From contig JAURNW010000029.1 in the NCBI GenBank assembly GCA_030829985.1, forward strand, positions 1 to 64,000: a DNA stretch of 64,000 bases, given 5' to 3'. This document shows positions 1 through 64,000 of this stretch, one piece after another. Source of the stretch: Gammaproteobacteria bacterium. Lineage in GTDB: Bacteria; Pseudomonadota; Gammaproteobacteria; Eutrophobiales; Eutrophobiaceae. A program made the position numbers and the translations under genes. Numbering within the stretch: position 1 is the first letter of the stretch; each line of letters begins with the position of its first letter. The notes beneath the pieces are model-generated. The model was not told the origin of the DNA and did not search any database. It saw nothing but the letters and a program-made list of their open reading frames with translations.

Positions 1-242
1 AACATCTATGCGAATATGCCTCCTTTTTTATTAGGCAAGGTAGGTAAGTTGGAAAAGATTTTTTCAAAAAATAATTCAGCAAGAAAAAGAATCAAGAAAT
101 AACAAACATAAACCCAGAAAACTAGTAGAAACAATTACAGTTGAATGACATCTTTGTGCTGAGAGTGTAAAAATATAGTTAATATTTGACAGATGCTTAC
201 AATATACGACAAGAATAAAAGAAAACCAGGAAGATAATCGCC
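1..242. other. Non-coding leader at window edge
   Basis: No open reading frame that looks real on either strand. The stretch is AT-rich and precedes the response-regulator gene. A TTGACA hexamer lies at 186-191 but no acceptable -10 follows at the right distance, so no promoter is called. A Shine-Dalgarno AGGAAG at 228-233 serves the ATG at 243. The gene to the left lies outside the window. Confidence 0.5.
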
Positions 243-1619
243 ATGTCCATTAATAATTCAGAATCTAGTGTAAAGATATTAATCGTTGATGATGACGTAG
301 ACGTACTCAATCTGTTAGAAACCTGGCTGGAAAATGACATTTACAAAGTAAAAACATGTTTGTCCGGTTTGGAGGCAGTCAGTCAGATAGGAATTTACGC
401 TCCTGATATAGTCATTACAGATCTCTATATGGATGGTATGGATGGTATGGCGTTATTGAATCAACTTCATGAAGAAAACCCATTGCTTCCGGTTATTATG
501 CTCAGTGGCAAAGCGCAGATTCCGGAAGCAATAAAGGCGATGCACTTAGGGACGTCTGCATTTTTAACAAAGCCGATTAATAAGGCTGAATTTATGGAGA
601 CGGTAAGAAGAGTCACACCAAAACTTACAGATAAATCCATATTAAATGAATTCACAAAAAATATTATTTATAGAAGTAAAGAAATGTCTGACATTATTGA
701 GATGGCCAGTCTGGTCGCTGACAATGATGTTTCTGTTTTTATATCAGGTGCAACCGGCTCAGGGAAAGAAGTTATAGCAAAAGCTATACATGAGGCAAGT
801 TCCAGACGTGACCATCGATTTATAGCAGTAAACTGTGGCGCTATTCCCGAACAATTACTTGAGTCAGAATTATTTGGCCATGAAAAAGGCGCTTTTACAG
901 GCGCCAATGTTAAGCATGAAGGTCTTTTTCAGGCAGCTAACAAAGGCACTATCTTACTTGACGAGATTGGTGACATGCCACTTGCGCTTCAAGTTAAATT
1001 GTTAAGAGTATTGCAAGATTTTGAAGTGCGTCCAGTAGGTTCTACAAAGACTTATCCTATTGACGTTCGGTTGATTTCTGCAACACATAAAAATCTTGAA
1101 AAAGCAGTAGAGAAGGGCGAATTTAGAGAAGACCTGTATTATCGCTTGAAAGTAGTTCCTCTGGACATACCGAATCTTGCCAGTCGGGTGGATGATATTG
1201 CTCCCTTGGCGGAACATTTTCTGGCTAAATTTTCAAAAAATAATAAACAACAAGCCAAGAAGTTCTCACCTGACGCCATTAACTATCTTAGTTCCATGCC
1301 CTGGCCGGGCAATGTCCGTCAATTAATGAACGTCATAGATTTATGTGCGACTTTGTCCAAAAATAAAACTATCCCATTAAGTCTGGTGAAAAAAGCAGTA
1401 CATGATGACCCGATTCACATGCAGACTCTTAGAGAGGCCAAACAAGCATTTGAGAAGGGATATCTGTTAAGTGTAATGCGTATCACGCATGGACATGTAG
1501 CTAATGCGGCCAAGATAGCCGGGCGTAATCGCACTGAGTTTTACAAATTACTGAATCAGTATAATATTGAACCGGCAGCTTTTCGGGATAAAAAAAATGT
1601 CGAAAAAGAAGTGCATTGA
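243..1619 (+). CDS. Sigma-54-dependent response regulator (NtrC/AtoC type)
   Basis: A 458-residue transcriptional activator with three domains. The receiver domain (about 10-125) has the acidic pair D16/D17, phosphoacceptor D60, S89 and K110 (the LTKP motif). The AAA+ domain (about 143-372) has Walker A GATGSGKE at 169-176, the sigma-54 contact loop GAFTGA at 216-221 and Walker B with D240/E241. The C-terminus (about 405-450) is a Fis-type helix-turn-helix. Proteins of this type bind upstream enhancers and remodel sigma-54 polymerase after phosphorylation. It is followed closely by an HPt gene and a hybrid kinase, so D60 is probably the last phosphoacceptor of that relay. AGGAAG at 228-233 supports the ATG at 243. 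The target genes are not proven; the consensus sigma-54 promoter at 4684 is the nearest candidate. Confidence 0.93.
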   Translation: MSINNSESSVKILIVDDDVDVLNLLETWLENDIYKVKTCLSGLEAVSQIGIYAPDIVITDLYMDGMDGMALLNQLHEENPLLPVIMLSGKAQIPEAIKAMHLGTSAFLTKPINKAEFMETVRRVTPKLTDKSILNEFTKNIIYRSKEMSDIIEMASLVADNDVSVFISGATGSGKEVIAKAIHEASSRRDHRFIAVNCGAIPEQLLESELFGHEKGAFTGANVKHEGLFQAANKGTILLDEIGDMPLALQVKLLRVLQDFEVRPVGSTKTYPIDVRLISATHKNLEKAVEKGEFREDLYYRLKVVPLDIPNLASRVDDIAPLAEHFLAKFSKNNKQQAKKFSPDAINYLSSMPWPGNVRQLMNVIDLCATLSKNKTIPLSLVKKAVHDDPIHMQTLREAKQAFEKGYLLSVMRITHGHVANAAKIAGRNRTEFYKLLNQYNIEPAAFRDKKNVEKEVH

Positions 1620-1637
1620 TTTAATTGGGGTGAACTT

Positions 1638-1943
1638 ATGTCAGATGAAAAAATAATTATCCAGGTTGATCCTGATTTGGAAGATTTGATCCCGGGATTT
1701 CTTGAAAACAGAAAACTGGATGTAGAAAAATTACGTGCTGAACTGGAAAGTAATAATTTTATTAACCTTCAATCAATTGGTCACAGCATAAAAGGTGTGG
1801 GAGGTGGTTACGGATTTGACCTTATGTCAGAACTTGGCGCCGCAATTGAATCTGCTGCGAAAGAACAAAATTCCGAATTGGCACGTGAAAAAGTAGATCA
1901 ACTTTATAATTATCTTCAACGAGTAGTCGTTGAATATGCCTGA
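1638..1943 (+). CDS. Stand-alone HPt phosphotransfer protein
   Basis: A 101-residue protein consisting of a single histidine-phosphotransfer domain. The signature GHSIKGVGGGYG places the phosphorylated histidine at H49, followed by the usual Lys and small residues. It starts 18 bases after the response regulator stop and ends 17 bases before the hybrid kinase, so all three are very likely cotranscribed. The inferred role is to carry phosphate from the receiver of the hybrid kinase to D60 of the sigma-54 activator. It has no membrane segment, so it should be cytoplasmic. The domain call is solid; the partner assignment comes from gene order. Confidence 0.88.
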   Translation: MSDEKIIIQVDPDLEDLIPGFLENRKLDVEKLRAELESNNFINLQSIGHSIKGVGGGYGFDLMSELGAAIESAAKEQNSELAREKVDQLYNYLQRVVVEYA

Positions 1944-1960
1944 ACAACCAAGGTGCTAAC

Positions 1961-4507
1961 TTGATAAAAGATGAGAATCGATCTATCTCTAATCGATTTA
2001 CCTATGTAGTCACTTTCTTACTGGGTCTTGCGTTTAGTATCACACTGATGCAAAGCACCTGGAAAACCACAATCGAACGAAAACAAAAAGATTTTCATTT
2101 TGAAATATTATCTATTCAGCAATCTGTCGCGAGTAATATTCTGACAGGAAATGATGTTACTAATAACATTGCTGCGTTTATATCTTCTAATGACAATATT
2201 ACAGGACATCAATATGAAAATTTTTCAAACGATGTGCTTGGCCGTTTCGATCATATTGAAGCGATTAATTATTATGAGTTTACTGGTGATGACTGGGTCA
2301 ATGAGTTCAGGTTGGTTTATGAAGCAACGCGGAGTGAAAGCAGAATAAAAGTTGGCGAAGATATTTATAGCAATAAAAAATATATAGATGCAATTGATAC
2401 TTCCATAGCCAGCCGTTCCGTAGTGCCTTCTCCGCCTAGCATGGAAAGTGATCCGGATAGGAAATATTGGTTATTTAAAGCAATCTATAGCAATGATGAC
2501 TCTACCGCCATCAAGAAAAAAAAATATGCAGGCACTGTAAAGGGAATGGTATCGGTTTTGGTATCGCCTACAAGATTATTAGGTGATAAGGCAGTTAATA
2601 GTAGTTTAACTATTACAATGTTTAGTGATACCTCCAACCTGTACGGTCGACAACTATTGTATTTCAATGATCCTAATAAGGTAGCGACTGATAAATCATT
2701 TATCGTTGAAACACTTGTTGAAACAAAACTCATTCAACTCCCACCTTATTCTATTAAGATTATTATTGAGAAAAACCTTTATTTATCAGATATTGAATAT
2801 CACTTATTACTTGTAGCACTTTTAATATGTGTCGGTATTTTAATGATGCTGTACGGATTGGTCAGTGCAAGAATAAAACAGGAAGAAGAATTAAAAATAA
2901 GAAATTCTGTTATAGAACAAAAAGTCGAAGAACAGACACATGAACTTGCAATCGCAAGAGATGAAGCAGTTGAAGCTGTTCGTATGAAATCCGAGTTTCT
3001 GGCAAGCATGAGTCATGAGATACGAACACCACTTAATGCCATTATTGGTATGAGTGATTTGATGTCAGAGACAACGCTTACAAATGAACAAAAGCGTTAT
3101 GTCAATGTATTCAGAAAGGCTGGCAACGCATTGTTAAGTCTGGTTAATGATATTCTTGACCTTTCTAAAATAGAGGCAAATCAACTTTCTCTTGAGGAGA
3201 TTTCTTTCAATATACTGGATACGATTGAAGAGGAAGCTGAGATTTATGCATTGAAAGCAGCGGATAAGGATATTGAAATTATTACTCAGGTTGATACTGA
3301 CATTAATCTGTTTCGTATTGGTGACCCGAATAGATTAAAACAGATTATTCGCAATCTAATAAGTAACGCACTCAAGTTCACAGATAAAGGCGAAATTATT
3401 GTATCTTTATCTACTGACAAAAATAGTAGTCGGGCGGATCAAGTATTAATAAGTGTTAGTGATACAGGTATCGGAATAGCAAAGGATAAGCTGGAAGCTA
3501 TATTCGCCAGTTTTACACAAGCAGACACCTCCACGACGCGTAAATATGGTGGAACTGGACTAGGGTTGACCATTTCCAAGAGACTTACGGAAATGATGCA
3601 AGGAAAGATTTGGGTAGAAAGTGAAGAAGGAGATCGCAGTAAATTTTATGTCAGTATTAATTTACCGGAATTATCCAAACAATCAACTTTAAGTCAGGAA
3701 TATAAGCACAAGAATATTTTAATAATCGATTCCCGAAAAAGTAACTGTCAAAGTATTTCGGCGCAATTAATTGCGGCTGGCGCCAGTTGTGGGGAAGCAT
3801 CCAGTTTGTCTGAGGCACAATCTCTGATGAAGCCGAATAAAACAATTGATGCTGTTATTGTTGATAGTCATCTGGTTTTTTCAGGCAATGAGATTGAGCC
3901 ATGGTTAAGCGAAACTATCGGTGTTGATAATGTAGTTCTACTGATAAATCCAAAAGAATCAAATGAGTATCTGGAAAAAGCAAAATCGTTTAAATTTACT
4001 AAATTCCTGTTAAAACCCGTCAAGCGTAAAGATCTTTATACGCAAGTTAGTAAAGCATTAAACACGGCAGATGAAACGACTGTTCTTCTTACTAGAGAAA
4101 ATTCAGAGGTCGATGAAACAACACCCAGGCATATTCTGTTAGTCGAAGATAATCCTGATAATCGGATGCTTATCCAGGCATATCTGAAAAAGACTCCGCA
4201 CACGCTTGATGAAGCTGAAAATGGCGCTATTGCTGTCGAAATGTATAAACAGAATCACTATGATCTCGTCTTTATGGATGTGCAGATGCCGGTTATGGAT
4301 GGCCATCAGGCAACTCGATTGATTCGTGAATGGGAGCAGCAAGAATCTAAACCGCGCACTATAATCATCTCTCTTACAGCGCATGCAATACGTGAAGAAG
4401 TTGAAAAATGTCTTGAATCAGGTTGTGACTCACATCTGAGTAAACCAATTAAAAAAGCCACCTTATTACAGGCTATTCATGATCTGAAATCCGAAGCCGG
4501 CCAGTAA
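1961..4507 (+). CDS. CHASE-type hybrid sensor histidine kinase with two receiver domains
   Basis: An 848-residue inner-membrane kinase. The TTG start at 1961 is chosen because AAGGTG at 1950-1955 precedes it and no ATG fits. A first membrane segment (about 14-32) and a second (about 281-301) bracket a periplasmic region resembling a CHASE domain. A coiled coil (305-340) leads to HisKA with the phospho-histidine H352 (SHEIRTPLNA), then a HATPase with the N-box NLISNALKF and GTGLGL. A first receiver (about 580-700) is partly degenerate, with one acid-pocket residue replaced (IIDSRK). The terminal receiver (724-848) is complete, with D773 in MDVQMPVMDG and a C-terminal SKPI lysine. The expected relay is H352 to D773 to the HPt protein to the sigma-54 regulator. 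The signal sensed is unknown. Confidence 0.9.
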   Translation: MIKDENRSISNRFTYVVTFLLGLAFSITLMQSTWKTTIERKQKDFHFEILSIQQSVASNILTGNDVTNNIAAFISSNDNITGHQYENFSNDVLGRFDHIEAINYYEFTGDDWVNEFRLVYEATRSESRIKVGEDIYSNKKYIDAIDTSIASRSVVPSPPSMESDPDRKYWLFKAIYSNDDSTAIKKKKYAGTVKGMVSVLVSPTRLLGDKAVNSSLTITMFSDTSNLYGRQLLYFNDPNKVATDKSFIVETLVETKLIQLPPYSIKIIIEKNLYLSDIEYHLLLVALLICVGILMMLYGLVSARIKQEEELKIRNSVIEQKVEEQTHELAIARDEAVEAVRMKSEFLASMSHEIRTPLNAIIGMSDLMSETTLTNEQKRYVNVFRKAGNALLSLVNDILDLSKIEANQLSLEEISFNILDTIEEEAEIYALKAADKDIEIITQVDTDINLFRIGDPNRLKQIIRNLISNALKFTDKGEIIVSLSTDKNSSRADQVLISVSDTGIGIAKDKLEAIFASFTQADTSTTRKYGGTGLGLTISKRLTEMMQGKIWVESEEGDRSKFYVSINLPELSKQSTLSQEYKHKNILIIDSRKSNCQSISAQLIAAGASCGEASSLSEAQSLMKPNKTIDAVIVDSHLVFSGNEIEPWLSETIGVDNVVLLINPKESNEYLEKAKSFKFTKFLLKPVKRKDLYTQVSKALNTADETTVLLTRENSEVDETTPRHILLVEDNPDNRMLIQAYLKKTPHTLDEAENGAIAVEMYKQNHYDLVFMDVQMPVMDGHQATRLIREWEQQESKPRTIIISLTAHAIREEVEKCLESGCDSHLSKPIKKATLLQAIHDLKSEAGQ

Positions 4508-4510
4508 AAA

Positions 4511-4530
4511 ACGTCGTAATTAAACGACGT
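4511..4530. terminator. Stem-loop after the phosphorelay operon
   Basis: A perfect 7-bp stem (ACGTCGT / ACGACGT) with loop AATTAA begins 4 bases after the kinase stop. There is no U-run after it, so it may be an RNA-stabilising hairpin or a weak terminator. Confidence 0.4.
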
Positions 4531-4622
4531 AATCTGATAATCTTCCCCCTGGCTTTCTGTAAAGTTTAATCCCGTTTCATTCAAGTAATTAGTTCAAAAT
4601 ACACACTTAACTTTTTGTTAAT

Positions 4623-4638
4623 TAACTATAAATAGTTA
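4623..4638. promoter_or_regulatory. AT-rich palindrome, possible activator site
   Basis: TAACTA-TAAA-TAGTTA is a perfect inverted repeat centred roughly 78 bases upstream of the start expected from the sigma-54 promoter at 4684. Enhancers of NtrC-type activators usually lie in this range, but the sequence is AT-only apart from one C/G pair, so chance occurrence is quite possible. Confidence 0.25.
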
Positions 4639-4683
4639 TTTTTATTGTTAATTGATGGGTGATTTAGGCGCTACTCATTTTTA

Positions 4684-4698
4684 TGGCACATCGATTGC
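4684..4698 (+). promoter_or_regulatory. Sigma-54 (RpoN) promoter, -24/-12
   Basis: TGGCAC, five bases, TTGC matches the RpoN consensus TGGCAC-N5-TTGC exactly, with correct GG-to-GC spacing. It lies 45 bases upstream of the ATG at 4744 and about 180 bases after a complete sigma-54 phosphorelay. Established knowledge: this element is diagnostic of RpoN promoters and is common before exopolysaccharide genes of the PEP-CTERM type. Activity has not been shown, and the gene it faces looks broken. Confidence 0.75.
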
Positions 4699-4743
4699 GT
4701 TCTCTCATTTTAGTCATAGGATTAATCATATAAGAGAGTCGGG

Positions 4744-5010
4744 ATGGTAAAACTATTTGGTATCAGAATCACACCGTTTTTCCTTTATATTTTAGGTCTT
4801 GAATGCCTATCATTATTGATATGCATTTATATAGGTATTTTATTTGATAGAGGTGTGCCCGGGTTCCTGCCGTATGCTTCTATACATAATCTGGTCTATC
4901 CAGGGATGCTGTTCTAATAATTGAGTTTGTTGGATGTTTATCGACGTAATTATGTTTGTACGTGGATATTGGTGCTTTCCAGCGTGGTCTGGATGCAGAT
5001 TAAAGGATAA
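4744..5010 (+). pseudogene. Remnant of an EpsB-like sugar transferase N-terminus
   Basis: From the ATG at 4744 (AAGAGAG at 4732-4738 as ribosome site) a 57-codon ORF encodes a small membrane-type protein starting MVKLFGIRITPFFLYILGL. This resembles, from memory, the first membrane segment of EpsB/XrtA-associated sugar transferases. Tandem TAA TAA stops occur at 4915-4920. The same frame then stays open for 29 more codons (LSLLDVYRRNYVCTW and a hydrophobic stretch) to a stop at 5008-5010, and the later part again looks like the family's second membrane region. No catalytic glycosyltransferase domain follows: the convergent hydrolase gene begins at once. Most likely a truncated, decayed gene; alternatively a functional 57-residue membrane peptide under sigma-54 control. 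Confidence 0.5.
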
Positions 5011-5560
5011 GTTTGCTGATGGATTTAAATTCTGGATGCGATGCATCTCGTAACCATTCAAATAGTACTGACTCCGTATTCAATAAACTAACATCAGCTT
5101 GTTTTAAACGTAGTAATGCAGATTCATAACTGGTTAATTCTCGAGAAGCGATGGCATCAATAACGACATAAACATCAAACCCATCAGCAGCAAGCTCTAT
5201 CGCACTTTGAAATACACAAATGTGTGCTTCGATTCCAATAAGTATAATTTGTTTACGGTTTAATTTAGTCAGGTGCGTTTTAAATCCATCAGCTCCCAGG
5301 CAGGAAAAACGGGTTTTTTCAAAGTTTAGTGATGAGTTTGTGAGGTTTTTTGTAATAAATGATTCGATTGGGCCAAGCCCTTTGGGGTATTGTGCCGTTG
5401 TGATAACAGGAGCATTTAAAGCGTTGGCAGTATTTAATAATATACTAGTGTTTTTTCTTAAACGATTAATGACTTTATCCGGTATTGCAGAGGTTAATTT
5501 TTCCTGAACATCGATGATGACAAGGCAACTATCTTCAATATCGCATAATTTTTTTAACAT
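5000..5560 (-). CDS. Isochorismatase-family cysteine hydrolase
   Basis: A 186-residue alpha/beta hydrolase of the isochorismatase-like superfamily. The catalytic triad is visible as D17 (VIIDVQE), K82 and C115 (GIEAHICVFQ), with the cis-peptide region before the cysteine intact. The length is typical of the short YcaC-like or nicotinamidase-like branch. The substrate cannot be told from sequence; true isochorismatase activity is unlikely without menaquinone or siderophore genes nearby. It is the last gene of a minus-strand run with the Pcm-like protein, rhodanese and tolC, starting 11 bases after the tolC stop. Its 3' end overlaps the end of the EpsB-like remnant on the other strand by 11 bases. 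Confidence 0.85.
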   Translation of the reverse strand: MLKKLCDIEDSCLVIIDVQEKLTSAIPDKVINRLRKNTSILLNTANALNAPVITTAQYPKGLGPIESFITKNLTNSSLNFEKTRFSCLGADGFKTHLTKLNRKQIILIGIEAHICVFQSAIELAADGFDVYVVIDAIASRELTSYESALLRLKQADVSLLNTESVLFEWLRDASHPEFKSISKLIL

Positions 5561-5571
5561 ATTATAATCTC

Positions 5572-6906
5572 TTATTTTGTTAGCCAGGCATTAATAGATT
5601 CAAGATCTTCCGGAGCTAGCGTTCCTGCTGCCTGTTTCAGGTTTAGCGTGTCCAGAATATATTCATACTTTGCTTGACTGTGATTACGTCGAGCTTCTGA
5701 TGTCGCGCGTTGAGATGCAACAACATCAACAGCCGTACGAGTACCGACTTCAAAACCCGCTTCAGTCGCTTCCAGTGCAGTTTCACTGGAAACAACAGCT
5801 TGTTGCAATGCCTTGACACGACTAATACCGGACATGACTCCAAGATAGGCCTCTCTTGTTAGACGCTGTGCTGAACGTCGAGCGCGTTCGAGTGAATACA
5901 TTGAGATATTATAGTTTTCATGTGCTTCGCGTGTTTGGGAACTGACTAATCCGCCAGAATAGATTGGTATATTTAATTCAAGCCCTATCGAAGTATCATG
6001 TAATTTTGTTGAGCCAAATCGTCCGCCAGTGGAGTCGTATGATTCTGCCGCAACAAGATCAAGAGTAGGCAGATGCCCTGCAGACTGACGCTTAATTTCT
6101 TTTCTGGCGGTTTCAGCTGCATAACGCGCAGCCATGACCCCCAGATTTTGATCAAGCGATAACGCAGTCCAACTTTCAATAGCCGCTGGTTCAGGGTTTA
6201 CCAGTGACATATCTTCACCCAATTGATTGAAATCCGTTATGTATTCACCGGTTAACTCACGCATGGCTTCCTGCGCATTATCGATCGCATTGAGTGCCTG
6301 AATTTCCTGAGCGACTGCAAGATCATAGCCAGCTTGTGCCTCATGCACATCAGTGATCGCGCTTAAACCTACTTCAAAGCGTTGGTTTGCCTGTTCAAGC
6401 TGTCTGCTAAGAGATTTGAGTTCCGCTTTGGCAAATGCGAGGTTATCGATACTAGCCAGAATATCGAAATAGCGTTCGGCAATACGAATAATTAATTCTT
6501 GTTCCGCTTCACCAAGTTCAGCTTCTGCCTGATTAATCTCACTATCAGCCTGATCCAGAGCAATAAAACGATCTCTTCTGAACAGAGGTTGTGAAACACT
6601 TAACCTGTAGCCACGACTATTAAAATTGACTTCACCACCTGCACCTATAGCAGATCTGCTTGTGGATATATCCTGATCGTGACGAGTAGTGACTGCACTG
6701 AGGTTTACCGAAGGGAGAAGTTGCGACAAAGCCTGTGGTCGCGTTTCAAGTACAGCACGATGAGAGGCCAATGCCTGTAGATACTCCTGGTCATTATTTT
6801 CGGCCAGCTTGAACACCTGGATTAAATCTGCACTATGACTACTGATAGATAGCGAGAGTGAAAAAGTTACAACTATTAATTTTGCAAACAGATGATTTTC
6901 ATTCAT
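5572..6906 (-). CDS. tolC: TolC-family outer-membrane channel protein
   Basis: A 444-residue outer-membrane efflux protein. The ATG at 6906 is preferred because the next residues form a signal peptide (hydrophobic core LIVVTFSLSLSIS, likely cleavage after SHS). A longer frame from 6951 would place 15 polar residues before it and overlap the upstream gene. The mature protein has the two-fold OEP repeat with long alpha-helical hairpins (ELGEAEQELIIRIAERYFD; EAHENYNISMYSLERARR) and beta-barrel stretches. TolC proteins form trimeric channels through outer membrane and periplasm for type I secretion and multidrug efflux. No inner-membrane ABC or RND partner is encoded in the window. It begins 5 bases after the rhodanese stop, consistent with translational coupling. 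Confidence 0.92.
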   Translation of the reverse strand: MNENHLFAKLIVVTFSLSLSISSHSADLIQVFKLAENNDQEYLQALASHRAVLETRPQALSQLLPSVNLSAVTTRHDQDISTSRSAIGAGGEVNFNSRGYRLSVSQPLFRRDRFIALDQADSEINQAEAELGEAEQELIIRIAERYFDILASIDNLAFAKAELKSLSRQLEQANQRFEVGLSAITDVHEAQAGYDLAVAQEIQALNAIDNAQEAMRELTGEYITDFNQLGEDMSLVNPEPAAIESWTALSLDQNLGVMAARYAAETARKEIKRQSAGHLPTLDLVAAESYDSTGGRFGSTKLHDTSIGLELNIPIYSGGLVSSQTREAHENYNISMYSLERARRSAQRLTREAYLGVMSGISRVKALQQAVVSSETALEATEAGFEVGTRTAVDVVASQRATSEARRNHSQAKYEYILDTLNLKQAAGTLAPEDLESINAWLTK

Positions 6907-6911
6907 TTTTA

Positions 6912-7229
6912 TTAATACTGGGCCATATCTGCATCGACCGTTCTGGCCCACGCATCAACGCCACCTTCCAGATTGGTGATATTCTTGTAACCTTGTCCTT
7001 CAAGATAATTGGCTACTTGAAAGCTACGCATACCATGATGACAAATCACGACAGTTTCTTCATCCGGATTAATCTCGGTTTGCATCTGCTCGATATTAGA
7101 TAAGCTTATGTTAGTAGAGCCCTTGATATTGCATAAAGCAAATTCCCAAGCTTCGCGTACATCTAATAAAAATGGATTTTCCCCAGCATCAAGCTTGGCT
7201 TTTAGACCTGTCGGCGTTATTGATTTCAT
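6912..7229 (-). CDS. Single-domain rhodanese (sulfurtransferase)
   Basis: A 105-residue rhodanese domain. The active-site cysteine is C63 in the loop CHHGMRS, followed by the conserved GYKNITNLEGGVDAW ending. The length matches GlpE-like single-domain sulfurtransferases, which move sulfane sulfur from thiosulfate or a persulfide to a thiol acceptor. It sits between a Pcm-like methyltransferase (6 bases upstream) and tolC (5 bases downstream). This neighbourhood recurs in gammaproteobacteria, but its functional logic is not established. No signal peptide, so cytoplasmic. Confidence 0.9.
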   Translation of the reverse strand: MKSITPTGLKAKLDAGENPFLLDVREAWEFALCNIKGSTNISLSNIEQMQTEINPDEETVVICHHGMRSFQVANYLEGQGYKNITNLEGGVDAWARTVDADMAQY

Positions 7230-7235
7230 AAGTCG

Positions 7236-7889
7236 TCAGAATTCAAACGTGTTTTTTTGTTTAACTCCTATCAGCGCAGGTAAATCTGTTTCAAATAGAC
7301 TTTCATAAGAACAATCTGAATTATTGTGTTTTATGTATACACGCGCTTCCATAGCCGGTGATTCACCAACAATGACAAATAATCGTCCATGCTCATTTAA
7401 CAAACCCAGGAAACGATCATCCATGTTTGGCAATGATGCAGTCAGTGCTACCACATCATACTTGTCAGACTGATCAAATAAGTTATAAGCATCAATATTA
7501 TCAAGCTCAATATTGGTCAATCCTGTTTTTGCTATTTTGACCTTTGCCGAATCGATAAAATCAGGAAAAATATCAATACTTTTTACTTGTTTTGCTGATT
7601 TCGCCAGTAAGGTTGTCAAGTAAGCACAACCCGTCCCAATTTCTAATACTGACTCATCAGGTTTAACCCCCAGCGATTGTAACAGTCGGGCTTCAAGTTT
7701 TGGTGTCATCGTGGTTTGCTCATGCCCAATTGGAATATAGGTATCAGCAAAGGCAAGGTCTTTGTATGCTTCAGGCACAAATTCTTCGCGATGAATTTCA
7801 TCTAATAGATCCAGTACATCCTGATCGAGTACTTCCCAGGTTCGGATCTGTTGTTCAATCATGTTAAATCGGGCTTGTTTAATATCCAT
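7236..7889 (-). CDS. Pcm-like SAM-dependent methyltransferase, tolC-linked paralogue
   Basis: A 217-residue protein of the protein-L-isoaspartate O-methyltransferase family. The SAM-binding motif I is clear (VLEIGTGCAYLTTLLAK) and the N-terminal EEFVPEAYKDLAFADTYIPI resembles the family. The usual substrate motif SQTISQP is replaced by EQTTMTP, so the catalytic serine region differs from the canonical Pcm at 29713. It is the first gene of the rhodanese-tolC run. Repair of isoaspartyl residues is only inferred; with a canonical Pcm in the same window, this copy may act on another target. Confidence 0.82.
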   Translation of the reverse strand: MDIKQARFNMIEQQIRTWEVLDQDVLDLLDEIHREEFVPEAYKDLAFADTYIPIGHEQTTMTPKLEARLLQSLGVKPDESVLEIGTGCAYLTTLLAKSAKQVKSIDIFPDFIDSAKVKIAKTGLTNIELDNIDAYNLFDQSDKYDVVALTASLPNMDDRFLGLLNEHGRLFVIVGESPAMEARVYIKHNNSDCSYESLFETDLPALIGVKQKNTFEF

Positions 7890-7940
7890 CTTTGTTCTTA
7901 AATTTTATTGGTTGTAGTTAGTAATCGTATTATATAGCAT

Positions 7941-9952
<2,012 letters not shown>

Positions 9953-9986
9953 AGTTTGGTTAATTATTAAGTTCAAACTTGTATTT

Positions 9987-10024
9987 CAGTGAATCTTTAA
10001 TCTTTATAGATTAAAGATTCACTG
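9987..10024. terminator. Bidirectional hairpin between thiC and putP
   Basis: A perfect 16-bp inverted repeat (CAGTGAATCTTTAATC at 9987-10002, its complement at 10009-10024) with loop TTTATA. It includes the last codons and stop of putP and follows thiC by 34 bases. The stem is AT-rich with no long U-run, so it may act as a convergent-transcript barrier more than as a classical terminator. Confidence 0.6.
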
Positions 10025-11436
10025 AGTATTATCGATATCAAAGCGAATATAAAGCCGGGTACAAGTTCATATAAATCAAACAACCAGTAGTTTGATTCGA
10101 TATTTTTCCATAGCAGCACAGTTATACCGCCAGTTAACATTCCGGCAATTGCTGATTTTTTATGCATTGATTTCCAAACCAGAGACATCAGGATCACAGG
10201 ACCAAATGTTGCTCCAAATCCGGCCCATGCATAAGCGACTAGCTGTAGTACATTACTGTCTGGTGTTAAAGCGAATAGTGTCGCGCAGACTGTTATCAAT
10301 ATCACCGTTATGCGCCCGGTCAAAACAAGTTGTTTATCGCTAGTTTTAACATTGACAGTTTTATAAATATCTTCGGTTAATGCCGAAGAGGCGACGAGTA
10401 ACTGAGAGTCAGCGGTACTCATGATTGCAGCGAGAATAGCCGACAAACATATTCCAGCCGGAATCGGATGTAATAGCAGGTTAAGTAATTCGATGAACAC
10501 TTTTTCACTATCACCACCTTGTAGTTGTTCTCCTAACAATACATTGCCGGAAAATCCAATCACTAAAGCACATAATAAACTTATGAAGGTCCAACTAAGC
10601 GCGATCCTTCGAGCGCCTGGTATTTTTCGTTCTGATTCGATTGCCATGAACCTGATCAATATGTGAGGTTGACCAAAATAACCCAGGCCCCAACCAAGTA
10701 GAGAAACAATTCCAATAAATCCTAATGCTTCTCCAGAGGCAGATGTAAAAGGATTAATTAGTTCAGGGTTTTTAATCGAAAGCGATGTGAATAAAGCTTC
10801 AATACCATTCATACTATAGATCGATAAAATTGCGATATAACTCAAGGCTAATACCATCAATATGCCCTGAATTAAATCAGTCCATGACACAGCCAGAAAC
10901 CCACCAAGGCTGGTGTAACCTAAAATAACAACAGCGCCTGCTATAACGGCCCATGTGTATGGCAGACCAAATACCGATTCGAATAATTTACCGCCGGCAA
11001 CCAGACCAGAGCTGGTATAGAACATATAAAACAGCAGGATAAACAAGGCCGAGATAATACGTAGAAAATGGCTGTGATCATTAAACCGGTTTTCAAGATA
11101 TTCAGGCAAGGTCAATGAGTTGTTTAATAGTTCGGTATTAATTCGTAGGCGAGGTGCCACCCATAACCAATTCAAACTTGTGCCGACAAATAATCCAATC
11201 GCAATCCAGATTGCCTCAACACCGGCAAGATAAGCGTATCCGGGCAAACCTAATAATAGCCAGCCACTCATGTCAGAAGCGCCGGCGCTAATAGCGGTTG
11301 TCCAACTGCCCAGTTTTCTACTACCAAGTATATAGTCAGAAAAATTATGTGTGTTACGCCATGCCTTCCAGCCGATATAAAACATCATTAATAAGTAAAG
11401 AATAAACGTGATGAAAATAATGCTTAGATTGCTCAT
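9997..11436 (-). CDS. putP: Sodium/proline symporter PutP
   Basis: A 479-residue member of the sodium:solute symporter family with about 13 membrane segments. The N-terminal block DYILGSRKLGSWTTAISAGA followed by DMSGWLLLGLPGYAYLAG is characteristic of PutP, and GLGYFGQPHILIRFMAIE is the central family signature. It takes up proline with sodium ions. It is the last gene of a minus-strand run that begins with a glycosyltransferase at 14526, starting 4 bases after the radical SAM gene's stop. No putA (proline catabolism) is present in the window. Slightly shorter than the E. coli protein. Confidence 0.93.
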   Translation of the reverse strand: MSNLSIIFITFILYLLMMFYIGWKAWRNTHNFSDYILGSRKLGSWTTAISAGASDMSGWLLLGLPGYAYLAGVEAIWIAIGLFVGTSLNWLWVAPRLRINTELLNNSLTLPEYLENRFNDHSHFLRIISALFILLFYMFYTSSGLVAGGKLFESVFGLPYTWAVIAGAVVILGYTSLGGFLAVSWTDLIQGILMVLALSYIAILSIYSMNGIEALFTSLSIKNPELINPFTSASGEALGFIGIVSLLGWGLGYFGQPHILIRFMAIESERKIPGARRIALSWTFISLLCALVIGFSGNVLLGEQLQGGDSEKVFIELLNLLLHPIPAGICLSAILAAIMSTADSQLLVASSALTEDIYKTVNVKTSDKQLVLTGRITVILITVCATLFALTPDSNVLQLVAYAWAGFGATFGPVILMSLVWKSMHKKSAIAGMLTGGITVLLWKNIESNYWLFDLYELVPGFIFALISIILSESLIYKD

Positions 11437-11440
11437 GAAT

Positions 11441-12439
11441 CTAGATCATCTCGTGGCAGGGAAAGAATTTTTCATTTGCAATATGTTGCAGAATAATATC
11501 TTTGCAGAACTCAAGCATTTCGTTACGAATATTGGCGGGATAACTAATGCTATTATCTTCTTCCTCGAGTGGGGATGAAAATAGTCTTTCTTCCGGATAA
11601 AGTTTTTCAAGTTTGCGAAAATAATCTTTTGGCAATCGAAACCCACCGAGACTGACTGAATGGATTAAATCAGCATCCAGCTTTGAAAAAACACTATTAA
11701 ACAATGTTGTATATTCCTCAGCGTAATTCTTTGTATAAATTAAAGGATCAAAACGAAGTCCAATTTTCCAACCGGCATTTTGTAATTCGATAATTGCACT
11801 GATACGTTTTTCGATAGACGGTGCTTTATGTTCCAGTGCTCTGGCTATTTTGTCTGGCGTGAAACTAAATGCAATGACACAATTCTGAATTGGTTCCTGT
11901 TTTATTAAGCTTCTTATTTGCGTGCTTTTGCTACGAAGTTCCAGCAAAGCTTGTGGGTTCTTTGTAAAGAAGGGCAGGAATTCAGCCGTAAAGTTTGTGA
12001 CAGGATCAAGCGCAAGACTATCGCAATCATAACCAGAGAAAAAATGCACGGTTTCCTTTTCGTGCCTGCTCAACATTGATTGCATGTCTTCGATAAAATC
12101 TTCGTAATTAACAAACAAAACATAATGCGCAGACTGAAACATGCCTTGTAAAAAACAGTAACGACAGTCATACAGGCAATTCAGCATATGCGAGAAATAA
12201 TAATTATGTTCTGCGCCAATGCCGTATTGTTTCGGTGTTGGTAAGACCAGACCTTTATGTTTTTTTGCAAGGATTAATGCGGGTTTTTTCTTTTGCAATC
12301 TGAAATTCTGTGACTTCCGATTAAATACTTCGCCATAGCGTTCGCAGCTTATCTGTGTTGCTTCAGGAAAGCGTTTAAGCAGTGACCGGGTACGGGGATG
12401 GTCAGTAATTTCCTCTTCAATGTATATCATGCTAATCAT
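11441..12439 (-). CDS. Spore photoproduct lyase-like radical SAM protein
   Basis: A 332-residue radical SAM protein of the SPL family. The cluster motif is CX3CX2C at C88, C92 and C95, embedded in HMLNCLYDCRYCFLQ, a hallmark of SplB-like enzymes. Family members repair the spore photoproduct thymine dimer in DNA, but copies in non-spore-formers such as this organism have no established substrate. The ATG at 12439 overlaps the upstream gene by 8 bases; an ATG at 12430, one base after that gene's stop, is equally possible. The next gene upstream is nucleosidase-like, a pairing I recall from other genomes. Confidence 0.82.
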   Translation of the reverse strand: MISMIYIEEEITDHPRTRSLLKRFPEATQISCERYGEVFNRKSQNFRLQKKKPALILAKKHKGLVLPTPKQYGIGAEHNYYFSHMLNCLYDCRYCFLQGMFQSAHYVLFVNYEDFIEDMQSMLSRHEKETVHFFSGYDCDSLALDPVTNFTAEFLPFFTKNPQALLELRSKSTQIRSLIKQEPIQNCVIAFSFTPDKIARALEHKAPSIEKRISAIIELQNAGWKIGLRFDPLIYTKNYAEEYTTLFNSVFSKLDADLIHSVSLGGFRLPKDYFRKLEKLYPEERLFSSPLEEEDNSISYPANIRNEMLEFCKDIILQHIANEKFFPCHEMI

Positions 12440-13250
12440 GAATCACAAATTCAGAATTATTTATTTTTTCATATAATGTGTTGATAATCTGTTTTGCCGT
12501 TTTCAGTTTGGCAAGAGTTTGAATGAGATCCTGATCTGAACAACGAACAGACCATCGTCTTAATAATTGACATAATTTTATACGCTCGGATTGTGTGCAA
12601 TGCCATTGCCCGATGATATCTTGATAATGCTCAGGTTCTGAAAGTGTATTTGCTAATTCATCGGAGAATGGTTTCAAAGCAAGTATCAACTTATTAATAG
12701 TTGTTGTTTGTGCAGCGATCATCTTTTTCACATTCGCAGCATTAACTGTAGACGTAGATTGATCGGCATTATCAGAGATTACCTTTAAAACATGGATCAA
12801 CTCAGCCGTTCCCAAACGTATTGCCATCTGATAAAAAGCGGAGGCCTCCATATCAAATAAGCTGTCTTGATAATTTTCCGATGGTTTATTCAATGTGATA
12901 AGCGCTTCACTTCCAACTGCTGAATCAAACAGGATTTGTGGATACCAACAAGCACCATTCTGGTGATCTGTAATTTTATTAATTAAACGCACTTCACCAA
13001 CAGGGATGTTTTTATGACCTGCAACACCAATGTTTAGCCATCCGTCTGCAGGATGCGTATTGATGCAGGCATGGTGATAGCATATGGCTGAGGCGGCGTT
13101 AATTTTTCCGACGCCAGTGATGGTTAAACTAATATGCTTATCTTTCGATTGATAGATACGAAATAATTCAAACTGTTTTAATTCTGTCAGTTTGAAGTGC
13201 TGTATAAGCGGTTCAGCTTCACAGGGTAACGCACAAAAAATATGAAACAT
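12432..13250 (-). CDS. Nucleoside phosphorylase/nucleosidase-like protein
   Basis: A 272-residue protein whose first 190 residues resemble the PNP/MTA-nucleosidase fold: CALPCEAEPLI at the start, TGVGKINAASA (phosphate or ribose loop region), NIGVAGHKNIPVGEV, and the DMEASAFYQMA segment that holds the ribose-binding Met-Glu. The motif VISDNADQS resembles the purine-binding Asp region. The C-terminal 70 residues are helical with no clear family. It sits between the phosphatase-like gene (6 bases) and the SPL-like gene (8-base overlap). It may release or salvage a modified nucleoside; the substrate is unknown. Confidence 0.7.
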   Translation of the reverse strand: MFHIFCALPCEAEPLIQHFKLTELKQFELFRIYQSKDKHISLTITGVGKINAASAICYHHACINTHPADGWLNIGVAGHKNIPVGEVRLINKITDHQNGACWYPQILFDSAVGSEALITLNKPSENYQDSLFDMEASAFYQMAIRLGTAELIHVLKVISDNADQSTSTVNAANVKKMIAAQTTTINKLILALKPFSDELANTLSEPEHYQDIIGQWHCTQSERIKLCQLLRRWSVRCSDQDLIQTLAKLKTAKQIINTLYEKINNSEFVIHD

Positions 13251-13256
13251 AAATTC

Positions 13257-13712
13257 TTATTTTAGATTGTTTGAATTGGATAAACATGAATCAATAAAGG
13301 ATTGCCATGTATCATCGGGCTCCCAGATCGCTAACATGTCATTTTTCGCAATTTCAAGGTCACATTCCTGTTTAAGAATTCGATATAAATAAACAAAACA
13401 GGACACCCGCCAATTATAAGCGCAATGTACCAATATATTTTTATCATAATGTTCTTCCATCACATTGAAGAATGATACTAGATCGGTAGTTTCAGGCTTT
13501 TTAAAGTCTACCGGTATATGAATGTAATCGAGTTCGTTTTGTTTGACGATTTGTGCTTCATTAGCAATGGCATCAGGTGAATCTGTTCTTGCCAGATTAA
13601 TTACCATTTCAACCCCGGCCCGTTTGATCAATTTAAATTCTTCTGCGTATGGTTGTGCAGAGGTATGCAATTTATCGTTTATCTTTCGATACTGTCTAAT
13701 TGTTTCAAGCAT
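13257..13712 (-). CDS. Protein-tyrosine-phosphatase-like protein with short P-loop
   Basis: About 151 residues from the ATG at 13712, which overlaps the glycosyltransferase stop by 8 bases; a start at 13739 would overlap by 35. The text RISDRLATSGQP-like opening of the family appears here as KINDKLHTSAQP. The catalytic loop reads HCAYNWRVS: Cys and Arg are separated by four residues, whereas the classical tyrosine phosphatase loop has five. Related bacterial proteins share this short form as far as I recall. Cytoplasmic; substrate unknown. Assignment to the phosphatase superfamily is reasonably safe, activity is not. Confidence 0.7.
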   Translation of the reverse strand: MLETIRQYRKINDKLHTSAQPYAEEFKLIKRAGVEMVINLARTDSPDAIANEAQIVKQNELDYIHIPVDFKKPETTDLVSFFNVMEEHYDKNILVHCAYNWRVSCFVYLYRILKQECDLEIAKNDMLAIWEPDDTWQSFIDSCLSNSNNLK

Positions 13713-14526
13713 ATTGTTTTGATAATGCCTTAAAGTCATTACTCAAATTACTGTTACCGTGTTTTTCCGAGCCTTTTAGAAAAATAGAGATCTTCTTCAA
13801 CATAACAGTAATAGCCGCTTGCTGATCAATTTCATTTAAATCATTTGATTCGATGCATTTTTTTAAGGCAGTGATACGAAATCGATCCATACCCCAATGT
13901 TTTCTTGATAATTGATCGGCATGACCACCGTATTTATTTATCAAAGCCTCGTCCAGAAACAATACCGGGTATTTGCAACAAATTCGTAACCACATATCAT
14001 AATCTTCACATGCGGGCAGTTTTTCATCAAATAAGCCGACCGAATCAAACAGTCGTTTTTTAATCATTACTGAAGAAGGTGAGATTGCACATAAAGGCAG
14101 ACAATATTGAAAAATATATCCGCCTCGTTTTCTGTGTTTTTCTGCCTGATGTAATACTTCTCCATTTCGGTACCAGGTTTCATTTGTATGGCATATTAAA
14201 TAATCCCGGTTTTCTGATAGTGCTTTAGTTTGTTTTTCAAGTTTATCCGGCTGCCAACTATCGTCAGAATCAATTAAACAAATCCAGTCACTTGATGCAG
14301 TCTTGATTCCCCGATTTCTAGCAGCACTAACACCCTTGTTATGCTGATAAAGATAGGTTAACTGAGGATAATGCTGTTTTATAAATGATGCCGTGTTATC
14401 CGTTGAGCCATCGTCGACTATGATAACCTCATCTGCAGCAAGTGTTTGCGCGAGAACAGATTCAATAGCCCGTTCAAGCAACGTAACTCGGTTGTATGTA
14501 GGTATAATGACAGCGATTTTAAACAT
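13705..14526 (-). CDS. Family 2 glycosyltransferase
   Basis: A 273-residue GT-A enzyme. The N-terminal nucleotide-binding block IIPTYNRVTLLERAIESVL, the VDDGSTDNT motif, and the metal-binding LIDSDDSW are all present. No membrane segment, so it is a soluble or peripheral transferase adding a sugar to a surface polysaccharide or lipid acceptor; donor and acceptor cannot be read. It heads the minus-strand run toward putP and is divergent from the SDR gene at 14587, with 60 bases between them holding both promoters. Confidence 0.87.
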   Translation of the reverse strand: MFKIAVIIPTYNRVTLLERAIESVLAQTLAADEVIIVDDGSTDNTASFIKQHYPQLTYLYQHNKGVSAARNRGIKTASSDWICLIDSDDSWQPDKLEKQTKALSENRDYLICHTNETWYRNGEVLHQAEKHRKRGGYIFQYCLPLCAISPSSVMIKKRLFDSVGLFDEKLPACEDYDMWLRICCKYPVLFLDEALINKYGGHADQLSRKHWGMDRFRITALKKCIESNDLNEIDQQAAITVMLKKISIFLKGSEKHGNSNLSNDFKALSKQYA

Positions 14527-14586
14527 GCCAAACGTATAACTTGTCAGTTAGAATAACGCGTTCACGATAAACGACCTGAATAACAA

Positions 14587-15342
14587 ATGGAACGTCTGAA
14601 AGATAAAATTACAGTAATTACCGGTGCTAGTAGCGGCATTGGAGCCGGTATCGCGGAATTATTTGCACGAGAAGGTGCCTCCGTCGTCGTTAACTATCTT
14701 AAATCCAGAGATCGTGCGGAAAAAGTAGTTGAGCAAATCAGAAAGCTGGGGCAACGTGCAATTGCGGTACAGGCCGATATGAGCAAGCAGGATGACATTG
14801 ATCGCTTGATTCAAGCAACTATGCAAGAATTTGGACGTATCGATGTCTGGGTTAATAATGCCGGCGCAGATATTCTGACAGGTGCGGGTGCTTCTGCCGA
14901 GGTTAATAAAAAACTGGATCAATTATTAAATGTGGATCTTAAAGGCACCATGAATGCTTGCTGGTCTGTGAGTACGGTCATGCAAAATCAGGGACATGGG
15001 GTTATTGTGAATATGGGTTGGGACATGTCCATACATGGTTTTGAAGGTATAAATCCACAAATATTTGCTGCCTCAAAGGCTGGTGTTTTGGGATTTACCC
15101 GGTCATTTGCCAAAACAGTGGGTCCTGAGATTCGTGTGAATATGGTGTCGCCGGGATGGATTGCAACAGCATTTGCGCAAGAGCACATGGATGGAGTTTA
15201 TTATCAGGCACGCATCAAGGAAATTCCTTTAGGTCGATTTGGTGTGCCGGAAGACGTTGCAGCTGCCGTTGTGTTTTTGGCGTCTGATGCCTCATCATAC
15301 ATATCTGGAGAAGCCATTAAGATAAATGGTGGTTTGGTTTAA
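14587..15342 (+). CDS. SDR-family protein lacking the catalytic tyrosine
   Basis: A 251-residue short-chain dehydrogenase/reductase fold. The cofactor loop TGASSGIG (12-19) and NNAG (90-93) are intact. The active-site YxxxK is FAASK: residue 160 is Phe where Tyr is almost invariant, while K164 is kept. The usual catalytic-serine strand (NISS) reads NMGW. The protein therefore probably binds NAD(P) but may not perform normal SDR chemistry. It is followed 32 bases later by a carboxymuconolactone-decarboxylase-like gene on the same strand, and the two may be cotranscribed. The fold is certain, the function unknown. Confidence 0.85.
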   Translation: MERLKDKITVITGASSGIGAGIAELFAREGASVVVNYLKSRDRAEKVVEQIRKLGQRAIAVQADMSKQDDIDRLIQATMQEFGRIDVWVNNAGADILTGAGASAEVNKKLDQLLNVDLKGTMNACWSVSTVMQNQGHGVIVNMGWDMSIHGFEGINPQIFAASKAGVLGFTRSFAKTVGPEIRVNMVSPGWIATAFAQEHMDGVYYQARIKEIPLGRFGVPEDVAAAVVFLASDASSYISGEAIKINGGLV

Positions 15343-15374
15343 ACTTATAACTTGTTTTCAATATTTTTATTATT

Positions 15375-15758
15375 ATGTCTGAAGAATCTAAAAAGAACGG
15401 TCTGAAAGTACGTACAGAAGTCATGGGTGAAAAATTTGTTAATCGGGCAATATCGAATACGACCGAGTTGACAGCACCTTTACAAGACTGGATCAATGAA
15501 CATGCCTGGGGTTCTACCTGGCAACGCGAAGGTTTGCCAAGGCAAACGAGGTCTTTAATCACTATCGCGATGTTAGCGGCATTAAAGGCGCCTACTGAAT
15601 TAAAAGGACATGTGCGTGGCGCATTAAATAATGGTTGTTCTGTTGCGGAGATACAGGAAGTATTATTACATTCAGTTGTTTATGTTGGTGCTCCAGCGGC
15701 ACAAGAAGCATTTCGTGCCGCACAGGAAGTCATTGATGAGTGGCAGTCCAGTACCTGA
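15375..15758 (+). CDS. Carboxymuconolactone decarboxylase-family protein
   Basis: A 127-residue all-helical protein of the CMD family (PcaC-like). The central segment LKGHVRGALNNGCSVAEIQEV followed by LLHSVVYVGAPAAQEAF carries the family's conserved Glu/His positions. There is no CxxC, which separates it from the AhpD peroxidase branch. No protocatechuate pathway genes are nearby, so a true role in aromatic breakdown is doubtful. It probably works with the SDR-like protein just upstream. It is convergent with apt, with 17 bases between the stops. Confidence 0.82.
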   Translation: MSEESKKNGLKVRTEVMGEKFVNRAISNTTELTAPLQDWINEHAWGSTWQREGLPRQTRSLITIAMLAALKAPTELKGHVRGALNNGCSVAEIQEVLLHSVVYVGAPAAQEAFRAAQEVIDEWQSST

Positions 15759-15775
15759 TTGAGACGGGCCTATAC

Positions 15776-16291
15776 TCAATAATGAATCAAGGAATGAACA
15801 TAATAATTTGTTAGCTGCTCTCTACCTTTAAGAAAATCAAGTTCTACCACGAAAGCACAGGCAACAACTTCTGCACCGAGCTTTTCAATCAAATTACAAC
15901 TGGCGGCGGCAGTTCCACCAGTGGCGATTAGATCATCAACCAGTAACACACGATCACCTTTTCCCAAGGCATCGATGTGGACTTCAAGTGATGCGGAGCC
16001 GTATTCCAGATCATAAGACATCGTTTCAACATCATAGGGCAATTTCCCTGGTTTTCGTAAGGGAATAAAGCCAATACCTAATTCCCATGCAGCGAGACTA
16101 CCAAAAATAAAGCCACGTGCTTCCATACCCGCGACAGCAGTGATATTTTCACCGAGAAAGGGATGTATTAACTGGTGGACTGCGAGTCGCAGCATAGCGG
16201 GTGATTTGACTAGTGGAGTGATATCCTTGAACTGTATTCCCGGTTCGGGAAAGTCCGGTATATTTCGGATATACGCTTCTAATCGTTGCAT
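15776..16291 (-). CDS. apt: Adenine phosphoribosyltransferase
   Basis: A 171-residue type I phosphoribosyltransferase that makes AMP from adenine and PRPP for purine salvage. The PRPP loop VLLVDDLIATGGTAAA is present, and the N-terminus MQRLEAYIRNIPDFPEPGI is typical of Apt. The start at 16291 has GGAGAG at 16297-16302; a longer frame reaching 16435 would overlap the divergent Tag-like gene and has no family support. Length matches E. coli Apt closely. Cytoplasmic, single gene. Confidence 0.95.
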   Translation of the reverse strand: MQRLEAYIRNIPDFPEPGIQFKDITPLVKSPAMLRLAVHQLIHPFLGENITAVAGMEARGFIFGSLAAWELGIGFIPLRKPGKLPYDVETMSYDLEYGSASLEVHIDALGKGDRVLLVDDLIATGGTAAASCNLIEKLGAEVVACAFVVELDFLKGREQLTNYYVHSLIHY

Positions 16292-16394
16292 GTTTTCTCT
16301 CCAGTGATATTTGTTATTTTTCTCTATAATAACGGCTTGCAGATAAATAGGGGAGTCGTGTGTTTTATTTTTTAAACAAATTAGAAGGAAACAT

Positions 16395-17069
16395 ATGCGT
16401 TTAAAATCATTTGAGACTATTTTTGATTCAGCCATTGAGCGTAATGGCGGTCTGGATAAGTTGGAGAAACTATTACCTCAAGCACGTACGGTAGACGAAC
16501 TAAAAAATCTATCGACTGAGTATTGTTTATCAAATATGACTCGCCGTATCTTTCAGGCGGGTTTGAATCGTAAGATTATTGATAATAAATGGCCTGCCTT
16601 CGAAACAGTATTTCATCAATTTGATATTAATGCTGTGCGTATTATGGATGACGAAACTCTGGAGCGTATGATGGATGACAAACGTATTGTGCGTCATTGG
16701 CGCAAGATACAGAGTGTTAGACATAACGCACAAAGCATATTTGAAATTAATGAGGAGCAGGGTAGTTTCGTGAAATATATAGCGGAATGGCCGGCGGAAA
16801 ATATTGTTGAGCTATGGGAATTGCTTAAAAAACGATTTAAGCAATTGGGTGGTGCTTCTGGCCCCTATTTTTTGAGACGAATAAGAAAAGATACTTTTTT
16901 GCTAACGCCAGATGTTGTCAGGGCATTATTCCGTTGGGGTGCAATTGATGAAGAACCTAAAAATAAAAAACAGAGAAGTTATGTGCAGGCTTGTATGAAT
17001 GAGTGGCATGCGGAAGTTAATAAACCTTATTGTCAGATCAGTATGATTCTTGCGAGGTCATTAGATTAA
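16395..17069 (+). CDS. DNA-3-methyladenine glycosylase I (Tag)-like protein, key residues altered
   Basis: A 224-residue protein that aligns by eye with Tag: the helix IFQAGLNRKIIDNKWPAFE corresponds to Tag's EGQQAGLSW region, and HWRKIQSVRHNAQSIFE to the helix-hairpin-helix that follows. The glutamate of the LEGxQAGLSW motif and its tryptophan are both Arg here, and the N-terminal Cys/His zinc ligands of Tag are not visible. It therefore belongs to a diverged Tag branch whose base-excision activity is uncertain. It lies divergent from apt and ends 2 bases before greB, so the two are probably cotranscribed. Confidence 0.72.
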   Translation: MRLKSFETIFDSAIERNGGLDKLEKLLPQARTVDELKNLSTEYCLSNMTRRIFQAGLNRKIIDNKWPAFETVFHQFDINAVRIMDDETLERMMDDKRIVRHWRKIQSVRHNAQSIFEINEEQGSFVKYIAEWPAENIVELWELLKKRFKQLGGASGPYFLRRIRKDTFLLTPDVVRALFRWGAIDEEPKNKKQRSYVQACMNEWHAEVNKPYCQISMILARSLD

Positions 17070-17071
17070 TC

Positions 17072-17566
17072 ATGGGCCGTTGGCGACCACCCGCAGCACA
17101 ATCTGCACCGTATATCACTCCGCAAGGATACAAAAAACTCGAGCAAGAAAATGCCGCTTTGTGGACAAAACGTAATGAAGTTGCAAAGGCAGTTACAGCA
17201 GCAGCAGCTGAAGGTGATCGTTCTGAAAATGCAGAATACATCTACCGCAAGAAACAATTACGCGAAATCGATGCCAGAATCGGGTACTTACAACGACGCA
17301 TGCCAAAATTGACCGTTGTTAAAAGTGTACAAGATACATCTCGTATTTTCTTTGGCGCATGGGTCACTATTGAGGATGAGACAGGGCAGGAGATTTGCCA
17401 CCGTATTGTTGGCGCCGATGAGTTTGATCAGCACGAAAGTTATATTACCGTCGATTCGCCAATGGCAAAGCTCCTTTTAGGTAAATCGATTGATGATGAG
17501 GTATGTCTGGAGAGACAGAACGAAAAACAGATTTTCGCCATCATTAATATTGAATATGACGACTAA
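17072..17566 (+). CDS. greB: Transcription elongation factor GreB
   Basis: A 164-residue Gre factor. The N-terminal coiled coil (about 10-75) contains GDRSENAEYIYRKKQLREID, whose acidic tip (D and E of GDRSENAEY) enters the polymerase channel to stimulate transcript cleavage; GRWRPP at the start and YRKKQLREID mark GreB rather than GreA. The C-terminal FKBP-like domain follows. The ATG at 17072 lies 2 bases after the Tag-like gene; a longer frame from 17030 would overlap that gene and adds residues foreign to the family. Confidence 0.94.
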   Translation: MGRWRPPAAQSAPYITPQGYKKLEQENAALWTKRNEVAKAVTAAAAEGDRSENAEYIYRKKQLREIDARIGYLQRRMPKLTVVKSVQDTSRIFFGAWVTIEDETGQEICHRIVGADEFDQHESYITVDSPMAKLLLGKSIDDEVCLERQNEKQIFAIINIEYDD

Positions 17567-17585
17567 AACAAGCCTTTCATATGAT

Positions 17586-19826
17586 TTACTTATTGTGAGG
17601 TTCGTGTTTTACCAATTTGCTTAATTTATTAATCAAGCCACTTTCTTCTTTTTCATTATTATCTGCAATAGCTATCTCATTAAGATTGATGTAATCGGTT
17701 TTGCCAGTACCTAATACTGGAATTTTATCTGTAACGATAACCTTTTTGGGAATAATTAATTCGCTCATCTGTTTATCTTTAGCTATTAGCTGTAAATGTT
17801 TTCGTTCTGCTTCTTTGTGTTCTGTTATGAGGACAATTTTCTCCCCTTTACGCTCATCAGGTACAGCCATCGCAGCATGATTTATGTTAGGCCATGTCAG
17901 ACTAGCTAACTCCTCTACCGCCGTTAATGAAACCATTTCGCCACCAATCTTCGCAAAACGTTTAGCCCGGCCCAGAATTGTTATATAGCCTTCTTCATCT
18001 ATATCAGCAATATCACCCGTATCGTACCAACCAGCGCCACGTTCAGTTGACGGTGCTTGTAATTCGCCGGGTTTATCGTGACTAAGATAGCCTTGCATGA
18101 TGTTTGGACCTTTTACGATCAGGAGTCCACCTCGCTCTATACCATCAACCGGTTTTATATAGCATTCCATGTCAGTCATGATGCGTCCCGTTGTACCGGA
18201 TTTGTTTAACATTTTATTATTTACCGAGATCACTGGACTGGTTTCGGTTACGCCATAGCCCTGTAGTATTCGAAGACCAAATTTATCCATCCAGATTTGC
18301 ATAGTGTCGTTTTGTAATTTTTCGGCACCTGCCACGACATAGTTCAAGCTATTAAAATCAAACGGGTGTGCGTAACGCGCATAACCTCTTAAAAATGTGT
18401 CTGTTGCAAAAAATATAGTCGCGCCCAATTCGTAGATTAATTCAGGGATGACACGATAATGTAAAGGTGATGGGTAGAGGAATATTTTTCCTCCACCTAA
18501 AAGCGGCATCAGGAAACCGGCATTAAGGCCGAAAGAATGAAATAACGGTAAACAATTAAAAATCAGGTCTGTTGGTGTGAAATTGATGTGGCAGCGTACC
18601 TGAGCATAATTTGCCAATATGTTGCGGTGAGAAAGCACAACACCTTTTGGATGACCTTCTGAACCAGAAGTAAACAGTATTACTGCTGCCGAATCAGGGT
18701 TTGTATTGTTCCCCTGTTTAAGATAATGCCGCCCCGGATTTCTGTTTTTATACAATGCCAAAAGTTTTTTGGACAGTGAAATATCCTGCTTCAAGTCTTC
18801 CAGATAAATAACAGTAAAGCTTTGTTCAAGTGTCTCCGCCAATAATTCGAGTTTAGCGTTCGCAATAAAACGTCTTGATGTAAATATGGTTTTTACCTGC
18901 GCTGTATTACAAGCTCGTTTTATTGCGAGTGCACCGGACGTAAAATTTAACATTGCCGGTATACGACCAATGAACTGCATGGCGAAGAATACGACTGGCA
19001 AGGCATTCACATTGGGCAGTAATATGCCAATATGTTCACCTGCCCCGGTATGTTTTTTTATTAAAACACTTAATAAAATACTACGTAAGGTAAGTTGTTT
19101 ATAATTGATTGTCTCTCGACTGAAGTCTTCTAAAACATTGTGCTCTTTACCGAACTGTTTACTAGCTTTCACCAGCGCTGAATACAGCGTTGTTTTTTGA
19201 TTGATGCTTGAATAGGTTAATTTAAACATCAGGTCTTGTAATTGTCGCGCTGAAGCTTTTCTGCGGTCATGTCCAGTGAGTTGTTCAGGTATTTGTATCT
19301 TTTCCGGCGGCAGGATAGTTAAGGTTATCTTTGGGAACCAGAATACATAACTGCGCCCCTTCATATATGACAAGTGACTGTACTGAGCACCTTCAATTGC
19401 TATCGGGAGTAACGTTGCGTCACTTTTATCAGCTATTAATCCGGGCCCCTCATAGATTTTCATTAGCGACCCCGTAACAGTGATTCGTCCTTCCGGGAAT
19501 ATGACTGCTTTTTTGTTCTGTTTGATATATTTGACCATGGACTTGACTGATAAAGGATTAATTGCATCCATCTCGAACAAATCAACAAAATATAAAAAAG
19601 GTTTGAATAATCTTTTGGCAGCAATATCTCTGTTTATCGCGAATGTGGGTGTTTCCGGTAGCCATGCGTAAAGCAATACGCCATCAAGCAGAGAGGTGTG
19701 ATTAGCAATTATTAAGACACGATCACCTGCTTTTTCATAGTTCTCAAGGCCTGAGACTTCAACCCGATAAAACAGGCGAAGTAATACTCGAAAAAACAAT
19801 TTCCATAAGCGGATCATAATGGGCAT
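17586..19826 (-). CDS. aas: Acyl-ACP synthetase/lysophospholipid acyltransferase fusion (Aas)
   Basis: A 746-residue bifunctional enzyme. The N-terminal PlsC-like domain has the NHTSLLD motif (H43, D48) and FPEGR near 112-116. The C-terminal AMP-forming ligase domain has the P-loop FTSGSEGHPKG near 390, YGVTETSP and the YDTGD motif. Aas in E. coli reacylates 2-acyl-lysophosphatidylethanolamine with ACP-activated fatty acids at the inner membrane. Length fits the family (about 720 residues). It stands alone on the minus strand, convergent with greB and followed upstream by mltD. Confidence 0.92.
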   Translation of the reverse strand: MPIMIRLWKLFFRVLLRLFYRVEVSGLENYEKAGDRVLIIANHTSLLDGVLLYAWLPETPTFAINRDIAAKRLFKPFLYFVDLFEMDAINPLSVKSMVKYIKQNKKAVIFPEGRITVTGSLMKIYEGPGLIADKSDATLLPIAIEGAQYSHLSYMKGRSYVFWFPKITLTILPPEKIQIPEQLTGHDRRKASARQLQDLMFKLTYSSINQKTTLYSALVKASKQFGKEHNVLEDFSRETINYKQLTLRSILLSVLIKKHTGAGEHIGILLPNVNALPVVFFAMQFIGRIPAMLNFTSGALAIKRACNTAQVKTIFTSRRFIANAKLELLAETLEQSFTVIYLEDLKQDISLSKKLLALYKNRNPGRHYLKQGNNTNPDSAAVILFTSGSEGHPKGVVLSHRNILANYAQVRCHINFTPTDLIFNCLPLFHSFGLNAGFLMPLLGGGKIFLYPSPLHYRVIPELIYELGATIFFATDTFLRGYARYAHPFDFNSLNYVVAGAEKLQNDTMQIWMDKFGLRILQGYGVTETSPVISVNNKMLNKSGTTGRIMTDMECYIKPVDGIERGGLLIVKGPNIMQGYLSHDKPGELQAPSTERGAGWYDTGDIADIDEEGYITILGRAKRFAKIGGEMVSLTAVEELASLTWPNINHAAMAVPDERKGEKIVLITEHKEAERKHLQLIAKDKQMSELIIPKKVIVTDKIPVLGTGKTDYINLNEIAIADNNEKEESGLINKLSKLVKHEPHNK

Positions 19827-19884
19827 TTTATGTGTAAATACATCACTATGAGAATAGCTTTCTACTTACGAAGCGGATTAGTTA

Positions 19885-21516
19885 TCAAGCACCAGTGATA
19901 GTTTGCTGGACAATTAAACTCTGGCCAGGTTTTAGGTGATTTCCTTTCTTTAGATTATTCCATTTGAGCAGATCATTGACATGCACATCAAACTTTCTGG
20001 CTATAAGCCACAATGAATCGCCTCGTTTTACAGTATAAGTACCTGTAGCAGGGTTCTTTGCAACAGCTTTAATGAGTGCTCCATCCTCATACTGCTTATC
20101 CTGTTTTACCCAAACAGTAAGTTTTTGTCCGGGTTTAAGCAGACTCTTGCTAGAGATGCCGTTCCATCGTGTGAGCTGCTTAACACTGATGCCATATTGG
20201 CGACTGATATCCCAGAGATTATCACCACGTTTAACAGAATATATATATTGTTTGCCATCGCCGGTTCTTTTTAGATTTTTGAATTTTCTGGCATCGGCAC
20301 TTAAAGAATAAAACTTACTGGACTCTTTTGCAGTTGGTATTAGTAATGAACTACCCGCACGAATATTGTTTCCTTTTAATCGATTGGTTTCCTTTAGTGC
20401 GGAAACACTGGTCTGGTAACGTCTCGCAATCTGAGCTAATGATTCACCTTGAACAATTTTGTGTTGTTTCCAACTAACACGTTCAGATGTCGGTAATGCG
20501 GCCAGTTTTTGTTTAAAGTCAGCAGCTTTATCGTAGGGTACAAGTATTCTGTGTGGACCTTTTGGGTCAGTAGCCCATCGATTGAAGCCAGGGTTCAGGG
20601 TATACACTTCATCCATAGTCATATTAGACATGGCAGCTACAGTAGCCAGATCAATCTGACTACCGATATCAATGCTTTCGAAATGGGGTTGGTTTGGAAT
20701 CGATTTGAATATGATGTTGTATTTAGTCTGATTTTTTAATACTTCTGCAACGGCTAACAGACTTGGTACATAACTTCGGGTTTCACGTGGTAAACGTAAT
20801 GACCAGAAATCTGTCTTCTTGCCGGCTTTCTTATTTCTTCTAATCGCTTTTTCGACGTTACCTTCACCCGCATTATATGCAGCAAGCGCATGAAACCAGT
20901 TACCGTTGAAACGTTTGTGCAAACTTTCAAGGTAATCGAGTGCCCCATCAGTTGCCGCGATGATGTCTCGACGGCCGTCATACCACCAGTTTTGTTTCAT
21001 TCCAAAACGCTTACCAGTTGCAGGAATAAACTGCCAGATGCCAGATGCACGGCTGGGTGAATAAGCAAACGGGTGGTATGCGCTTTCCACGATCGGCAGT
21101 AGTGCCAGATCAAGAGGCATATTTCGTTCTTTTAATTTTGAAATAATATGATAGAGATAAGGCTGCGCTCGATCTGCAACACGATCGAGATAGTCTTGAT
21201 TGCGAGCAAACCAGGCGACTTTATCCTGAACACTGCGTTGATTGATATTACGATTGAATTGCAGTTCATCCTGTATCAAAAACCAGAGGTCCTGATGGTC
21301 TTGAATTGCGACCTGTCGATTGAGTTCTTGTTCAACGTTGATCTCAGCAACATTTGTATCAGGACCGGTGTTGTTGAGTTTATGAACTTGATTTAGTTGC
21401 TGACGCTTTTCTGTGGCTGGTGCGGGGTCAACAATATTTGGTCGTGTAGAACTGAAGTTACAAGCACTTATTATTATTGGAACAAAGCAAATAATTGCTT
21501 TAGGTATCATATGCAT
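19885..21516 (-). CDS. mltD: Membrane-bound lytic murein transglycosylase D
   Basis: A 543-residue outer-membrane lipoprotein. The signal peptide ends in a lipobox (IISAC, Cys near residue 19). The SLT domain (about 120-260) has the catalytic glutamate in LLPIVESAYHPFAYS and the family block ASGIWQFIPATGKRFG. Three LysM repeats follow (about 370-412, 440-485, 492-540), each with a GESL/GDNL/GDSL core, for peptidoglycan binding. It cleaves glycan strands to 1,6-anhydro products. Upstream gloB is divergently unrelated in function but lies on the same strand 85 bases away, the common gammaproteobacterial order. Confidence 0.95.
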   Translation of the reverse strand: MHMIPKAIICFVPIIISACNFSSTRPNIVDPAPATEKRQQLNQVHKLNNTGPDTNVAEINVEQELNRQVAIQDHQDLWFLIQDELQFNRNINQRSVQDKVAWFARNQDYLDRVADRAQPYLYHIISKLKERNMPLDLALLPIVESAYHPFAYSPSRASGIWQFIPATGKRFGMKQNWWYDGRRDIIAATDGALDYLESLHKRFNGNWFHALAAYNAGEGNVEKAIRRNKKAGKKTDFWSLRLPRETRSYVPSLLAVAEVLKNQTKYNIIFKSIPNQPHFESIDIGSQIDLATVAAMSNMTMDEVYTLNPGFNRWATDPKGPHRILVPYDKAADFKQKLAALPTSERVSWKQHKIVQGESLAQIARRYQTSVSALKETNRLKGNNIRAGSSLLIPTAKESSKFYSLSADARKFKNLKRTGDGKQYIYSVKRGDNLWDISRQYGISVKQLTRWNGISSKSLLKPGQKLTVWVKQDKQYEDGALIKAVAKNPATGTYTVKRGDSLWLIARKFDVHVNDLLKWNNLKKGNHLKPGQSLIVQQTITGA

Positions 21517-21593
21517 GGCCGAATGCTATGGATATGCAGACCTTGGGTCAAGTAATAATTACTACAAAAAATCTTATTTTTTAAGTACTCATG

Positions 21594-21616
21594 AAAGACT
21601 CTTAAAAAGAGTCTTT
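21594..21616 (-). terminator. Hairpin over the gloB stop codon
   Basis: A 10-bp perfect stem (AAAGACTCTT / AAGAGTCTTT) with a 3-base loop spans the last codons and stop of gloB at 21602. No long U-run follows on the minus strand, so its strength as terminator is uncertain. Confidence 0.5.
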
Positions 21617-22378
21617 CCATTGCCGTATTGCAGCAAAAACCTCAGCGGCTGTACTTAAGCTTTTCCCGGCGTAGTGGCTGGCGGCATTTATCACTGTCGT
21701 TTCTTCACAACGGAGAAATGGATTTGTTGCTTTTTCTTCTGCCAATGTTGCAGGAACAGTCGGTTGATCCAGTTTTCTAGCTATTTCTACATTTTTTAAT
21801 CGTTCCTGTACCCGTTTATTATCGGGTTCAACGGCGGCAGCGAACTTAAGATTACTTAAAGTATATTCATGACCACAATAGAGTAGTGTCTCATCAGCTA
21901 AGGTTTTAAATTTTGAAAGTGAATTATGCATTTGTGGGGGTGTACCTTCAAACATCCGCCCACATCCAGCGGTAAATAACGTATCGCCACTGAATACCAG
22001 TTTATCTGTGTAATAGGCTACCGCACCGGAGGTATGTCCAGGCACATCCAGTATATCAAGCTCTATACCGAGTTCTTGTAGTAATATCCGGTCGCCTTCG
22101 CCGATGGGATGAGTACTGCCAACGACAGTTTCTGTCTTCGGTGTATATACAGGAATATTGAATTGTTCGGTGATAGCGTCAATACCGCCAACATGATCCC
22201 AATGATGATGTGTAATCATGATAGCTATCGGTATCAAATTTTCAGATGTTATAAAATCGAGAACTGGCGCGGCTTCACTGGGGTCAACAATAGCGACATG
22301 CTGGCTTGCCTTCTTTTTCAGCAACCAGATATAGTTATCCTTTAACGCGGGTAGGGGTATGATCTCTAGGTCGGGCAT
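21602..22378 (-). CDS. gloB: Hydroxyacylglutathione hydrolase (glyoxalase II)
   Basis: A 258-residue metallo-beta-lactamase-fold hydrolase. The metal motif THHHWDHVGG (about 55-64), the GHTSGAVAYY and FSGDTLFTAGCGRMFEG blocks and the CGHEYTLSNLKFA motif are all intact, and the C-terminal substrate domain is present. It converts S-lactoylglutathione to lactate in methylglyoxal detoxification. It is divergent from the methyltransferase gene with only 12 bases between start codons, so the two promoters must overlap neighbouring coding regions. This arrangement is conserved in the class. Confidence 0.96.
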   Translation of the reverse strand: MPDLEIIPLPALKDNYIWLLKKKASQHVAIVDPSEAAPVLDFITSENLIPIAIMITHHHWDHVGGIDAITEQFNIPVYTPKTETVVGSTHPIGEGDRILLQELGIELDILDVPGHTSGAVAYYTDKLVFSGDTLFTAGCGRMFEGTPPQMHNSLSKFKTLADETLLYCGHEYTLSNLKFAAAVEPDNKRVQERLKNVEIARKLDQPTVPATLAEEKATNPFLRCEETTVINAASHYAGKSLSTAAEVFAAIRQWKDSF

Positions 22379-22390
22379 TTTATTAAATTT

Positions 22391-23167
22391 ATGACTTCAA
22401 ATAATATAAAGACATTAACACTAAGAGAAAAATTCTCAAGCTGGTTAGGTAGCCCGCTCGGAAAAGCGGTATTCGATGCTGAAGCCGAGCAGATGGATGA
22501 GGTTCTGCACGAGTTGTTTGGTTATCACATATTACAATATGGCTATTCAGCAGAATCTGATTATCTCTCAGCATCGCGAATCTCTAACAAAACGATATTA
22601 TTTCTGGATGATACAGAATTCGATAACAATATAACGGCAATACGTACCCGCGCTGAAGATTTACCCATTGCCGCTGATAGTATCGATGTGATTGTTCTAC
22701 CACATATACTCGAATACTCTAAAGATGTACATAAACTACTGCGAGAAATGGAACGGGTACTTATTGACGATGGGTGTGTGGTAATTCTCGGTATTAATCC
22801 ATTAAGTTTATGGGGTTTGTGGCATTTATTTCTGTGTTGGTGGGGCGAAATGCCCTGGAGTGGTCGTTTGATTTCGATGCCCAGAATAAAGGATTGGTTA
22901 TCTTTACTTGATTTTGAGGTGAAAAAGACCAATTCGTTTTTCTTTGCGCCACCGTTACGAAATCAAAAATTATTAAAGAAATTAATGCCGTTGGAACGAT
23001 TGGGTAAATATTGCTGGCCAATATTTGGTGGTTTGTATGTTGTCGTAGCAAAAAAACGTACAGTACCTTTAAATCCTATCAAGATGCAGTGGCGGTCCAA
23101 ACGACATATGATTGCCTCCGGAGCAATTGAACCGACAACAAGAACGCAAATAGACAATTATGAGTGA
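22391..23167 (+). CDS. Class I SAM-dependent methyltransferase linked to rnhA
   Basis: A 258-residue protein with a methyltransferase domain in which the usual glycine-rich motif I is weak; the post-motif segment [30 protein letters not shown] is the clear signature (UbiE-like). Its N-terminus [20 protein letters not shown] is typical of the uncharacterised family encoded between gloB and rnhA in many gammaproteobacteria. A hydrophobic stretch ([17 protein letters not shown]) lies mid-protein but is part of the fold. It overlaps rnhA by 8 bases. Substrate unknown. Confidence 0.82.
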
Positions 23168-23612
23168 AACAATACATATTTTTTCTGATGGTGCTTGCCG
23201 TGGAAACCCCGGGCCGGGAGGTTGGGGAACCTTGTTGAAATATAACGGGACTGAAAAAGAATTGTACGGTGCAGAAACAGATACCACTAATAATCGTATG
23301 GAATTAATGGCCGCCATCATGGGACTCGAATCATTAACGCGACCCTGTGCAGTAATATTAACGACCGATTCGCAATATGTGATGAACGGTATCACTGAAT
23401 GGATGGACGCATGGAAAAGCCGCGGCTGGAAAACGGCTGCAAAGAAGCCGGTTAAAAATAAAGATCTGTGGCAACGTCTGGATGAAGCATGTCAACCACA
23501 TCAGATACAATGGGAATGGGTCAAAGGTCATAGCGGGCATGATGAAAACGAACGTGTTGATCAGCTTGCTAACAAAGCCATTGATGAAATGTTTGCCCGG
23601 GATAACGCATGA
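23160..23612 (+). CDS. rnhA: Ribonuclease HI
   Basis: A 150-residue RNase HI. The catalytic carboxylates are visible in order: [16 protein letters not shown] (Asp), NRMELMAAI (Glu), TTDSQYV (Asp) and NERVDQLAN (Asp), plus the basic handle [16 protein letters not shown]. It removes RNA from RNA-DNA hybrids such as R-loops and primers. It overlaps the upstream methyltransferase by 8 bases and dnaQ by 4 bases (ATGA), so these three form a translationally coupled operon. Confidence 0.97.
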
Positions 23613-24325
23613 GACAAATTGTACTTGATACGGAAACGACTGGACTTGAACCAAAGCATGGCCATCGCATTATTGAAATTGGTTGTGTTGAAATAGTCAA
23701 TAGACGTAAAACGGATCGACACTTTCATCAATACCTGAATCCGGATCGAGAGATCGATGATGGCGCATTTAATGTACATGGTATCAGTAATGAATTTTTA
23801 GAAGATAAACCACGTTTTGCTGATATCGCGCAGGACTTTATCGATTTTATTCGTGGCGGTGAATTGATTATTCATAATGCACCGTTCGATGTTGGTTTTA
23901 TTAATGCTGAGTTAAAGCAATTGGGAAGGAAATGGGGCAAGACTGAAGATTATTGCGCAGTTATTGATACCCTGATGATGGCGCGTGAAAAGCATCCAGG
24001 TCAAAAAAACAATCTAGATGCCTTGTGTAATCGTTATGAGATTGATAATTCGAATCGTGAGTTGCACGGAGCCTTACTCGATGCGCAAATTCTGCTAGAT
24101 GTTTATCTAGCCATGACGGGTGGTCAGGAGACCTTGAATTTTGACGCAACACAGGAACAACAGGCGGCAGATTCGGGTCATGCAAAAATAATAGATGCAA
24201 ATCGAAAACCTTTACGCATTATCGAACCAACAGCTGAAGAACTCGCTGCGCATGAACAATATCTGGAGCGAATTAAAGATGAGAGCGGCGGCAAGTGTGT
24301 ATGGATTGATAGTGGATATGAATAA
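23609..24325 (+). CDS. dnaQ: DNA polymerase III epsilon subunit (proofreading exonuclease)
   Basis: A 238-residue DEDDh exonuclease. Motif [11 protein letters not shown] (D7, E9), motif [13 protein letters not shown] and motif [20 protein letters not shown] are intact. It is the 3'-5' proofreading subunit of the replicative polymerase. The C-terminal tail (about 190-238) would hold the alpha-subunit binding region. It overlaps rnhA by 4 bases, an arrangement kept from E. coli neighbours though there the genes are divergent. Confidence 0.95.
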
Positions 24326-24373
24326 TACGGTTTTAATTAGACTGATAATCTGACATGCCTGCGAAGTATTAAG

Positions 24374-25096
24374 ATGTCACATAAAAAATACTTTCTAATA
24401 CTCTCGTGCATTTTCTTTATTGAATTTTTAATTCTCGCAATATCACCTCACGATCGTTCCGATTGGGCTTTAGAAAATGTTCTGGTTTTGGTGTTTGTCA
24501 TCGTGATGGCGCTGACCTATAACAAGTTCTTATTTTCAAGAATTTCCTACAGTTTGATTTTTATATTCATGTGTCTGCATGAAATAGGTGCGCACTATAC
24601 CTATGCCGAAGTACCGTATGATGCTTTTTTAATGACATATTTCGATTTTAGTCTTAATCAGATGATGCATTGGGAACGAAATCACTTTGACCGTTTTGTT
24701 CATTTTCTTTATGGCTTTTTGCTCGCTTATCCATTCAGAGAGATTTATTGTCGCATTGCTTACGGTAAAGGTTTCTGGGGTTACTTTTTCCCCTTGTTAT
24801 TTACCATCGCCGCATCAATGACCTTTGAACTATTTGAGTGGGCAGCAGCAGAGCTGTTTGGTGGTGATCTGGGTATCGCCTATCTCGGTACTCAGGGTGA
24901 TGTCTGGGATGCACAAAAAGATATGGCACTGGCAAGTCTGGGCGCATTTGTTGCGATGCTGATTGTCATCGCAATCAATCTAGGTTTGCAGAAAGATTTT
25001 GCTAAAGAATGGAGCAATAGTTTAAGGGTTAAAAGAAAGAAACCAATGGGTGAGGATGAGATTTCTCGTTTGCTTGAGGAGAAGGATAAGGAATAA
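24374..25096 (+). CDS. YjdF-type DUF2238 inner-membrane protein
   Basis: A 240-residue polytopic membrane protein with about six hydrophobic segments. The conserved central motif MHWERNHFDRFVHFLYGFLLAYPFREI and the downstream FELFEWAAAELFGGDLG followed by GDVWDAQKDM are those of the DUF2238/YjdF family. The acidic and histidine residues inside membrane segments are conserved in the family but no activity is known. It begins 48 bases after dnaQ; cotranscription is possible. Confidence 0.85.
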   Translation: MSHKKYFLILSCIFFIEFLILAISPHDRSDWALENVLVLVFVIVMALTYNKFLFSRISYSLIFIFMCLHEIGAHYTYAEVPYDAFLMTYFDFSLNQMMHWERNHFDRFVHFLYGFLLAYPFREIYCRIAYGKGFWGYFFPLLFTIAASMTFELFEWAAAELFGGDLGIAYLGTQGDVWDAQKDMALASLGAFVAMLIVIAINLGLQKDFAKEWSNSLRVKRKKPMGEDEISRLLEEKDKE

Positions 25097-25108
25097 CTTA
25101 TTCTCCTT

Positions 25109-25350
25109 CGTCATTCCCGTGAATACGGGGATCCAGTTTAAATTAATATTTTTTATTCTGTTTCTCATTGGTTTTCGGCTGACGGCGAGTCACTTTCTCT
25201 TGAGCACGCAAGAGAAAGTGACTCGCCATAAAGGCGAAACCAATGTAAAAAATAATGAAATTTATTGTTTGACTGGGCATGGATTGCTCCTGCAATCCTT
25301 ATGCATTCCCTTCATCCATGAAGGTCATTCCCGTGTTCACAGGAATGACG
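25109..25350. repeat. MITE-like palindromic island with CGTCATTCC ends
   Basis: The 242-base stretch starts with CGTCATTCCCGTG (25109-25121) and ends with its partial complement GGAATGACG (25342-25350). The middle holds a perfect 19-bp inverted repeat (25184-25202 and 25209-25227, loop AGCACG) with outer arms CATTGGTTTTCG / CGAAACCAATG (25166-25177, 25235-25245). A second hairpin of the CATTCCCGTG-type lies at 25324-25349. These motifs match dispersed repeats common in proteobacterial genomes. No transposase is encoded. It separates the YjdF-type gene from grxD and explains this gene-free stretch. Confidence 0.65.
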
Positions 25351-25355
25351 AGAAT

Positions 25356-25387
25356 TAAGGATGGGCTAAAGACTTAACCCATCCTTA
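25356..25387 (-). terminator. Hairpin after grxD
   Basis: TAAGGATGGG at 25356-25365 pairs with CCCATCCTTA at 25378-25387 around a 12-base loop that can pair further. It lies 10 bases after the grxD stop on the minus strand. There is no strong U-run, so the call as terminator is moderate. Confidence 0.5.
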
Positions 25388-25397
25388 GATAAAAAGA

Positions 25398-25715
25398 TTA
25401 ACTGCCTACTGCTTCTTTGGTCATCTTTTGCAATTCGCCTTTCTCGTAAAGTTCCATAACGATATCGCAGCCGCCGACAAGTTCGCCTTTGATAAAAACT
25501 TGTGGAAAGGTTGGCCAGTTTGAATATTGTGGCAGGTTGGCGCGCATTTCGGGTTGTGCCAGTACGTCGACAAAACCAAATTCGACATCACATTCTTTTA
25601 AAGCTTGTACGGTTTTCATTGAAAAGCCGCATTGTGGAAAGTCGGGTGAGCCTTTCATAAATAATACAACCGGGTTTTCTGCCAGTGTTGCTTTAATTTG
25701 TTCAATTGGATCCAT
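25398..25715 (-). CDS. grxD: Monothiol glutaredoxin Grx4
   Basis: A 105-residue monothiol glutaredoxin of the CGFS class. The active-site motif CGFS lies at about residues 28-31 (FPQCGFSMKTVQ), with the conserved SNWPTFPQVFIKGELVGGCDI glutathione-binding half. Such proteins hold a glutathione-ligated [2Fe-2S] cluster and pass it to iron-sulfur targets. It is a single gene on the minus strand. A TATAAT on the minus strand at 25779-25774 is a candidate -10 element. Confidence 0.96.
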   Translation of the reverse strand: MDPIEQIKATLAENPVVLFMKGSPDFPQCGFSMKTVQALKECDVEFGFVDVLAQPEMRANLPQYSNWPTFPQVFIKGELVGGCDIVMELYEKGELQKMTKEAVGS

Positions 25716-26063
25716 TACATTTACCTCTGTTTTAAATTCTCATCTAAATTGCTGAGTGCTTCAATTGCGGCGGATTATACGCGAAAGCCACTCTCAATCA
25801 CTATTTGTTAACGTTGTTAAGTTATAGTTATCCTAAATGAGGGCCATTATTGAGATTTCAAGTGCTGGTTTTGAACAGCAAGTTATTGTTTTAAATCTAT
25901 AATATGTCTTTCAGGCGGATATTCACGGATGGGATCTGTTTTATACTATTTGTGGGCTTCACTAGTGAAAGGGGTGGAAGCGGGAACTGACATCAGTATA
26001 ATCCTACCCATTAATTTAATGCATTTTTAGTAGTTTTAACTTTTTCATTTCGGGGGTATTAGT
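25716..26063. other. Intergenic region between grxD and the PuuD-like gene
   Basis: The 348 bases carry no credible ORF. The left part holds the grxD promoter region. In the right part there is a perfect 12-base palindrome TTCACTAGTGAA at 25958-25969, and a TATAAT at 25997-26002 that could be the -10 of the downstream gene, although no good -35 precedes it. The palindrome could be an operator. Nothing else is recognised. Confidence 0.4.
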
Positions 26064-26648
26064 ATGAATCCACTCAAGTCAGTGCACGGCACAATAGCGC
26101 TTGGTTTTGTTGTAGCAATCGTTCTTACATTGCTGGTAGGTGATACAGTGCTGAATATGTGGTCTTTAGTCGTCTGGTTTCATGTCTTTTTTGGTGTGAT
26201 ATGGATTGGCTTACTCTATTACTTCAATTTTATACAAGTACCTGCTGTCGGTGTTGCTTTAGCCGATGAAGGTGGACCAGGCCCTGCAGCAATTAATAAG
26301 TATGTTGCGCCACGCGCATTATGGTGGTTTCGTTGGGGTGCATTAGGTACCTGGCTAACCGGTGCTGCAGCATTGGAAGTCATGGGTGTTGGTCTTAAAA
26401 ATGCATTCTTGCTACAAGGTAATGGTTTGATCATTGGTCTTGGTGCATGGATGGGTACGATCATGTTATTTAATGTCTGGGTATTGATCTGGCCAAATCA
26501 GAAAAAGATTCTGGGTATTGTTGAAGCCAGCGCTGATGAAATTGCAAAAGGCAAGGTTGTTGCGCTGATGGCGTCAAGAACTAATACCTTTCTTTCTATA
26601 CCGATGATTATGTGTATGGTCGGTCAAGGGCATGGTTTGCCTTTATAA
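26064..26648 (+). CDS. PuuD-like (urate hydroxylase family) membrane protein
   Basis: A 194-residue membrane protein with four to five hydrophobic segments. The N-terminal half (WSLVVWFHVFFGVIWIGLLYY followed by FNFIQVPAV) and the later WWFRWGALGTWLTGAAALE resemble the membrane domain of PuuD/DUF989. Full PuuD proteins have an added C-terminal cytochrome c domain, which is absent here. No purine catabolic genes are nearby, so urate oxidation is doubtful. GGGGG at 26052-26056 is a strong ribosome site for the ATG at 26064. Confidence 0.75.
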   Translation: MNPLKSVHGTIALGFVVAIVLTLLVGDTVLNMWSLVVWFHVFFGVIWIGLLYYFNFIQVPAVGVALADEGGPGPAAINKYVAPRALWWFRWGALGTWLTGAAALEVMGVGLKNAFLLQGNGLIIGLGAWMGTIMLFNVWVLIWPNQKKILGIVEASADEIAKGKVVALMASRTNTFLSIPMIMCMVGQGHGLPL

Positions 26649-26674
26649 GATTTAAGTTTTATTAATCTAGTTTG

Positions 26675-26702
26675 AGCCCGGCTCATGGCCGGGCTTATTA
26701 TT
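26675..26702 (+). terminator. Rho-independent terminator after PuuD-like gene
   Basis: An 8-bp perfect GC-rich stem (AGCCCGGC / GCCGGGCT) with loop TCATG, followed by TATTATTT, 26 bases after the stop. Confidence 0.8.
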
Positions 26703-26793
26703 TCAGGACATAATTTTATGTCGTCAGAGGACAAGAGTCCGAAGTGACGATTTTTTGGTCGTTACAATTTCGACTGTTTGGAATATTTAAGTG

Positions 26794-27966
26794 ATGAGCA
26801 CAGCGTTAATGTCAAATTATCAACCTTTGTCGATTGAGTTTAAAAATGGGTCAGGCATCTGGCTTAATGATACTCAGGGACAACGTTATCTGGATGCACT
26901 CAGCGGTATCGCCGTGTGTGGTTTAGGTCATGCCCATCCTGCGGTGCAAGCAGCAATTGCTGATCAAGCGGCTAATTTAATTCATACCTCAAATCTTTAT
27001 CGTATTCCCTTACAGGAAAAACTGGCCGGGAAACTCGTTCAACATTCAGGTATGGAGAAGGTGTTTTTTGGTAATTCCGGTGCTGAGGCAAATGAAGCCG
27101 CGATAAAACTGGCGCGTTTATATGCGAACAATAAAGGTATTTCGAATCCGGTTATTGTTGTGATGGAAAAAAGTTTCCATGGTCGAACTATGGCTACCTT
27201 AAGCGCTACCGGCAATGCAAAAGTACAGAAAGGTTTTGATCCTTTAGTCGAGGGGTTTAAGCATATTCCATACAATAATATTGATGCATTAAATGAATTA
27301 GCGAATGAAGACTTAAATATCGTTGCCGTTATGGTTGAACCGATATTAGGTGAGGGCGGCGTTGTTATCCCTGATCCAGGCTATTTAAAAGCAATAAGAG
27401 CATTTTGCGATAAGCATAAATGCTTGATGATGGTTGATGAGGTGCAAACCGGAATGTGTCGTACTGGAAAGTGGTTTGCCTTTCAGCATGAAGATGTGAT
27501 GCCTGATGTGATGACTTTAGCCAAGGCTCTGGGTAATGGTGTTCCGATTGGTGCATGTCTGGCAAAAGGCGAGGCCGCTGAACTATTTCAACCAGGTAGC
27601 CATGGGTCAACCTTTGGCGGTAATCCATTAGCATCAAGAGCCGCATTAGCGGTTATTGAGGTGTTAGAAGCACAATACCTTGAACAACGTGCAGCAGAAC
27701 TCGGTAATCGTTTATTAGACTCCTTTAAAGAAGCGTTGAGTGCTGTAAAAGGCGTTAGTGACATTCGTGGTAAAGGCTTGATGCTCGGCATCGAGCTTGA
27801 AAAAGAATGCCCTGATTTAGTCGGATTGGCGTTAAATGAACATCTATTGATTAATGTCACTTCAGGTAATGTTATTCGATTACTGCCACCATTAATCATG
27901 AACGATGCTGAAGCTGATCAGCTTGTCTCAACATTGAGTAAAATACTCAAAAAATATTTGAAATAG
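26794..27966 (+). CDS. argD: Acetylornithine aminotransferase
   Basis: A 390-residue class III PLP aminotransferase. The cofactor-binding lysine lies in TLAKALGNG, the PLP phosphate region is NSGAEANEAAIKLAR, and VDEVQTGMCRTGKWFAFQ is the conserved Asp block. It transfers an amino group from glutamate to N-acetylglutamate semialdehyde in arginine synthesis, and often also acts in lysine synthesis. The ATG at 26794 is preferred; a GTG three bases earlier and an ATG at 26809 are alternatives. It precedes argF by 12 bases, forming an argDF operon. Confidence 0.94.
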   Translation: MSTALMSNYQPLSIEFKNGSGIWLNDTQGQRYLDALSGIAVCGLGHAHPAVQAAIADQAANLIHTSNLYRIPLQEKLAGKLVQHSGMEKVFFGNSGAEANEAAIKLARLYANNKGISNPVIVVMEKSFHGRTMATLSATGNAKVQKGFDPLVEGFKHIPYNNIDALNELANEDLNIVAVMVEPILGEGGVVIPDPGYLKAIRAFCDKHKCLMMVDEVQTGMCRTGKWFAFQHEDVMPDVMTLAKALGNGVPIGACLAKGEAAELFQPGSHGSTFGGNPLASRAALAVIEVLEAQYLEQRAAELGNRLLDSFKEALSAVKGVSDIRGKGLMLGIELEKECPDLVGLALNEHLLINVTSGNVIRLLPPLIMNDAEADQLVSTLSKILKKYLK

Positions 27967-27978
27967 GATTACAAATTT

Positions 27979-28881
27979 ATGAGTGTTCGACATTTTTTGA
28001 CACTAAACAGTTTGAATCAAGACGAGTTGTTGTCGATTATTAATCGTGCGTCTGTTTTAAAGAAACAATTCAAACAAAAAAACTTTGAGACTACCCTGAG
28101 TAATCGTGTCCTGGGTATGATCTTTGAAAAATCGTCCACACGTACGCGTGTTTCATTTGAAGCCGGTATGGCGCAATTGGGTGGTCATGCTATCTATTTA
28201 TCGCCAACAGGCAGCCAAATAGGACGTGGTGAGCCTATAGAGGATACGGCGCGTGTTTTATCAAAAATGGTGGATTGCATTATGTTGCGCACCTTTGAGC
28301 ACGAACGTCTGGAACTGTTTGCTTCTTATTCTGATGTGCCAGTCATCAATGGCCTATCTGATAGTTTTCATCCCTGTCAATTGTTGGCTGATTTATTAAC
28401 CTATACAGAAAACCGTGGTTCGATTCAGGGCAAAAAAGTGGTTTGGATTGGTGATGGCAATAACATGTGCCATTCCTATATGAATGCAGCGAAAATTTTT
28501 GATTTTAAATTGAATATTGCTTGTCCCGAAGGCTTTGATCCGGATGCTGGATTGCTTGATGAGACTAAAGATTTTGTATCCATAATACGAGAGCCTGAAA
28601 AAGCAGTCGAAAACGCCGATCTTATTGTGACTGATGTCTGGGCGAGCATGGGACAAGAAGATGAGCAAGCACAACGACTGGAAAAGTTTGCCCCTTATCA
28701 GGTAAATACGGAGTTAATGAAGTATGCGAATGGTGATGCCCTGTTTATGCATTGCTTGCCTGCTCACCGTGGTGAAGAAGTCTCTGCCGCAGTATTAGAG
28801 GGGCCTCAAAGTGTCGTTTGGGAAGAAGCGGGTAACCGTTTGCATTCACAAAAGGCACTGCTGGAATTTTTGTTACGTTGA
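27979..28881 (+). CDS. argF: Ornithine carbamoyltransferase
   Basis: A 300-residue transcarbamoylase. The carbamoyl-phosphate motif [16 protein letters not shown], the middle block [12 protein letters not shown], and the ornithine-specific [11 protein letters not shown] are all present. It converts ornithine and carbamoyl phosphate to citrulline. Directly downstream of argD, same strand, so arginine-regulated coexpression is likely. Length is normal for the bacterial anabolic enzyme. No operator (ARG box) was recognised upstream of argD by eye. Confidence 0.96.
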
Positions 28882-28965
28882 TTTATATAACGATCTTATT
28901 ATCCTGACTGTGATATTTTCAACGTCAGTTAAATTTCCTTGTTTTAATAACCACTTTTAAACACT

Positions 28966-29712
28966 ATGCATTTTTTGTTGAGTAACGACGATGGATACCA
29001 GTCTCCTGGATTATCAGCATTGGCAGAAATGTTAGCTGAATTAGGCAGGGTTACCGTTGTCGCACCCGATAGAGATCGTAGTGGTGCCAGTAATTCACTG
29101 ACGCTTGATTCCCCGCTCCATGTAAAACAAGATAGTCGTGGTTTCAATTATGTAAATGGCACGCCAACTGATTGTGTGCATTTGGCAATTACAGGGCTAT
29201 TGGATGAAGAACCTGACATGGTTATTAGCGGTATTAATACCGGTGCTAATCTGGGCGATGATGTGCTTTATTCGGGCACCGTGGCAGCGGCTATGGAGGG
29301 ACGTTTCCTTGGTTGTCCAGCGATAGCATTTTCACTTGCTGGAGAGAGACAGGCTGATTATAAGCCGGCTGCGCAGGTAGCTAGAAAAATTATTGAATAT
29401 ATTATGCAAAAACCGTTGGCAGATGTGTTATTGAATGTGAATATTCCAGATGTAGACTATGAACAAATTAAAGACTTTGCGGTAACGCGTTTGGGAAATC
29501 GGCATAAATCTGAACCCGTATTGGAAGCGTCTGACCCACGTGGAAGAAAAGTATACTGGGTTGGGCCTGTTGGAACTGAACAAGATGCAGGCGAGGGGAC
29601 AGACTTTCATGCTGTTCGTTCTGGCAAAGTTTCTATAACACCCTTACAAATTGATTTGACGCGTCACCAATCTTTACAAACACTTTCAGACTGGACAGAA
29701 GGTCTTAAATAA
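28966..29712 (+). CDS. surE: 5'-nucleotidase SurE
   Basis: A 248-residue survival-protein phosphatase. The metal-binding [10 protein letters not shown] start, the [15 protein letters not shown] block and [19 protein letters not shown] are characteristic. SurE hydrolyses nucleoside 5'- and 3'-monophosphates and short polyphosphate. It opens the surE-pcm-nlpD-rpoS cluster; its stop directly abuts the pcm ATG. Intact and of normal length. Confidence 0.97.
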
Positions 29713-30378
29713 ATGATGGCTGAACATAGCGGTATAGGCATGACATCACAGCGTACGCGTGACCGACTTGCAGATACGCTGGTTGAAATGGGAATTAAAT
29801 CTGAACGGGTATTGGATGCGATTCGACAAACACCACGACATCTTTTTGTCGATGAAGCACTGGCTAGCCGTGCATACGAAAATACTGCACTACCTATTGG
29901 CTTCAGCCAAACAATCTCACAGCCTTACATCGTTGCTAAAATGACCGAAGCATTGATTAAAGACGGTGAATTAAAAAATGTTCTGGAAGTTGGCACCGGT
30001 TGTGGTTATCAGACAGTGATTATGGCCCGGTTTGCAAAGCAAATTTACACAGTAGAGCGGATCAATGCCTTACTTGTACGTGCCAGAGAACGTTTCCAAA
30101 AACTGGCTTGCACCAATATTCGTAGTAAACATGCCGATGGCAATATTGGTTGGTCTGCACATGCACCATTTGATGGCATTATCGTTGCGGCAGCTCCTAT
30201 TGGTGTGCCTGAATCATTACTGGAACAGCTTGCTATAGATGGTCGTTTGATAATCCCCGTTGGCAAGTCCGGGGATCAGAAATTATTATTGATCACACGT
30301 AAAGAAGAAGGTTATGTAGAAGAAATTATTGATTCAGTAAGTTTTGTACCAATGCTTGGTGGTATTGATACAACTTGA
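29713..30378 (+). CDS. pcm: Protein-L-isoaspartate O-methyltransferase
   Basis: A 221-residue canonical Pcm. The substrate loop FSQTISQPYIVAKMTE, SAM motif I VLEVGTGCGYQTVIMA and the downstream VAAAPIGVPESLLEQL region are intact. It methylates isoaspartyl residues in aged proteins to start their repair. Starts immediately after the surE stop (TAA then ATG) and precedes nlpD by 10 bases. It contrasts with the second, divergent paralogue at 7236. Confidence 0.96.
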   Translation: MMAEHSGIGMTSQRTRDRLADTLVEMGIKSERVLDAIRQTPRHLFVDEALASRAYENTALPIGFSQTISQPYIVAKMTEALIKDGELKNVLEVGTGCGYQTVIMARFAKQIYTVERINALLVRARERFQKLACTNIRSKHADGNIGWSAHAPFDGIIVAAAPIGVPESLLEQLAIDGRLIIPVGKSGDQKLLLITRKEEGYVEEIIDSVSFVPMLGGIDTT

Positions 30379-30388
30379 TCGTGATAGG

Positions 30389-31240
30389 ATGAAACCTGTT
30401 TATAATATTTATATATTCATTATAACGCTTGTCTTACTTCAGGCATGTGTCAGCAAGGGAGTTGCGCCAGTTGCCAATCGCGGCGAAATCAAACAACCAG
30501 AACCCACAGTTACTCAACATGGCGTCGTTAGCAAATCAACTCCAGCTTCAAGACCAGCAGTACAAAATAAATCGGGCTATCACAGCGTTAATAAAGGTGA
30601 GACCCTGTATTCGATAGCATGGCGCTATAATTTCGACTACAAAGCGTTGGCAAGCTGGAATAATATTAATCCACCCTATACCATTTATCCCGGTCAACTT
30701 GTTCGTTTAACACCTGTCTATAAAAAGAAAGGTGTCCCTTTAAAATCGGAACCTGTTGCAAAAACTACCACCCCGGCAAAATCAAGCGAATCGATATCCA
30801 AGCCCATAGTAAACAAACCAAGCGTTGTTATGAAAAAAACAAAGCCTGGAGTGACTTTACCTAAGGGTACGATTCAGTGGTCCTGGCCCACTAGTGGACA
30901 ATTAGTTAATTCTGATTCACCGACATCTAAAAAAGGGATCAATATTGCGGGGAAGGCTGGACAGGCAATTAATGCTGCTGCCTATGGCGAAGTTGTATAC
31001 AGCGGGAGTGGACTTCTCGGTTATGGAAAGCTTATCATCATTAAGCACAGCGAAACGTACTTGAGTGCGTATGCTTATAACAGTAAGTTATTGGTCAAAG
31101 AAGGTGACAGAGTCAATGCCGGACAACAAATTTCTGAGATGGGAAGAGACAACACAGGACGTAATGTACTGCATTTCGAAATACGTAAAAATGGAACACC
31201 GGTTAATCCTACACAACATCTCCCAAGGAAACGCGTCTGA
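30389..31240 (+). CDS. nlpD: NlpD, LysM/LytM-like amidase activator lipoprotein
   Basis: A 283-residue outer-membrane lipoprotein. The signal peptide ends in LLQAC (lipobox). One LysM domain (about 60-105, YHSVNKGETLYSIAWRYNF) is followed by a Lys/Ser/Pro-rich linker and a LytM (M23) domain near 165-275. The first zinc ligand pair (HxxxD) is replaced (KKGINIAG) and the HxH of the core is absent (LSAYAYN), with only LHFEIR left. The domain is thus non-catalytic, as in NlpD that activates an amidase for daughter-cell separation. The ATG at 30389 fits the signal peptide; a start at 30344 would overlap pcm. An rpoS promoter typically lies inside nlpD. Confidence 0.93.
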   Translation: MKPVYNIYIFIITLVLLQACVSKGVAPVANRGEIKQPEPTVTQHGVVSKSTPASRPAVQNKSGYHSVNKGETLYSIAWRYNFDYKALASWNNINPPYTIYPGQLVRLTPVYKKKGVPLKSEPVAKTTTPAKSSESISKPIVNKPSVVMKKTKPGVTLPKGTIQWSWPTSGQLVNSDSPTSKKGINIAGKAGQAINAAAYGEVVYSGSGLLGYGKLIIIKHSETYLSAYAYNSKLLVKEGDRVNAGQQISEMGRDNTGRNVLHFEIRKNGTPVNPTQHLPRKRV

Positions 31241-31262
31241 GTAACCGATAAGCGGACAATGT

Positions 31263-32284
31263 ATGAAAGACGAAACAACACACGCTGAATCAAACGTAAA
31301 GGATGACAATATTGATGATGTTGAATTGGATGCTGAGGTTCCAGAAACATTGGATGTTGATGTGTTGCAAGAACTGAGCAACATCGAAGATAGTGCGGAT
31401 GAAAAGAAGCCCAAAGAAACGCTCTCTGATAATGCTCCGGTTTCGGCTGGTGATTTAGATGCCACTCGACTCTATTTGAATGAAATAGGATTTTCTCCTT
31501 TATTAAGCGCAGAAGAGGAAGTGTATTTTTCACGCAAAGCCTTGAAAGGAGATGAGCCTTCAAGAAAGCGGATGATTGAAAGTAATTTGCGGCTGGTTGT
31601 AAAAATCGCTCGACGTTATATGAATCGTGGCTTAGCTCTGCTTGATTTAATAGAAGAAGGTAATCTTGGATTAATTCGTGCTGTTGAGAAGTTTGATCCG
31701 GAAAGAGGGTTTAGATTTTCTACTTATGCCACCTGGTGGATTAGGCAGACTATCGAACGTGCATTGATGAATCAGACGCGTACAGTCCGATTGCCAATAC
31801 ACGTCGTTAAGGAAATCAATATTTATTTACGGGCTGCTCGTAAACTTGCTCAAACACTGGATCGTGAGCCCAGCCCGGAAGATGTAGCTGAAATGCTTGA
31901 CCAACCCATCGATGTTGTAAAGCGTATGCTTGGTCTGAATGAAAGAATCACATCCTTTGACACCCCCAGTCCGTATGATTCGGAAAAAACATTATTAGAT
32001 ACTTTGCCAGACGAACAAAACCTGGATCCATCTCTTTTACTACAGAATAGTGATGTAAAAGAGCATATCGATACGTGGTTGAGTTTACTCAGTGATAAAC
32101 AATGTGCAGTTGTTGAGAGGCGTTTTGGTTTACACGGCAGTGAAGTGTCTACTCTGGAGGAAATCGGGAATGAATTGGGTGTGACACGGGAACGTGTCAG
32201 GCAGATTCAGATTGAGGCAATCAAACGATTGCGACAAATCTTGCAAAGAGAAGGATTCTCACTGGACACTTTGAATATGGAGAA

Positions 32285-32288
<4 letters not shown>
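31263..32288 (+). CDS. rpoS: RNA polymerase sigma factor RpoS (sigma-38)
   Basis: A 341-residue group 2 sigma factor. An acidic N-terminal extension (1-60) precedes region 1.2 ([20 protein letters not shown]), region 2 ([21 protein letters not shown], then [17 protein letters not shown]), region 3 and region 4 with the helix-turn-helix ([19 protein letters not shown]). It directs stationary-phase and stress transcription. Downstream of nlpD as in enteric relatives. Its last 4 bases overlap the convergent gene at 32285. The leader region lies in nlpD. Confidence 0.96.
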
Positions 32289-33401
<1,113 letters not shown>

Positions 33402-33608
33402 AACAGTTTTTGTTATGCCTGCACTATGTGTTTTATTGCATGAATAATGTGCAAAAAAGTATCATTCCAGGAACAATAAACATTAATTAATAAAAAAATT
33501 ATAGAAAAAAGATAAAACATGACTATAATTGTTTGCGTGAGTGTTTAATGTGATGTATATAAACATTTTGTTAAATCTAATATTCAGTTTTAAGGGGAGT
33601 CTCTAAAC

Positions 33609-33950
33609 ATGGCAAAGAAGAAAGCAAAGAAGAAGACTGCGAAGAAAAAAGTCGCTAAGAAAACAGCTAAGAAAAAAGTAGCTAAGAAAAAGGCTAAGAA
33701 AAAAGTAGCCAAGAAAAAGGCTAAGAAAAAAGTAGCCAAGAAAAAGGCTAAGAAAAAAGTAGCCAAGAAAAAGGCTAAGAAAAAAGTAGCCAAGAAAAAG
33801 GCTAAGAAAAAAGTAGCCAAGAAAAAAGCTAAGAAAAAAACAGCCAAGAAAAAGGCTAAGAAAAAAACAGCCAAGAAAAAGGCTAAGAAAAAAACAGCTA
33901 AGAAAAAAACAGCCAAGAAAAAGGCTAAAAGAAAAACCAAAAAAAAATAA
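33609..33950 (+). CDS. Lysine-rich histone H1-like repeat protein
   Basis: A 113-residue protein made almost only of Lys, Ala, Val and Thr in a nine-residue repeat (AKKKAKKKV with V or T). Such proteins resemble the C-terminal tail of histone H1 and the bacterial Hc1/AlgP-like nucleoid proteins, and are expected to bind DNA or polyphosphate through charge. GGGGAG at 33594-33599 is a strong ribosome site 9 bases before the ATG. The stop comes directly after an A9 tract; the +1 frame stays open to 34071 (see separate entry), so the true C-terminus is open to doubt. Function inferred from composition. Confidence 0.8.
   Translation: MAKKKAKKKTAKKKVAKKTAKKKVAKKKAKKKVAKKKAKKKVAKKKAKKKVAKKKAKKKVAKKKAKKKVAKKKAKKKTAKKKAKKKTAKKKAKKKTAKKKTAKKKAKRKTKKK
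33651..33893 (+). repeat. 27-bp tandem repeat, nine units
   Basis: Nine head-to-tail 27-base units inside the histone-like gene, each coding V/T-A-K-K-K/T-A-K-K-K. The unit starts are regular at 33651, 33678, 33705, 33732, 33759, 33786, 33813, 33840 and 33867. The first unit is slightly diverged, the next six start with a Val codon and the last two with a Thr codon. Copy number is likely to vary between strains by slippage. Confidence 0.9.
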
Positions 33951-34071
33951 GTCGCAAAATTTGACAACTGGCCAGCGTGATACACTGCGTAAAGAACAAG
34001 CCAGAGCGATAATAGATGCGAGAAGAAAGCGCAGAAAAGCGCTAGTTGAGCACTTACTAAAGTCTGTATGA
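33943..34071 (+). other. Open +1-frame extension of the histone-like gene
   Basis: Beyond the A9 tract at 33939-33947, the frame one base ahead of the annotated gene has no stop until TGA at 34069-34071. It codes about 41 residues ending LTTGQRDTLRKEQARAII and a basic helix (DARRKRRKALVEHLLKSV). A version with eight A would fuse it to the repeat protein, giving about 153 residues. It could be reached by slippage or frameshift, be the result of a sequencing or real one-base insertion, or be a chance open stretch. It has no convincing start of its own (a TTG at 33961 lacks a ribosome site). Confidence 0.4.
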
Positions 34072-34109
34072 AGTATAGGCCAGGCGTGAGACTCTCTAAA
34101 ACACTGATA

Positions 34110-34134
34110 GGCCCCGTTTTCGGGGCCTTTTTTA
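34110..34134 (+). terminator. Rho-independent terminator after the histone-like gene
   Basis: Perfect stem GGCCCCG / CGGGGCC with loop TTTT, then six T. It lies 39 bases after the end of the +1-frame extension, so it would also fit a longer coding unit. Confidence 0.93.
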
Positions 34135-34331
34135 TTGATATAGGGTGAAAATAAGGGTTCTGGTCAAAGAAAACCCTCTTAAATGGAAATGGTCAAAATT
34201 CTCATATACCCTGGAATTTGATACAGACAGCATTCATTTTTAGCAGACATAAATCATTTTTATGATTATTGCCTCTCTCAAACGAGCATTTTTCCATAAG
34301 TATTTTATGTAAGTCTTTAACAAGTCATTTC

Positions 34332-36608
34332 ATGCCAAAAAAACGATCAACCACCAGTAAACGAAAAACACAACGAAAGAAGAAAACGAAAGGGTCTTCA
34401 TTTAAACGTTGGGCATTGCAGATATTTGTCATCTTGAGCTGTGTTTTTTTATCGTATTGTGTGTGGATTGATTTTGAGATCAGAAAAGAATTTGATGGCA
34501 AACGCTGGGCAATACCTGCCAGAGTTTATTCGCAGCCGTTGGAATTATATGCAGGTTGTCGTTATGAAAAAAAATCAGTCATTGAAAGACTGAAAAAAGC
34601 CACTTATAAATCTGTTACAACATTGACCGGTCCTGGACAGTTCCACATTAGTGATTCATCTATTGATATCTATTCACGGCAGTTTCATTATTGGGATGGT
34701 GTAGAAGAAGCAAGAAAGCTACGAATTAAATTCAATGGTAAACAAATCGCAGCAATTTCAGAAATAGATAGCGGCCAAATAGTACACATCATTCGATTAA
34801 CGCCTATGTTAATCGGAAAGATATTTCCTCTACATGATGAAGATCGTGTTCTGATCACTTATGACGATATTCCTGAATCACTTATAAAGGCATTAATTGC
34901 GGTTGAAGACAGGCATTTTTTTGAGCATTTCGGATTAGATCCCTTAGGAATTCTGCGTTCGGCATTTATTAACCTGATGGCGGGCAAAGTAGAGCAAGGC
35001 GGCAGTACGCTGACACAGCAGTTAATTAAAAACATGTTTCTAACTCGCGAACGTACTTTTACACGCAAGATTAATGAGATGTTGATGGCTATGATGCTTG
35101 AATATCACTATTCGAAAGAAAATATATTAAGTGCTTATGTTAATGAGGTTTATCTCGGACAAAATGGTCTTCGTAGTATTCATGGATTCGGCACTGCAGC
35201 AGAATTCTATTTTTCTAAACCTTTATCTGAATTGAACAACGCAGAAATTTCCTTATTAGTCGGGCTAGTAAAGGGGGCTTCATACTATAACCCACGTAAA
35301 AATCCTGAAAGAGCATTAGAACGTAGGGATCTGGTCTTGAAGTTAATGCATGAGCAAGGCTTTATCGGTGCTGAAGAATATAAGTTTGCCCGATCGACAG
35401 CTCTTGGTGTGATTGCTAAACCGCGTTGGAATACTGCTAAATATCCAGCATACATTGATTTGGTAAGACGACATTTGAAACGAGACTATCGTATTGAAGA
35501 CCTTAGAAATGAAGGTTTGCATATTCACACTACACTTGACGTCGACAATCAGGAAATTGCACAAAATAGTATCAAGACCAGTTTGTCCATGTTGGAAAAA
35601 GAGAGGGGTTTTAAATCGGGGACATTACAAGGTGCGTTGGTTATTGCAGAGCAGCATAGTGGAGAGGTAATTGCTTTAATAGGCGATAGAAATAAAGATA
35701 AAAATGCATTTAACCGGGCCCTGGACGCAAAAAGATCAATTGGGTCATTAGTTAAACCGGCGATATACATGACGGCTCTTAACATGCCCAAAAAATACCA
35801 TGTGTTGTCAGCGTTAGACGATTCTAAACTGGTTCTAGGGCAAGCTAATGGCAAACGTTGGGCGCCGACTAATTATGATAATAAAACGCATGGCAATGTT
35901 CCTTTAATCAGATCGATTGCAAAATCATACAACCTCTCCACGGTCAGATTGGGAATGGAACTTGGGCTGGAAAATGTTATTCAGACTTTGAAAAACCTGG
36001 GTGTGACTTCTGCTATACCGCGTTTACCATCAATACTTCTGGGGGCGTTGAATTTATCGCCTTACGAGGTGACACAAATGTATCAGGCGATTGCCAGTGG
36101 CGGCTTGCAGATACCATTAAAATCAATTCGTGCTGTTTTAGATAATAAAGGCCAGCCTTTACGTCGTTACGATCTCGCTGTACGTGAATATGTTAAACCC
36201 GAAACTGCTTTCCTGACTCAATACTTATTAACTGAAGTTGTTCAAAATGGCACAGCAAAACGATTAACACGTGAATTACCTTCATTGATGCCTTTGGCGG
36301 GAAAAACAGGAACGACTAATGCTTTAAGAGACAGTTGGTTTGCTGGTTTTGGCGATAGGCTATTATCTGTGGTCTGGGTTGGGCGCGACAATAATGAACC
36401 TGCTAAACTCACAGGTTCTACCGGTGCGATGCAAATATGGATCGACATGATGAAAAAAATAAAACCGGAACCTATAGTATTGATTGAACCTGAAGAAATT
36501 GAATGGCGTAATTATCCCGATATGAGTAATCCTGTTAGTTCTTGTTCTCAGACCAGGCCTTATCCATTTGTAAAGGGGACCGCACCGGGTTACATCAATT
36601 GTTATTGA
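34332..36608 (+). CDS. mrcB: Penicillin-binding protein 1B
   Basis: A 758-residue class A PBP. A short, very basic cytoplasmic tail precedes one membrane segment (about 30-48). A UB2H-like region follows (about 60-160). The GT51 glycosyltransferase domain carries VEDRHFFEHFGLDPLGILRS (catalytic Glu) and GGSTLTQQLIKNMFL. The transpeptidase domain has the SxxK (SIGSLVKP), SYN (KSYNLS) and KTG (AGKTGTTNALRDSWFAG) motifs. It polymerises and cross-links peptidoglycan. The ATG at 34332 is preferred to a TTG at 34269, which would add non-family residues before the tail. The lipoprotein gene just downstream is a likely regulator. Confidence 0.94.
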   Translation: MPKKRSTTSKRKTQRKKKTKGSSFKRWALQIFVILSCVFLSYCVWIDFEIRKEFDGKRWAIPARVYSQPLELYAGCRYEKKSVIERLKKATYKSVTTLTGPGQFHISDSSIDIYSRQFHYWDGVEEARKLRIKFNGKQIAAISEIDSGQIVHIIRLTPMLIGKIFPLHDEDRVLITYDDIPESLIKALIAVEDRHFFEHFGLDPLGILRSAFINLMAGKVEQGGSTLTQQLIKNMFLTRERTFTRKINEMLMAMMLEYHYSKENILSAYVNEVYLGQNGLRSIHGFGTAAEFYFSKPLSELNNAEISLLVGLVKGASYYNPRKNPERALERRDLVLKLMHEQGFIGAEEYKFARSTALGVIAKPRWNTAKYPAYIDLVRRHLKRDYRIEDLRNEGLHIHTTLDVDNQEIAQNSIKTSLSMLEKERGFKSGTLQGALVIAEQHSGEVIALIGDRNKDKNAFNRALDAKRSIGSLVKPAIYMTALNMPKKYHVLSALDDSKLVLGQANGKRWAPTNYDNKTHGNVPLIRSIAKSYNLSTVRLGMELGLENVIQTLKNLGVTSAIPRLPSILLGALNLSPYEVTQMYQAIASGGLQIPLKSIRAVLDNKGQPLRRYDLAVREYVKPETAFLTQYLLTEVVQNGTAKRLTRELPSLMPLAGKTGTTNALRDSWFAGFGDRLLSVVWVGRDNNEPAKLTGSTGAMQIWIDMMKKIKPEPIVLIEPEEIEWRNYPDMSNPVSSCSQTRPYPFVKGTAPGYINCY

Positions 36609-36633
36609 GAGAATATAGTTTTAAAAATGAATT

Positions 36634-37143
36634 ATGAATAATTATTCCCCGATTTTACTTTTAATAGTTCTTGGTCTTACTGCGTGTGCAGAACAAGCGA
36701 CAAAATCAGTTGTATTAGTTCCTGTCGAAGAAAGAAATTCACCGAATATTGATCATCGCAGTGCAACAACACCAGAACCCCCCGACACTGCTAAATCAAA
36801 ACATACAAACAATAAACCACAGGAATCTGTCATAGTCGCCTTGCTCGATGATGCTGATAATTTAGCTAATGCAGGAAAGAGTGAACAGGCTGCAGCCATG
36901 ATAGAACGTGCATTACGTATAGAACCCCGAAACGCCTTATTATGGCATCGCTTAGCCCTGATACGGATACAGCAACAGCAATGGCAACAAGCTATTACTA
37001 TGGCAAGAAAATCAAACGCACTAGCCACGAACAACGATAAATTAAAATCTGAAAACTGGGGAGTGATTGCACTGGCTTATGATAAATTAGGCATTAAGCA
37101 GAAAGCAAATGAAGCCAGAATGAAGCAAAAGACTCAAGGCTAG
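36634..37143 (+). CDS. lpoP: TPR lipoprotein, probable PBP1B activator LpoP
   Basis: A 169-residue outer-membrane lipoprotein. The signal peptide ends at LGLTAC (lipobox, Cys18). A Pro/Thr-rich linker leads to a tetratricopeptide region (about 65-165) with the helix pairs LANAGKSEQAAAMIERALRI and LALIRIQQQQWQQAITMARK. It starts 25 bases after mrcB. In Pseudomonas the PBP1B activator LpoP is a TPR lipoprotein encoded beside mrcB, so the same role is inferred. The family link rests on domain, lipobox and neighbour, not on a search. Confidence 0.72.
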   Translation: MNNYSPILLLIVLGLTACAEQATKSVVLVPVEERNSPNIDHRSATTPEPPDTAKSKHTNNKPQESVIVALLDDADNLANAGKSEQAAAMIERALRIEPRNALLWHRLALIRIQQQQWQQAITMARKSNALATNNDKLKSENWGVIALAYDKLGIKQKANEARMKQKTQG

Positions 37144-37234
37144 TTTTAAATAAACTTTTAGAGAATTCTGTAACTCTGAGGTTAATGAAATCAGAACCAG
37201 CGTTCAGATTCTTTCAATAATCGAAACGGTGATC

Positions 37235-38602
37235 TCAGGAATAATATTCAGCCGAATACCGCCAGGCATAATCAGGCGTTTCAGATGACTTAATACCGGC
37301 TTTTTTCTTTAATTCAGTTAAGAATTGTTCGGGTTGTTGTAGTGATTCCCATACCACCGGTAAAAACGTTGCACGTGCATTATTTTTCTCAATAATTAAA
37401 CCATCATTGCCGGGTCTTAGTTTACTAATCAAATCCTGTTCACCTTCAAATTTTAAAGGTGTGGGCGCTGTTAAAATAGACAAACTGATTTCGAGCTGTT
37501 TATATTCATTTGCAGATACTGCTTCAAAACGTGGGTCAGAGAAAGCCGCAGCATAAGCATATTTTGCAACTGCATTTATGAGCGGCAAATGTGTTTCAGT
37601 TGTACCAATACAGCCTCTTAACTTCCCATCAAGTTTTAATGTAATAAATATCGCATATTCTTTTTGCAGCACGGCATTATATTGTTTCGTCACAGGTTCA
37701 TAGGGAACACCTTGTTCGAGACCTTGTTCTATACTTTTTCCGATGACATCGAAAACAGTTTTTTTATTTTCTTCATTGAGTATGGTATTCGCAAAAAGCG
37801 CATATGCGCCATATCCAACAACACGATCTTTTGTTCCAGCAGTATCACCTGAATTTCTCAGGTCAAGTGTCTCAATGGACATATTTTTTTGCTGTGCGAG
37901 CTTTAATAATCCGCGTATTGGCATACACCCACAAGCCTCATGCGGGCCAATTTTTTCATAATCAAAATTTTTAATTAGATGAGTTGTGTTGCTATCTTTT
38001 TTTAGTGCTGTTGCATAATCAAGAAAGTGACTCAGATCGGAACTTACCACGATCAAGGTTTCATCATCACCCCATAACGCTTCCAGAATAGTTGCAACCT
38101 GTTCTGGCTTAGTATCACCGACAAGTAATGGAATCAGTTTGAAATTGTTTAATATTTTTTGTAGAAAAGGGATGTGTACTTCAAGGCTATGTTCCTGTTC
38201 GTGTGCCGCATCGATATATTTTACAAAAGGATATTTTTTCAGCAGCAGCATTGCTTGCGTATCAATCTCAACATTTCCAAGTGGTGTAGCAAAATGCGTG
38301 CTTGATGCAAGCGCAATACCTTCCACATACATTCGATGCGCTGGTCCCAGTAAAATGACACGGGAAATCTGATCCCTTAACTCCGCGAGTGTTGAATAAA
38401 CACTGCCGGCAATTTCACCTGAGTAAATATAACCTGCGTGTGGTGCGATGATTGCTTTGGGTGCTGTGATATTGGTGTTCTTTTTACCGAGAAATTCATC
38501 AAGCATATTGCTCAACTGATTAACATCACGAGGATAAAAACTTCCCGCGACTGCCGGAGGTCTAATCGATATGCGATGTTGTGGTATTGTTTTTTCAGTC
38601 AT
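37235..38602 (-). CDS. amrB: AmmeMemoRadiSam proteins B and A fused (Memo-AMMECR1)
   Basis: A 455-residue fusion. The N-terminal two thirds (about 20-275) is the Memo-like domain, with PPAVAGSFYP, APHAGYIYSG, GPAHRMYVEG, HEQEHSLEVHIPFLQ, SSDLSHF and ACGCMPI, the family's conserved His/Cys pocket. The C-terminal third (about 290-450) is AMMECR1, recognised by LRGCIGTTETHLPL. The two families normally are separate genes, or fused as here, next to a radical SAM enzyme, giving the AmmeMemoRadiSam set. The start at 38602 is preferred to 38695, which would overlap the divergent radical SAM gene. Biochemical role is unknown. Confidence 0.9.
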   Translation of the reverse strand: MTEKTIPQHRISIRPPAVAGSFYPRDVNQLSNMLDEFLGKKNTNITAPKAIIAPHAGYIYSGEIAGSVYSTLAELRDQISRVILLGPAHRMYVEGIALASSTHFATPLGNVEIDTQAMLLLKKYPFVKYIDAAHEQEHSLEVHIPFLQKILNNFKLIPLLVGDTKPEQVATILEALWGDDETLIVVSSDLSHFLDYATALKKDSNTTHLIKNFDYEKIGPHEACGCMPIRGLLKLAQQKNMSIETLDLRNSGDTAGTKDRVVGYGAYALFANTILNEENKKTVFDVIGKSIEQGLEQGVPYEPVTKQYNAVLQKEYAIFITLKLDGKLRGCIGTTETHLPLINAVAKYAYAAAFSDPRFEAVSANEYKQLEISLSILTAPTPLKFEGEQDLISKLRPGNDGLIIEKNNARATFLPVVWESLQQPEQFLTELKKKAGIKSSETPDYAWRYSAEYYS

Positions 38603-38685
38603 GTTGCTCAATAGACGTTTCGTTGTATAAATTATAGGACTAATATTATTAGAACGTGATTTAAATAAACAATTTATGACGATAT

Positions 38686-39768
38686 ATGGAAACAACCGTT
38701 AAGACAAAATACTGGCATACACTAGCTGATGGTCGAGTGCAGTGTGATGTTTGTCCGCGAGAATGCAAGTTAAAGAATGGGCAACGTGGGCTTTGTTTTG
38801 TCCGTGCCTGTGAAAGCGAACAAATTGTATTGACGACTTATGGGCGATCCAGTGGTTTTTGTATTGACCCGATAGAGAAAAAGCCACTAAATCATTTTTA
38901 TCCTGGAACATCAGTCCTTTCTTTTGGTACGGCGGGATGCAACTTAGCCTGTAAATTCTGCCAGAATTGGGATATCAGTAAATCACGTGAAATGGATACC
39001 TTAGCGGATTTAGCCAGTCCGGAGACTATTGCATTATCGGCAAAGAATGCGAATTGTCGCAGTATTGCCTTCACTTATAATGACCCGGTTATATTTCACG
39101 AATATGCCATTGATGTTGCCGCTGCTTGCCATGAGTACGATATAAAAACAGTAGCTGTATCAGCTGGTTATGTTTGTGCAGAACCAAGAGCAGAATTTTA
39201 CAAATATATCGATGCGGCGAATATTGATCTAAAGGCATTCACCGAGAACTTTTATCGTCGTATTACCGGGAGTCAATTATCAGCAGTCCTGGAAACGCTT
39301 TCATACCTTAAGCATGAGACCGATGTCTGGTTTGAAATAACAAACCTGATTATCCCGGGCGAAAATGATTCTGAAAAAGAAATTAATCAAATGACAGAAT
39401 GGATTGCGACTGAATTAGGTGCGGATGTCCCGTTACATTTTTCTGCATTTCACCCGGATTGGAAAATGCGAAATATAGCCCGAACACCTTTATCGACCCT
39501 AAAAAGAGCCAGATCAATTGCCATTATGAATGGATTAAAATACGTCTACACGGGTAACGTCCATGATAAGGAAGGTGACACTACCTATTGTTATGAATGT
39601 GGAGAAGAGTTGATTGTTCGCGACTGGTATGAAATCAAGAGTTGCATAATTGAAGATTCAGGTAAGTGTCCAAATTGTAATTCTATTTGTGCTGGTATTT
39701 TTGATTCAAGCCCCGGAAACTGGGGTTCCAGACGTGTTCCTCTCACATTAAACCATTCCGGCTTATAG
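38686..39768 (+). CDS. amrS: AmmeMemoRadiSam radical SAM enzyme
   Basis: A 360-residue radical SAM protein of the AmrS type (related to pyruvate formate-lyase activating enzymes). The cluster motif is CX3CX2C at C85, C89 and C92 (GTAGCNLACKFCQNW). An N-terminal cysteine set (C20, C23, C27, C37) and a C-terminal CYECGEE and CPNCNS pair may bind zinc or a second cluster. It is divergent from the fused Memo-AMMECR1 gene with 83 bases between the start codons. No glycyl radical enzyme is encoded in the window. The substrate is unknown. Confidence 0.92.
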   Translation: METTVKTKYWHTLADGRVQCDVCPRECKLKNGQRGLCFVRACESEQIVLTTYGRSSGFCIDPIEKKPLNHFYPGTSVLSFGTAGCNLACKFCQNWDISKSREMDTLADLASPETIALSAKNANCRSIAFTYNDPVIFHEYAIDVAAACHEYDIKTVAVSAGYVCAEPRAEFYKYIDAANIDLKAFTENFYRRITGSQLSAVLETLSYLKHETDVWFEITNLIIPGENDSEKEINQMTEWIATELGADVPLHFSAFHPDWKMRNIARTPLSTLKRARSIAIMNGLKYVYTGNVHDKEGDTTYCYECGEELIVRDWYEIKSCIIEDSGKCPNCNSICAGIFDSSPGNWGSRRVPLTLNHSGL

Positions 39769-39794
39769 TAATTAAATCAATTGCATAAAGTGCC

Positions 39795-39823
39795 TTGAAA
39801 ATGATCATCTAGACCTGTACTAT
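39795..39823 (+). promoter_or_regulatory. Sigma-70 promoter of the initiator tRNA / rimP operon
   Basis: TTGAAA at 39795-39800 and TACTAT at 39818-39823 with an ideal 17-base spacer. The expected start near 39830 lies 7 bases before the tRNA 5' end. Confidence 0.75.
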
Positions 39824-39836
39824 TCGCCACCTCTGA

Positions 39837-39913
39837 TGCGGGGTGGAGCAGTCTGGCAGCTCGTCGGGCTCATAACCCGAAGGTCGCAGGTTCAAATCCT
39901 GCCCCCGCTACCA
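39837..39913 (+). tRNA. metY: Initiator tRNA-fMet (CAT)
   Basis: A 77-base tRNA with encoded CCA (39911-39913). The acceptor stem pairs six bases (2-71 to 7-66), the anticodon loop CTCATAA is flanked by three G-C pairs (GGG/CCC), an initiator hallmark, and the D-stem has the A11-U24 pair. Position 1 is T and 72 is T, so the 1-72 pair is mismatched, as initiation requires, but not the usual C-A. Lies upstream of rimP-nusA as metY does in E. coli. Confidence 0.97.
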
Positions 39914-39974
39914 AGTTTAAATTATTATGTGAGCAATGATATGAGATTTGTTGACACATAAATAAATAACATTG

Positions 39975-39995
39975 GCCCCTGATCAGGGGCTTTTT
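39975..39995 (+). terminator. Rho-independent terminator after the tRNA
   Basis: GCCCCT-GATC-AGGGGC followed by TTTTT, about 60 bases after the tRNA 3' end. Some transcripts must read through, or rimP has its own promoter. Confidence 0.85.
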
Positions 39996-40139
39996 GTTAT
40001 GCGCGGTAAGATTATGCTAGTAATCGTCCAGAATGGTTCTTTATTCGGCGATGTACAGGTTTACTTATATATAGTCCGCATATGGCAGACCGAATATAAA
40101 CTGGCTATAATTGATACACGAATTTTATAGTTTTTAATA

Positions 40140-40162
40140 AGTGGGCCTTGAGCCCACTTTTT
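40140..40162 (+). terminator. Attenuator-like terminator in the rimP leader
   Basis: Stem AGTGGGC / GCCCACT with loop CTTGA and a five-T run, ending 19 bases before the rimP ATG at 40182. A second terminator this close to the start codon looks like an attenuator of the nusA operon, which is known to be under NusA feedback in E. coli. It would need readthrough or antitermination for rimP expression. Confidence 0.75.
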
Positions 40163-40181
40163 GTTTGCGGCTCAAGTGCTT

Positions 40182-40637
40182 ATGTATAGACAAAATCAGG
40201 TTTTACTCGATTTGCTCGAACCAGAAGTGGTTGCCTTAGGCTATGAATTATTAGGTATTGAACTTAATCAAAATGGCAATGGTTCTATTCTGCGAGTTTA
40301 TATCGATAAATCAGATGGAGTGGTGATTGAAGATTGTGTTCGAGTCAGTCATCAAATTGCCGGGTTGCTTGATGTCGAAGACCCTGTGAAAGGCAATTAT
40401 GAATTGGAAGTGTCATCACCGGGTCTGGATAGACCGTTGTTTACTATAGAGCAGATTAAAAACGTTATTGGTGAACAGGTGAAGATAAAGTTATATGAAA
40501 AACATAACGGTAGAAAACGTTTTGTTGGTGTTTTAAGTTCAGTTGATGACGATGAAATTGTGATTAACTGTGAAGATGAGGAATATAACGTGCCTTTCAG
40601 ATTAATAGAACGCGCTCGTTTGGTTCCACAGTTTTGA
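40182..40637 (+). CDS. rimP: Ribosome maturation factor RimP
   Basis: A 151-residue protein needed for 30S subunit assembly. The N-terminal domain has LEPEVVALGYELLGIEL and ILRVYIDKSDGVVIEDC; the middle block is YELEVSSPGLDRPLF, both typical. The ATG at 40182 is chosen because it lies downstream of the leader hairpin; a start at 40161 would fall inside it. It is the first protein gene of the nusA-infB operon. Confidence 0.95.
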   Translation: MYRQNQVLLDLLEPEVVALGYELLGIELNQNGNGSILRVYIDKSDGVVIEDCVRVSHQIAGLLDVEDPVKGNYELEVSSPGLDRPLFTIEQIKNVIGEQVKIKLYEKHNGRKRFVGVLSSVDDDEIVINCEDEEYNVPFRLIERARLVPQF

Positions 40638-40656
40638 TTTTTAAACGGTAGGTTAA

Positions 40657-42177
40657 ATGAATAAAGAAATATTAATGGTTGTTGACGTTGTCAGTAACGA
40701 AAAAGGTGTTGCTAAAAGCATTATCTTTGAAGCAATTGAAGCGGCGTTAGCAAGCGCAACCAAAAAACGTAATCGTGAAGATATAGAGTCTCGAGTAAGC
40801 ATCGATCGAGAAACTGGCGATTATAATACTTTTCGTTGTTGGGAAGTGGTGGATGATGATCCTGAATCGCTTGAAGCGCCAACCAGACAAATTCGATTAA
40901 GTGATGCAAAGGAAAACAATCCGGATATCGAGGTTGGGGCATTCATTGAAGAACCAATGTCATCTGTCGAATTTGGTCGAATAGCTGCCCAGGCTGCCAA
41001 GCAGGTTATTGTACAGAAGGTTCGAGAAGCTGAACGTGCTCAGGTAATTGATGCATATCAGGATCGTGTTGGTGAAATGGTCAGTGGTGTTGTAAAACGT
41101 TCTGAACGTAGCGGCATTATAATGGATCTGGGTAATAACGCTGAAGCATCTATTCCACGAGAAGACTTGATCCCACGTGAAGCAGTTCGTCCTGGTGATC
41201 GTATTCGTGCTTACCTTAAAGAAGTAAAGCCAGAAGTTACTCGTGGTCCGCAATTGTTCCTGAGTCGTACGGCACCTGAACTTCTGATCGAATTATTCAA
41301 GATTGAAGTGCCGGAAATCAATGAAGGCATGATTGATATTATTAATGGAGCCAGAGACCCAGGTGCTCGAGCAAAGATCGCTGTTAAGGCAAATGACCCA
41401 AGAATAGACCCTATTGGAGCATGTGTAGGTATGCGTGGTTCCAGAGTTCAAGCTGTTTCAAATGAATTGGGTGGAGAACGTGTAGATATTATTCTTTGGG
41501 ATGAGAATCCAGCGCAATTTGTTATTAACGCCATGGCACCAGCAGAAGTAGCATCAATCATGGTTGATGAAGATGCGCATACAATGGATGTTGCTGTTGC
41601 TGAAGAAAATTTATCTCAGGCGATTGGTCGCGGTGGACAAAATGTCAAACTTGCCAGCGAATTGACAGGTTGGGAGTTGAATGTAATGTCGGTTGAACAA
41701 GCCGATGAAAAAAGTGAGGCTGAAGCCGAGACATTACAAGCGATGTTTATGGAACACTTGGGTGTTGATGAAGAAGTTGCCATCATTCTGGTACAAGAAG
41801 GATTCTCAAGTCTTGAGGAAGTCGCCTATGTTCCTGAAAAGGAAATGTTGGCCATTGAAGAATTTGATGACGACTTGGTGAATGAATTACGTGAACGCGC
41901 TAAAGATATTATGTTGACGCGTGCTATTGCCAATGAAGAAAAGTTGGGTGATGAAAAGCCAGCAGACGATTTATTGGCTATGGACGGTATGGATAAAGCA
42001 CTGGCCTATGAATTGGCTAGTAAAGGTGTGATTTGCATGGAAGATTTGGCAGAACAATCTGTGGATGAATTAATGGATATAACCGGCATTGATAAAGATC
42101 GTGCGGGAGAATTAATCATGACCGCACGAATACCCTGGTTTGAATCAGAAGAATCTAATAGTGAGAGTGCTAATTAA
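40657..42177 (+). CDS. nusA: Transcription termination/antitermination factor NusA
   Basis: A 506-residue NusA. Domains in order: N-terminal polymerase-binding domain (1-130), S1 domain (about 135-200, [19 protein letters not shown]), KH1 and KH2 (about 230-345, with [18 protein letters not shown] and [12 protein letters not shown]), then two C-terminal acidic repeats (about 365-490). The acidic repeats are a gammaproteobacterial feature. Its stop overlaps the infB start by one base (TAATG). Confidence 0.97.
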
Positions 42178-44756
42178 TGCCGGAAGTTACTATCAGTGAG
42201 TTTGCAGCCGATGTAGGTGTCCCCGTTGAACGTATACAGGAGCAACTGCTTGAAGCAGGTCTTTCCGAAAAGAAAGCAGACGAGGTCATAACCGATTCTG
42301 AAAAGTCGGTGCTATTGGCTTTTTTAAGAAAAAAACACGGCAAGGATGAAAATTCCGAGCCCCGCAAAATCACTTTACGTCGTAAGACCGTTAGTGAGCT
42401 CAAAGTGCCAGTTGCTACTCAGGGCAGGGCAAAACCACGATCTAAAACAGTAAATATTGAATTTCGTAAGCGCCGTACCTACGCAAAACGTGGCGATGTA
42501 GCTGAATCCCTGAAACAGGAAGAAGAAGCCACAAAGTTACGTGAAGAAGAAGCGGCAGCTGAATTGGAAAAACATCAAGCTGCGGTTGAAGCAGAAACTC
42601 AGGAAAAGATTAAATCTGAACAACAATCTATTGATATAAAAGAAGATATTCCTGTTGTCGAGGAAACAGTTGAACCGGTTGCAGAGTTAGATAAATCCTC
42701 GGAAGAAGCACCGCTTGAAGTTGAAATATCAGCGCCTGTTGATGACGTTAAATCACACGCAGATATAGAAAATATTAAAGAAGCAGAGGCAGTTGTTGTT
42801 CCGCCTGTTGCCCCGGCTGTTAAAGAAGTCACCAAAACTCCAGGCAAAGATAAATCTCGTAAAGAACAAGCCCGTCATGGTCGACAAGAATTACACGTTG
42901 CCACTAAAGGTTCGGGCCGTCGCCGCAAAAAATCACGAGCAGCACCGGTAATACAGCAGTCCGGTAACAATCAACATGGATTCGAAAAGCCAACAGCACC
43001 CGTTATCAAAGAGATTGCAATTCCAGAGAGTATTACCGTTGCAGAGTTGGCTCAGCGCATGTCAGTTAAAGGTTCTGAAGTAGTCAAGGTGATGATGGGC
43101 CTGGGCACTATGGCAACGATCAATCAGACTATTGATCAGGATACTGCGGGTATCGTTGTTGAAGAGATGGGGCATACCCCAAAGTTTCAAAAGGACAATG
43201 CGCTTGAAGAAGAAATGATCCAGGCAGCCCAGCAGGGCGGTGATCAGGTTACTCGTGCACCTGTGGTTACTATTATGGGTCATGTTGACCACGGTAAAAC
43301 ATCACTGCTTGATTATATTCGTCGTACTAAAGTTGCCGCTGGTGAAGCAGGTGGTATTACTCAGCATATAGGTGCCTACCGGGTTCACACTGATAACGGC
43401 GATATTACTTTTCTTGATACACCCGGACATGAGGCATTTACTGCCATGCGTGCCCGAGGCGCGAAGGTGACGGATCTGGTTATTATTGTTGTTGCCGCTG
43501 ATGACGGTGTCATGCCGCAGACTGAAGAAGCAGTAAAACATGCCAAAGCAGGTAATGTGCCTATAATCATTGCTGTTAACAAAATAGATAAAGAGAATGC
43601 TGATCCTGAACGAGTTAAACAGGAATTATCCAAATATGAAGTTATTCCTGAAAGTTGGGGTGGCGATACTATCTTCATAAATGTATCTGCACTAACCGGT
43701 GAAGGCGTCGATGATTTACTGGAAAGTATTCTATTGCAAACTGAGATTCTTGAATTGAAAGCGATAGAGTCCGGACCTGCTTCGGGTGCAGTTATTGAAT
43801 CACGGCTTGATAAAGGACGTGGGCCGATTGCAAGTATCCTGGTTCAGAATGGTACATTAAAGGTAGGCGATGTGATTCTAAGTGGTCATGAATTTGGTCG
43901 TGTTAGAGCCATGGTCGATGATAATGGTAACGAAGTGTTATCTGCAGGTCCTTCAATGCCGGTAGAAGTACTAGGTTTGTCTGGTACACCTAATGCCGGA
44001 GATGAAATGCTTGTTGTACCCGATGAAAAGAAAGCCAGAGAAATTGCCTTATTCAGACAAGGTAAATATCGAGAAACGAAGATGGCTCAGCAACATGCCT
44101 CTAAACTCGAGAATGTAATGAATCAGATGCAAGAAGGTGAGACCGCTAGTCTAAACTTGTTGATCAAAGCTGATGTGCAAGGTTCATCTGAAGCATTGGT
44201 GGATGCGTTATCACGCCTGAGTAATGATGAAGTTAAAGTAAATATAATTAGTAATGGTGTCGGTGGTATTACCGAGTCTGATATTAACCTCGCTATGGCA
44301 TCAGGTGGGGTTGTCATTGGATTTAATGTACGGGCAGACGCAAGCGCACGTAAACTGGTAGATGCAGAAGGCATAGACTTACGTTATTACAGTATAATTT
44401 ATGATGTGATAGATGATGTTAAAGCGGCTCTTAGCGGTATGCTTTCACCAGAAATCAGAGAACAAATTACAGGTGTGGCTGAAGTTAGAGAAGTATTCAG
44501 ATCGCCGAAGTTTGGCGATATTGCCGGGTGTATGGTTACCACAGGCCGCATTAACAGGAACAATCCTATTCGCGTGTTACGTGATAACGTAGTCATTTAT
44601 GAAGGTGAACTTGAGTCACTGCGCCGGTTTAAAGATGATGTGAATGAAGTCAAATCAGGCACGGATTGTGGTATCGGTGTGAAGAATTATAATGACGTAC
44701 AGGCGGGCGACCAGATCGAAGTGTTCGAACGAGTTAGCGTTGAACGTAAGATCTGA
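42177..44756 (+). CDS. infB: Translation initiation factor IF-2
   Basis: An 859-residue GTPase. An IF2N domain opens the protein (1-50), followed by a long charged, low-complexity linker (about 95-270) and a second IF2N-like domain (about 285-335). The G domain has G1 [13 protein letters not shown]3 DTPGHEAF and G4 NKID. Domains II, III and IV complete it. It brings initiator tRNA to the 30S subunit. The start overlaps the nusA stop by one base. Confidence 0.97.
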
Positions 44757-44765
44757 TTTTTAATC

Positions 44766-45137
44766 ATGCCAAAGGAATTTGGGCGTAACCAACGCGTAGC
44801 CCAGTTTATTAAAGAAGAACTTTCTGTTCTCATTCAACGCGATTTTCCGTTAAATGTGCATGGCATGATCACGGTGGTTAAGGTTGATCTGAGTCCAGAT
44901 CTTAAAAATGCAACGATATACATCACGGCATTTAATCAGAATGTAACAACCGATGAACTGGTAGCGACCATGAATGATCAGGCAGGTCATTTCCGTCATG
45001 AACTATCACAAATGCTGACGACACGAGGTGTGCCTTCGATACGATTCAAATATGACGAATCAATCGAACGCGCGCAACGACTCACCGATATTATAAATTC
45101 TGTTAGTAAAACCACTTCTGAAGATCCTGATGAGTAG
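44766..45137 (+). CDS. rbfA: Ribosome-binding factor A
   Basis: A 123-residue KH-fold 30S assembly factor. The start RNQRVAQFIKEELSVLIQRD and the VTVVKVDLSPDLKNATIYI region are typical; the C-terminal SIRFKYDESIERAQRLTDI is the family ending. Follows infB by 9 bases and overlaps truB by 8. Confidence 0.95.
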   Translation: MPKEFGRNQRVAQFIKEELSVLIQRDFPLNVHGMITVVKVDLSPDLKNATIYITAFNQNVTTDELVATMNDQAGHFRHELSQMLTTRGVPSIRFKYDESIERAQRLTDIINSVSKTTSEDPDE

Positions 45138-46068
45138 ATCAAGAAAAAAACGAGGTAGAGATATCAACGGTATTCTGGTGTTAGATAAGCCTGCCGGCAT
45201 GAGCTCTAATGGAGCTTTGCAGCATGTAAAACGTATTTACAATGCAAATAAAGCAGGTCACACCGGCAATCTTGATGTTCCAGCGACAGGTTTATTACCT
45301 ATCTGCCTGGGTGAAGCAACTAAAGTGTCTGCGTATTTATTAGATTCCAGTAAAACTTATCGTGCACGCTGCAAATTAGGTATTACAACGACAACCGGAG
45401 ATGCTGAAGGTGAAATTCTTATTCAGAAACCTGTGCCTGAAGTCTCTGAATCTGAATTCAAGCAAGTGTTTACGCAGTTTCTCGGCGAAATAGAACAGGT
45501 TCCACCGATGTATTCGGCACTTAAACAAAATGGACAACGTTTATATGAACTGGCTTACAAAGGGATTGAAGTAGAGCGAAAACCGAGAAAAATCACGATA
45601 CATAAAATAGAACTACTTAATCTGGATAAAGACGAATTTGAGATAGAAGTATTCTGTACAAAGGGCACCTATATACGAACGCTGGCGGAAGATATCGGTA
45701 ACCAGCTATCTTGCGGGGCACATATTTTAAGCTTACGTCGACTTGGCGCGGGGCCTTTTAATGAATCGCAGATGGTAACACCCGCGCAGTTACAAGAACT
45801 TGCTGAAACAGGTATCGAAAAGTTGGATGACTTATTATTACCGATGGATATGGCCTTGTTAGATTTTCCGGAAATACATCTTGCTGATGATGCTGCCTAT
45901 TATCTTTGTCAGGGACAAACAGTCATGGTTCCGGGGTTGCCTGAATCAGGCAGATTAAGAATTTATAATCATTCAGCACAATTTCTTGGTTTGGGTGAGG
46001 TTACAGAGGATGGTCGTGTCGCTCCTAAGCGATTGATTAATAATGTAGAAACAAGAATTAACGGATAA
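45130..46068 (+). CDS. truB: tRNA pseudouridine-55 synthase TruB
   Basis: A 312-residue pseudouridine synthase. The catalytic aspartate lies in HTGNLDVPATGLLPICLGEATK-type motif (here GNLDVPATG; most homologues read GALDPLATG). The KPAGMSSNGALQHVKR start and the C-terminal PUA-like domain (about 250-310) are present. It modifies U55 in the T-loop of tRNAs. The start ATGAGTAG overlaps the rbfA stop. Confidence 0.95.
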   Translation: MSRSRKKRGRDINGILVLDKPAGMSSNGALQHVKRIYNANKAGHTGNLDVPATGLLPICLGEATKVSAYLLDSSKTYRARCKLGITTTTGDAEGEILIQKPVPEVSESEFKQVFTQFLGEIEQVPPMYSALKQNGQRLYELAYKGIEVERKPRKITIHKIELLNLDKDEFEIEVFCTKGTYIRTLAEDIGNQLSCGAHILSLRRLGAGPFNESQMVTPAQLQELAETGIEKLDDLLLPMDMALLDFPEIHLADDAAYYLCQGQTVMVPGLPESGRLRIYNHSAQFLGLGEVTEDGRVAPKRLINNVETRING

Positions 46069-46091
46069 GGTGAAACAATTTGATGTTTCGC

Positions 46092-46120
46092 TTGTTACAC
46101 GGCATAGGCGCGGGTACAAT
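46092..46120 (+). promoter_or_regulatory. Sigma-70 promoter of rpsO
   Basis: TTGTTA at 46092-46097 and TACAAT at 46115-46120 with a 17-base spacer, 45 bases before the rpsO ATG. An rpsO-specific promoter after truB is also found in E. coli. Confidence 0.75.
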
Positions 46121-46164
46121 ACGCGCGAATTTTGATATCAGAAGGTTTGCGGGAGTATTTGAAT

Positions 46165-46434
46165 ATGGCAATAAGTTGTGAACAGAAAGCAGGAATAGTT
46201 AAAGATTATCAGCGTGATACCAAGGACACCGGATCTCCGGAAGTACAGGTTGCTTTGCTGACGTCTCGTATTACTGATCTGTCAGGACATTTTAAAGAAC
46301 ATAGTAAAGACCATCATTCAAGACAGGGTTTGTTGCGCATGATTAATCAGCGACGCAAATTGCTTGATTACCTAAAAGGTAAAGATTTGAATCGCTATCG
46401 CGATTTGATCAGTCGTCTTGGTCTACGTAAATAA
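46165..46434 (+). CDS. rpsO: 30S ribosomal protein S15
   Basis: An 89-residue S15 with the family block [16 protein letters not shown], then LTDLSGHF-like and the [17 protein letters not shown] region. The ATG at 46165 is supported by GGGAG at 46151-46155; an in-frame start at 46132 is foreign to the family. Binds 16S rRNA early in assembly and often represses its own translation. Confidence 0.97.
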
Positions 46435-46474
46435 TATTCTTTCTGGCATTTGCCATTGAAGAAACGATATCAAT

Positions 46475-46495
46475 AAACCCGCTACTGCGGGTTTT
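46475..46495 (+). terminator. Terminator between rpsO and pnp
   Basis: AAACCCGC / GCGGGTTT stem, loop TACT, short T-run. 40 bases after the rpsO stop; pnp probably depends on readthrough or its own promoter. Confidence 0.8.
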
Positions 46496-46559
46496 AACGT
46501 TTTTATAATTTCAAAACTATCTTTAAATCAACATCAACATTTCGTGTTAGGGAAAATCC

Positions 46560-48653
46560 ATGAGCGTGGTAACAAAAGAATTTCAGTTCGGTAATCAAAA
46601 AGTCACATTAGAAACAGGTAGAATCGCCAGACAGGCATCAGGTGCCGTCATGGTTAGTATGGGTGATACTGTATTACTCGTAACCTGTGTCGCCAAAAAG
46701 GAAGCTAGAGAGGGGCAAGACTTTTTTCCTTTAACGGTCGACTATCAGGAAAAAACCTATGCCGCAGGTAAAATACCTGGTGGCTTTTTTAAACGCGAAG
46801 GCCGACCGTCAGAAAAAGAAACATTAACCTGCCGGTTAATTGATCGTCCTATAAGACCTTTATTTCCTAAAGGATTTAAAAACGAAATTCAGATCATTGT
46901 TACTGTGATGTCACTTGATCCAGCTGTTGATCCTGATATCCCGGCAATTATCGGTGCTTCAGCAGCTATCAGCCTTTCAGGAGCACCATTCAGCGGTCCT
47001 GTCGGTGCGGCTCGTGTTGGTTATAAAGATGGACAATATATTCTCAACCCATCATTCAAAGATTTGGAAGATTCACAGCTTGATCTTGTTGTGGCAGGTA
47101 CTAATACCTCCGTCTTGATGGTTGAATCTGAAGCGAAACAATTGTCTGAAGAGATAATGTTAGGTGCAGTGATGTTTGGTCACGAACAGTTTCAGGTTGT
47201 AATTGAAAACATAAGAGCCCTGGCCGCGGATGCAAATACCAAAGCATGGGATTGGACTGCTCCGGATAAAGATGACGCGCTTGAAAATGAAATTCAATCT
47301 CGTGCAGGTGATTTAGTCAGAGAGGCTTATAGCATTCAGGACAAACTTGAACGTAAAGAACGTTTAGGTGAAATAAAAAATGAAGTTATTGAAGCAATGA
47401 CAGAAGGTGACGAACCACAATGGTCAGCCGGCACAATCGCAGCAGGCATAGAAGCACTGGAAAGTCATATTGTTCGTAGTAGTGTATTGGCAGGTGAAAA
47501 TCGTATCGATGGCCGTGATTCAAAAACGATACGTCCTATTACTATCGAAACAGGAATATTGCCACGCACACATGGTTCAGCATTATTTACCCGTGGTGAA
47601 ACACAGGCTATTGTTGTGACAACTCTGGGTACGCAACGGGATGCACAAATTATTGATGCGATTGAAGGCGAACGTAAAGACCCATTTATGTTTCATTACA
47701 ATTTCCCTCCATTTTGTGTCAACGAAACCGGTCGTGTAGGTTCACCAAAACGTCGTGAGATTGGACATGGTCGTCTTGCTAAACGCGGTATTTTAGGGGT
47801 TATGCCAAATATGGATGAGTTTCCATACTCTATTCGTGTCGTCTCTGAAATCACAGAATCAAATGGTTCCAGTTCTATGGCATCAGTCTGTGGCAGTAGC
47901 CTGGCTTTAATGGATGCGGGCGTAGAACTTGACGCGCCAGTTGCCGGTATAGCTATGGGCTTGATTAAAGAAGGCGATAAATTCGTTGTACTTTCAGACA
48001 TCATGGGTGACGAAGATCACCTTGGCGATATGGATTTCAAGGTTGCTGGTTCTGAAAAAGGTATTACAGCATTACAAATGGATATCAAGATTGATGGTAT
48101 CACTAAAGAAATTATGGAAGTTGCATTGCATCAGGCACAAGAAGGACGTATTCACATTCTTGGCAAAATGAATGCAGTGTTATCCAGTCATAAGCAGGAA
48201 ATGTCTGAATTTGCACCACGTATCACCACGATTAAGATTCATCCGGATAAGATTCGTGATGTCATTGGTAAAGGCGGTGCAACTATACGCGCCATTACTG
48301 AAGAAACAGGCGCGACAATTGATATTGATGATGATGGTACCGTTAAAATTGCAGCAACAGATAAAGCTGCTGGCGATGCTGCTATGAAACGTGTTGAACA
48401 AATCACTGCAGATATTGAGGTCGGTAAGATCTACGAAGGTAAGGTAGCCAAGTTGATGGACTTTGGCGCTTTTGTAAATATTTTGCCGGGCAAAGATGGG
48501 CTGGTACACATCTCACAAATCTCTGAAGAACGTGTTGAGAATGTTAGTGACAAACTGAGTGAAGGCGATATGGTTCAGGTCAAGGTGCTTGAAGTTGATA
48601 GACAAGGTCGTGTTCGCCTCAGCATGAAGGCTGTTCATGAGGTGTCTGAATAA
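46560..48653 (+). CDS. pnp: Polyribonucleotide nucleotidyltransferase
   Basis: A 697-residue PNPase. Two RNase PH domains (about 1-230, 310-540; first with [22 protein letters not shown], second with [15 protein letters not shown]), then a KH domain ([20 protein letters not shown], about 555-615) and an S1 domain ([20 protein letters not shown], about 620-690). It degrades mRNA by phosphorolysis and is a degradosome member. Standard place after rpsO. Confidence 0.97.
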
Positions 48654-48678
48654 AATAGCTTTATATACAAGTTAATTC

Positions 48679-48703
48679 AAAGGGGCTTTTTAGCCCCTTT
48701 TTT
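48679..48703 (+). terminator. Rho-independent terminator after pnp
   Basis: AAAGGGGCT / AGCCCCTTT stem, loop TTTT, T-run; 26 bases after the pnp stop. It closes the nusA-pnp operon. Confidence 0.93.
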
Positions 48704-48805
48704 ATTCCATATTTCTTAACCCGTTCACTTATCCTACACGTTAATAACACTATGCTCTTGATAGACTCTGGCCATTACCGTAGTACTAGCGATACACTTG
48801 GGATA

Positions 48806-49363
48806 ATGGATAAAGGTGCCTCAGATGAGAGACTAATGTTGAGCTATGCTTCTGGGGATGCTGTGGCATTTGAGGTCTTATATCTGAGACATAAAGCTCC
48901 CGTTTATCGCTACATGTTAAAACTCTGTCGCAATAAAACCATTGCTGAGGAATTGTTTCAGGAAGTATGGATGAAGTTAATTAACGCTCGAGAGAGCTAT
49001 GTTGCTTCAGCAAAATTCACAACCTGGCTTTATAAATTGGCACATAATCAGTTTATCGATCATTATCGAAAACAAACCGTCAGAATAGTAGAGGATCATT
49101 CGACTGAAATTGATGATATAGCACATGATCAGCAATCAACAGTTAACCCGGAACAACAGGTGCAAATTGAGCAATCAATAGATCAACTTACGAAGTTATT
49201 GGATGCATTACCAAACGATCAACGCGAGGTTTTTTTATTAAGAGAAGAAGCGGGAATGAGCATTACTGAAATTGCTGAGACAACAGGCATTAATTATGAA
49301 GCAGCAAAAAGTCGTTTGCGATATGCGATAGTAAAATTACGTTCAGGTTTGAATGAAGAGTAA
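48806..49363 (+). CDS. ECF-type RNA polymerase sigma factor
   Basis: About 185 residues from the ATG at 48806. Region 2 includes FEVLYLRHKAPVYRYMLKLC and the -10 recognition helix FTTWLYKLAHNQFIDHYRK; region 4 (LDALPNDQREVFLLREEAGMSITEIAE and a helix-turn-helix) follows. A longer frame from 48752 adds 18 residues without a ribosome site. It is followed 3 bases later by a membrane protein that looks like its anti-sigma factor. The signal and target promoters are unknown. Confidence 0.85.
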   Translation: MDKGASDERLMLSYASGDAVAFEVLYLRHKAPVYRYMLKLCRNKTIAEELFQEVWMKLINARESYVASAKFTTWLYKLAHNQFIDHYRKQTVRIVEDHSTEIDDIAHDQQSTVNPEQQVQIEQSIDQLTKLLDALPNDQREVFLLREEAGMSITEIAETTGINYEAAKSRLRYAIVKLRSGLNEE

Positions 49364-49366
49364 ATT

Positions 49367-50200
49367 ATGGCTAATAACGAATCAGACGATAGAGAATTAA
49401 ACAGTTATCTGAATGGCAATTCAGAATTGTCAAATGGTTATCGTTCTTCAAATAAACAAGAACCAGCTTCTCATCTGGATGAGGCTATTTTGTCAGCCGC
49501 TAAAGAAGCAGTTAATGTTTCTAATAATATTAAACAGAAAACTAAAGCTGAATTCCATAAAGCCCCCTGGGTGAAACCGTTATCAATAGCTGCAATGATT
49601 ACCTTAAGTGTTAGCCTGGTAGTGACGATGCAACAGGAAAGCGGGCAGCCATTAATCAATGAGTTTGACGTTGAAATACTTGATTCAGCTTCAATCATTA
49701 AAGAATCAGCAATATCAGAAACGAAATTAAATTCTGAAGATGTTTCTGTTACGAATGAAATTGAATCAAGACAAAATAAAGTTGAACGTCCTGGAGTTCC
49801 AGCCCCAGCATCATTAAGTGCTACAGCAGATACGTATCGCGCAGAAGAAAAAACGGAAGCACCAAAAGTGAGAATCAAAGTAACTCCGGCTAAAAAAATG
49901 TTGTCAAAAGGAAAGCCACAGTTTGAAGCAATAGAAGACAGGGTTTTTTCAGAAGAACAAAATTCACCCTCGATCTCTGGCGGCGTAGCGTTTGATGATA
50001 CGATAAAGTTGAAGCAAGATCGTGAACTCAGTATGCAAGAAGATGCATTGTTAAAAATTAAAGCATTATGGGAAAAAGGTGAATTTGTTAAAGCAAAAAA
50101 AACCTATGAAGAGTTCACTAAAGACTATCCTGATGTGAGTTCTGAAAGCATGAAGGAAATATTAGGTTATACTATTTATAACGGGTTGTTTGAAGATTAG
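49367..50200 (+). CDS. Probable anti-sigma factor, single-pass membrane protein
   Basis: A 277-residue protein with one membrane segment (about 70-87, PLSIAAMITLSVSLVVTM). The cytoplasmic N-terminal 65 residues are polar and include an LDEAILSAAKEAV helix. The periplasmic part is low complexity with Ser/Glu/Lys, ending in a helical KIKALWEKGEFVKAKKTYEE (TPR-like) segment. Position 3 bases after the ECF sigma gene and topology suggest an anti-sigma factor; no zinc-binding HxxxCxxC motif is seen. Named by context, not by domain. Confidence 0.55.
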   Translation: MANNESDDRELNSYLNGNSELSNGYRSSNKQEPASHLDEAILSAAKEAVNVSNNIKQKTKAEFHKAPWVKPLSIAAMITLSVSLVVTMQQESGQPLINEFDVEILDSASIIKESAISETKLNSEDVSVTNEIESRQNKVERPGVPAPASLSATADTYRAEEKTEAPKVRIKVTPAKKMLSKGKPQFEAIEDRVFSEEQNSPSISGGVAFDDTIKLKQDRELSMQEDALLKIKALWEKGEFVKAKKTYEEFTKDYPDVSSESMKEILGYTIYNGLFED

Positions 50201-50240
50201 TTGAATTCACAGTTTGAATGCATGTTTTTTCAATGCGCGA

Positions 50241-50269
50241 AAAAAAGAGCCATGCGGGATGCATGGCTC
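50241..50269 (-). terminator. Terminator of the peroxiredoxin-glutaredoxin gene
   Basis: GAGCCATGC / GCATGGCTC stem (9 bp) with a 5-base loop; on the minus strand it is followed by a T-run (the A6 at 50241-50246). It lies 55 bases after that gene's stop. Confidence 0.85.
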
Positions 50270-50323
50270 AAATGCTCAACAAATTAGGGGTAGGGGAGAC
50301 CTCTGTTAAGCTAAAACAATTAT

Positions 50324-51061
50324 TTAACTCTTGTTTTTCAAGTAGGCTTCAAGATCATCTGCGGTTCCTATTAGTTTGCCACCGATGAAGACTTGCGGTG
50401 TTGTGGTTGCACCAGAAACAGCTCTTAACGTACGACTGGTAACACCGTGACCTAATTCAATTTCCTCGTAAGGCATGCCATGTGCTTCCAGTGTTTTTCT
50501 CGCGCGTTCACAATGGATACAACCTTTACGTGAAATCATTGATACGAATTCAGGTTTAACAGCATTAGCGTTGATGTAGTTCAGCATTGTATCAGCATCG
50601 GAAACTTCGAACGGGTCGCCTTCGACTTCTGGTTCGATAAACATCTTTTCGATCTTTTTATCTTTAACCAGCATTGAATAACGCCATGAACGATTACCAA
50701 AACCAAGGTCTTTTTTACCGACTAACATACCCATACCATCGGTGAACTCGCCATTTCCATCAGGCAGAACATTAATATTGTTTGATTCCTGATTTTCTTT
50801 CCATGCATTCATAACAAATGTATCGTTAACAGACATACAGATAATTTCGTCTACGCCATTTTGTTTGAATACCGGTGCCAGTTCATTAAAGCGAGGCAAA
50901 TGTGTGCTCGAACAAGTCGGGGTAAATGCGCCAGGCAATGAAAAAACGATAACTGTTTTACCCGAGAACAGATCATTAGTTGTAACATCCTTCCAGTTAC
51001 CTTCTTCCATCACACGAAAAGTGACATCAGGGACGGTTTTTCCTTCTCTATTTTGCAACAT
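50324..51061 (-). CDS. Peroxiredoxin-glutaredoxin hybrid
   Basis: A 245-residue fusion. The N-terminal Prx5 domain (1-160) has the peroxidatic cysteine in PGAFTPTCSSTHLP (C49). The C-terminal glutaredoxin domain (170-245) has the CIHC active site in RKGCIHCERARKTLEAHG and the TTPQVFIGGKLIG block. It reduces hydrogen peroxide and alkyl peroxides using glutathione, without a separate glutaredoxin. This fusion is common in gammaproteobacterial sulfur oxidisers and pathogens. Single gene, cytoplasmic. Confidence 0.95.
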   Translation of the reverse strand: MLQNREGKTVPDVTFRVMEEGNWKDVTTNDLFSGKTVIVFSLPGAFTPTCSSTHLPRFNELAPVFKQNGVDEIICMSVNDTFVMNAWKENQESNNINVLPDGNGEFTDGMGMLVGKKDLGFGNRSWRYSMLVKDKKIEKMFIEPEVEGDPFEVSDADTMLNYINANAVKPEFVSMISRKGCIHCERARKTLEAHGMPYEEIELGHGVTSRTLRAVSGATTTPQVFIGGKLIGTADDLEAYLKNKS

Positions 51062-51180
51062 TTGTTTTCTCCAATAGGTTCTAAATTTTAATTACAAAAG
51101 AATACTAGCTGTTCAGGTTGGCTTAATGAATTTGATTGTTTTAATGAGGCTGATAGTAATAATCTATCAGAACGGGTCAG

Positions 51181-51666
51181 TTAATGCAGTGGGCTATCGG
51201 GGGTGCGTTCGCCAAATTTCCCAATTTGCCATTCTGCGCGTTCGATACTTTGCATGAGCAGTGAATAAAACATGTAAATTAATGTGTCGTTCAGGTTAAA
51301 GGTAATACCTTGTTTGGTTTCTGACTGAAGTTCCAGCACAAAGTTTCCAGTTGCATCTGTTCCAGTCTTAATACCAAATGCAAGTACACCGTCGTCGCCC
51401 AGGGGGTGGTTTTTAGGAGCATCTTCTACATAGGGCTTTTCGAAAGCGCCTTCTGTATAAAGTTTCCTGGTTTCTTTTTTTGCACTTAGTGAGGTCGTGC
51501 CGCCCCGTTTTTCAATTTCTTTATCAAGAATATCAAGTAAGAGTTTAGTGAAGCGACGTGTTAGCCAGATTAAATATTCATTATTGTTTTCTGTGGAGGT
51601 GCGGATCAGTATCCTGTCTTCCTTATTCGAATACTGTGCGTTGATTTGATGGAGTTTATCTGACAT
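51181..51666 (-). CDS. Conserved protein of unknown function
   Basis: A 161-residue soluble protein. The N-terminus reads DRILIRTSTENNNEYLIWLTRRFTKLLLDIL, the middle is charged and Gly-rich, and the C-terminal half has FVLELQSETKQGITFNLNDTLIYMF followed by a helix. No motif that I recognise as catalytic. It looks like a real gene (codon usage and composition like its neighbours, an ATG start) and I recall similar hypotheticals in related genomes but no named domain. It lies 119 bases from the peroxiredoxin gene on the same strand. Confidence 0.65.
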   Translation of the reverse strand: MSDKLHQINAQYSNKEDRILIRTSTENNNEYLIWLTRRFTKLLLDILDKEIEKRGGTTSLSAKKETRKLYTEGAFEKPYVEDAPKNHPLGDDGVLAFGIKTGTDATGNFVLELQSETKQGITFNLNDTLIYMFYSLLMQSIERAEWQIGKFGERTPDSPLH

Positions 51667-51860
51667 AGGAATGCTAATTTACCCTGTTTACTCAAGAAAT
51701 TCATGTTTTCTGCTTTATACTCTGAAGTCGATATAAAGCATTAAATAGTTTAATAATTAATACTAGTTTGGCAGCATGCCAATTCAAAAAAACGCGATAC
51801 AGGAACATTTGAAATGATGGTCTATATAGAAATTTAATTGAATACAATTATGAGGGGTAG

Positions 51861-52790
51861 ATGGTGCAGAATCGCAGTATTTTATTTTTACCTCTAGGGG
51901 CAATTATGATTTCTATTATAGCGATGAGCAACCCATCGCTATTGCAGGATTATGGTAAAGCGATAGTCCCCATGCTGGCCATTGTCATGTTTTCAATGGG
52001 CGTGACCCTGAGTGTATCTGACTTCAAGCGCGTACTTGATGAGCCTTTATTAATAGTAATAGGTGTTGCTTTACAGTATATCCTGATGCCAACCATAGCA
52101 TGGCTGTTAGCTATGTTATTAGGGTTACCGGTTGTACTGGCGACCGGATTGATTCTGCTTGGTGCCTGTCCGGGCGGTACTGCATCAAATGTAATTTGTT
52201 TTCTGGCGCGAGGCAACGTTGCACTTTCGATATCACTAACAGCCGTTTCAACCTTGTTGGCTGCTTTTTTAACACCATTGGTAACATTATTTTATGTCGA
52301 CCAAAGTATTGATGTGCCGGTTATAAAGATGATGAAAAACCTTGCGTTGATTGTTATTTTCCCAGTTGTGTCTGGTGTCTTGATCAATCGCTTTTACCAA
52401 CAACACTTAGCTCGAATAAAATCGTTTTTACCCGCGGTTTCTGTATTATCAATTATCTTCATAATTGGTGTGATAGTAGCGAAGAATCAGGTGGAATTAT
52501 CTCAGTCAGGTATATTGTTACTCACAGCAGTAGCATTACATAATATTCTTGGGTTAATTAGTGGTTACAGTATTCCTAGATTACTGGGCTATGATGAATC
52601 TATATGTAAAACAATATCCATTGAGGTGGGTATGCAAAATTCCGGATTGAGTGTGGTTTTAGCTAACCAGTATTTTTCTGCTGCGGCTGCACTACCAGGC
52701 GCATTATTTAGTATTTGGCATAATATTACAGGGTCGATATTGGCTGTTATATGGTCTAAAAATAAAGATGGCCCAGGCCAAACCCCATAA
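51861..52790 (+). CDS. Bile acid:sodium symporter family transporter
   Basis: A 309-residue membrane protein with about ten membrane segments of the BASS fold. The family segments FSMGVTLSVSDFKRVL, LGACPGGTASNVICFLARGN and VGMQNSGLSVVLANQYF are clear. Bacterial relatives move bile acids, pantoate or other organic anions with sodium; the substrate here is unknown. GAGGGG at 51852-51857 precedes the ATG at 51861. A lipoprotein gene starts 19 bases after its stop. Confidence 0.9.
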   Translation: MVQNRSILFLPLGAIMISIIAMSNPSLLQDYGKAIVPMLAIVMFSMGVTLSVSDFKRVLDEPLLIVIGVALQYILMPTIAWLLAMLLGLPVVLATGLILLGACPGGTASNVICFLARGNVALSISLTAVSTLLAAFLTPLVTLFYVDQSIDVPVIKMMKNLALIVIFPVVSGVLINRFYQQHLARIKSFLPAVSVLSIIFIIGVIVAKNQVELSQSGILLLTAVALHNILGLISGYSIPRLLGYDESICKTISIEVGMQNSGLSVVLANQYFSAAAALPGALFSIWHNITGSILAVIWSKNKDGPGQTP

Positions 52791-52809
52791 CTTGTTTATA
52801 AACTCATAA

Positions 52810-53544
52810 ATGCACAATCAATCTTATTTCCATACAACTGGTGTTATAACTCGCCGCGTTGTTTTATTACTTTTTTGTCTTCTCTGTACGAGTTGTTCAA
52901 AAAATGAGCAATCTTATTTTCCACTGAAGAAGGGGTATAAATGGCGATACGATGTTTCGTTGGAAACACGAGATGGTTTACGAAAACAACAGTATATTCT
53001 TAACAATATCGGGGAAAGTGAACTGGATAATTCACCAGTTTATTTACGCGAATCGCTGGATGGTACTATTCTTTACTACTCAAATTCCGATACCGGTATT
53101 CACTATCTCGGGAATATGAATGATAAAATGATAAGCCCCGAATTCCATGCAGACAAACAGCTGGTGATTCCGGATAAGCCTGTTTTAGGTAGTCAATGGC
53201 AACAATCAACGGTAACAAAACTTTTAAAGAAAACAGGTCCGCCACAGAAAACAGTATTTGAAATCTTCGCCAAAGTTGATTTAGAAGCCAGGATTGAATC
53301 GCTTGAAGAAATTGTTGACGTGCCTGCGGGACGCTTTAAAAATTGCATGAAGATAACCATGAGTGGTTCGTCTTTTAAGGATGCGGGTAATTATGTAGGC
53401 TTAACCCTCGTCAATGTAGAACAAACAAGTTGGTATGCGCCTGATGTAGGGCTGGTGAAAATGCAACGAATCGAGACAACACAGAGTGATGCTCTGGATA
53501 AAGGTACACTGCTTATTGATCTGGCTGATTTTGACGAAGGCTAG
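52810..53544 (+). CDS. Putative lipoprotein of unknown function
   Basis: A 244-residue protein. Residues 14-30 are a signal peptide ending in a lipobox (LLCTSC, Cys near 29). The mature protein starts YFPLKKGYKWRYDV and is rich in beta-type segments (LRESLDGTILYYSNSDTGIHY; DVPAGRFKNCMKITM; WYAPDVGLVKM). This layout resembles a family of exported beta-sheet proteins that begin with YFPLxxGxxW. No enzyme motif. Close to the BASS transporter and likely cotranscribed; convergent with the cyclo-ligase gene. Confidence 0.7.
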   Translation: MHNQSYFHTTGVITRRVVLLLFCLLCTSCSKNEQSYFPLKKGYKWRYDVSLETRDGLRKQQYILNNIGESELDNSPVYLRESLDGTILYYSNSDTGIHYLGNMNDKMISPEFHADKQLVIPDKPVLGSQWQQSTVTKLLKKTGPPQKTVFEIFAKVDLEARIESLEEIVDVPAGRFKNCMKITMSGSSFKDAGNYVGLTLVNVEQTSWYAPDVGLVKMQRIETTQSDALDKGTLLIDLADFDEG

Positions 53545-53554
53545 TACCGCGATT

Positions 53555-54130
53555 TTATAGTTGCTGTCTGAGGTCTATGATTCGTTCTTCTGTCACAATC
53601 ATGTCGAGAGCCATATCAGTTGCTTCTACTGGTAATTCATCAACTATCTGTAACTCAAAAGCTACTCCGATTTTCAGCCCGACCTGATTATTTGTGAACC
53701 AACGGTCATAATATCCTCGTCCATAACCTAATCGCTCACCGGTCGTTGTGAATCCAAGTCCCGGGGTTATTACAACATCGAAATATCCTGTTGTTGGCTG
53801 GTTTGATTTTGGGGTTAAAATTCCCATTTTGTCGGGTTCTAAATCAGATAAATTCTTCAATTGGACAGCAATCATTTCCGATTTACTCATGATTTTTGGT
53901 ACGCTAAGGCTCAAACTTCGCTCCAGAAAAGCATCAATTAAATCAGTTGTTTCCACTTCAGAAAGATAAGAAATGTAACAAAACAGTCTTTTTGCTAGAT
54001 TAAATTCATCTATTTGATACAAAAATGTGATGATTTGTTGACTCATTTGCTTACGTTTATCTGCTGAAACGAGCGAACGGCGTTGTTTTAAGTCGTTCCT
54101 TAAGTGTTTTTTTTGTTCATGTAGATTCAT
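53555..54130 (-). CDS. 5-formyltetrahydrofolate cyclo-ligase
   Basis: A 191-residue enzyme that converts 5-formyl-THF to 5,10-methenyl-THF with ATP. The substrate/nucleotide motif PGLGFTTTGERLGYGRGYYDRW is intact, and the N-terminal RNDLKQRRSLVSADKRKQMS helix is typical. In E. coli this gene lies next to zapA and the 6S RNA; neither is seen here. Convergent with the lipoprotein gene. Confidence 0.92.
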   Translation of the reverse strand: MNLHEQKKHLRNDLKQRRSLVSADKRKQMSQQIITFLYQIDEFNLAKRLFCYISYLSEVETTDLIDAFLERSLSLSVPKIMSKSEMIAVQLKNLSDLEPDKMGILTPKSNQPTTGYFDVVITPGLGFTTTGERLGYGRGYYDRWFTNNQVGLKIGVAFELQIVDELPVEATDMALDMIVTEERIIDLRQQL

Positions 54131-54367
54131 AACGTAGGCTTAAAATAATATATAAATCAATAGTATAAAGATATATTGTGAATATTATATTAACAATGGT
54201 TTGATGTTCTATGTGCTGCTTTACTGCGGTTAACAGTGCTAGTATTTTACATGGCCTAAAACTACTGTCTTTACTTTCTTTTTCGTTGTTTTTCCGTACA
54301 ATAGCGCCTTTTTTCAGGCGGGTATTTCTCCCGTAAGTTATTCAGAATTAATGAGGTCATCAGACTG
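54131..54367. other. Intergenic region between the cyclo-ligase and rpsP
   Basis: AT-rich, 237 bases, no ORF. A TACAAT at 54297-54302 is a candidate -10 for rpsP, but no good -35 lies at the right distance. I looked for 6S RNA in this place and saw no convincing fold. GAGGT at 54353-54357 is the ribosome site of rpsP. Confidence 0.4.
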
Positions 54368-54622
54368 ATGGTAACAATTAGATTGTCTCGAACAGGGGCT
54401 AAGAAAAAACCTTTTTACCACATAGTGGTAACAGATAGTCGTAACAAGCGCGATGGTCGTTCGTTAGAACGTCTTGGTTTTTTTAATCCTGGTGCAACTG
54501 GTCAAGAGGTTCCACTTAAGCTTGATATGGAACGTGTCGATCATTGGGTAGCGCAAGGTGCTCAAACATCGGATCGCGTTGCTAAATTGATTAAAGACAA
54601 CGCAGCTGCTATAGCGGCGTAG
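54368..54622 (+). CDS. rpsP: 30S ribosomal protein S16
   Basis: An 84-residue S16. [38 protein letters not shown] and the C-terminal VAKLIKDN are characteristic. It opens the rpsP-rimM-trmD-rplS operon. Confidence 0.97.
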
Positions 54623-54693
54623 TTGATAGATTAAGAGAATATATTACTTAATTTCTTAGGGAATTAGGGTAATAAATAACCCGGCATTCTTAA

Positions 54694-55218
54694 ATGCAGG
54701 AAAATGAAGACCCAGTTATCGTTGGCCGTGTTGGTGGCGTATATGGTGTACGAGGATGGTTGAAGTTAGATTCATATACTCGGCCTAAAGAAAATATTTT
54801 TACGTATACACCCTGGTTAGTTCGTTTAGATACCGGTTGGAAGAAAGTTGAAATAGAAGATTTCCAACAGCGTGGGAGTGGACGATTACTCGTAAAAATA
54901 AATGGTATAGATAGCCCTGAACAGGCGCGTGAATATACTAATTGCGATATATCAGTTACACAGGAACAATTTCCTGCGCTGGCAGAAGGAGAGTTTTACT
55001 GGCATGACTTGATTGGTCTTGAGGTTCTAAATCAGGAACAGATTAGTCTGGGTAAAATCAGTGATATTCTTGAGACAGGTGCCAATGATGTGCTTGTTAT
55101 TAAAAGTACAGGTGACAGGGTAACCAAAACTTTAATACCTTTGGTTATGGATGTTTTTGTAAAGAAAGTTGATTTGAATGGCAGTACGATGCTTGTTGAA
55201 TGGCAGAGTGACGATTGA
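54694..55218 (+). CDS. rimM: Ribosome maturation factor RimM
   Basis: A 174-residue 16S processing factor. The N-terminal barrel starts [17 protein letters not shown]; the C-terminal PRC-barrel has [13 protein letters not shown] and [10 protein letters not shown]. Needed for 30S head assembly (binds S19). Ends overlapping trmD by one base. Confidence 0.96.
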
Positions 55219-55955
55219 TGTATCAACTTGATGTAATAAGCTTGTTTCCGGAAATGTTCACCTCGGTAGTTGAACATGGTGTTATTGGCCGGGCAGTGAC
55301 TGATAATTTGCTTGAGTTTAGATCGTGGAATCCTCGCGATTACACATTTGATAAACACAAGACTGTAGATGACCGTTCATACGGTGGTGGGCCAGGAATG
55401 GTGATGATGTATCCCCCCGTTTGTTCTGCTATAGCAAGAGCAAGAAAGGCGCAGCCAGGCACAAAGGTTATTTATCTCTCTCCGCAGGGAAGACGTTTAG
55501 ATCAGGCCGGGGTAAAGGAGCTAGCTAGTCGTAATGGTTTGATCCTGGTATCCGGACGTTACGAAGGTATAGATGAAAGGGTGATTGAGACCGAAGTTGA
55601 TGAGGAATGGTCAATTGGTGACTATGTCCTGAGTGGTGGTGAATTGGCGGCAATGGTTTTAATAGATAGTGTTTGTCGCACCTTGCCGGGTGTATTAGGG
55701 CATGAAGACTCAGCCAATGAAGATTCATTTGTTGACGGTTTACTGGACTATCCGCATTATACGCGCCCAGAGCAGATCAATGGTTACAATGTGCCTGAGG
55801 TACTCTTGAGTGGTAACCATGAAGAAATACGCCGTTGGCGTTTAAAACAATCGCTGGGAAATACCTGGCGCAAAAGACCGGATTTAATCGAGTTAGTAGA
55901 ACTTGATGATGAACAGAAAAGATTGCTACAGGAATATATTTTTGAAACCGGGTAA
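55218..55955 (+). CDS. trmD: tRNA (guanine-N1)-methyltransferase TrmD
   Basis: A 245-residue SPOUT methyltransferase that makes m1G37. [14 protein letters not shown], the [10 protein letters not shown] loop, YLSPQGRRL and the trefoil-knot segment [12 protein letters not shown] plus [11 protein letters not shown] are present. The ATG at 55218 overlaps the rimM stop (TGATG). Confidence 0.97.
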
Positions 55956-55997
55956 TCAAATTAGTTAATAACAAGATATTGTGATTGGAGTATGAAA

Positions 55998-56354
55998 ATG
56001 GCTAACATAATCGAACAACTAGAAGCAGAACAAATGACACGTGAGGTCCCTGAATTTGGCCCTGGTGATACTGTTGTGGTTCAGGTGAAGGTTAAAGAAG
56101 GACAACGTGAACGTCTGCAGGCTTTTGAAGGTGTTGTTATAGCCGTTAAAAATCGTGGTTTGAATTCATCATTTACAGTTCGCAAAATTTCTTATGGTGA
56201 AGGTGTGGAACGCGTATTCCAGACCTATAGTTCCACCGTTGCGGAAATTCAGGTAAAACGACGTGGAGATGTAAGACGTGCAAAATTATATTACATGCGT
56301 GACCTTCGTGGTAAAGCAGCACGAATTAAAGAAAAAATTAAGGTTAAGTCATAA
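55998..56354 (+). CDS. rplS: 50S ribosomal protein L19
   Basis: A 118-residue L19 from the ATG at 55998, which has GGAG at 55987-55990 with good spacing; an ATG at 55992 is too close to that site. Blocks [20 protein letters not shown] and [14 protein letters not shown] are typical. Confidence 0.95.
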
Positions 56355-56376
56355 TATTCGACCGTAATTCTACTTG

Positions 56377-56399
56377 CCGGACTGGTTAGTCCAGTCCGG
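56377..56399 (+). terminator. Hairpin after rplS
   Basis: Perfect 9-bp stem CCGGACTGG / CCAGTCCGG with loop TTAGT, 22 bases after rplS. GC-rich but without a U-run. Confidence 0.65.
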
Positions 56400-56517
56400 T
56401 GTCTGTAAAATCTGGCTTGTTGACATTATTAACTACCAGATCCTTGAAAACAAAATACCCGCAAAATAAAGATACATTCTCCATACAAGCATCAGTTATG
56501 AATCTGGTCGTTTGAGA

Positions 56518-57438
56518 ATGAACCAAATCGCCGATAATCAAATATGTATTTCTGATAATTCGAAACAGGTTATCGATTCATTTCTTGATGCTTTATGGAT
56601 GGAACGAGGTTTAAGTGAAAATACACTTTCCGCATACCGCAGTGACTTATATCAATTTTCAAAATGGTTGCAGCAAAACAAAATTATACTAATTCAAGTA
56701 GAAGCAAAAGATATACTCGCTTATCTTGCAACTTCAAAAAATGTATCAGCTAGAACGGTTGCTCGAAGATTATCCAGTCTGCGTCGCTTGTATGAATATT
56801 TATTAAGAGAAGATAAGGTAAAGCAAAACCCGGTTAGTAATGTTGATGCTCCAAGACTTGGGAGATCATTGCCCAAATCGCTTACTGAATCTGAAGTGGA
56901 AGAACTACTTGAAGCGCCAGACATTAATAACGCTTTAGGTGTTAGAGATAAAACCATGCTTGAGCTGCTTTACGCGACTGGTTTAAGAGTCTCTGAACTT
57001 GTTGGCTTAACTGTTCAACAGGTAAATCTTCGACAAGGGGTTGTGCGCGTAACTGGTAAGGGGAATAAAGAGCGGCTGGTGCCTTTAGGTGAAGAAGCTA
57101 ATTCCTGGCTCGAACAATATCTCAATTCGGCAAGAGGTGAGATTCTTAATCACGTTGGAACAGATGCCATGTTTCCCAGTAATCGTGGCAAAGCCATGAC
57201 GCGCCAGACTTTTTGGCACATAGTTAAACGTTACGCTATCGTAGCGGGAATCAAAAAGACATTGTCACCGCATATATTAAGACATGCTTTTGCTACACAT
57301 CTGATTAATCATGGTGCTGACCTGAGAGTTGTGCAGATGCTGTTAGGTCATAGTGATATTTCAACTACCCAAATATATACACATATAGCCAGAGAGCGTT
57401 TAAAAGACTTGCATGCTGAACATCATCCGAGAGGGTGA
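56518..57438 (+). CDS. xerD: Site-specific tyrosine recombinase XerD
   Basis: A 306-residue tyrosine recombinase. The N-terminal SAM-like domain (about 12-100) is followed by the catalytic domain with the Arg of ATGLRVSELVGLT, the HxxR of HILRHAFATHLINHG, and His/Tyr of LLGHSDISTTQIYTH. XerD acts with XerC at dif to resolve chromosome dimers; the overall pattern (start, LLGHSDISTTQIYTH) fits XerD rather than XerC. The ATG at 56518 is preferred to a TTG at 56512. It is 161 bases after rplS. Confidence 0.93.
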   Translation: MNQIADNQICISDNSKQVIDSFLDALWMERGLSENTLSAYRSDLYQFSKWLQQNKIILIQVEAKDILAYLATSKNVSARTVARRLSSLRRLYEYLLREDKVKQNPVSNVDAPRLGRSLPKSLTESEVEELLEAPDINNALGVRDKTMLELLYATGLRVSELVGLTVQQVNLRQGVVRVTGKGNKERLVPLGEEANSWLEQYLNSARGEILNHVGTDAMFPSNRGKAMTRQTFWHIVKRYAIVAGIKKTLSPHILRHAFATHLINHGADLRVVQMLLGHSDISTTQIYTHIARERLKDLHAEHHPRG

Positions 57439-57452
57439 TATAAAATAACGAT

Positions 57453-59234
57453 CTAGTGTTGTGGTAATACAGAATAGACTTCTTCCAGCGTAGTCAGACC
57501 GTCGGCAATTTTTTGTGCTCCTCCGATCTTTAATGCACGCATACCGCTTTTTAAAGCGACACCACGCAATATATCCAAATCGGTATTTGATGAAATATTC
57601 TCACGAATGGCCGCATTCATTTTTAATATTTCATAGATTGCAGTACGTCCCATGTAGCCTGTATGTCTACATTCATCGCAACCGACGGGTTTGTATATTT
57701 GGGGGGGCATTTTTAATTTATCTGGATTGGCAAATTCAATCCAGCTTTGTTTGTCTGTTGTGACGAGTTCCTTGCAATGAACACAGAGTGTTCTTAATAG
57801 TCTTTGCGCTATAACGCCTTGTATTGTTGCATTTAAAAGAAAAGGCTGCATACCAATATCTATAAGTCTTGTTATCGCTGAAGGCGCATCGTTGGTATGT
57901 AAACTGGATAAAACCAGGTGTCCCGTTAAAGCGGCCTGAATAGCAATATCTGCGGTTTCCCGGTCACGAATCTCGCCAATCATGATTATATCCGGATCTT
58001 GTCGTAATAAAGTTCTAACGCCCGAAGCAAAATCGACCCCAATCGATTGTTGTACCTGCATTTGATTAAACTGCGGGTCTACCATTTCAATAGGATCTTC
58101 AATCGTACAAATATTTATTTCTGGTCGGGCAATCTGGTTTAAGGTGGAATACAAGGTAGTCGTTTTCCCGGAACCTGTAGGCCCAGTGATTAAAATAATC
58201 CCATGTGGATTATTGACCATGTCATTCAGCTGTTCCTGGTCATGTTTAGTGAATCCCAGTTGCTTATAACTTTTTACGAGCATGTCAGGATCAAAGATTC
58301 TGATAACAAGTTTTTCGCCAAAGGTTGTTGGCATAGTTGATAGTCGCATTTCAACTTCTTTGCCGGAGGGTGTGATAGTTTTCACTCTGCCATCCTGGGG
58401 TCGGCGTCTGTCAGTAACATCCATGCGACCAAGCGATTTCAGGCGGCTGGTAATAGCCCCCATCAAGACAACTGGAAGTTCGTGTACGATATGTAAAACG
58501 CTGTCTATTCTGAAACGAATACGTCCTTTTTCACGTCGTGGTTCAAGATGGATGTCGCTGGCACGCTGTTCAAATGCAAATTGCAATAACCAATCGACAA
58601 TGCTAACGATATGTTGGTCGTTTGCATCAGGCTCACCCGCTTTGCCAACCTTAACCAGTTGTTCAAAATTCTGGATAAGCGCAATAGGTTCATCTTTCTT
58701 TTGTCTGACAGCACCGGAAATAGATTTGCTGACGCCATAAAACTCTATCAAGTATCGTTCAAGATCTCTGGGGTTGATTATCACGCGTTTAATCTTGAGA
58801 TTTGCTATACGTGATAATTCAGTTTCCCATGCACTGATAAAAGGTTCGCATGTTGCAATGGTGAGCTCTGAATTATTGACTTCTACAGGCAATATTTTAA
58901 GTTTTGCTGCATAGGCTTGTGAAACAACCGCCGTGATTTTCTGCACATCGATTTTCAGGGGGTCAATTCGTAGATACGTTTGGTTTACCTTTCCTGCTAA
59001 CCATTTGGTCAATGTTTCAAGGCTTAACGGGTAGCCTGGTTTTGTAGCGCTTTGCCAGCCTTGTTCCGCAATAGTGATAAGCGGGTGGACATGAATCCTG
59101 GACTGTTCAGTACTGAGACTAGACAACTGGGCCCGTTGTTGTTGATTTATTAGCGCATCTTTTTCCAATAAATCAAGGATATAACCAAGATCGAGTCTGG
59201 ACTCAGACATTTGTTTTTTAACAGGGCGATTCAT
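57453..59234 (-). CDS. GspE/PilB-type secretion ATPase, orphan
   Basis: A 593-residue AAA+ traffic ATPase of the type II secretion/type IV pilus family. An N-terminal MshEN-like domain (about 85-180) is followed by the ATPase core with Walker A GPTGSGKTTTLYS (about 345), the Asp box EDPIE, Walker B DIIMIGEIRD and the His box LHTND. A zinc motif is formed by CVHC and CDECRHTG near the C-terminus, a PilB/GspE trait. No pseudopilin, secretin or other secretion gene is nearby, so its partner system lies elsewhere. Flanked by xerD and dsbC. Confidence 0.9.
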   Translation of the reverse strand: MNRPVKKQMSESRLDLGYILDLLEKDALINQQQRAQLSSLSTEQSRIHVHPLITIAEQGWQSATKPGYPLSLETLTKWLAGKVNQTYLRIDPLKIDVQKITAVVSQAYAAKLKILPVEVNNSELTIATCEPFISAWETELSRIANLKIKRVIINPRDLERYLIEFYGVSKSISGAVRQKKDEPIALIQNFEQLVKVGKAGEPDANDQHIVSIVDWLLQFAFEQRASDIHLEPRREKGRIRFRIDSVLHIVHELPVVLMGAITSRLKSLGRMDVTDRRRPQDGRVKTITPSGKEVEMRLSTMPTTFGEKLVIRIFDPDMLVKSYKQLGFTKHDQEQLNDMVNNPHGIILITGPTGSGKTTTLYSTLNQIARPEINICTIEDPIEMVDPQFNQMQVQQSIGVDFASGVRTLLRQDPDIIMIGEIRDRETADIAIQAALTGHLVLSSLHTNDAPSAITRLIDIGMQPFLLNATIQGVIAQRLLRTLCVHCKELVTTDKQSWIEFANPDKLKMPPQIYKPVGCDECRHTGYMGRTAIYEILKMNAAIRENISSNTDLDILRGVALKSGMRALKIGGAQKIADGLTTLEEVYSVLPQH

Positions 59235-59427
59235 TCAGGCATTATCAGGATTCTTCAATATATTATTGCTGACTGTATCATGAAAAAAAGACACATCGAA
59301 CATTTACCATTGAAAAAAGCTTATTGCTAATTGGGAACAGAACAACTGTATAATGGTCTCAGATAACTAGTTGTAATATACAGTACTTTTTTGCGAGCAT
59401 ATCGTGTTACTTAATTCTGGAGATGAA

Positions 59428-60135
59428 ATGAAGTTTTGTAAGATTATATTGATAGGCCTATTTGCTTCTTTTTCTGTATTTGCGGAGGATGGGCTTGATG
59501 CTGAATTAAGTTCAGCCCTATCCAGAATATTGCCTGATGTTGAAATAGATAGCGTCCAGGCAACGCCGATTAAAGACTTGTATGAGATCGTTATCGATTC
59601 TGATGTCATTTATATTACTCGTGATGGTAATTATGTCATTAAAGGCGACATACTTGATATTGCTGGCCGCCGTAATTTGACTGACGATGTACGCGCTGAA
59701 TCCAGAGTTAAATTACTGGAAGGAATAAATAAAGAAGATTATATCGAGTTTGCATCACACAAGATGGAAGATGCAATTTATGTTTTTACGGATGTTGATT
59801 GTGGTTATTGCAGAAAATTACATCTTGATGTGCCTGAATTAAATTCAATGGGTATTACAGTACGTTATCTGGCTTATCCCAGGGCCGGGGTGCTATCAGC
59901 GGCTGGCAAGGAAATGAGTAATGTCTGGTGTGCCGATAACCGTCAGGCTGCATTAACAGCGGCAAAAAACAGAGAATCAATAGAGGCAAAGACTTGCGAT
60001 GATCCTGTTGCAGCACAATATGCTTTGGGACAAAAATTAGGCGTACGTGGGACACCGGCAATATATCTGGAAGATGGCAGAATGTTACCAGGCTATATGC
60101 CACCGAATGAAATTTTGAAACAGATTAAACAATAA
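59428..60135 (+). CDS. dsbC: Thiol:disulfide interchange protein DsbC
   Basis: A 235-residue periplasmic disulfide isomerase. A signal peptide (MKFCKIILIGLFASFSVFA) is followed by the N-terminal dimerisation domain and a thioredoxin-like domain with the CGYC active site in TDVDCGYCRKLH and the cis-proline loop RGTPAI. The ATG at 59428 with GGAG upstream is chosen; a GTG at 59404 would extend the signal peptide with polar residues. A TATAAT at 59349-59354 with weak TTGCTA (19-base spacing) is a candidate promoter. Confidence 0.94.
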   Translation: MKFCKIILIGLFASFSVFAEDGLDAELSSALSRILPDVEIDSVQATPIKDLYEIVIDSDVIYITRDGNYVIKGDILDIAGRRNLTDDVRAESRVKLLEGINKEDYIEFASHKMEDAIYVFTDVDCGYCRKLHLDVPELNSMGITVRYLAYPRAGVLSAAGKEMSNVWCADNRQAALTAAKNRESIEAKTCDDPVAAQYALGQKLGVRGTPAIYLEDGRMLPGYMPPNEILKQIKQ

Positions 60136-60150
60136 GTTTAAGTTGTTTGA

Positions 60151-60882
60151 TTACTTCTTATTAAAACCAAAGCCCTTGAGTGATTTTATGGTAGCTGTAG
60201 TGATTCGATTATCTTTTTCTTCGTTTATCACTTTCACAGGTAAAAAATTCAGATCATAGGCGCACCATAAAAAAGTTTTTCTTTTATTATTTAACTTTTG
60301 CCGGGAAAGTTTGACTGTTTTAAATTCTCCAAGTGGTGTTTTAATTGTTTCATCGCCTATACGTGTGAAAAAATACTGTTTTATCTTACCGCCGTCCGCG
60401 ATGATGTATTTTTCGGGCACAATTCCTGATTTAAGATCAGACATGATGGTCAGTTGATATAGCAGCTTATCCAATATCCCGGTTTCGGTCTCCATATGCC
60501 AGGTTGATTCATTTACACGGTTTATTATTTTTTCATAGTCCCAGTTAAACTGGATTTCAACATCTCGGTCTTTCTTTCCTCCTGTATGCTGATATTTATA
60601 GTTTAATGGTTTGAAACTGGAATTAATAAAAGCCCAATTACTTACCTCAAGAATGTGATCTTTTCTAAAGAAGGATATGAATCCGGTTGTTTTACTTTCT
60701 GAATGAAATACGTAATTACCATCATCTGCTTGATAGAATTGTCGGCTCATTAATCCTATTTTCGTTTTATTACTGTACAAGTCGTAATCGACTTCAAAAA
60801 AATCAGGGATTTCATTTTCTGCGACACAAAAAGTCGTATATAGCAGCAGGTAAAGCAAAAATAGATACTTTTTAAACAACAT
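60151..60882 (-). CDS. Exported DUF3108-family protein
   Basis: A 243-residue protein with a signal peptide (LFLLYLLLYTTFCVAEN). The mature part begins FFEVDYDLYSNKTKIG and contains the DUF3108 segments GNYVFHSESKTTGFISFF and the later QYFFTRIGDETIKTPLGEFKT with KVINEEKDNRITTATIKSL. It is expected to be an outer-membrane or periplasmic beta-sheet protein; no function is known. Convergent with dsbC and divergent from hldE. Confidence 0.82.
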   Translation of the reverse strand: MLFKKYLFLLYLLLYTTFCVAENEIPDFFEVDYDLYSNKTKIGLMSRQFYQADDGNYVFHSESKTTGFISFFRKDHILEVSNWAFINSSFKPLNYKYQHTGGKKDRDVEIQFNWDYEKIINRVNESTWHMETETGILDKLLYQLTIMSDLKSGIVPEKYIIADGGKIKQYFFTRIGDETIKTPLGEFKTVKLSRQKLNNKRKTFLWCAYDLNFLPVKVINEEKDNRITTATIKSLKGFGFNKK

Positions 60883-60952
60883 ATTGAATACTATGATAAT
60901 TATCGTGTGTTAAAATTCGTTGAATAGACCAAAATTTAGAGTAATTGTTGTA

Positions 60953-62380
60953 ATGCAAGAAATTGTTTTTAATCCTGATGTTCATACCAAAGTGTTAGTC
61001 GTGGGCGACATTATACTGGATCAATATATCTATGGTGAAACCAATCGGATCTCGCCCGAAGCGCCAGTTCCGGTAGTTCGCGTCACTAATACAGAAGAGA
61101 GACCAGGAGGAGCGGCTAATGTTGCAATTAATATTTCATCATTAGGTATCAATACTCAGTTATTAGGAATCACAGGTCAAGATGAGGCATCGAAAAGACT
61201 AGAAGATATTCTGAGCGAAAAAGGTGTTAAGTGTTGCTTTGTCCACAAAGATGGATATCCAACCATTACTAAACGCCGCGTATTAAGCCAACACCAACAA
61301 TTAATCAGACTTGATTACGAAGAAGAATCGACAATTTCTGCACCGGAAGATCTTGTTGAGCAGTATTTACAATTGCTTGAATCTGTTGATGTTGTTGTTT
61401 TATCAGACTATGCAAAAGGTAGTTTAAGTAATATTCAGACATTTATTAAACATGCTAGTGATAGAAATGTGACCGTATTAGTGGATCCAAAATCATCCGA
61501 TTTTAGTTGTTATAGGCATGCAAATATTCTTACGCCAAACCTGAAAGAACTCGAAGCAGTTGTGGGCAGTTGTAAAACCGATGAACAATTAATTAGCAAA
61601 GCAGAAGCGCTCAGGAATAATTTGCAGTTGAATGCTTTACTGGTAACCCGAGGTGAAAAGGGCATGACATTGTTACGTGCAAATGAACAGCCTTTGCATC
61701 TCAAAGCTGAAACGCATGAAGTTTATGACGTTACCGGCGCTGGAGATACTGTGATTGCTGTTTTAGCTGCGTCGATAGCTTCTGGCTATAAACTGGAACA
61801 AGCGACTTTTCTAGCGAATATTGCAGCAGGTCTGGTTGTTGAAAAACTAGGTGCGGCGACTGTCACGGTAGATGAACTAAATAGTGCAAGTATTGGCAGG
61901 TATCAATTGCCAGGTATGCTGGATAAACATTCCGCGTTGGACGTCATTAACCGCGCCAAGCGTAAAGGCGAGCAAATAGTGATGACTAATGGCTGTTTCG
62001 ATATCATACATGCGGGACATATTAATTATCTGATGCAGGCCAGAAAACTTGGTGACCGTTTGATTGTTGCGATTAATGATGATGATTCTGTTAGAAGATT
62101 GAAAGGTGATTCAAGACCTATAAATTCCATAAAAAACAGAATGGTCGTTTTAAATGCCCTGACCTGTGTTGATTGGGTTGTATCATTCGGTGAAGACACT
62201 CCCGAAGACTTGATAGCAATGCTTGAGCCGGACTTTCTGGTGAAAGGTGGTGATTACACTGAAGATCAGATTGCGGGAGCAGATCTGGTTAAAAAGCGGG
62301 GAGGTGAAGTGGTTATCCTTCCTTTTGAAGAAGGATGTTCAACATCAGCGATGCTTGAAAAAATAATTGAAAATAGCTAG
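60953..62380 (+). CDS. hldE: Bifunctional heptose-7-phosphate kinase/adenylyltransferase HldE
   Basis: A 475-residue fusion for LPS heptose synthesis. The ribokinase-type kinase (about 10-325) has VVGDIILDQYIYG, PGGAANVA and the DVTGAGDTVIA anion-hole motif. The nucleotidyltransferase (about 340-475) begins MTNGCFDIIHAGHINYL (HxGH). It makes ADP-D-glycero-beta-D-manno-heptose. The ATG at 60953 fits family starts; an earlier start at 60920 is a poor match. Eight bases before hldD. Confidence 0.96.
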   Translation: MQEIVFNPDVHTKVLVVGDIILDQYIYGETNRISPEAPVPVVRVTNTEERPGGAANVAINISSLGINTQLLGITGQDEASKRLEDILSEKGVKCCFVHKDGYPTITKRRVLSQHQQLIRLDYEEESTISAPEDLVEQYLQLLESVDVVVLSDYAKGSLSNIQTFIKHASDRNVTVLVDPKSSDFSCYRHANILTPNLKELEAVVGSCKTDEQLISKAEALRNNLQLNALLVTRGEKGMTLLRANEQPLHLKAETHEVYDVTGAGDTVIAVLAASIASGYKLEQATFLANIAAGLVVEKLGAATVTVDELNSASIGRYQLPGMLDKHSALDVINRAKRKGEQIVMTNGCFDIIHAGHINYLMQARKLGDRLIVAINDDDSVRRLKGDSRPINSIKNRMVVLNALTCVDWVVSFGEDTPEDLIAMLEPDFLVKGGDYTEDQIAGADLVKKRGGEVVILPFEEGCSTSAMLEKIIENS

Positions 62381-62388
62381 AGGCCAAC

Positions 62389-63336
62389 ATGATTGTCGTT
62401 ACTGGAGGTGCAGGTTTTATAGGTAGTCAACTCGTTTCAGGTTTAAACGGGATTGGTCGAGATGATGTGATTGTCGTTGATGATTTAACTGACGGCAAAA
62501 AATTTGTAAATTTGGCAGTTAACAAAATTGCTGATTATATTGATAAGGCAGATTTTAGACGTTTACTGGATAAACGTGATCCACTATGCGACAAAATTGA
62601 ATTTATATTTCATCAAGGAGCTTGTTCCACAACAACTGAATGGGACGGACAATACATGATGGATAATAATTACACCTACTCAAAGGAATTACTGCATTAC
62701 AGTCTGGAAAAATCAATTCCATTCGTTTATGCCTCCAGTGCCGCAGTCTATGGCGTCAATACCCGATTCCATGAAAAACCAGAAAATGAATCTCCTATAA
62801 ATGTTTATGGCTATTCAAAATTATTATTTGATAACTATGTCAGGAGGTTAATGCCTGATATGAAATCGCAGGTTATTGGCTTACGTTATTTCAATGTGTA
62901 CGGTTCTGGAGAAGCACATAAAAATAATATGGCGAGTGTTGTCTATCATTTTAATAATCAAATAAAAGAAAAAGGTCAATTAAGATTGTTTGAAGGCAGC
63001 CATGGTTATGCCAATGGTGAACAACTTCGTGACTTTGTTTTTGTGGATGATGTCATTAATGTTAATTTATGGTGTATGAAAAATCCGAATGTCTCAGGGA
63101 TATTTAACGTAGGCACTGGCAAAGCCAATAGCTTTAATGATGTTGCTAAAGCTGTCATCGAATGGCATGGAAGAGGAGAGATACATTATATTCCTTTTCC
63201 AGAGTCTTTAATGAACAGTTATCAAAGTTTTACCGAAGCGAATATCGATAACTTACGTTCTGTAGGTTATGGGCATGAATTTACCAGAATAAAAGACGGT
63301 ATTAATTCTTATCTGGACATTCTCAATTCAAATTGA
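62389..63336 (+). CDS. hldD: ADP-L-glycero-D-manno-heptose-6-epimerase
   Basis: A 315-residue extended SDR epimerase. The cofactor loop GGAGFIGSQL and HQGACSTTTEWDG, ASSAAVYG and YGYSKLLFDNYV (catalytic Tyr and Lys of YGYSK) are present. It makes the L,D-heptose donor for the LPS inner core. GAGG before the ATG. Follows hldE, then waaA. Confidence 0.96.
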   Translation: MIVVTGGAGFIGSQLVSGLNGIGRDDVIVVDDLTDGKKFVNLAVNKIADYIDKADFRRLLDKRDPLCDKIEFIFHQGACSTTTEWDGQYMMDNNYTYSKELLHYSLEKSIPFVYASSAAVYGVNTRFHEKPENESPINVYGYSKLLFDNYVRRLMPDMKSQVIGLRYFNVYGSGEAHKNNMASVVYHFNNQIKEKGQLRLFEGSHGYANGEQLRDFVFVDDVINVNLWCMKNPNVSGIFNVGTGKANSFNDVAKAVIEWHGRGEIHYIPFPESLMNSYQSFTEANIDNLRSVGYGHEFTRIKDGINSYLDILNSN

Positions 63337-63366
63337 GAAATTAATAAATAAAAGAAAATTCAAGAA

Positions 63367-64000
63367 TTGAGACATTTTTACACCTTTGTAATTTACTTGC
63401 TTGTGCCATTTGTTTTATTAAGGCTGTTTTGGTTAGGCACAAAAAACAGTGCTTATAGATTGAGATGGAGAGAAAGATTCGGTTTTATTAAATGGCGCAA
63501 AACAGATAAACCGGTAATCTGGATTCATGCAGTATCAGTTGGTGAAGTTAATGCCGCATCTCCCATTGTAAATCGATTACTTGAGCAATATCCGAATCAT
63601 TTATTATTAATGACGACAGTGACTCCTACCGGTGCGATTACTGTTGAGAAACATTTCGGTGAAGATGTCAGGCATCTATATCTGCCCTACGATTTGCCTA
63701 TTGCTGTTAATAGATTTCTCAAAATTGTTAAGCCAATTGTATTGATTACAATGGAAACAGAAATCTGGCCTAACCTCTATTATGCGTGCAAGCAGAAAGA
63801 GATTCCGGTGTTTATTATCAATGCGCGGTTAAGTAAAAAATCAGCAAAAAGATATCAGCTGGTTTCAAGCCTGATGAAGGATACGTTGAGTTTGGTGAAG
63901 ATTATCGCCGCACAAACCAGACAAGATGCTGAACGATTTATTAGTTTTGGTGCGTCACGCGAAAAGGTGTTTGTCACCGGCAACCTTAAGTTTGATATCA
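63367..64000 (+). CDS. waaA: 3-deoxy-D-manno-octulosonic acid transferase (5' part)
   Basis: The gene runs off the window end; about 211 codons are visible. A TTG at 63367 is the first usable start and gives the family opening RHFYTFVIYLLVPFVLLRLFW, a membrane anchor. Downstream are RERFGFIKW, IWIHAVSVGEVNAASP, MTTVTPTGA and ETEIWPNLY, all strong KdtA/WaaA motifs (GT-B Kdo transferase). It attaches Kdo to lipid A at the inner membrane. Follows hldD by 30 bases, same operon. Confidence 0.9.
   Translation, partial: MRHFYTFVIYLLVPFVLLRLFWLGTKNSAYRLRWRERFGFIKWRKTDKPVIWIHAVSVGEVNAASPIVNRLLEQYPNHLLLMTTVTPTGAITVEKHFGEDVRHLYLPYDLPIAVNRFLKIVKPIVLITMETEIWPNLYYACKQKEIPVFIINARLSKKSAKRYQLVSSLMKDTLSLVKIIAAQTRQDAERFISFGASREKVFVTGNLKFDI

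Follow-up and report, generated by a model that had tools for sequence, protein, structure and literature searches.

A probable inactivated target gene, related to the N-terminal membrane domain of EpsB-type sugar transferases, beside an intact sigma-54 phosphorelay in a gammaproteobacterium

In the Vibrio LuxO-LuxU-LuxQ relay, a sigma-54 regulator is combined with an HPt protein and a hybrid kinase, and the targets of LuxO are the Qrr small RNAs. Two-component control through sigma-54 (RpoN) promoters is also a feature of the PEP-CTERM PrsK/PrsR system, and in Aquincola the EpsB2 gene adjoins the PrsK/PrsR genes (PMC9850573). EpsB (TIGR03013), together with WcaJ, WbaP and EpsZ, belongs to the large monotopic phosphoglycosyl transferases, whose N-terminal domain is a bundle of four transmembrane (TM) helices (PMC12802240; PMC4361858). 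WcaJ is active with its C-terminal part alone, and the role of the TM bundle within the full enzymes is unclear (PMC4361858). Here we describe a gammaproteobacterial locus in which a phosphorelay of the LuxO-LuxU-LuxQ layout is followed by a sigma-54 promoter and by the remains of a gene that, in relatives, is predicted to encode such a bundle as a protein of its own.

The window analyzed here is a stretch of 64,000 nucleotides (64 kb) from a genome represented by one draft assembly in 35 contigs, which was searched by pattern and by family. As the preliminary description had stated, a complete sigma-54 regulator, an HPt protein and a hybrid kinase are encoded upstream of the broken frame, and Pfam matches and key motifs confirmed all three. 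The regulator (positions 243-1619, forward strand, 458 aa) has a receiver domain (Response_reg, 9.5e-28), an AAA+ domain (Sigma54_activat, 2e-71; AAA_lid_14) with its GAFTGA motif at residue 216, and a C-terminal helix-turn-helix that appeared by eye to be of Fis type, HTH_8 being matched only with an E-value of 0.53. The HPt phosphotransfer protein (1638-1943, forward strand, 101 aa; Pfam Hpt, 5.3e-9) carries a GHSIKG motif. The hybrid histidine kinase (1961-4507, forward strand, 848 aa) has HisKA and HATPase domains, two predicted TM helices on either side of approximately 250 residues, and two receiver stretches recognized by Pfam, the better one at residues 725-839. The second receiver is canonical, while the first receiver-like domain (3721-4050, residues ~587-700) appeared degenerate by eye. 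The phospho-acceptor motifs and kinase boxes are present, and the genome also encodes rpoN. Orthologues of the kinase were found in nine relatives with 60 to 77% identity. One Woeseiaceae locus (L033) was considered as a member of the same system and rejected, as its GlrR-type regulator is an independent one and has no HPt protein or hybrid kinase with it. Elsewhere in the window, a TPP riboswitch (Rfam RF00059, 66 bits) was observed at 7942-8030 on the forward strand, directly upstream of a thiC-like gene, and a tRNA gene at 39837-39910 on the same strand, upstream of what looks by eye to be a rimP-nusA-infB run.

Downstream of the kinase, an ATG at 4744 opens a frame of 57 codons that is closed by tandem stops (TAATAA, 4915-4920) and continues for 29 residues (4921-5007) up to a TAA at 5008-5010, exactly as first described. 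With the 57-residue peptide as the query, genomes of the family yielded a syntenic gene in eight relatives, directly behind the kinase orthologues. Seven copies are intact and encode 145 to 147 aa (G001, G004, G006, G007, G009, G011, and G017), and a profile search added diverged versions of 131 to 132 aa from two other genera (G016 and G019), where they occupy the same position. In these nine relatives the protein is complete and stand-alone, and it has no transferase domain. The intact copies showed pN/pS ratios of 0.08 to 0.56, indicating that they are constrained proteins. Of the seven genus-level intact copies, six have about four TM helices by hydropathy, and G017 has three clear peaks. 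A small membrane protein had been put forward earlier as the possible real target of the promoter. Close relatives do have one, of 145-147 rather than 57 residues; the 57-codon frame is not what they conserve, their gene having about 145 codons.

The 57 codons of the window (4744-4917, forward strand), which include TM helix 1, correspond to the 5' part of this gene: nhmmer gave 7.8e-40 against the relatives' promoter and gene, and identity to G009 and G011 was 55%. In the MAFFT alignment, approximately 178 nt are missing after position ~4907, which shifted the frame and created the tandem TAA. Junction and frame-shifted 3' remnant together span 4907-5003 on the forward strand. The end of the remnant (TAA, 5001-5003) coincides with the stop of the ancestral gene, and within the remnant the alignment shows two indels of 1 nt each and, when the ancestral frame is followed, one extra stop. 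The convergent neighbour is an isochorismatase-family hydrolase gene (5000-5560, reverse strand; Pfam Isochorismatase, 8e-26). The tail DNA aligned with the 3' end of the gene and not with its middle (at most 8 of 200 shuffles were as good, for seven of the eight relatives). For G011, the closest relative, 52 of 200 shuffles were as good and neither placement beat the shuffles; nhmmer placed only the last 40 nt of the tail, at -3.3 bits. The 29-residue second part is best read as an out-of-frame translation of the gene's tail, with a likeness to EpsB that is probably fortuitous. We also considered this piece as the GLYxR region of EpsB and rejected it, since the DNA fits the C-terminal end of the gene better, except in the comparison with G011. 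By these alignments, we interpret the frame 4744-5010 as a pseudogene, though not of a full EpsB.

A phylogenetic tree of the kinase placed the window's genome (G000) as sister to G011 with support of 100/99. As the G011 copy is intact, the loss appears to be recent. The kinase branch of G000 was not unusual in length (0.21, compared with 0.16 for G011). The first 56 codons of the broken gene gave pN/pS values of 0.30 to 0.44, the same constraint as in the intact copies, suggesting either that the loss is recent or that a short peptide still matters. In the latter case, the 57-codon frame would be a functional micropeptide with one TM helix, expressed from the sigma-54 promoter, and the intact promoter, ribosome-binding region and start codon would fit with the unrelaxed 5' part. 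We consider such a micropeptide improbable, because all nine intact orthologues have 131-147 aa and because the ~178-nt deletion occurs in one genome only, where it left a frame-shifted tail remnant behind. The gene was also lost, in other ways, from two relatives: the G005 copy has a frameshift, and the G003 copy is cut next to an IS3-type transposase. Three kinds of lesion in the copies of three genomes point to a dispensable gene, and the flanks and the convergent neighbour of the window's copy are collinear with those of the relatives. These observations make it extremely unlikely that the break is an assembly error, even though the window's genome is a single draft in 35 contigs. Some of the relatives' genomes are themselves incomplete. 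In G003, which is 85% complete, we found no close orthologue of the kinase, and an IS3-type transposase pair (L229) was observed to occupy the place where the phosphorelay and the 5' end of the TM gene would be expected.

The preliminary description had compared both parts of the frame with the N-terminus of an EpsB-type sugar transferase and proposed a profile search of the two. When the 57- and 88-residue fragments were searched directly against the NCBIfam HMMs, neither segment had a match. As the fragments alone match nothing, the homology is visible only through the intact orthologues, and by that route the likeness stood for the 57-residue part and fell for the 29-residue part, whose DNA is the out-of-frame tail. 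Four of five intact orthologues weakly matched the first ~120 positions of TIGR03013 or of its parent TIGR03025 (E 0.01 to 0.74), reaching at most 15 of 393 bits against the full TIGR03013 model, which is under the family cut-off. When a profile of seven proteins was searched against 369 genomes of the class, the best match outside the genus was the N-terminus of a 465-aa EpsB from G034 (E 5.8e-9). An hhalign comparison with six EpsB N-termini gave 97% (E 6e-11, 127 columns), and reversed controls gave 7 to 20%. Among 7,299 ORFs, other relatives of sugar transferases included, only true EpsB proteins came next after the orthologues. The catalytic Bac_transf domain (PF02397) was absent from the intact orthologues in Pfam searches. 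Judging from these profiles, the intact protein is an EpsB-type phosphoglycosyl transferase TM domain without the enzyme part. Since the C-terminal part of WcaJ suffices for activity, a stand-alone bundle of this type cannot be the enzyme.

This homology, remote yet specific to the N-terminus of TIGR03013, would also be expected if the locus were the decayed edge of an exopolysaccharide (EPS) or PEP-CTERM locus and the frame a truncated full-length EpsB, as had been proposed. PEP-CTERM genes are known to be under RpoN control (PMC9850573), and the full EpsB genes of G019 and G015 have sigma-54-like promoters. However, the relatives have a complete gene of 131-147 aa that is always followed directly by the convergent isochorismatase gene, with no EPS genes at the locus. 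TIGR03013 had no match in the window's genome and none above the cut-off in the sampled genus, the suggested exosortase search (PF09721) found none in the window's genome or in the whole sampled genus, and the regulator scored 360 bits against the PEP-CTERM regulator model TIGR02915, short of its cut-off of 502.6. A decayed EPS locus edge is thus highly improbable for the window, and for the nearest relatives it is already refuted.

The promoter sequence itself was confirmed. A sigma-54 -24/-12 element, TGGCACATCGATTGCG (4684-4699, forward strand), contains the core TGGCACATCGATTGC (TGGCAC-ATCGA-TTGC) at 4684-4698, with canonical GG-N10-GC spacing, 60 nt ahead of the ATG at 4744. The exact pattern TGGCAC-N5-TTGC occurs nowhere else in the 64-kb window, where 0.20 matches are expected by chance and at least one was found in 19 of 100 shuffles. 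Taken alone, this exact match is modest evidence. What makes the promoter convincing is its conservation at orthologous start codons: the pattern TGGCA[CT]A[TG][CT]G[AC]TTGCG sits 49 to 61 nt before the start codon in eight relatives (genera g1 and g7) and is kept beyond the sigma-54 consensus itself. The genome-wide scan proposed earlier gave two copies of the exact pattern; the second lies within a gene for a pseudopilin, on the other strand.

A palindrome, ACGTCGT-AATTAA-ACGACGT (4511-4530, forward strand), lies ~160 bp upstream of the promoter and starts 4 nt past the stop codon of the kinase gene. We propose it as the activator site (UAS) of the response regulator. Such palindromes (GTCGT-N6-ACGAC) precede the -24 box by 156 to 200 bp at the TM gene (g1, g7, and G016). 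A second, unlinked gene, which encodes a protein of ~97-99 aa and is described below, has the palindrome 111 to 124 bp before its -24 box in ten genomes; the site is poor (7/11) in G019 and G054. In the upstream regions of the two genes, the exact gapped form was present in 7 of 23, compared with three or fewer in any of 30 shuffled sets. With a matrix trained only on the ten sites of this ~99-aa gene, all from other genomes, window position 4509 ranked first in the 64 kb with a score of 24.0 (next site, 15.7; best of 20 shuffles, 18.4), and the equivalent place ranked first at the TM-gene locus of every relative. Nearly all true sites score between 18 and 31. The other TGGCAYN5TTGCR sites of the window's genome (L163-L165 and L167-L169) lack the palindrome upstream (best score, 4.5), and this genome may have further genes that combine the palindrome with a weaker promoter. 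Two full-length EpsB genes, L007 (G019) and L008 (G015), were considered as possible further targets in this regulon; their sigma-54-like promoters read TGGCACAGCGCTTGCG and TGGCATTCCACTTGCA, and the palindrome upstream of them is weak, with scores of 12.6 in G015 and 7.9 in G019. Given its start 4 nt after the kinase stop and its capacity to form a hairpin, the window's palindrome could instead serve the kinase operon as its transcription terminator, with no regulatory role. This is very unlikely, since the palindrome is not followed by a T run in the window and ten genomes have the same sequence upstream of the unlinked gene, 111-124 bp from a promoter of the same type. As a regulator site, the palindrome would tie the adjacent regulator to both genes.

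The unlinked gene came to light in a family scan with TGGCAYANYGNTTGCR, which, besides the TM gene, returned it in G007, G009, and G017. Homologues were found in 12 of 53 genomes, 10 of them with a sigma-54 promoter 41 to 55 nt upstream; the G011 and G019 copies have a degraded -12 element. The protein had no meaningful Pfam or NCBIfam match. All nine genomes with an intact TM gene also have the ~99-aa gene, compared with 3 of the 44 others (Fisher 5e-8, kinship ignored). No homologue was found in the window's genome by a single protein search, and a search of that genome for the neighbour of the gene also came back empty, a result of little weight. G003, in which no close kinase orthologue was found, retains the gene and its promoter elsewhere in the genome, so that another activator for it may exist there. 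The loci L208 to L219 (e.g., L208:1495-1791, forward strand) make up an undescribed family of soluble proteins of ~97-99 aa with a conserved sigma-54 promoter, and in several genomes the gene was seen by eye to adjoin one for a cyclic-nucleotide-domain-like protein.

We conclude, with a probability of roughly 0.8, that 4744-5010 is a recently inactivated target of the adjacent phosphorelay, whose switch has been orphaned with palindrome and promoter intact. The earlier suggestion of an orphaned regulator largely holds, as the phosphorelay is intact and no intact target was found in the genome. In the proposed mechanism, a signal would meet the extracytoplasmic region of the kinase and cause autophosphorylation, and the phosphate would pass from the kinase receiver to the HPt protein and on to the sigma-54 response regulator. 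Bound to the GTCGT-N6-ACGAC palindrome, the regulator would drive the ATP-dependent opening of the TGGCA[CT]-N5-TTGC promoter by RNA polymerase-sigma54. The output in relatives would be the stand-alone TM bundle of 131-147 aa and the unlinked soluble protein of ~97-99 aa, whereas the window's genome has kept the phosphorelay, its TM gene has lost ~178 nt and shifted frame, and we could find no output gene intact. Sigma-54 is broadly associated with genes of the cell exterior (PMC3162934), and a response-regulator protein that acts directly on an initiating transferase is known (PMC12802240). For these reasons, our best guess for the intact protein is a modulating role, exerted on an initiating sugar transferase or on some other process of the envelope. 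It is possible, though we would not bet on it, that this undescribed family of catalysis-free EpsB-type TM bundles and its ~99-aa soluble partner account for most of what a dedicated sigma-54 phosphorelay controls, or for all of it, and serve as a switchable modulator of polysaccharide initiation or of another process of the envelope. The window's genome would then be a knock-out strain made by nature, with both outputs gone.

The locus offers a naturally dissected regulon, in which the phosphorelay, the probable enhancer and the sigma-54 promoters can be read from comparison alone, and close relatives offer intact, broken and absent target genes. Here the TM bundle that forms the N-terminus of an initiating sugar transferase is found as a regulated gene of its own. 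Because its role within the complete enzymes is unclear, a conserved stand-alone version provides a direct way to ask what it does.

Among described systems, the large monotopic phosphoglycosyl transferases have an N-terminal TM domain homologous to the intact protein, but here the gene ends after the TM part, with neither the middle domain nor Bac_transf. Like PrsK/PrsR, the locus combines two-component control with RpoN promoters; it differs in having a hybrid kinase and an HPt protein, a regulator outside TIGR02915 and a stand-alone TM target in a genus without exosortase. GlrR (QseF) gave the regulator its best NCBIfam score (NF011695, 509.8 bits), which is below the equivalog cut-off of 763, and the regulator is coupled here to an HPt protein and a hybrid kinase. 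The layout of sigma-54 regulator, HPt protein and hybrid kinase is the same as in the Vibrio relay, but all three proteins scored below the cut-offs of the corresponding models (regulator against LuxO, 316 of 800 bits; kinase against LuxQ, 322 of 1200 bits; HPt against LuxU, a weak similarity of E 2e-4 and 21.6 bits under a 140-bit cut-off), and the conserved targets here are protein genes rather than small RNAs.
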